Positions 1 to 22,102 of a stretch of 22,102 bases of DNA are shown piece after piece. A program made the translations under genes and the position numbers. This DNA is from a virus, in IMG/VR virus record IMGVR_UViG_3300007344_000290, positions 1-22,102 of that record. One strand, 5' to 3'. Position 1 is the stretch's first letter. The number at the start of each line of letters is the position of its first letter. Below the pieces are notes generated by a model. The model did not search any database, was not told the origin of the DNA, and saw only the letters and a program-made list of their open reading frames with translations.

Positions 1-1016
1 ATCTTATTCTGGATACCGCGATCGCGATTGCGTCAAAGGCTTCGATGATAGGCAGGTTTGCACTGGGCGGTGAGGTGGTCGACACCGGCGCGGTCGTGGT
101 CATCACGGCCGAGGACTCAAGAACCGCAGTGCATCGCCGCATCGATCAAATCCTGTCCGAGAAGGGGCGCGAGGCCATCCGCGAAAACTTCCACATGGTG
201 CCGTTACCCGATGCCGGCGGCCAGGTCACGTTCGTTAAGCAGCACCTGGGCGAATACCAGATGACCGATCAATGGTTTTGGTTCTGCCAGGAGGTAAAGC
301 GAATCCCGAACCTTAAGTTCATCGCACTGGACCCCCTGCAGACATTCGTCCAAGCCGACATCACCAGCGACCCTGCAGCTGCACAGATATGGTGGTCAGC
401 GGTGTCAGCTTTATGCGCTGAAACTGGCGCCTGCGTCATGGCAGCTCACCATATGCGCAAAGGCAACGAAAAGATTGAGACGCTGTTCCAGGCGCGTGAA
501 CAGATACGCGGCACCACCGGCCTAGTAGATGGAGCGCGCTGGGTGTACGCGCTGTGGATGGCCACCAAAGAAGAGCGCGAGGCGGTTGCGCAGTCCCTAG
601 GCGAAGACATAGGCCCGATGGGCATGATCAAGGGCGGCGTCTGTAAGTCCAACGAATTTGGCAGCGACAAAATCACGACGTATATCCGCGAGCAATCCGG
701 GCTGTTGCGCGACCGTAGTGATGAGGTGAGTGAGTGCCTACTAAAGCGCAGCAAGCTCACACTTGAACAGGTGCATGAGATTTTCGCTGAGATTCACAGC
801 CGGTGGGAAAGCAAGGAACCATTCAGTGGTCACCACAACGGCCGTGACCGGTATCTGGGCCGTTGGATGGCTGACAACTACGACCTTGATTACAGCGCGG
901 CCCGGGAATATGTGAACCTGTGGATCAAGCGCCGAAACATCGTCAAAGACTCTCACCCGACCATGCACAACGCCTCTGGATTGCGGCGCCGTGAGGTGCC
1001 GGATTCGGTCGACTGA
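1..1016 (+). CDS. RepA-type / RecA-like replication ATPase, 3' part only
   Basis: The open frame enters from the left edge; its first whole codon is at position 3. The opening residues LDTAIAIA look like the helix that follows a P-loop in RecA-fold ATPases, so the Walker A motif is probably just upstream of the window. A hydrophobic strand ending in ALDPLQ (about 318-341) fits a Walker B, and VVVITAEDS and AAHHMRKG (about 441-464) match strand and sensor motifs of the AAA_25/RepA hexameric helicase group. The C-terminal third is basic and could be a DNA-binding winged-helix region (inferred). In phages such proteins unwind DNA for replication, and a repeat array immediately downstream fits that role. 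An internal ATG at 45 exists but is unlikely to be the start, because the frame and the family similarity extend upstream. A DnaB-like or primase-helicase identity is the main alternative. Confidence 0.75.
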   Translation, partial: LILDTAIAIASKASMIGRFALGGEVVDTGAVVVITAEDSRTAVHRRIDQILSEKGREAIRENFHMVPLPDAGGQVTFVKQHLGEYQMTDQWFWFCQEVKRIPNLKFIALDPLQTFVQADITSDPAAAQIWWSAVSALCAETGACVMAAHHMRKGNEKIETLFQAREQIRGTTGLVDGARWVYALWMATKEEREAVAQSLGEDIGPMGMIKGGVCKSNEFGSDKITTYIREQSGLLRDRSDEVSECLLKRSKLTLEQVHEIFAEIHSRWESKEPFSGHHNGRDRYLGRWMADNYDLDYSAAREYVNLWIKRRNIVKDSHPTMHNASGLRRREVPDSVD

Positions 1017-1023
1017 GATGAAG

Positions 1024-1158
1024 TTACTCCCCCTTTTACTCCCCCTTTTACTCCCATTACTCCCGCATTGGAGGGTCTGGGAGTGGAGTAACTATATAAA
1101 CATAGTTACTCCCACTCCCACTCCCGGCCCTTGAGCGGTTACTCCCGGAGTTACTCCC
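1024..1158. repeat. TTACTCCC repeat array, iteron-like
   Basis: The octamer TTACTCCC occurs at 1024, 1036, 1048, 1057, 1106, 1139 and 1151, seven times in about 135 bases, with the first three exactly 12 bases apart. An inverted partial copy (GGAGTAA) is at 1085-1091. The array fills the gap between the replication-ATPase gene and the next gene and includes that gene's upstream region. Regularly spaced short repeats beside a replication gene are the usual look of initiator-binding iterons, but a repressor or activator operator would look the same. No protein coding explains the repeats. Confidence 0.7.
1079..1119. repeat. Long inverted repeat inside the TTACTCCC array
   Basis: The left arm 1079-1095 and right arm 1102-1119 are reverse complements over 17 bases, with one extra C in the right arm, around a 6-base AT-rich loop (ATAAAC). 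The right arm contains one TTACTCCC copy, and the left arm holds most of the same motif inverted. There is no T-run after it, so it is not a typical intrinsic terminator. A cruciform, an origin hairpin or a dimeric protein-binding site are possible. Confidence 0.75.
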
Positions 1159-1575
1159 GTGAAAGATAAGAGGGCAAAGGATGAATTGGGGCATAGATAC
1201 CACTGCCTTGAGGTTGTGGATTACGCACCGAGCGAAGGCAAAGGGGCGATGTGGTTGTGTGCTTGTGATTGCGGAAACGAAGTGGTGATCCGCGCAGCTT
1301 CGCTGCGCCGTGGATACAACAAGGACTGTGGCTGCGGTGCATCAGGGCAAAAGAAGCTGCAGGATGCTTTGATCGATATTGGTGACCCACCATGCGACAA
1401 GGGGTGTATTTACCGCGATCGATGCGCAGCTGAAGAGTTAGCCTGCCAGCAGTTCCGAAGCTGGTTTTTGTGGGGAGGTGACATTGACCCACACCCTCAA
1501 ACATACCGCCCGACCAAGGCAATGTTCGAGGCAATTTTTAATGACAAACAGTCGAAACAAAGGGGCAAACGGTGA
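1159..1575 (+). CDS. Cysteine-rich phage protein with two putative metal-binding clusters
   Basis: This 138-residue protein starts at a GTG; a GGAG ribosome-binding site at 1147-1150 lies 8 bases upstream and supports that start. The N-terminal half carries CACDCGN (residues 34-40) and DCGCG (56-60), the W-x-C-x-C-D-C-G...CGC pattern common in small phage proteins of unknown function and in proteins linked to HNH/AP2 domains. The C-terminal half has a second cluster, Cys79, Cys83, Cys89 and Cys96, followed by an ELACQQF-type helix, seen in another family of small phage proteins. The protein thus looks like two small zinc- or Fe-S-binding modules joined together. It overlaps the next gene by 35 bases, which suggests co-transcription. 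Function unknown; DNA binding is plausible by inference only. Confidence 0.75.
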   Translation: MKDKRAKDELGHRYHCLEVVDYAPSEGKGAMWLCACDCGNEVVIRAASLRRGYNKDCGCGASGQKKLQDALIDIGDPPCDKGCIYRDRCAAEELACQQFRSWFLWGGDIDPHPQTYRPTKAMFEAIFNDKQSKQRGKR

Positions 1576-1954
1576 ACGGGAGGTGGCGAAGATTCTTCGC
1601 GATTATCTCGGGATCGACGTCCAGCGCAATTGGCAAGCCCAAGCCGCCGGAGGCGGCGCAGACATTCTGCTTCCGGGATGGGCACTGGAGATCAAAAGGG
1701 CTAAACGTCCTCTAATCGCGTCCTGGTGGGCGCAGGCGGCGCAACAGGGTGTTATCAGTGGTAGACAGCCACTATTGGTCTATCGGCTCGACAGGGGCAA
1801 ATGGCGCGCTCTGATGAGCATGAAGGTATTAAGCCCTGATCTAACTTGCCATCACCAGGTCGAGATGGATTTTGAGTGCTGGTGCAACTTCTACCGAAAT
1901 TGGGTCGCTGAACAAGATGATTACACTCGAATCCTTCAAACTTTTAAATCCTAA
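1541..1954 (+). CDS. Putative PD-(D/E)XK nuclease (resolvase-like)
   Basis: I place the start at ATG 1541, preceded by GAGG at 1528-1531 with 9-base spacing; the frame is open further upstream but without a comparable site. The 137-residue product has an early conserved Glu (residue 12 in GEREVAKIL), then GGGADILLPGWALEIKRAK, giving Asp41, Glu50 and Lys52 in the D-x8-E-x-K arrangement of the restriction-endonuclease fold, followed by a WWAQAAQQ helix. This matches VRR-NUC/Holliday-junction-resolvase-like phage nucleases that act in DNA recombination or processing before packaging. The catalytic residues are visible; the substrate is not. It overlaps the genes on both sides (35 and 38 bases), so the three small genes probably form one translated unit. 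Confidence 0.72.
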   Translation: MTNSRNKGANGEREVAKILRDYLGIDVQRNWQAQAAGGGADILLPGWALEIKRAKRPLIASWWAQAAQQGVISGRQPLLVYRLDRGKWRALMSMKVLSPDLTCHHQVEMDFECWCNFYRNWVAEQDDYTRILQTFKS

Positions 1955-2366
1955 AGTCGCCAGGCTTGAGCGAGGCTCTGGAGGCACCCCGGAAATAACA
2001 TTCCAGGAAGTCTCAGACTGTCTCGCTGCCATGAATTTACCAGCAGCTGCATGGGCCAGACTTAAGTACGCGCAGCAGGGAATGTTCTCCGCAAACGTCC
2101 TGGCTTACGTTGCTGAACGACTCATTCAAGACGGTGAATCTGAAGATGGGGTTCTCACTCAATACTGGCTGTCGATGGCTCAGTTGGCCGTCGTTTTTGA
2201 TCTGTCAGAAAACCAGTTGACAAATCGTCGCAAAGCTAAAGCCATTGGGATTAAATGGTGGACAAAAAACAATGAGAAACATCTCTCAAAATGCCTATTT
2301 TTTGTGGATCAATTGGATTACGAAGTGAGAGCTTCAATCAGCGCCTGGAATCGAGGCGATCTGTAG
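1917..2366 (+). CDS. Unknown phage protein, possible late-gene regulator
   Basis: The likely start is ATG 1917 (MITLESFK), which overlaps the nuclease gene by 38 bases; an alternative in-frame start at 1872 would overlap further. The product is 149 residues, mainly helical in character, with no transmembrane segment. The stretch FQEVSDCLAAMNLPAAAW recalls a type of small phage protein encoded between replication and packaging genes whose function I cannot name with certainty. A segment AQLAVVFDLSENQLTNRR could form a helix-turn-helix. It is the last gene before a strong intrinsic terminator and the late operon, the place where many phages carry a Q-type antiterminator. That role is inference from position alone. 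The C-terminal end is rich in Trp and charged residues. Confidence 0.6.
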   Translation: MITLESFKLLNPKVARLERGSGGTPEITFQEVSDCLAAMNLPAAAWARLKYAQQGMFSANVLAYVAERLIQDGESEDGVLTQYWLSMAQLAVVFDLSENQLTNRRKAKAIGIKWWTKNNEKHLSKCLFFVDQLDYEVRASISAWNRGDL

Positions 2367-2414
2367 GAGACATTTACCGCCTGATGTAGAATTAATATCC
2401 AACGGAGTCTATGC

Positions 2415-2440
2415 AAGGTCGCCATCTGGCGGCCTTTTTT
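2415..2440 (+). terminator. Intrinsic terminator before the late operon
   Basis: A GC-rich hairpin (AAGGTCGCC with GGCGGCCTT, one G-T wobble, loop of about 4 bases) is followed directly by a run of six T. It lies 48 bases after the unknown 149-aa gene and about 70 bases before the terminase small-subunit gene, so it would end early/middle transcription or act as a control point for late transcription. Confidence 0.88.
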
Positions 2441-2510
2441 GTTTCTGCATCCGAGCGAAACCCCACACATTCGCAGCTTTAGGCTCAATTAAGAAAGGTC
2501 GTTTACGGTC

Positions 2511-2957
2511 ATGGCAGGTTCAAAAAAGGTCCAGAAAGACCCACGTTACAACTCTGTTCGAGAAGATGGGCAGTCGAGATTCAAGAAAGGGAATCCCGGC
2601 CGGCCAAAGGGCAGCAAAAACAAGTTGTCATTTCAGGCTGCAGATCGCATGGAGGATCTTGGACTTGATCCTCTACTCGGCTACGTCGAGCTGCTACAGA
2701 AGGCGAGAGCAGAAGGGAACCTGGCAGTTGAAGAGCGAGCGCTCTCTCGTTTGATGCAATTTCGATGGGCTGGCCTGCATCACTCAATGGTCACAAACGT
2801 CGACGAAGCAGACCTAGAAGTGAGCGTAACCAAATTTGAGATGCCGGATTCGATGGGAAAAACAGACACCGTAAACGACGAATCTTCGAGTTTGCAGGCC
2901 GAGTCTGAGCCTGATCTGCCAGCCAACGTACACGTCGCGCGGTTCAAGTCGTCCTGA
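2511..2957 (+). CDS. Terminase small subunit (probable)
   Basis: This 148-residue protein carries a basic N-terminal stretch, FKKGNPGRPKGSKNKLS (residues 24-40), which is typical of small terminase-like phage proteins. A predicted helical region follows (DPLLGYVELLQKARAEGN, then a second helix through ALSRLMQF) and the tail is acidic and variable. It immediately precedes the large terminase gene, which is the usual arrangement. Small subunits recognise the packaging site and load the large subunit on DNA. The start at ATG 2511 has a purine-rich AAGAAAGG upstream at about 12-base spacing, so initiation may be modest. There is little family signal beyond the N-terminal motif and the position. 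Confidence 0.72.
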   Translation: MAGSKKVQKDPRYNSVREDGQSRFKKGNPGRPKGSKNKLSFQAADRMEDLGLDPLLGYVELLQKARAEGNLAVEERALSRLMQFRWAGLHHSMVTNVDEADLEVSVTKFEMPDSMGKTDTVNDESSSLQAESEPDLPANVHVARFKSS

Positions 2958-3171
2958 TCCTGCGCCAGGAATCAAAAACCTAGCAAAAACAATAGGCTAG
3001 GGGGGGTACCCCCCACTTGTTCCCCCCAGAATGCGCGCGTTGATGACAGATTAGGCAGGGTAGGGGGGGTTCGATTTGGCAGAAAAAAACGACCCCCACC
3101 CCCCGAAAATCGGGCGCGGCTCTCTCTGCGTGGGGAGTGACACAAAAATTTTTCAGAATCTCCGAGTTTGA
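2958..3171. other. 214-base G/C-tract gap between terminase genes
   Basis: No gene is supported here. It contains a 6-base inverted repeat (CCTAGC 2979-2984, GCTAGG 2996-3001), a perfect 14-base palindrome of G6-TA-C6 (3001-3014), a C6 tract (3022-3027), G-tracts GGG-TA-G7 (3058-3069), C-rich tracts at about 3092-3104, and an AAAAATTTTT palindrome (3144-3153). The tracts can pair with each other in several ways, and no T-run follows them to make a terminator. The place between small and large terminase makes a packaging (pac/cos) or terminus site possible; that is inference. Confidence 0.6.
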
Positions 3172-4458
3172 ATGCCAAAGATTGAGATCCCTTATAAATA
3201 CAGCCCCCGTGGCTACCAGATCCCGATCTTCGCTGCCTTGGATAACGACTACAGGCGCGCTTGCCTGGTGTGGCATCGCCGCGCTGGTAAAGACCTAACG
3301 CTGTGGAACCTAACGATCAAAAAAGCGCTTGAGCGCAAAGGGACGTACTTCTACAGCCTACCCACATATAACCAAGCAAAGAAGGTTATCTGGTCAGGCA
3401 TGAGCAACGAGGGTGTTCGGTTCCTCGACCACCTGCCGAAGGAGATCGTGCGCAGTCTGAACAACACTGAGATGCGCGTTACGCTAGGCAACGGCAGCAT
3501 CATTCAGCTGGTCGGCACCGACAACATCGACAGCATCGTTGGTACAAACCCGGTCGGCGTCGTGTTCTCAGAATACAGCCTCCAGAACCCTAAAGCCTGG
3601 GAGCTGATCAGACCGATCCTGGCGCTCAACGACGGCTGGGCAGTTTTCAACTACACCCCGCGTGGCCGCAACCACGGATGGCGGCTGTTCACGATGGCTG
3701 AGAAGAACCCCGATTGGTACGTTCAAAAGCTGTCGGTCGAGGACACTGGCCTCCTGGATGAAGACGCTATTCAGCGTGAACGCGACGAGGGTATGCCCGA
3801 GGAGCTGATTCAGTCTGAGTATTTTTGCAGTTGGGATGCTGCACTGCCTGGCGCGTACTACCGCGACCAGCTCGACAAAGCGCGTGCCATGAACCGCATC
3901 ACGACTGTCCCGCACCGCAGCGGTTTCCCGGTCTACACCGGTTGGGACATCGGTATCGGAGATTCAACGGCGATCGTGTTCTGCCAGGTCGTTGATCAAC
4001 AGATCAACGTCATCGATTTTGAGCAGCACGCCGGTGAGGCGTTGCCGTTCTATGTAAACCTGATCAAAGAGAAGGGTTACACCTACGGCGAACACTTTGC
4101 GCCACATGACATCGCAGCGCGTGACTTCACGAGCGGCAAGACCCGCATCGAGATGGCGCGCGACCTGGGGCTGTTCTTTTCGGTGGTAAGAAAAGCACCG
4201 GTTGATGACGGCATCAACTGCGTTCGAGCGATGTTTAACCGATTCGTCTTCGATGAAGACCAGTGCGGTCATTTAATCGATTGTCTTGCGGCCTACCGTA
4301 AGGATTTTGACGAGAAGAATCAGACCTGGCGTCCAAAGCCGGTTCACGATTGGTCATCTCACGCAGCCGACGCCATGCGTACTTTTTGCATGGGCTGGGA
4401 TGAGGTGGGAAGTATTCAACAGCACCGCCCAACACGGGTGGTTCGAGCGATAGGGTAA
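3172..4458 (+). CDS. terL: Terminase large subunit
   Basis: The DNA-packaging motor ATPase and nuclease, 428 residues, complete. ATPase motifs: a deviant Walker A, VWHRRAGKD (residues 33-41); Walker B GVVFSEYS (129-136) with catalytic Glu134; and coupling motif NYTPRG (160-165). Nuclease motifs of the RNase H-like fold: TGWDIGIGDS with Asp259 and Asp264, Asp313 in APHDIAARD, and Asp400 in HDWSSHAADAMR. It cleaves concatemeric DNA and pumps it into the prohead through the portal encoded two genes downstream. Ribosome-binding signal is weak (GAG at 3164-3166). The length is normal for short terminases of podovirus- and siphovirus-type phages. The next gene starts 4 bases later. Confidence 0.95.
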   Translation: MPKIEIPYKYSPRGYQIPIFAALDNDYRRACLVWHRRAGKDLTLWNLTIKKALERKGTYFYSLPTYNQAKKVIWSGMSNEGVRFLDHLPKEIVRSLNNTEMRVTLGNGSIIQLVGTDNIDSIVGTNPVGVVFSEYSLQNPKAWELIRPILALNDGWAVFNYTPRGRNHGWRLFTMAEKNPDWYVQKLSVEDTGLLDEDAIQRERDEGMPEELIQSEYFCSWDAALPGAYYRDQLDKARAMNRITTVPHRSGFPVYTGWDIGIGDSTAIVFCQVVDQQINVIDFEQHAGEALPFYVNLIKEKGYTYGEHFAPHDIAARDFTSGKTRIEMARDLGLFFSVVRKAPVDDGINCVRAMFNRFVFDEDQCGHLIDCLAAYRKDFDEKNQTWRPKPVHDWSSHAADAMRTFCMGWDEVGSIQQHRPTRVVRAIG

Positions 4459-4462
4459 AAGG

Positions 4463-5326
4463 ATGGCAGTAAAAACATTTGCGGCTTGGTCTGCAAGAGC
4501 GCGAGAAATAGGTATTAACGATTCCCGCGCCGCTTACCAAGGGTATCTCAACAATATCGGCGCAAAAGAACCTAGCGCCCCGGCGTCATCTGTAGCAGCA
4601 ACCAATATACAACGTGCGGCATCATCTTCAAGCTCTTCGTCAGGAGGAAAAAAAGCCGCAAATAAAATTTATACCTCAGAGGGGAAAGAGTACACGCCGC
4701 AAGTGAATGGCAATATGCTGCCTGGTTTTAGAGACAACCCAAACAGAGACTACGAGGGCTTAGGCGAAATTGTACAGGGCAAGGTTGGCGGCTATCGTGT
4801 TGACGACCGCAGCAAGCTGCGTATTTACATGACTAAGACCGGCAGGCGCGGCATCGAGTATGAAGGAAATACCTACTACGAGATCTCTCCAGGCTCTGGA
4901 AGTTTTAGAAGTGTTGTCGGCAAAGGTGAGGGCGGCACACTTGAGTTAGCTGACCTTGGTGCAAACAAAGCGAACAGCGCAGCTGAAGCAGCTGCAGCAG
5001 AAGAGAGTTCTGGCGGCGGTTCAGGTTCTGGTTCTTCTGGCGGCAGTGGTACCGTTGATGAGTACGTCAAAGAATCTGAAACGAAGGTTGATGAAAGAGT
5101 TGTAGAGACTGAAGACATCGCCGCAGAGGCAAAAACTGAGATTGCAGAAAAAGCCACGACTTTTCCAGGCGCTCCTGATTGGGTTAAGACGCCAGAGGAT
5201 TATGAAAACTGGCTGCGCTCTAAATCAGCTAAGGCAGGTTTTGCATCCACAGTAAAAACATCTCCAACCGGGTTAGGCCCAACCTTGATGACCGAAGGTG
5301 TTAAAGTGACTTCGCTCTCAGGCTAA
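4463..5326 (+). CDS. Low-complexity virion-associated protein (unknown)
   Basis: This is a 287-residue protein with GG immediately ahead of its ATG. It has a short N-terminal helical region (MAVKTFAAWSARAREIG), a Ser-rich linker, a central folded-looking region (about residues 75-165), a Gly/Ser-rich stretch (about residues 180-195), an acidic coiled segment, and a C-terminal GFASTVKTSPTGLGPTL. That last motif resembles the T-x-L-T-x-P-x-G-L ending seen on phage head proteins encoded near the portal. It lies between the large terminase and portal genes and its stop overlaps the portal start by one base. A minor head or connector role is likely by position, but I recognise no enzymatic domain. 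Confidence 0.75.
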   Translation: MAVKTFAAWSARAREIGINDSRAAYQGYLNNIGAKEPSAPASSVAATNIQRAASSSSSSSGGKKAANKIYTSEGKEYTPQVNGNMLPGFRDNPNRDYEGLGEIVQGKVGGYRVDDRSKLRIYMTKTGRRGIEYEGNTYYEISPGSGSFRSVVGKGEGGTLELADLGANKANSAAEAAAAEESSGGGSGSGSSGGSGTVDEYVKESETKVDERVVETEDIAAEAKTEIAEKATTFPGAPDWVKTPEDYENWLRSKSAKAGFASTVKTSPTGLGPTLMTEGVKVTSLSG

Positions 5327-7005
5327 TGGCAGAGTACGGTAAAAAGGGCAAACGGCCCGATCCAGAAGCGATCATTCGACGCTGTAAGGATCTAAAGAAT
5401 AAGCGTGAGAACTGGGACAACATATGGGACGAGGTCGCGACGTTTGTTCTGCCGACCCGTGCCGACTTTGTTACCAAGCGCGCCTACGGCGACAAACGCG
5501 ACGAGGATATTTATGACTCGACCGCGATCACGTCTAACCAGACCCTAGCGTCCGGCCTGCACGGCGCCCTGACAGCGCCCAGTGGTCGCTGGTTTCATAT
5601 CCGCTACCGTGATGAAGAGCTAAACAACGACGACGCTGCGATGGAGTGGCTTGAGGATTCGGTCGATCGAATCTACAAAGCCTTAGAAGAATCTAACTTT
5701 AATTCCGAAGTTAATGAGCTGTACTTAGACCTTTGCTGTTTCGGTACCGCAGCCATGCTGGTCGAGACCGATAAAGCCGACAATCAGGACTCGCTTAACT
5801 TCCGCACGGTTCATCTGTCCGAGATTGCGGTCGCCGAAAACGTCGACGGCAAGGTCGACACGATATATCGCACGCTGAAGTTCTCTGCTCGCCAGGCGAA
5901 ACAGCTGTTCCCAAAAGAAGACCTGGGCGAATCAATCGAGCGTGCGCTTGAAGATAAGCCAGACAAAGAGTTTGAATTTATCCACGCCGTATATCCGCGT
6001 GACGGCGTTGTGGCGATGGACCTTGCGAAAGGTGTCGATCGCCCGTGGGCGTCTTGCTGGGTGCAGGTCAGGGATAAAAAACTTATTAAAGAAGACGGCT
6101 ATTATGAGTGTCCGTGGATGGTGCCGCGCTGGTCGAAACTGTCCGGCGACGTCTATGGATTCTCGCCTGCCATGATGGCGCGAGCGGACATTCGCACTCT
6201 TAATGCTGCCAAGCTGTTTGAGATGCGTGCTTGGGAAAAGACAATTGACCCGCCGACACTTGCAGCCTACAACGGCATCATCGGTGACCTGCGTCTTGAT
6301 CCTGGCGGTCTGACTTACGTCCGCGACATCAATGGTGTGCGTCCGATGCAGAACGGCACGCAGTGGCAGGTCAGCCAGATCAAGTCGAGCGAGTTGGTAT
6401 CCAGCATCCGTCGCGCGTTCTTTAATGATCAGCTGCAGCTGCACGAAGGCCCGAACATGACCGCAACCGAGGTCCGGGCGCGCATGGAGCTGATGCAGCA
6501 GATCTTAGGCCCGGTGGTGGGTCGACTCCAAAGTGAATTTCTAAACCCGTTGATTCAGCGCGTGTTTATGCTGATGTTCCGCGCCGGTATGTTTCAGCAG
6601 CCGCCGCAATCACTCTTGGATGGCGGTAACAAGCTCGACGTCGAATACGTCTCGCCGTTGGCGCGAGCGCAGAAGATGGAAGAAGTGTTTGCCGTGGAAC
6701 GCTGGATCGGTCAGCTGGCGCAGATGGCACAAATCAATCCGATCGTTATTGACGTCGTGGATTTTGAAAACATCGGTCGGATGATGGCGAAACGTCTTGG
6801 TGTGCCGGCAGAGGCCATCAAGTCGATGGAGCAGATGCAAGAACTAAAAATACAACGACAAAGAGAACAGCAAGCCCAGGAACAACAGATGGCGCAGATG
6901 ATGGCTCTGCAACAAGCCCAAGGCGCCGCGCAGACGGCTCAGGGAATTGAGCAGGCCGGTCAGGAGAACGTCGCTGGTGTGATTGCTGGTCTACAGCAAG
7001 GATGA
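5326..7005 (+). CDS. Portal / head-to-tail connector protein
   Basis: A 559-residue protein of the T7 gp8-like 'head to tail connecting' family. Twelve copies form the ring at the special capsid vertex through which DNA enters and leaves. Diagnostic stretches are FVLPTRADF near residue 42, SNQTLASGLHGALTAPSGRWF near 70-90, and the wing/clip region with LNAAKLFEMRAWEKTIDPP and later GPNMTATEVRARMELM. The C-terminal 50 residues are Gln-rich and probably a flexible or barrel extension. Its ATG shares a base with the upstream stop (TAATG), and its own stop overlaps the next start (ATGA), so translation is probably coupled across the three genes. Confidence 0.95.
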   Translation: MAEYGKKGKRPDPEAIIRRCKDLKNKRENWDNIWDEVATFVLPTRADFVTKRAYGDKRDEDIYDSTAITSNQTLASGLHGALTAPSGRWFHIRYRDEELNNDDAAMEWLEDSVDRIYKALEESNFNSEVNELYLDLCCFGTAAMLVETDKADNQDSLNFRTVHLSEIAVAENVDGKVDTIYRTLKFSARQAKQLFPKEDLGESIERALEDKPDKEFEFIHAVYPRDGVVAMDLAKGVDRPWASCWVQVRDKKLIKEDGYYECPWMVPRWSKLSGDVYGFSPAMMARADIRTLNAAKLFEMRAWEKTIDPPTLAAYNGIIGDLRLDPGGLTYVRDINGVRPMQNGTQWQVSQIKSSELVSSIRRAFFNDQLQLHEGPNMTATEVRARMELMQQILGPVVGRLQSEFLNPLIQRVFMLMFRAGMFQQPPQSLLDGGNKLDVEYVSPLARAQKMEEVFAVERWIGQLAQMAQINPIVIDVVDFENIGRMMAKRLGVPAEAIKSMEQMQELKIQRQREQQAQEQQMAQMMALQQAQGAAQTAQGIEQAGQENVAGVIAGLQQG

Positions 7006-7202
7006 TCAATCAAAAAGATTTTATAAATAAATGGCGCAAGATCATGGATTCGCCTGACGGCGAATTGGTGATGGCAGCGTTATTCGAGCAGTACATTTTG
7101 CGTACTTCTCACACCCCTGGAGATCCATACCAAACGGCTTTTAATGAAGGTCAGCGGGATGTGGTCAATTTTTTAATCAATCTAGTCCGCGAGGATAACT
7201 AG
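7002..7202 (+). CDS. Bbp19-like small phage protein
   Basis: This 66-residue protein starts within the portal stop (ATGA overlap). It has the pattern F-x-x-W-x-x-x-x-x-S-x-x-G-x-x-V followed by PGDPYQTAFNEGQRDVVNFL, which matches the small Bbp19-like family found beside portal and scaffold genes in podoviruses related to Bordetella phage BPP-1. The family's function is not known. Being placed between portal and scaffold, it may help head assembly, but the sequence shows no catalytic residues. Confidence 0.82.
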   Translation: MINQKDFINKWRKIMDSPDGELVMAALFEQYILRTSHTPGDPYQTAFNEGQRDVVNFLINLVREDN

Positions 7203-7204
7203 TT

Positions 7205-8134
7205 ATGAGCGAAGAAGCCGCAGCAGCAACAATAATGACCGAAGCGCCAGCAGAGGCGCCTCAAGAAAACACAGCAGTTGGCAGCTGGCGAGAGTCACTG
7301 CCCGAAGCCATACGCGAGGCCGGCGCACTGCGCGACATTCCTGATGTCGCTACGTTAGCCAAGGCTTACACCGACGCGCAGTCGTATATAGGACGCAGCA
7401 TCCGCATTCCTGGTGAGGATGCAGGCGAAGACGTCTGGAATGACTTTAACGCCAAGCTGATGAATGTGCCTGGCATGGGTCGGTTCCCTGGTGACGATGC
7501 GACGCCAGAAGAGTGGGACGCCTTTTATGCTCGCGCCGGTCGACCTGGTTCTGCAAATGACTACCGTATTGGTAACGAAGGGCGCGCCCTGGACGATGCC
7601 GAGCAAGCGCTGCTTGAGAAGCTGCATGAGCTGGGACTTAACAACAATCAGGCGAATGGCCTCGTGGATTGGATGAACTCCGGCGTCCAGGAAAACAACA
7701 ACATCGCCGAGCGCTCTCAGGCCGAAGCATTGTCGCAGCTGAAGCAGGATTGGGGCCAGGCGTTTGACGTAAAGATTCAGGATGCCAGGGCCGCGCTTAA
7801 TGTTTACGGCGGCGAAGAGCTGGCGCGTGAGCTGGAGGCTACCGGCCTTGGCAACAATGTCGCGCTAGTCAAAGCGTTTGCAGAGATCGGTCGCGGGTTT
7901 TCTGAAGATCCGGCTATGGCAGTTGGCGATCGAAGCCAGCTCGGTGTGACGCCTGCAGAAGCGCGTCACCAGATCGATGAGATCCTCTCTAATCCTGCGC
8001 ATCCTTATAACGATGCCAACAATCCCGGCCATGACGCCGCGATTGAAAAAGTTTCAAAACTTTATCAGGCGGTTTACCGTTCTGATGATAAGGCCGAACC
8101 CGATATGTTTGAGCGGAGGCTTGGCCTCGGGTAG
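7205..8134 (+). CDS. Capsid scaffolding protein
   Basis: A 309-residue, acidic, Ala-rich and mostly helical protein directly upstream of the major capsid gene, the standard position for a scaffold. The N-terminus is low complexity (EEAAAATIMTEAPAEAPQ), then WRESLPEAIRE and a segment with ATLAKAYTDAQSYIG and PGDDATPEEWDAFYARAGRP, a motif set typical of scaffolds of this podovirus type. The C-terminal region (about 250-300: HQIDEILSNPAHPYNDANNPGH...VSKLYQAVY) is probably the coat-binding helix. A GAGGA ribosome-binding site at 7191-7195 lies 9 bases before the ATG. Scaffolds guide coat assembly and leave or are digested before DNA packaging. Confidence 0.88.
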   Translation: MSEEAAAATIMTEAPAEAPQENTAVGSWRESLPEAIREAGALRDIPDVATLAKAYTDAQSYIGRSIRIPGEDAGEDVWNDFNAKLMNVPGMGRFPGDDATPEEWDAFYARAGRPGSANDYRIGNEGRALDDAEQALLEKLHELGLNNNQANGLVDWMNSGVQENNNIAERSQAEALSQLKQDWGQAFDVKIQDARAALNVYGGEELARELEATGLGNNVALVKAFAEIGRGFSEDPAMAVGDRSQLGVTPAEARHQIDEILSNPAHPYNDANNPGHDAAIEKVSKLYQAVYRSDDKAEPDMFERRLGLG

Positions 8135-8227
8135 CGCGTAAGCGTCCGAACCTTATGACTAGGTAGGTCATCGCCGACGGGCGTTAAACGCAGATGAGTC
8201 CGTAAGGGTAGCTCCTCGAAAAAAGAC
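8134..8227 (+). ncRNA. Candidate structured leader upstream of the capsid gene
   Basis: The RNA after the scaffold stop can form several compact hairpins: GCGC-GUAA-GCGU (8134-8145), AUGAC/GUCAU (8155-8171, 7-base loop), CGCC-GACG-GGCG (8172-8183) or the alternative GCGU-UAA-ACGC (8181-8191), and GAG-UCC-GUAA-GGG...CUC (8196-8214). The first and last hairpins have identical GUAA tetraloops. The whole block abuts an intrinsic terminator and then the capsid ribosome-binding site. I do not recognise an established RNA family. It may be a processing site or a transcription control element; the helices come from reading the sequence, not from computed folding. Confidence 0.4.
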
Positions 8228-8251
8228 GGCCGGCATTAGCCGGTTTTTTTT
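8228..8251 (+). terminator. Intrinsic terminator between scaffold and capsid
   Basis: A CCGGC stem (8230-8234) pairs with GCCGG (8239-8243) around an ATTA loop and is followed by eight T. The six A upstream (8219-8224) could pair with the T-run and make it work in both directions. Its place, just before the most highly expressed virion gene and with no convincing promoter between it and the capsid start, is unusual. Confidence 0.82.
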
Positions 8252-8261
8252 ATTGCTTTTT

Positions 8262-8268
8262 AAGAGGA
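8262..8268 (+). promoter_or_regulatory. Strong ribosome-binding site of the capsid gene
   Basis: AAGAGGA lies 7 bases before the capsid ATG at 8276. It is the clearest Shine-Dalgarno sequence in the window, which fits the high expression needed for a coat protein. Confidence 0.85.
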
Positions 8269-8275
8269 TTACATC

Positions 8276-9380
8276 ATGGCCTATTCAGGCGGTAATTGGT
8301 ATGCACAACAGTATCAAGATGCTGTTATGCAACTTGCCCAGCAGCAGGGTAGTAAGCTGCGTCCGTTGGTCTTTTCTAAGACCGCAAACAGCGAGAAAGT
8401 AAACTTCGAGCGGCTTGGTGCAACGGCTGCCGTAGCAAAAACGACTCGCTACACCGCAACTCCAAACGTCGAGATGACTCACGATCGACGTGTTGCAACG
8501 CTGTCCGACTACCATTGGGCGACGATGCACGATTGGACGGACGACGTTCGCATGATCGTCGACCCGAAGGGTGCGTACACCAAATCCGGCGCGTGGGCGA
8601 TGGGTCGTGCAATCGACGATCTCATCATCTCTGCCGCTACTGGTAGCGCGACCGACGGTGCGGGTTCGAGCGTTGCGTTCACGGGCGCTCAGACTGTTGC
8701 GGAAGCTGGTACGACCGGAATGAACTTGGCGAAGATTCTCGAAGCCAAGAAAATTCTGGACGAGAATGAGGTCGAGAACGAAGATCGATACTTCGTGCTT
8801 GGCTCGCAGGCTCTGCAAGACCTGCTCAATGTGACTGAGATTAAGAGTGCCGATTACAACTCCGTTAGACATTAGCGGCATAAAGCAGAAATGCTTTATT
8901 GAAAACTCTGTGAATTGCTGGGAACTCTCTTAGAGACAATCAGCAGCGAAGCCCCGCAAGGGGAACGTCCAACGACCATCCCGAAAGGGAGTAGGCCCAA
9001 GTGGGCCGAAGCGCAGAGCGCCCGAAAGGGTGATGAGATGGTCTGCTCTTACAGGCGACTGTAAGCAGCCGAAAGGCGGCTTGAGGGTTAGCGTCCTCAA
9101 GTGAACAAAAGGTAAGGCACTGGTAGAAGGTCAGATTGACTCCTACCTTGGTTTCAAGTTCGTTCGCAGCGAGCGTCTGGCAAAAAACACCAACATCCGT
9201 GATTGCATCGCGTTCCAGAAATCTGGTCTCGGGCTTGCCATCGGCAAAGACATGGTGACTAAGATCGATGAGCGTCCTGACCTGTCATATGGATGGCAGG
9301 TGTACATGGCTTGGTCGATGGCGGCCACCCGTGTCGAAGATGCGAAAGTTGTGAAGGTGCAGGCTTACGAAGCTCCGTAA
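8276..9380 (+). CDS. Major capsid protein, interrupted by a group I intron
   Basis: Coding sequence is exon 1 (8276-8865) joined to exon 2 (9113-9380), giving 858 bases, 285 residues and a TAA stop at 9378-9380. Exon 1 contains the typical coat N-terminus and core of this podovirus group (MAYSGGNWYAQQYQ, then VEMTHDRRVATLSDYHWATM, GRAIDDLIISAATG). Exon 2 supplies the conserved C-terminal part (KALVEGQIDSYLGFKFVRSE ... KDMVTKIDERPDLSYGWQVY). Across the junction the protein reads ADYNSV-KALVEGQID, exactly as expected for the family. Without splicing, translation reads three codons into the intron and stops at 8873-8875, giving a 199-residue truncated coat that lacks the last 86 residues of the mature protein. 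Correct splicing is therefore required for virions. Scaffold lies upstream, and a terminator follows at 9407. Confidence 0.93.
8866..9112 (+). ncRNA. Group I self-splicing intron (td-like, group IA)
   Basis: This 247-base intron has no ORF. P1: exon CCGU (8862-8865) pairs with GCGG (8875-8878), giving the required U-G pair at the 5' splice site. P10: exon-2 UAA (9113-9115) pairs with UUA (8872-8874), just 5' of the P1 strand as expected. The last intron base is G (9112). P2: AUAAAGCA/UGCUUUAU with a GAAA loop (8880-8899). P4: UGCUG/CAGCA (8916-8920, 8941-8945) enclosing P5 and a GGGAACUCUCUUAGAGACAA segment closely like the T4 td intron. P6-type hairpin CCCC-GCAA-GGGG (8952-8963). P7: GACCAUC (8974-8980) with GAUGGUC (9037-9043), including the td-like core around AACGACCAUCC and GAGAUGGUCUGCUC. 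P9: CUUACAG-GCGA-CUGUAAG (9048-9065), followed by two more hairpins. P3 and P8 were not resolved by eye. Confidence 0.94.
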
Positions 9381-9406
9381 GGCTAATACCTTCTCTCCTG
9401 GGGATT

Positions 9407-9434
9407 GGCCGGCCTTCGGGCCGGCCTTTTCTTT
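9407..9434 (+). terminator. Strong intrinsic terminator after the capsid gene
   Basis: A perfect 8-base GC stem (GGCCGGCC on each side, 9407-9414 and 9419-9426) with a TTCG loop is followed by TTTTCTTT. It lies 26 bases after the capsid stop, comparable to the T7 late terminator that follows its coat gene, and would make capsid transcripts exceed those of the downstream tail genes. Confidence 0.93.
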
Positions 9435-9665
9435 ATGAATAGAAACTACAGAAAGGAATACGACGAGTACCACGCCACGCCAGAGCAAAAGAAACGACGA
9501 GCATCGCGAAACGCTGCGCGTCGAATGATGCAGGCAGCTGGCAAAGTGAGAAAGGGCGATGGGAAAGATGTTGATCACAAAGACCGTGATCCGCAAAACA
9601 ACTCGCGCAGCAATCTGCGCGTTACCTCAAAGAAACAAAATAGAGGATGGCGTAAAGGGGCTTAA
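9435..9665 (+). CDS. Small HNH-like protein
   Basis: This 76-residue basic protein begins at ATG 9435, directly after the T-run of the terminator, and has no visible Shine-Dalgarno sequence. Residues 41-48 (GDGKDVDH) and NNSRSNLRV (55-63), followed by Asn69, match the D-H...N-N-x-x-x-N-L-R core of HNH nucleases. The same compact protein occurs near capsid or tail genes in many podoviruses, where it is often annotated as an HNH endonuclease; whether the family cuts DNA is unproven. Its nearness to an ORF-less intron in the capsid gene invites a homing interpretation, but the wide presence of the family argues that it has its own role. Its stop overlaps the tail-tube gene start (TAATG). Confidence 0.72.
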   Translation: MNRNYRKEYDEYHATPEQKKRRASRNAARRMMQAAGKVRKGDGKDVDHKDRDPQNNSRSNLRVTSKKQNRGWRKGA

Positions 9666-10279
9666 TGGCTACCAGCAAACTATCTATTATTAACGACGCA
9701 TTGACGTTGTTAGGCGCGAATCGCATCACGTCGCTGACTGACGGCAGCACAGAGTCAGCGGTTATGAACCAATTGTTCGATAGCGTACAAGACGCTGTCT
9801 TGCGTGCGTATCCTTGGAATAGTGCTACCTACAGACGGCAGCTTGCAGCGTCCACGGATACGCCAGTGTTTGGCTACAGCTACAAATACCAACTACCGAC
9901 AGATCCATATTGTCTGCGTGTGTTGGAGATGAACGAAACCACGACGTTGGACGTTTGGCGGGTCGAGGGACGTTTCCTTCTTACGGATGCCGGCACCTGC
10001 AAAATTCGTTTTATTGGTCGCCCAGATTCGCTTGGCGAGATCGATAGCTTGTTAGCGCAAGCTTTAGCAGCTCGCCTGGCGGCTGACGCTGCCTACACCC
10101 TGGTGCAGTCGAACAACCTTTCTCAGCTTATGTATCAGCTTTACGCCAGCAAGCTGGCCGAGGCACAGGCGATCGACCAGATCGAATCCTCTAGGGATCA
10201 TTTCAAATCGACACGGTTTGAAGAAGTCAGAAACAACGCGCTTGGCACGGGTATTCGATTCGGGAAGGCGTACTGGTAA
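9665..10279 (+). CDS. Tail tubular protein A (gp11-like adaptor)
   Basis: A 204-residue protein of the T7 gp11-like adaptor family that forms the ring below the portal to which the nozzle and fibres attach. Recognisable stretches are LSIINDALTLLGANRITSL at the N-terminus, VQDAVLRAYPWNSATYRR near residue 40-57, and YKYQLPTDPYCLRVLEM at about 75-92. The C-terminal helical region ends in RFGKAYW. The order HNH-like protein, adaptor, nozzle is standard for podoviruses. The stop of this gene is directly followed by the nozzle start at 10280, so translation is probably coupled. Confidence 0.92.
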   Translation: MATSKLSIINDALTLLGANRITSLTDGSTESAVMNQLFDSVQDAVLRAYPWNSATYRRQLAASTDTPVFGYSYKYQLPTDPYCLRVLEMNETTTLDVWRVEGRFLLTDAGTCKIRFIGRPDSLGEIDSLLAQALAARLAADAAYTLVQSNNLSQLMYQLYASKLAEAQAIDQIESSRDHFKSTRFEEVRNNALGTGIRFGKAYW

Positions 10280-11968
10280 ATGGCGCGCACCCACGCCATT
10301 CAAACCGACTTTCTTACCGGTGAAATTTCTCCCATCCTGCACGGCAGGGTAGACGCGGAGAAATACGCGAATGCTGTCGAGACCTGTGAAAACTTCATTA
10401 TCAATATGCACGGCGGCGTCGAGAGGCGTGGCGGTACGCATTTCGTTTCTGAAGTAAAAGACTCAACCAAAAAAGTTCGCTTGATTCGGTTTGAGTTTAA
10501 CCGAGAGCAGGCATACATCCTTGAGTTTGGCGATCTGTATGTGCGGTTTTACACACAGAACGGACAGATTCAGTCTAGTGGTTCAGCCTACGAGATCGCA
10601 TCGCCGTATACCGAGGCGCAGCTTGCCGAGCTGCAGGTCGCTCAGTCCGCTGACACGATGTATATCGTGCATCCCGACGTCGCACCGTACAAGCTTACGC
10701 GCATTTCCAACACCAACTGGACGCTAACCGCGCCGACATTTACAGCACCTAAATGGAACGTGACTGATAAATATCCGCGCGCTGTGTCTTTTCATCAGCA
10801 ACGTCTTTGGTTTGGAGGAACTGCAGGCAACCCGCAAACGTTGTATGCCAGCAAGACCGATGACTTTGAAAACTTCACTGTCGGGTCATTGGCAGATGAC
10901 GCTCTTGAATACGTCATTGTGTCCTACAAGCTGAACACGATTCAGTGGATGTCCTCAAGTGGTTCCCTCCTGGTCGGCACCAGTGGCGGCGAGTTTAAGG
11001 TGTCCAGCGGTAACGATGCACTGACGCCCACCAACGTCCAGGTTACGCGACAAACTTCTTATGGTGGCAAAAACATCCAGCCTCGTCACATCGGTTATCA
11101 GACCCTGTTTGTAACTGCTACCGGTACTGCGATTCGATCCTACGAGTACACCTGGGCGTCCGATAACTATGAGTCTGAGGATCTTTTGTTCCTAGGTGAG
11201 CATATCGGAAAAAAGATTGTTAAAGAGATGGCGTATCAGATGCACCCGGACAGCATTCTTTGGTGCGCACTTGATGACGGCACCCTGGCTGGCCTGACCT
11301 ACGATAAGTCGCGCAGCGTCGCGGGATGGCATCGCCACACCACGGACGGCTTGTTCGAGTCTGTTTCGGTAATACCGCAAACGTCGGTCGACCAGGTATG
11401 GGTCGTTGTAAAACGAACAATTGGCGGCACCACAAAACGATATGTGGAGTACCTTGATCCTAACCTCCACGTTGATTCCGCGCTGACGTATAGCGGCGCT
11501 GCAATCAGCGGAATCACCAGCGGTGGCTTATCGCATCTTGAGGGTAAAGAGGTAAGCATCCTTGGTGATAATGCGGTTGTCCCGAACGATACCGTGTCGA
11601 GCGGCAACGTCTCCTTCGGTGGCTTCTCGGTGTCAGAAGCATCAATTGGCCTACCGTTTGTCAGTACCATCAAAACGCTGCGCGTAGAAGGCGGCAACCC
11701 GTCAGGCACGTCACAAGGCCGGCGTAAACGATGGAATGAAATTTACGTTCGCTTGTATGACTCTTTCTTTCCCAAGATCAACGGCATTCGGCCACCGGTC
11801 AGAACACCGGCAACCGGGATGGGTACCGCAGAGCCAAAAACAACAGGCGATGTGCGAATTCACAATGAGGGTTACGACCTGGACGGACAGATTACGATTA
11901 CCCAGGACTTGCCTGGGCCAACGCATTTGCTTTCCATCTTTGGAACGCTGGGTGTAGGAGGCGGCTAA
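10280..11968 (+). CDS. Tail nozzle / tail tubular protein B-like
   Basis: A 562-residue protein after the adaptor gene. The N-terminus (QTDFLTGEISPILHGRVDAE, then NMHGGVERRGGTHFV) is characteristic of a widespread podovirus structural protein. Its central part is beta-rich, with RAVSFHQQRLWFGGTAGNPQ and LVGTSGGEFKVS, the repeated blade-like pattern seen in nozzle proteins, and a C-terminal DGQITITQDLPGPTHLLSIF. By position and fold pattern it corresponds to T7 gp12, the tail nozzle that plugs DNA in the virion; direct similarity to T7 gp12 is low by eye. It ends one base before the next gene's ATG. Confidence 0.85.
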   Translation: MARTHAIQTDFLTGEISPILHGRVDAEKYANAVETCENFIINMHGGVERRGGTHFVSEVKDSTKKVRLIRFEFNREQAYILEFGDLYVRFYTQNGQIQSSGSAYEIASPYTEAQLAELQVAQSADTMYIVHPDVAPYKLTRISNTNWTLTAPTFTAPKWNVTDKYPRAVSFHQQRLWFGGTAGNPQTLYASKTDDFENFTVGSLADDALEYVIVSYKLNTIQWMSSSGSLLVGTSGGEFKVSSGNDALTPTNVQVTRQTSYGGKNIQPRHIGYQTLFVTATGTAIRSYEYTWASDNYESEDLLFLGEHIGKKIVKEMAYQMHPDSILWCALDDGTLAGLTYDKSRSVAGWHRHTTDGLFESVSVIPQTSVDQVWVVVKRTIGGTTKRYVEYLDPNLHVDSALTYSGAAISGITSGGLSHLEGKEVSILGDNAVVPNDTVSSGNVSFGGFSVSEASIGLPFVSTIKTLRVEGGNPSGTSQGRRKRWNEIYVRLYDSFFPKINGIRPPVRTPATGMGTAEPKTTGDVRIHNEGYDLDGQITITQDLPGPTHLLSIFGTLGVGGG

Positions 11969-12811
11969 ATGGATCCAGTAACCGCGTTTCTTGTAGGCGC
12001 CTCAATTGTCCAGGGACTTTCAGGCGCATCAGCTGGAAGAAAAGCAGCTAGGCGTGCTTTAGAGGTGGGTTCGTTAAACGCTTCTGACCTTCGCGAGGTG
12101 GCTGGAGCTAACGCATCTGAGATTGAGCGCATTGGCGCTTTGAATGCCGGAGCCATCCTTGGCGCCGCTGATGTCAACGCACGCAGCATTATCGATGTTG
12201 CCGAAGCAAACTCTCTGGCAATTCTTGATGCCACAATCGAAAACATTGATCTTGCAAAGACTGAAAATGTCGAGATGCTGCGTCGTCACATTAAGCAGGA
12301 TCAGGCACTACAAGGCGAAATCAGAGCGCGTACCGGCGCCAGCGGCATTCGAGTCGACCAAGGTTCCCCGCTTGAAGTCTTAGCGGATTCTGCGATTGAT
12401 GCCTACAACGAGCGCTACTACTTAGGCACGATCGGCGTTAAGCAGATTGATTCGATGGCGAATGAGGGTATTCGTCGGGCTGATCTCACCATGCTGGATG
12501 CTACGCAGCGCGCACAGACCATGATGCAGGTAGCCGGTATGCAAGCCTACGTTACTCAGGAAGAGGCTTCCGCTAACGCTCGAATTATGGTTCGTGACGC
12601 GGAAGCAAACGCGGCATCGATGGAGCGCGGCGCTGGTCTTATTGCTTCAAGTATGCGCGCCCAAGCGACTGCAACCCTTATTGGGTCTTTAGTCCAAGCT
12701 GGAGGCTACTACGCGCAATACGGTGGTGGCGGTGGCAGCACAACCGGTACAAGCCTTAGCTCGTTAAGCGGTTACGGAGGCTCGTCAACTGGCCTTAGCT
12801 CAGGATTTTAA
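11969..12811 (+). CDS. Internal virion / ejection protein, gp14-like
   Basis: A 280-residue, Ala-rich, largely helical protein. It has a hydrophobic N-terminus (AFLVGASIVQGLSGASAG, a possible membrane-inserting stretch), a long Ala/Asn/Glu helical segment with repeated A-N-A/E-A motifs, RARTGASGIRVDQGSPLEVL (about 117-136), and a Gly/Ser-rich C-terminus. The GASGI...GSPL element followed by a helical region is found in gp14-like proteins of podoviruses, which are ejected first and form a channel in the outer membrane. The function is inferred from family pattern and from its position between nozzle and the larger ejection proteins. Confidence 0.75.
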   Translation: MDPVTAFLVGASIVQGLSGASAGRKAARRALEVGSLNASDLREVAGANASEIERIGALNAGAILGAADVNARSIIDVAEANSLAILDATIENIDLAKTENVEMLRRHIKQDQALQGEIRARTGASGIRVDQGSPLEVLADSAIDAYNERYYLGTIGVKQIDSMANEGIRRADLTMLDATQRAQTMMQVAGMQAYVTQEEASANARIMVRDAEANAASMERGAGLIASSMRAQATATLIGSLVQAGGYYAQYGGGGGSTTGTSLSSLSGYGGSSTGLSSGF

Positions 12812-12822
12812 TTCGTATAACT

Positions 12823-14619
12823 ATGCGCATACCAAAATTTCAATACACGACTAGTCCATCAACTAGCCGGGCGCAAGTAACTCCTGTTTTACGCTCTGCG
12901 CCCACAATGGTCACCCCGGTGCTACGCAATCCGCAAGCCTATATGCGCGATCCGCGAGCGGGTCAGCGTAATGTGCAGCTTGAAGCCCAGGCCGTATTAG
13001 ATCAGGCAAAGCCTATGCAGGCGGCGTTCGATGGACTGCTAAAACTTGGAGAGGTATTTGCAAAGGCAGATCTTGATGAGCAGGTAGCAACTGCTACATT
13101 AAATTTTAAACATAAAGGCGACGCCTCGGTGTCTGCTCTCAAAGATATGCCTTTAGCTAAGACATATACTGAAGAAGATTTAATTACGGGAGCGGTAGTC
13201 ACTAAATACGACCCAACGCACAGCAAATCCTTTGAGTCGTTTCAGGCCAGGTTAATGACCGATCGGCAAGCGATTGCCGATACATTGCCGTTCGCTGCTC
13301 GTTCTACTTTCTTGTCAGGTACAGCCTCGTACACAGCATCACTGCTGACAGAAGCTGCAGCGGTTAATCAAAAGCAACACATTGAGTACCTGAAGGGAAA
13401 AGCGTTGCTCGCTTTTAATGAGTTGGATTCTCTAGCAGATGTAGATGAATTCGCCAATCAAAGCTGGGTGCAAGCGGTTCTCAGCGGGCAAACGATTGCC
13501 GACCAAGTTAAGAAACGCAAAGAGTTATTGTCGGTCGATCACTATGGTAACCGGATCGTTAGCGTAGCCGATGAAGATCCCAGCGCTATTGATCAACTCA
13601 AAGAAATTAAGAAAGAGTTGAACGACGGTGTTATTCCTGACTTTGTGACGCAAGACGGTACTTTGGTTAGCGGGGTCGTTAGTGATTTTTGGTCGCAGCT
13701 TGAGTCAAAACAGAAAATTGATCTTATGGCAAAGATCGATTCAAAGATTGATGGCTTAAACAAGATGTACAAACAAAATCGCCAAGATTTTGTTGATGAG
13801 CTGTATGTCAGGATTACACGCGACGCAACTCAATTTAATGAAGATTCGTTTACAGAAATGCTAGAAGACAAACGAATCGACTCTGGACAATATAAAGACG
13901 CGGTAGCGCTTTGGCGAGAAGCTTCTTCCGACGGAGGCCCAAAAATATCTGACGCGGCTACGCTTCTTTCTTACGAAGACAATTTGTCTTCCGTAACCAG
14001 GACAGAAATCATCGGCGAAAGCGCTCTGACGATAGACGATCGTAGAGCCTTGCTGGAAAAGAAAAGAAAGTTAGAGCGCGACCTGCTCCAATGGGATTCT
14101 GCGAGCAACCCGGTAAGCAATAAAGGCAACTTAGCGGTCAAGATGCTTGCGGAGTTCTACGGTATTTCTCCAGAAGGATCTGTCAGTTTTATTAAGAGCG
14201 CAGAACAACTTAAAAAGGAAAAAGAGTATTTTAGGGTCCGTTATCAGGAAATGGAGGAAGCCATTACTAATAACCCCGACATACCGCCAGAGCAAAAACC
14301 TGCCGCCGCCTTAAAGTTTGTTCAAGACCATATCAACAGGATGTTGAGTTCTCAGTCTACGCCTGCAGCAGCGCAAGCAAAGTCGTCTTCGGATGCGGCA
14401 CAAGCAGCGCAAATTATCGGGAAGGTTGATCCTGGCAACGCTGGAATGACGTTAGAAGAGTTTGTAGAGCTTCCAGAAAGTGCGACCAAAAAACGAACTA
14501 TTGAGGAATTAAAGAAAGAAGGCATTGAGATTCCATCGCGAAAAACACCGGCTCCCGATGAGCCTGACGATGCTACTTTGATTGAAGAAAATTTATACGA
14601 TCTGTGGACTTCGCCGTAG
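12823..14619 (+). CDS. Internal virion / ejection protein, gp15-like (probable)
   Basis: A 598-residue, predominantly helical, charged protein with no signal peptide or membrane segment. The N-terminus is Pro/Arg-rich and disordered-looking (TPVLRSAPTMVTPVLRNPQ). The remainder is long amphipathic helices (FDGLLKLGEVFAKADLDEQ, LDSLADVDEF) and a flexible C-terminal part with Ala/Gln and acidic residues. Position between a gp14-like and a gp16-like protein suggests the middle component of the DNA-ejection machinery, as T7 gp15 is. I see no enzymatic motif, and the assignment rests mainly on gene order, size and composition. Codon use looks slightly more AT-rich than in the neighbouring head genes. 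Confidence 0.68.
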   Translation: MRIPKFQYTTSPSTSRAQVTPVLRSAPTMVTPVLRNPQAYMRDPRAGQRNVQLEAQAVLDQAKPMQAAFDGLLKLGEVFAKADLDEQVATATLNFKHKGDASVSALKDMPLAKTYTEEDLITGAVVTKYDPTHSKSFESFQARLMTDRQAIADTLPFAARSTFLSGTASYTASLLTEAAAVNQKQHIEYLKGKALLAFNELDSLADVDEFANQSWVQAVLSGQTIADQVKKRKELLSVDHYGNRIVSVADEDPSAIDQLKEIKKELNDGVIPDFVTQDGTLVSGVVSDFWSQLESKQKIDLMAKIDSKIDGLNKMYKQNRQDFVDELYVRITRDATQFNEDSFTEMLEDKRIDSGQYKDAVALWREASSDGGPKISDAATLLSYEDNLSSVTRTEIIGESALTIDDRRALLEKKRKLERDLLQWDSASNPVSNKGNLAVKMLAEFYGISPEGSVSFIKSAEQLKKEKEYFRVRYQEMEEAITNNPDIPPEQKPAAALKFVQDHINRMLSSQSTPAAAQAKSSSDAAQAAQIIGKVDPGNAGMTLEEFVELPESATKKRTIEELKKEGIEIPSRKTPAPDEPDDATLIEENLYDLWTSP

Positions 14620-14627
14620 CTATAAGA

Positions 14628-17594
14628 ATGTCAGATATAAATAAAGAAATACGTTCGCAAGCCCTCAACGCAGAGGCGCGCCGTGCTGACCGCGAGAAAC
14701 ATTTTGATTTAGTGTTTAAAGCGCATCAGAACAAAACTGAAAATTTTGTAGATGAGCAACTGGTCATAGATCCTGATTGGGTCCACTCTAGTAAGGTGTT
14801 GTTTGAGTGGAATGAGGGTAGGCCGTTTGAGGGTGATGATAGGTTAGCAGCGGAATACGGTTACAACGAGCTGGCAAGGTTTAATAACAAATATTTCAAC
14901 TCTTCTGAACCCTGGTCTGAAACTGACTCTCGTGAACTGCTAGATCATATGATGCGTTTAAAAAACGCCGGTGATCATCAAAAGGTCGCATTTTCTTATT
15001 TGCATGAAGTCTTTGACCAGAAAGACCCGGCTGTTTCTGGATTCCACAATATTTCAAAGCAGGTCGCTGCCAGCCCATCGGATATTTTGACGTCAGCAAG
15101 TTTGGTTGACCGATACAGCGGCAGGCAGTCTGCAAAGAACAGCGCCAAATATGTATCTCGGCGTCTTGCTAGAGATGTCATGGCAACCCGCATGGGTGAA
15201 TTCTTACCGCAAGACGAGATACTTTTTGATGAATCAGATGCAGCGTTGCTTGACGACATTGAAACGCTTTATCCAACCGGCGGGGAAAGACAGCTTTCCG
15301 GCAATTGGCGCGAGGACTTTGGATTCCTTGGTAGTGCAGCGTCTGTCGCTCTTGGTTTAGCTAAGGGTATCTACGAAGGTGTGCCGGCTGGTATTCAAGG
15401 AATATTGGACTTAGGCGCCGACCTAGATTCTAAGATGCCTCTAGGAAAAGTTGTGTGGGGCCGTGGAAATGGGATTGAGTGGGTATCTCCTGACGACCCG
15501 AATTATCAAAACGCTCCGTCAATCACAATTGCTGGGGCTGATGCATTCACCGCCGATGAGGTTGATCCAAACATCCCTAACGGAGAAATCATCGCTAAAG
15601 AACTGGCAAAAGGTTTAACGCAATTTATAACAGTGTTTAGCCTCGGGGGTGGCCTCGCTGGACAAATGGCACGAGGTCTGGCTGCTGGGGCGCTTGCCGA
15701 TGCGACATTCGACCCTCAAGCCGGGAATCTTTCTACCGTTTTAAAAGAATTCGGTGTTGAGAATGAACTGGTTAATTTCCTAGACAGTCAGGTTGGAGAG
15801 GACGCAACTCCTGAAGAAAGGCTTGTAGCCCGAACTAAGCAGGCTTTCGAGGGCTTAGGACTTAGCGCCTTAATTGAACCATTCATCATAGCTGTAAAAA
15901 GAGCAAAAGATATGGGCGCTGGGCCAGCAGTGAAGTCAATGCTGCAAGATGCCGGCGATGCTTGGATGTCTTTGGTTCCTGCCCCTGGTCAGCTAAACAT
16001 GGGTATTGGTACTACTGGCGGCGCGACCGGGAAACGTGTCGGCACTACTGGTCAGTATGTCGGCGCACCGGCCGGGATAACTACTCCACAAAGCCTTGCA
16101 GGTCTAACGCGCAGAGTTACAGAGTTAGTAAAAGAAGGTGAGGCGGGTCGTTATTGGTACGAGCGCAGCGGTGAATCAATCATGCGCGCTGTAAATAACG
16201 ATCCGGTTGAAGCTGAAAAGATTGCTCAATTGATTGGAATATTTAGCTCTAATACGCCGGTTGAAAACAATATGCAGTTTGCGCTGCAAGCATATTTTCA
16301 ACACAAGGCGGGAATGCCAATTCGGTCTGGGATGTTCCCAACAGCGATGAGTAAAAAAGCTGAAGCTGTTCTTAATGGCACGCCTTGGGAAGGAAGAAAA
16401 ACAAATAACTTTTATAACAATCTTATGAGAGTTATTGATCCGTCCCGTGACCAGGGCGTAACCGTCGATGTATGGATGATGCGTGCGTTTGGGTATGACA
16501 AAGATTCACCCACAGAGGCACAGTACGATTTTGTCGAGAAAAAGGTTAATGAAATCACTGCTCGGTTTAATGAGAACCTAGCGCCCGGCGATCAACCTTG
16601 GGAGCCTCAACAAACGCAAGCAGCCATTTGGGTGGCAGCTAAGGCTAAAGAGCCTGTTAAGGGCAAGCCAGAAGGCATCGGTATAGAAGCGGCCAAGTTT
16701 GATTACGCAGATGCAATGGATGCAATGCGTCTCCAAGTTAGCTGGGAGAGCATACCTGGGAGAACGGCGACCCATCTGCCAGAGATGTTTGACGCTCCGT
16801 ATGCGCAGCAGGTTGAATACCATGTAGCAATCTCTAAAGCATTCCTTGACGATGATGGCGCCGACATTGTCGCCAAGCGTCTTGGAATACTCTCCCCTGG
16901 AGATTTTGAGGCACCAGGCTATTTTGAAGGTAAGGTCAGTCCTGGATCTCAAACCGAGGTTATAGCGCCGCGTCAGTATAAGGGGCCAACCTATGGAAAA
17001 ATTGATGCCTCTATAGAAGATTTGATTAATCGATACGCCGCTGTTCGCGGGGTATTAATGAAGCAGGACGGAGTCGCCTGGCATCGGCCGTTCTGGAAGT
17101 CCACCAAGAAAGACCAAGACGGCGCCGAAATCAACATTGGCAGACCATTTACTGAAGAAGAGGTTGCCGAGCTGGCGCAACGTGTTGCCGAAAAAGTGGG
17201 GCATACCGAGTTCAACCCAATAAGCACCAGAGGCGGGGTCAGATTGATAAATTTTGAGTATATGCAGCCTGGTCAAAATCCCGACGGTTTGGGTAATCTT
17301 GATTTTCAAAAAGTGGTAATGGAAGTGATGACTGAGGTAGAATGGGAAGTCGAGTTTGTTATAGACCGATTTGCTACTCAGTCAAATTATTTAGCTAACA
17401 ACTGGTCAGAGGCACCTAATGGCGAAGGGTATATCCAGAACAGCTCCAAAGGACAGTCCGATATTCTCGGGCAACTTCGTAATATCATCTCGGAACTCCA
17501 ACCGAGGATCGACGATGTCGACAGAGACTTCGCCGAGCGATATGGCTGGACAATCAATGACGCAATCAACACCGACTTCGGGAGCGTCGAATAA
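14628..17594 (+). CDS. Large ejection-type protein with a DNA glycosylase-like domain
   Basis: I choose ATG 14628 (MSDINKEIRS), 988 residues; a GTG at 14604 in the same frame would overlap the previous gene. The N-terminal half is helical and charged, with two hydrophobic Ala/Gly-rich stretches at about residues 231-258 and 328-355 that could contact membrane. Residues about 505-690 contain WYERSGESIMRAV, AQLIGIFSSNTPVENN, KAEAVLNG...GRKTNNFYNNL and VTVDVWMMRAFGY. The order 'A-x-I-L-x-G...G-x-K-T-x-x-F-x-x-N-L...V-T-x-D-x-W' resembles phage domains of a helix-hairpin-helix glycosylase-like fold. No lytic transglycosylase motif is obvious. Its stop overlaps the next ATG. Being in the ejection cluster, it is probably delivered with the DNA. 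Confidence 0.72.
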   Translation: MSDINKEIRSQALNAEARRADREKHFDLVFKAHQNKTENFVDEQLVIDPDWVHSSKVLFEWNEGRPFEGDDRLAAEYGYNELARFNNKYFNSSEPWSETDSRELLDHMMRLKNAGDHQKVAFSYLHEVFDQKDPAVSGFHNISKQVAASPSDILTSASLVDRYSGRQSAKNSAKYVSRRLARDVMATRMGEFLPQDEILFDESDAALLDDIETLYPTGGERQLSGNWREDFGFLGSAASVALGLAKGIYEGVPAGIQGILDLGADLDSKMPLGKVVWGRGNGIEWVSPDDPNYQNAPSITIAGADAFTADEVDPNIPNGEIIAKELAKGLTQFITVFSLGGGLAGQMARGLAAGALADATFDPQAGNLSTVLKEFGVENELVNFLDSQVGEDATPEERLVARTKQAFEGLGLSALIEPFIIAVKRAKDMGAGPAVKSMLQDAGDAWMSLVPAPGQLNMGIGTTGGATGKRVGTTGQYVGAPAGITTPQSLAGLTRRVTELVKEGEAGRYWYERSGESIMRAVNNDPVEAEKIAQLIGIFSSNTPVENNMQFALQAYFQHKAGMPIRSGMFPTAMSKKAEAVLNGTPWEGRKTNNFYNNLMRVIDPSRDQGVTVDVWMMRAFGYDKDSPTEAQYDFVEKKVNEITARFNENLAPGDQPWEPQQTQAAIWVAAKAKEPVKGKPEGIGIEAAKFDYADAMDAMRLQVSWESIPGRTATHLPEMFDAPYAQQVEYHVAISKAFLDDDGADIVAKRLGILSPGDFEAPGYFEGKVSPGSQTEVIAPRQYKGPTYGKIDASIEDLINRYAAVRGVLMKQDGVAWHRPFWKSTKKDQDGAEINIGRPFTEEEVAELAQRVAEKVGHTEFNPISTRGGVRLINFEYMQPGQNPDGLGNLDFQKVVMEVMTEVEWEVEFVIDRFATQSNYLANNWSEAPNGEGYIQNSSKGQSDILGQLRNIISELQPRIDDVDRDFAERYGWTINDAINTDFGSVE

Positions 17595-20581
17595 TGGCAA
17601 TTCAAAGCCCACTGGATCTAAATCAGACTGATCAGATCCCCGCTCCAGATGACCCACTAGCGGTCACGCAACCAACCCAAGAAGCCCCGGTCGATGCCGG
17701 GGCTTCTGCTTTTCAGGCGCCAGAAATTTCACAGCCGCCTGCTTCTCCTTTTATAGAAGAAGACAAATACCTTATGGCAATGGGTCCAGGTCTTGCGCGT
17801 GCTTTAAGAAGCTTCAAGATGAAGCGACAGGCCGTACCGGAAGAGCCGTCGATTCGGATTATTGAGAAAGCCTTAAAACCAAATATTGATATTAACAATA
17901 CGCCGTGGATTGAAGATCCCCGATTGTTGAGCGAGCAAGAGGCTGGTGAACTGGCAAAGCGAAGAGCGCAAGAGCTAATCGATTCCGACCTTTCGGATTT
18001 CGACACCACGCAAACGCATCAGCTCAACATGAGGGCGATAAACACAGAAGAGCAGGTAAAAGCTGTTCAGGCGCAGCTGTCCGAGGCGTACCAAAAAGAA
18101 ATTGATGCCGCACGCGGCGGCGTTGTTGAAGATGACGTACTGAGATCGTTTGCTAAGGATTTGGAAACAGATCCAGAGTTTATTGCTAAGTTCTTTTCTA
18201 AAGGCATGGTTAAAGGCGCGAGTGTTTCAGCACAAGCCTTGGCCTCTAAAAGAATCATGGAAGCTTCTGCGACTCGACTTAAGCAGTTAGCGGCACAGAT
18301 CGTCGACGGTAGTGATTCAACCCAGGTCAAAGCTGAACTCTTGTATCAATGGGACTTCCATCGCCAGTGGACCGCGCAGTTCATGGGACTGCGAGCGGAG
18401 CTTGGTCGAGGTATGCGCGCGTTGCGTGGCGATGTGAGCGCATTAAATGTCGTGAGTCCGACCCAGGCTCAAAAAGATCGTATGCAGGAGTTAGTGAAAA
18501 CTTGGGGCAACGCTGTTGATGTGAACCAACTTGCAGATCAAATACACAGCAGTAAAACGCTGCTTGGTGTTAATAAGATTGTTAAGGCTTCTGAATCAAA
18601 AATGAGTCGCTGGGGCGGGGCTATATCAGAAGCATTTATTGGCTCTTTACTATTTGGCATCAAAACAGCGATTGCCAATACCGTTGGGGGAGTACTAATG
18701 ACCACTAAAGGGCCGTTCGAAGTAGCCCTGGCAGCACGGCACGGTAGAAACCTCCCAAGTGAAGCGGACCGCGTTTTTATCGGAGAAGCGCAAGCAATGT
18801 TGTTTGGGATGTTTAGTTCCTTTACGGATGCGCTTGGAGCGGGTTGGCATACGTTAAAAACTGGCGAGCAGTACGGTGGCGTCGGAAAATTTGAAATGAG
18901 CCAAGGCAGGGCGCTTACTGCCGAAGCGCTTAACGTAAGCGGATTAACCGGCGATGTAGTTAACGTGATAGGTAGTATCGCGCGCATTCCAATGGAACGA
19001 GTTCTCGGTCCTATGGATGCGTTTATTAAACGCTTAAACGAAGGCGGTGCTTACAACCAGTTAGCTTTTCGCGAGGCTATGAAAGCTCAAATGCTTGAAG
19101 GCCTTACTGACGAAGAAACTTTAAAGCGTCTTAACAGCATACTCGATGATCCAGAAGCATTTCGACCAGGAATGTTAGATGAAGTCGTTGATTACGGTTT
19201 GTACACCACTTTTCAACGACCTCTTGGTCCTGACGGTCGAAAGATTCAGGACGTTGTAAATAGCTGGGCGTTGCTGAAGATCATTGCGCCTTTTGTGCGG
19301 ACACCGGTAAACATTCTTAAGGTCGCCTTTGCCGAAGGTACGCCATTAGCAATGTTTCAAAAAGACTTCCGTTATCGAACCATGCCAGACCCTAATACTG
19401 GCGCGCCGGCAAATATTGCGAAAGCTCAGATGGCTAGGGCAAGAATGGAAGTAGGGACTGCTATCGCCAGCTTGTTTGGAATGTATGTGGTTGCTGGGAA
19501 AATTACTGGCAGTGGGCCTAGAGATCCTGAAGCAAGAAAGCTTTTGCAGGATACCGGTTGGCGTCCTCGTTCGTTTGTTGTGACTAACGATGACGGCTCA
19601 AAAAAATACATTCCTTACGATCGTTATGAGCCGTTCTCCTTAACGCTTGGATTGATTGCTGATGCTTTTGAAGTGTTTCAAATGCATCAATATGATGATC
19701 TCGATGCAAGCACAGAGGATCGAATGCATAAGCTTGCGACAGCTATTGCTGTCTCTGTGGCTGAAAACACCGTTAACAAGACTTATATGCGAGGCGTCTT
19801 CGATGCGGTGAAGGCAGCTAATGATCCAGAGGCGTACATGGTCGATTGGGCGACAGGGGTAGCGCAAGCACTTGTTCCGGCCCAAGGGTTACGTCGAGAT
19901 CTGCGAAAGGTTGATGATCCTTACCGCCGACAGGCCGAAGGTTTTCTAGAGGATTTAAAAAATAACACGCCGTTTTACTCAACCGAATTACCGCCACAGA
20001 TTGATATGTTTGGCAATCCAAAAAAGTATGAGAACCCGCTGAACCCCTATGCGTTCATGGATGTCCCGACGGACTACGTTGATGAAGAGCTGCGACGTAT
20101 CTTAAGTAAAACAAACAAGGCAGCTGTTAAGTACCCAGAGAAAAAACTTTACGGTTCAATTGATTTAACTTCGCAGCAGTACTACGAGTACTTATTGACG
20201 TCTCGCAAGCTCTTAAAAATGAATGCTGCGTCGACTATGTTTGCACCTGGTGACGTTGCTGAGGGGCAGACCTATTCATTTAAAGAATTTCTTTCTGAAG
20301 TTTTGATGAAGTCTGATGGATACCTAAACGCCACTGATTTTGAACGGTTTAATCAAATACGCACCATTCAAAAACAGTTTGATGAAGCTGCACAAGAAAT
20401 ACTTATCAGCCAACACCCAGATCTAAAAGAGGCTAGGGACAAGTTTAGGGTTATTAACCCAATGATAAGACGTGGCGGTGCTGCTGGAGTAGAAGAGGCC
20501 AAACGTCAGATACAGGCCGGAAGGCTGCAACCAGGTGCGTTAACTAAAGAAGCGATCAACTCGGTAAATTTTGGAAACTAA
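17594..20581 (+). CDS. Large internal virion / ejection protein, gp16-like (probable)
   Basis: A 995-residue protein starting in the stop of the previous gene (TAATG). The N-terminal 60 residues are Pro/Gln-rich and disordered-looking; then come long helical regions with acidic and basic runs (SEAYQKEIDAARGG, TRLKQLAAQIV). Hydrophobic segments occur at about 340-370 (FIGSLLFGIKTAIANTVGG) and 619-640 (GTAIASLFGMYVVAG). The middle region LGPMDAFIKRLNEGGAYNQL and APFVRTPVNILKVAF recall the large internal proteins of podoviruses that form the periplasm-spanning channel. No transglycosylase ES motif was found. It is the last internal gene before the tail fibre. Assignment is by position, size and composition. 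Confidence 0.72.
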   Translation: MAIQSPLDLNQTDQIPAPDDPLAVTQPTQEAPVDAGASAFQAPEISQPPASPFIEEDKYLMAMGPGLARALRSFKMKRQAVPEEPSIRIIEKALKPNIDINNTPWIEDPRLLSEQEAGELAKRRAQELIDSDLSDFDTTQTHQLNMRAINTEEQVKAVQAQLSEAYQKEIDAARGGVVEDDVLRSFAKDLETDPEFIAKFFSKGMVKGASVSAQALASKRIMEASATRLKQLAAQIVDGSDSTQVKAELLYQWDFHRQWTAQFMGLRAELGRGMRALRGDVSALNVVSPTQAQKDRMQELVKTWGNAVDVNQLADQIHSSKTLLGVNKIVKASESKMSRWGGAISEAFIGSLLFGIKTAIANTVGGVLMTTKGPFEVALAARHGRNLPSEADRVFIGEAQAMLFGMFSSFTDALGAGWHTLKTGEQYGGVGKFEMSQGRALTAEALNVSGLTGDVVNVIGSIARIPMERVLGPMDAFIKRLNEGGAYNQLAFREAMKAQMLEGLTDEETLKRLNSILDDPEAFRPGMLDEVVDYGLYTTFQRPLGPDGRKIQDVVNSWALLKIIAPFVRTPVNILKVAFAEGTPLAMFQKDFRYRTMPDPNTGAPANIAKAQMARARMEVGTAIASLFGMYVVAGKITGSGPRDPEARKLLQDTGWRPRSFVVTNDDGSKKYIPYDRYEPFSLTLGLIADAFEVFQMHQYDDLDASTEDRMHKLATAIAVSVAENTVNKTYMRGVFDAVKAANDPEAYMVDWATGVAQALVPAQGLRRDLRKVDDPYRRQAEGFLEDLKNNTPFYSTELPPQIDMFGNPKKYENPLNPYAFMDVPTDYVDEELRRILSKTNKAAVKYPEKKLYGSIDLTSQQYYEYLLTSRKLLKMNAASTMFAPGDVAEGQTYSFKEFLSEVLMKSDGYLNATDFERFNQIRTIQKQFDEAAQEILISQHPDLKEARDKFRVINPMIRRGGAAGVEEAKRQIQAGRLQPGALTKEAINSVNFGN

Positions 20582-20584
20582 AAA

Positions 20585-22102
20585 ATGACAGTAGCAACGA
20601 CAACAAGCAAGGTCAGTTATACCGGAGACGGTACTAATGACACGTTCGCGTACACCTTCAAGATTTACGCTGATGCAGATCTTGTGGTGTACGTTGGCGG
20701 TGTTTTAAAAACTCTTACCACTCACTACACGGTAACAAATGCCGGCGTCGCATCTGGCGGTAACGTAGTTTTCACGACCGGCAACATTCCTGCCGCAAGC
20801 GAGAAAGTCGTTATAGCGCGCAGCCTGGCGCGTACCCAATCAAACGATTGGAACGATTACGACCGGTTCCCGGCTGAGACGCTGGAAGATAGCGTCGACC
20901 GTCTCACGTTCATCTCTCAGGAGCAGGACGAAGAGGCGGCGCGGTCGATCAAGTTTGCTTTGACGGTGACGGATGTTGGTAACGTCGAGGTAACCGGTAC
21001 CGCAGCTGAACGAGCCAACAAGGTGTTTGGCTTCGACAACGCCGGCAACCTAATCACAACGGTTGAGATCGGAAACTACGAAGGCAACTGGGCGACCGGC
21101 AGGGCATACGTCGCGCGGGACATTGTCAAAGACACCTCGAACAACAACATCTATATATGTATAACGTCGCACACCTCCAGCGGTGCGCAGCCGCTCTCAA
21201 CCAACGCTGACTCAGCTAAGTGGGCGCTTTTGGTTGATGCGGCGTCTGCTACGTCGGACGCAGCCGCAGCTGCTGCCTCGGCCGCTGCAGCTGCCACCAG
21301 CGAAAGCAACGCGGCCACAAGCGAGACCAATGCTGGAACCAGCGCAACAGCTGCAGCCGCTTCAGCGACAGCTGCCGCGACTTCTGAAACCAACGCTGGC
21401 ACGTCAGAAACAAACGCAGCTACAAGCGCGACTGCTGCGGCAAGCAGTGCCAGTGCGGCTGCGACAAGCGAGACAAACGCTGCGACCAGTGCCAGCAATG
21501 CTTCTACGAGCGAAACAAACGCGGCAGCGTCTCAGGCTGCAGCTGCGACTAGCGCAACCAACGCAGCAACGTCTGAAACAAACGCAGGGACGTCAGCGAC
21601 CAGTGCATCGACCAGCGCCACGAACGCAGCGACCTCCGAGTCCAACGCTTCAACGTCAGCCACTAACGCAGCCTCAAGCGCGGCAGCATCGGCGTCATCA
21701 GCAACGGCAGCACAGGCTGCACAGGCAGCAGCGGAAGCCGCAGCCGATAACTTCGATGACACCTACCTGGGCGCCAAAGCATCCGATCCCACCGTGGACA
21801 ACGACGGTGATGCGCTCACTGCAGGCGACCTTTATTTTTCGACAACGACCAACCGAATGCGCGTATACGACGGCAGCAGTTGGTCCGACGTTGCCGTTGA
21901 TGCGTCAACGATCGTCAGCAAGACCTCAACCACGGGTTCTGCGGAGCTGCCCACTGGCACAACGGCGCAGCGCGATGGTTCACCGTCCGCAGGCTATATG
22001 CGCTTCAACACCACCGACGGATCGTTCGAGGGTTACAACGGAACGGCGTGGGGTGCGATTGGCGGTGGCGCTACCGGCGGCAATGGCGAGGAAGCGTTCA
22101 TC
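20585..22102 (+). CDS. Tail fibre protein, N-terminal part (runs off window)
   Basis: The frame is open from ATG 20585 to the last base (506 codons). Residues 1-150 match the T7 gp17-type fibre N-terminal domain that attaches to the tail (SYTGDGTNDTFAYTFKIY near the start, then RLTFISQEQDEEAARSIKF). Around residues 165-218 a segment with GNWATGRAYVARDIV and IYICITSHTS resembles small CBM5/12-like carbohydrate-binding modules. Then follow about 23 heptads of Ala/Ser/Thr/Asn repeats (see separate entry), and from about residue 388 a region with GDLYFSTTTNRMRVYDGSSW and a second similar unit YMRFNTTDGSFEGYNG, typical of fibre shaft modules. The receptor-binding C-terminus is outside the window. 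No strong ribosome-binding site precedes the ATG. Confidence 0.9.
   Translation, partial: MTVATTTSKVSYTGDGTNDTFAYTFKIYADADLVVYVGGVLKTLTTHYTVTNAGVASGGNVVFTTGNIPAASEKVVIARSLARTQSNDWNDYDRFPAETLEDSVDRLTFISQEQDEEAARSIKFALTVTDVGNVEVTGTAAERANKVFGFDNAGNLITTVEIGNYEGNWATGRAYVARDIVKDTSNNNIYICITSHTSSGAQPLSTNADSAKWALLVDAASATSDAAAAAASAAAAATSESNAATSETNAGTSATAAAASATAAATSETNAGTSETNAATSATAAASSASAAATSETNAATSASNASTSETNAAASQAAAATSATNAATSETNAGTSATSASTSATNAATSESNASTSATNAASSAAASASSATAAQAAQAAAEAAADNFDDTYLGAKASDPTVDNDGDALTAGDLYFSTTTNRMRVYDGSSWSDVAVDASTIVSKTSTTGSAELPTGTTAQRDGSPSAGYMRFNTTDGSFEGYNGTAWGAIGGGATGGNGEEAFI
21242..21748 (+). repeat. 21-base repeats coding for a heptad array in the fibre
   Basis: About 23 consecutive seven-residue units of the form A-T-S-E-T-N-A with substitutions (ATSETNA, GTSATAA, STSETNA, ATSESNA). 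At DNA level these are degenerate 21-base units. Such Ala/Ser/Thr/Asn heptads are the known phage tail fibre repeat, thought to form a trimeric coiled-coil shaft. Copy number often varies between related phages through slippage or recombination. Confidence 0.9.

Follow-up and report, generated by a model that had tools for sequence, protein, structure and literature searches.

The major capsid gene in this window (the whole viral stretch of 22,102 bases that we analyzed) is interrupted by a 247-nt insert that, judging from its sequence, is almost certainly a self-splicing group I intron with IA2-like architecture, the splicing itself being deduced. Relatives of this intron recovered from viral metagenomes form a lineage without open reading frames (ORFs) whose members are concentrated in capsid genes. 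We base the identification on the score against the Rfam group I model, on intronless relatives that read through the junction, and on covariation. The window, the record of an uncultivated virus, has a podovirus gene order comprising terminase, head-tail adaptor, major capsid, and tail genes, and the interrupted gene has the following parts.

8276..8865, plus strand: major capsid gene, 5′ exon, covering codons 1-196 and two bases of codon 197 (the joined protein matches phrog_3437 over residues 8-281, E = 6.6e-76, identifying it as a major capsid protein; the 5′ part matches Phage_capsid_2, E = 4.6e-49)
8866..9112, plus strand: ORF-less group I intron, 247 nt (RF00028, 93.5 bits; empty site in relatives; covariation)
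8873..8875, plus strand: in-frame TAG closing the unspliced capsid frame (sequence)
9112..9112, plus strand: omega-G, the last G of the intron (sequence; 14/14 introns with hand-anchored ends terminate in G)
9113..9380, plus strand: major capsid gene, 3′ exon, ending in TAA (the joined 285 amino acids match intronless homologues over 1-284 with 70 to 82% identity)

The capsid ORF, which begins at 8276, is halted at 8875 by the in-frame TAG, and its frame picks up again after 9112. The Rfam covariance model RF00028 matches positions 8856-9065 with 93.5 bits (E = 3e-23), well above its curated gathering score of 50, which classifies the insert as a group I intron; no other Rfam family exceeds its threshold anywhere in the window. 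When joins with a U at the exon end and a G at the intron end were tested, a single one (8865|9113) restored SADYNSV-KALVEGQID exactly as found in intronless relatives, giving a spliced product of 285 amino acids. These relatives (among loci L002 to L016, 70 to 83% identical at the protein level) carry the same or similar residues across the junction, and the closest full-length intronless capsids are 82% identical. The initial annotation, made from the letters alone, had placed the intron at 8866-9112 with the junction SV-KALVEGQID, and both the covariance model and the capsid alignment bear it out to the base. Its proposed splice ends also hold, U8865 pairing with a G within the CCGU/GCGG helix of P1 and the intron closing on its terminal G, as does its P10, in which UAA (9113-9115) pairs with UUA (8872-8874); the U-G pair, the terminal G, and the P1/P10 guide expected of group I introns are thus all present. 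The insert has no ORF and hence no homing endonuclease of its own. In one locus within the same capsid family (L010:3792-4050), which a tblastn search had at first led us to take as intronless, we found a different group I intron (83.9 bits) near the 3′ end of the gene, whose removal joins MAW-AMQATR.

The structure was read from the window intron and tested on an alignment of 18 homologous introns, with the following helices.

8862..8878, plus strand: P1, 8862-8868 CCGUUAG with 8872-8878 UUAGCGG; U8865-G8875 at the 5′ splice site, internal guide sequence GCGG at 8875-8878 (Rfam match, structure read from the window)
8872..8874, plus strand: P10 strand UUA, partner of the 3′ exon UAA (sequence pairing)
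8880..8899, plus strand: P2 with a GAAA loop (both-side changes in 8/8 pairs)
8906..9018, plus strand: P3, 8906-8912 with 9012-9018 (97.6% of cells paired; both-side changes in 5/7 pairs)
8916..8945, plus strand: P4 (8916-8921/8940-8945) and P5 (8926-8929/8933-8936) (covariation alignment)
8946..8968, plus strand: P6 (8946-8948/8966-8968) and P6a (8952-8955/8960-8963) (covariation alignment)
8974..9043, plus strand: P7, 8974-8979 GACCAU with 9038-9043 AUGGUC, forming a pseudoknot with P3; expected guanosine-binding helix (97.2% of cells paired; both-side changes in two pairs)
8980..9007, plus strand: P7.1 (8980-8982/8987-8989) and P7.2 (8994-8998/9003-9007), IA-type peripheral helices (covariation alignment)
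9019..9032, plus strand: P8 (98.9% of cells paired)
9048..9101, plus strand: P9 (9048-9054/9059-9065), P9.1 (9068-9070/9075-9077), and P9.2 (9080-9086/9095-9101) (P9, 100% of cells paired and both-side changes in 5/7 pairs; P9.2, 73.5%)

Across the 18 introns, 90.1% of the alignment cells of the 75 base pairs are paired, and 55 of these pairs show changes on both sides. None of 500 shuffles reached the observed values, and sliding the partner strands lowered pairing to 34 to 45%, a comparison in which deriving the structure from one alignment row favors the real version over the slid ones but not over the shuffles. The predicted fold of the window intron likewise beats 200/200 dinucleotide shuffles (z = −4.2). 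Covariation confirms the P3-P8 core helix by helix, including the P3/P7 pseudoknot, with compensatory changes in P2, P3, P5, P7.1, P7.2, P8, and P9 and also in P7, most of whose pairs are fixed. P1 is variable because each guide tracks its own exon, and the weaker support for P9.2 is partly due to the alignment. P7.1 and P7.2 lie between P7 and the 3′ strand of P3 and both covary, which makes the intron IA2-like (td-type) on the basis of its helices rather than a subgroup model. The group IA2 introns of T4 td, nrdB, and nrdD have the same P7.1/P7.2 and P9.1/P9.2 architecture, but they carry or carried endonuclease genes and reside in nucleotide-metabolism genes. The label “td-like” given in the initial annotation is therefore apt in the architectural sense (P7.1/P7.2 and P9/P9.1/P9.2); no T4 record occurs among the best 60 of the 122 phage matches.

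An insert of this kind could also be a degenerate intron that leaves the capsid gene broken and unspliced. We regard this as highly improbable, given that all core helices are intact and covarying, that both exons are open and conserved, that the window showed no further capsid gene, and that the intron is letter-for-letter identical in the four contigs of the species (the window and loci L017, L018, and L019, which are 98.5 to 99.6% identical at the DNA level). Between L019 and the window, there are 0 differences in the 247 intron positions, compared with 15/590 in exon 1 and 44/3000 in the upstream DNA; because the probability of finding no difference at the surrounding rate is ∼0.017, the intron is, by this comparison, conserved at least as well as its surroundings. 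What speaks for degeneration is a core-deleted form at the same capsid site in another locus. This insert (L021:3240-3393) keeps P1 to P6 and the 5′ strand of P7 without P3′, P8, and P7′, scores 44.6 bits (under the Rfam threshold), and has its break point at similar CCGAA hairpin loops. It represents either a natural deletion or an assembly error, and some copies of the intron may be dead.

Splicing of the window intron would start with its folding within the capsid pre-mRNA and the docking of exon 1 (CCGU) on the internal guide GCGG. A free guanosine would then serve for the cut after U8865, P10 would align exon 2, and ligation of the exons would yield an uninterrupted mRNA for the 285-amino-acid capsid protein. 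If the intron splices in this way, every virion needs the action of a ribozyme on the most demanded mRNA of the phage.

Two probes, neither of them built on capsid sequence, were used to collect relatives of the intron from IMG/VR: first a 17-mer taken from the P3-P4 core, later a P6-P7 pattern. We took the open frame 3′ of each intron as the host gene and made these frames nonredundant at 90% identity. Capsid Pfam families were matched by 30/41 nonredundant 3′ exons with one probe (the window’s own phage being counted once among the 41) and by 34/78 with the other, these counts being sums over the capsid families on the assumption that no member matches two. The full-length filter of the second probe relied on a profile made mostly from capsid introns, and this set may be biased as a result. 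PHROG agrees with Pfam, the families hit (3437, 1328, 283, 267, 9953, and 14242) all being annotated as “major head protein.” The introns of the lineage measure 233 to 273 nt, lack ORFs, and occupy several unrelated capsid families. A further 15-mer probe (GATGAGATGGTCTGC) gave 76 matches, nearly all due to chance, with one new intron (L198); bacterial genomes scanned with the 17-mer gave 42 matches, none of them an intron, and thus no clue to a host.

The concentration in capsid genes could be an artifact of choosing IMG/VR contigs by their hallmark genes, with an intron pool that would be inherited rather than capsid directed. Viral contig databases do favor structural genes, and homologous sites are common to related phages, so that the counts are not fully independent. 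However, a generic group I probe (the P7 motif) applied to the same collection matched capsid families in only 7/76 cases, with hosts that include tape measure, ribonucleotide reductase, terminase, and endolysin genes, and the lineage involves distinct sites as well as unrelated capsid families, making this explanation unlikely in our assessment. Fisher tests against this control gave values of 2e-12 and 9e-7, which are too optimistic since the sequences share ancestry. Several of the control loci (L225, L227, L290, and L272, among others) hold full-length, ORF-less relatives of ∼250 nt, and a number of these introns interrupt tape-measure genes. Partial relatives from isolated phages sit in genes for DNA polymerase, terminase, RNA polymerase, and a tail protein, with no annotated capsid gene among the matches listed. 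Given these non-capsid locations in isolates, the capsid bias is, as far as the sequences indicate, a property of a sub-lineage in uncultivated phages.

Single capsid genes can hold several of these introns. One gene (L107:3990-5729, minus strand) has four group I introns separated by short exons, three of which score above the Rfam threshold; L105, L408, L458, and L470 have three each, close together, and L085, L093, and L097 have two each (the host was established as a capsid gene for L085, L093, L097, L105, and L107). The capsid family of the window is occupied at at least five sites: A (window and L116), B (eight bases downstream), C, D, and E. In an intron tree built on about 240 nt, introns from different capsid families pair with high support: L116 (PHROG 3437) with L085 intron 1 (PHROG 1328) (support, 99), L148 (1328) with L094 (3437) (98), and L097 (14242) with L146 (1328) (96). 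Two introns of the L107 gene also pair together (98), and the nearest relative of the window intron (L111) lies in a gene with tail-fiber matches. The flanks of sister-intron pairs agree at the ∼27% background level, except for the last few bases: the window and L111 share CCGU and the guide GCGG, and L116 and L085 intron 2 share ACCGT. For several introns, the automated calls of splice sites failed or were misplaced, and the flank comparison is accordingly limited to sequence-checked sites. Such a pattern is what guide-directed insertion predicts and not what homing at a long conserved target predicts.

Collaborative homing would rely on a free-standing endonuclease, such as the HNH product encoded at 9435-9662, to cut capsid genes that lack the intron. 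The process is known for ORF-less introns in phages (PMC3984707), and a small HNH_3 gene directly 3′ of the capsid gene, together with the presence of two unrelated introns (window and L116) at one site, would fit it. Yet the HNH gene also lies 3′ of the capsid gene in the intronless L006 to L009, L020, and L025, and sister introns occur at different sites without common flanks, and we consider this route somewhat unlikely. A first motif search had suggested that the HNH gene is exclusive to intron carriers, which tblastn matches in intronless relatives ruled out. The gene encodes 76 amino acids, and in isolates it is often found near scaffold genes.

Guide-directed ectopic insertion, perhaps by reverse splicing, is the best, if unproven, account of the spread. 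Reverse splicing is a known candidate process for such insertion, and the capsid mRNA would be a plausible, abundant target for it. In this scenario, the intron would insert at new short sites matching its guide, with reverse splicing into plentiful late mRNA as the most plausible route, and would then be copied to DNA and recombined, a sequence of events to which we assign a little less than an even chance. In L099 and L144, whose phages are 85 to 86% identical, the introns are 96% identical and occupy two sites of the same gene separated by 49 nt, with their differences concentrated in the guide region. Since the two carry different guides, a simple reverse-splicing event that preserves the guide does not explain this pair unless the guide changed later or a third source was involved; alternatively, endonuclease-led transfer with relaxed specificity may account for the movement. 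The wider proposal that an ORF-less lineage has specialized on phage capsid genes, spreading between and within them by guide-directed reverse splicing into capsid mRNA, is one that we advance tentatively and hold to be doubtful. The lineage pattern does suggest repeated re-entry into the same kind of gene without an enzyme gene of its own. If the reverse-splicing reading is true, introns transpose at the RNA level in phages, and it could well be tested on near-identical introns that occupy separate sites of one capsid gene.

The initial annotation considered an intron in a coat gene to be less usual, and this rarity is weaker than claimed, as capsid introns are already documented in LittleE, Tuc2009, and crAss-like phages. 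In mycobacteriophage LittleE, splicing of a major capsid intron was proven by RT-PCR and protein sequence (PMC3706429), and that paper cites a capsid intron in phage Tuc2009. Like the window intron, that of LittleE has a U at the exon end and a G at the intron end, but the insertion is 819 bp long and has a LAGLIDADG-like frame on its bottom strand, it resides in a temperate siphovirus, and its group I nature is only “most likely” (PMC3706429). Closer in form is the spliced tail-gene intron of BAKA and Optimus (265 bp, no endonuclease gene), which also sits in a structural gene, though in a tail rather than a capsid gene (PMC3706429; compared by description). Capsid genes of crAss-like phages hold several introns, with one gene in five fragments, and those of the Delta and Zeta groups resemble our lineage in having several group I introns per capsid gene; they were spotted through encoded endonuclease domains, however, whereas the window intron is ORF-less and its lineage measures about 245 nt, and they occur in larger phages in which many core genes carry introns (PMC7886860). 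For nuclear rDNA group I introns, spread by reverse splicing has been proposed (PMC1299323, cited in PMC3984707); they share with our lineage heterologous sites with matches of guide length only and a location in highly expressed RNAs, but these are eukaryotic rRNAs and not phage mRNAs. A search of the open-access literature, with subscription papers mostly outside its reach, returned no report of a capsid-concentrated lineage of ORF-less introns. Capsid introns are thus not new; the concentration of the lineage in capsid genes and its jumping between sites seem to be. In viral metagenomes, capsid genes split by introns will be misannotated as truncated.

A promoter scan around the capsid gene found none. 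Weak matches to SorX/SorY at 9361-9434 were below threshold and reflect a terminator hairpin. In L006, an odd match to the tmRNA model (53.9 bits over only 76 nt) lies between the capsid and HNH genes (3906-3981). Between the preceding gene and the capsid start, the window holds a conserved structured RNA (8135-8255), followed by a terminator-like hairpin (8228-8245); it had no Rfam match at an E value of ≤1 in the window and four relatives. In 12 relatives, this RNA has four predicted helices, with both-side changes in 10/21 pairs.
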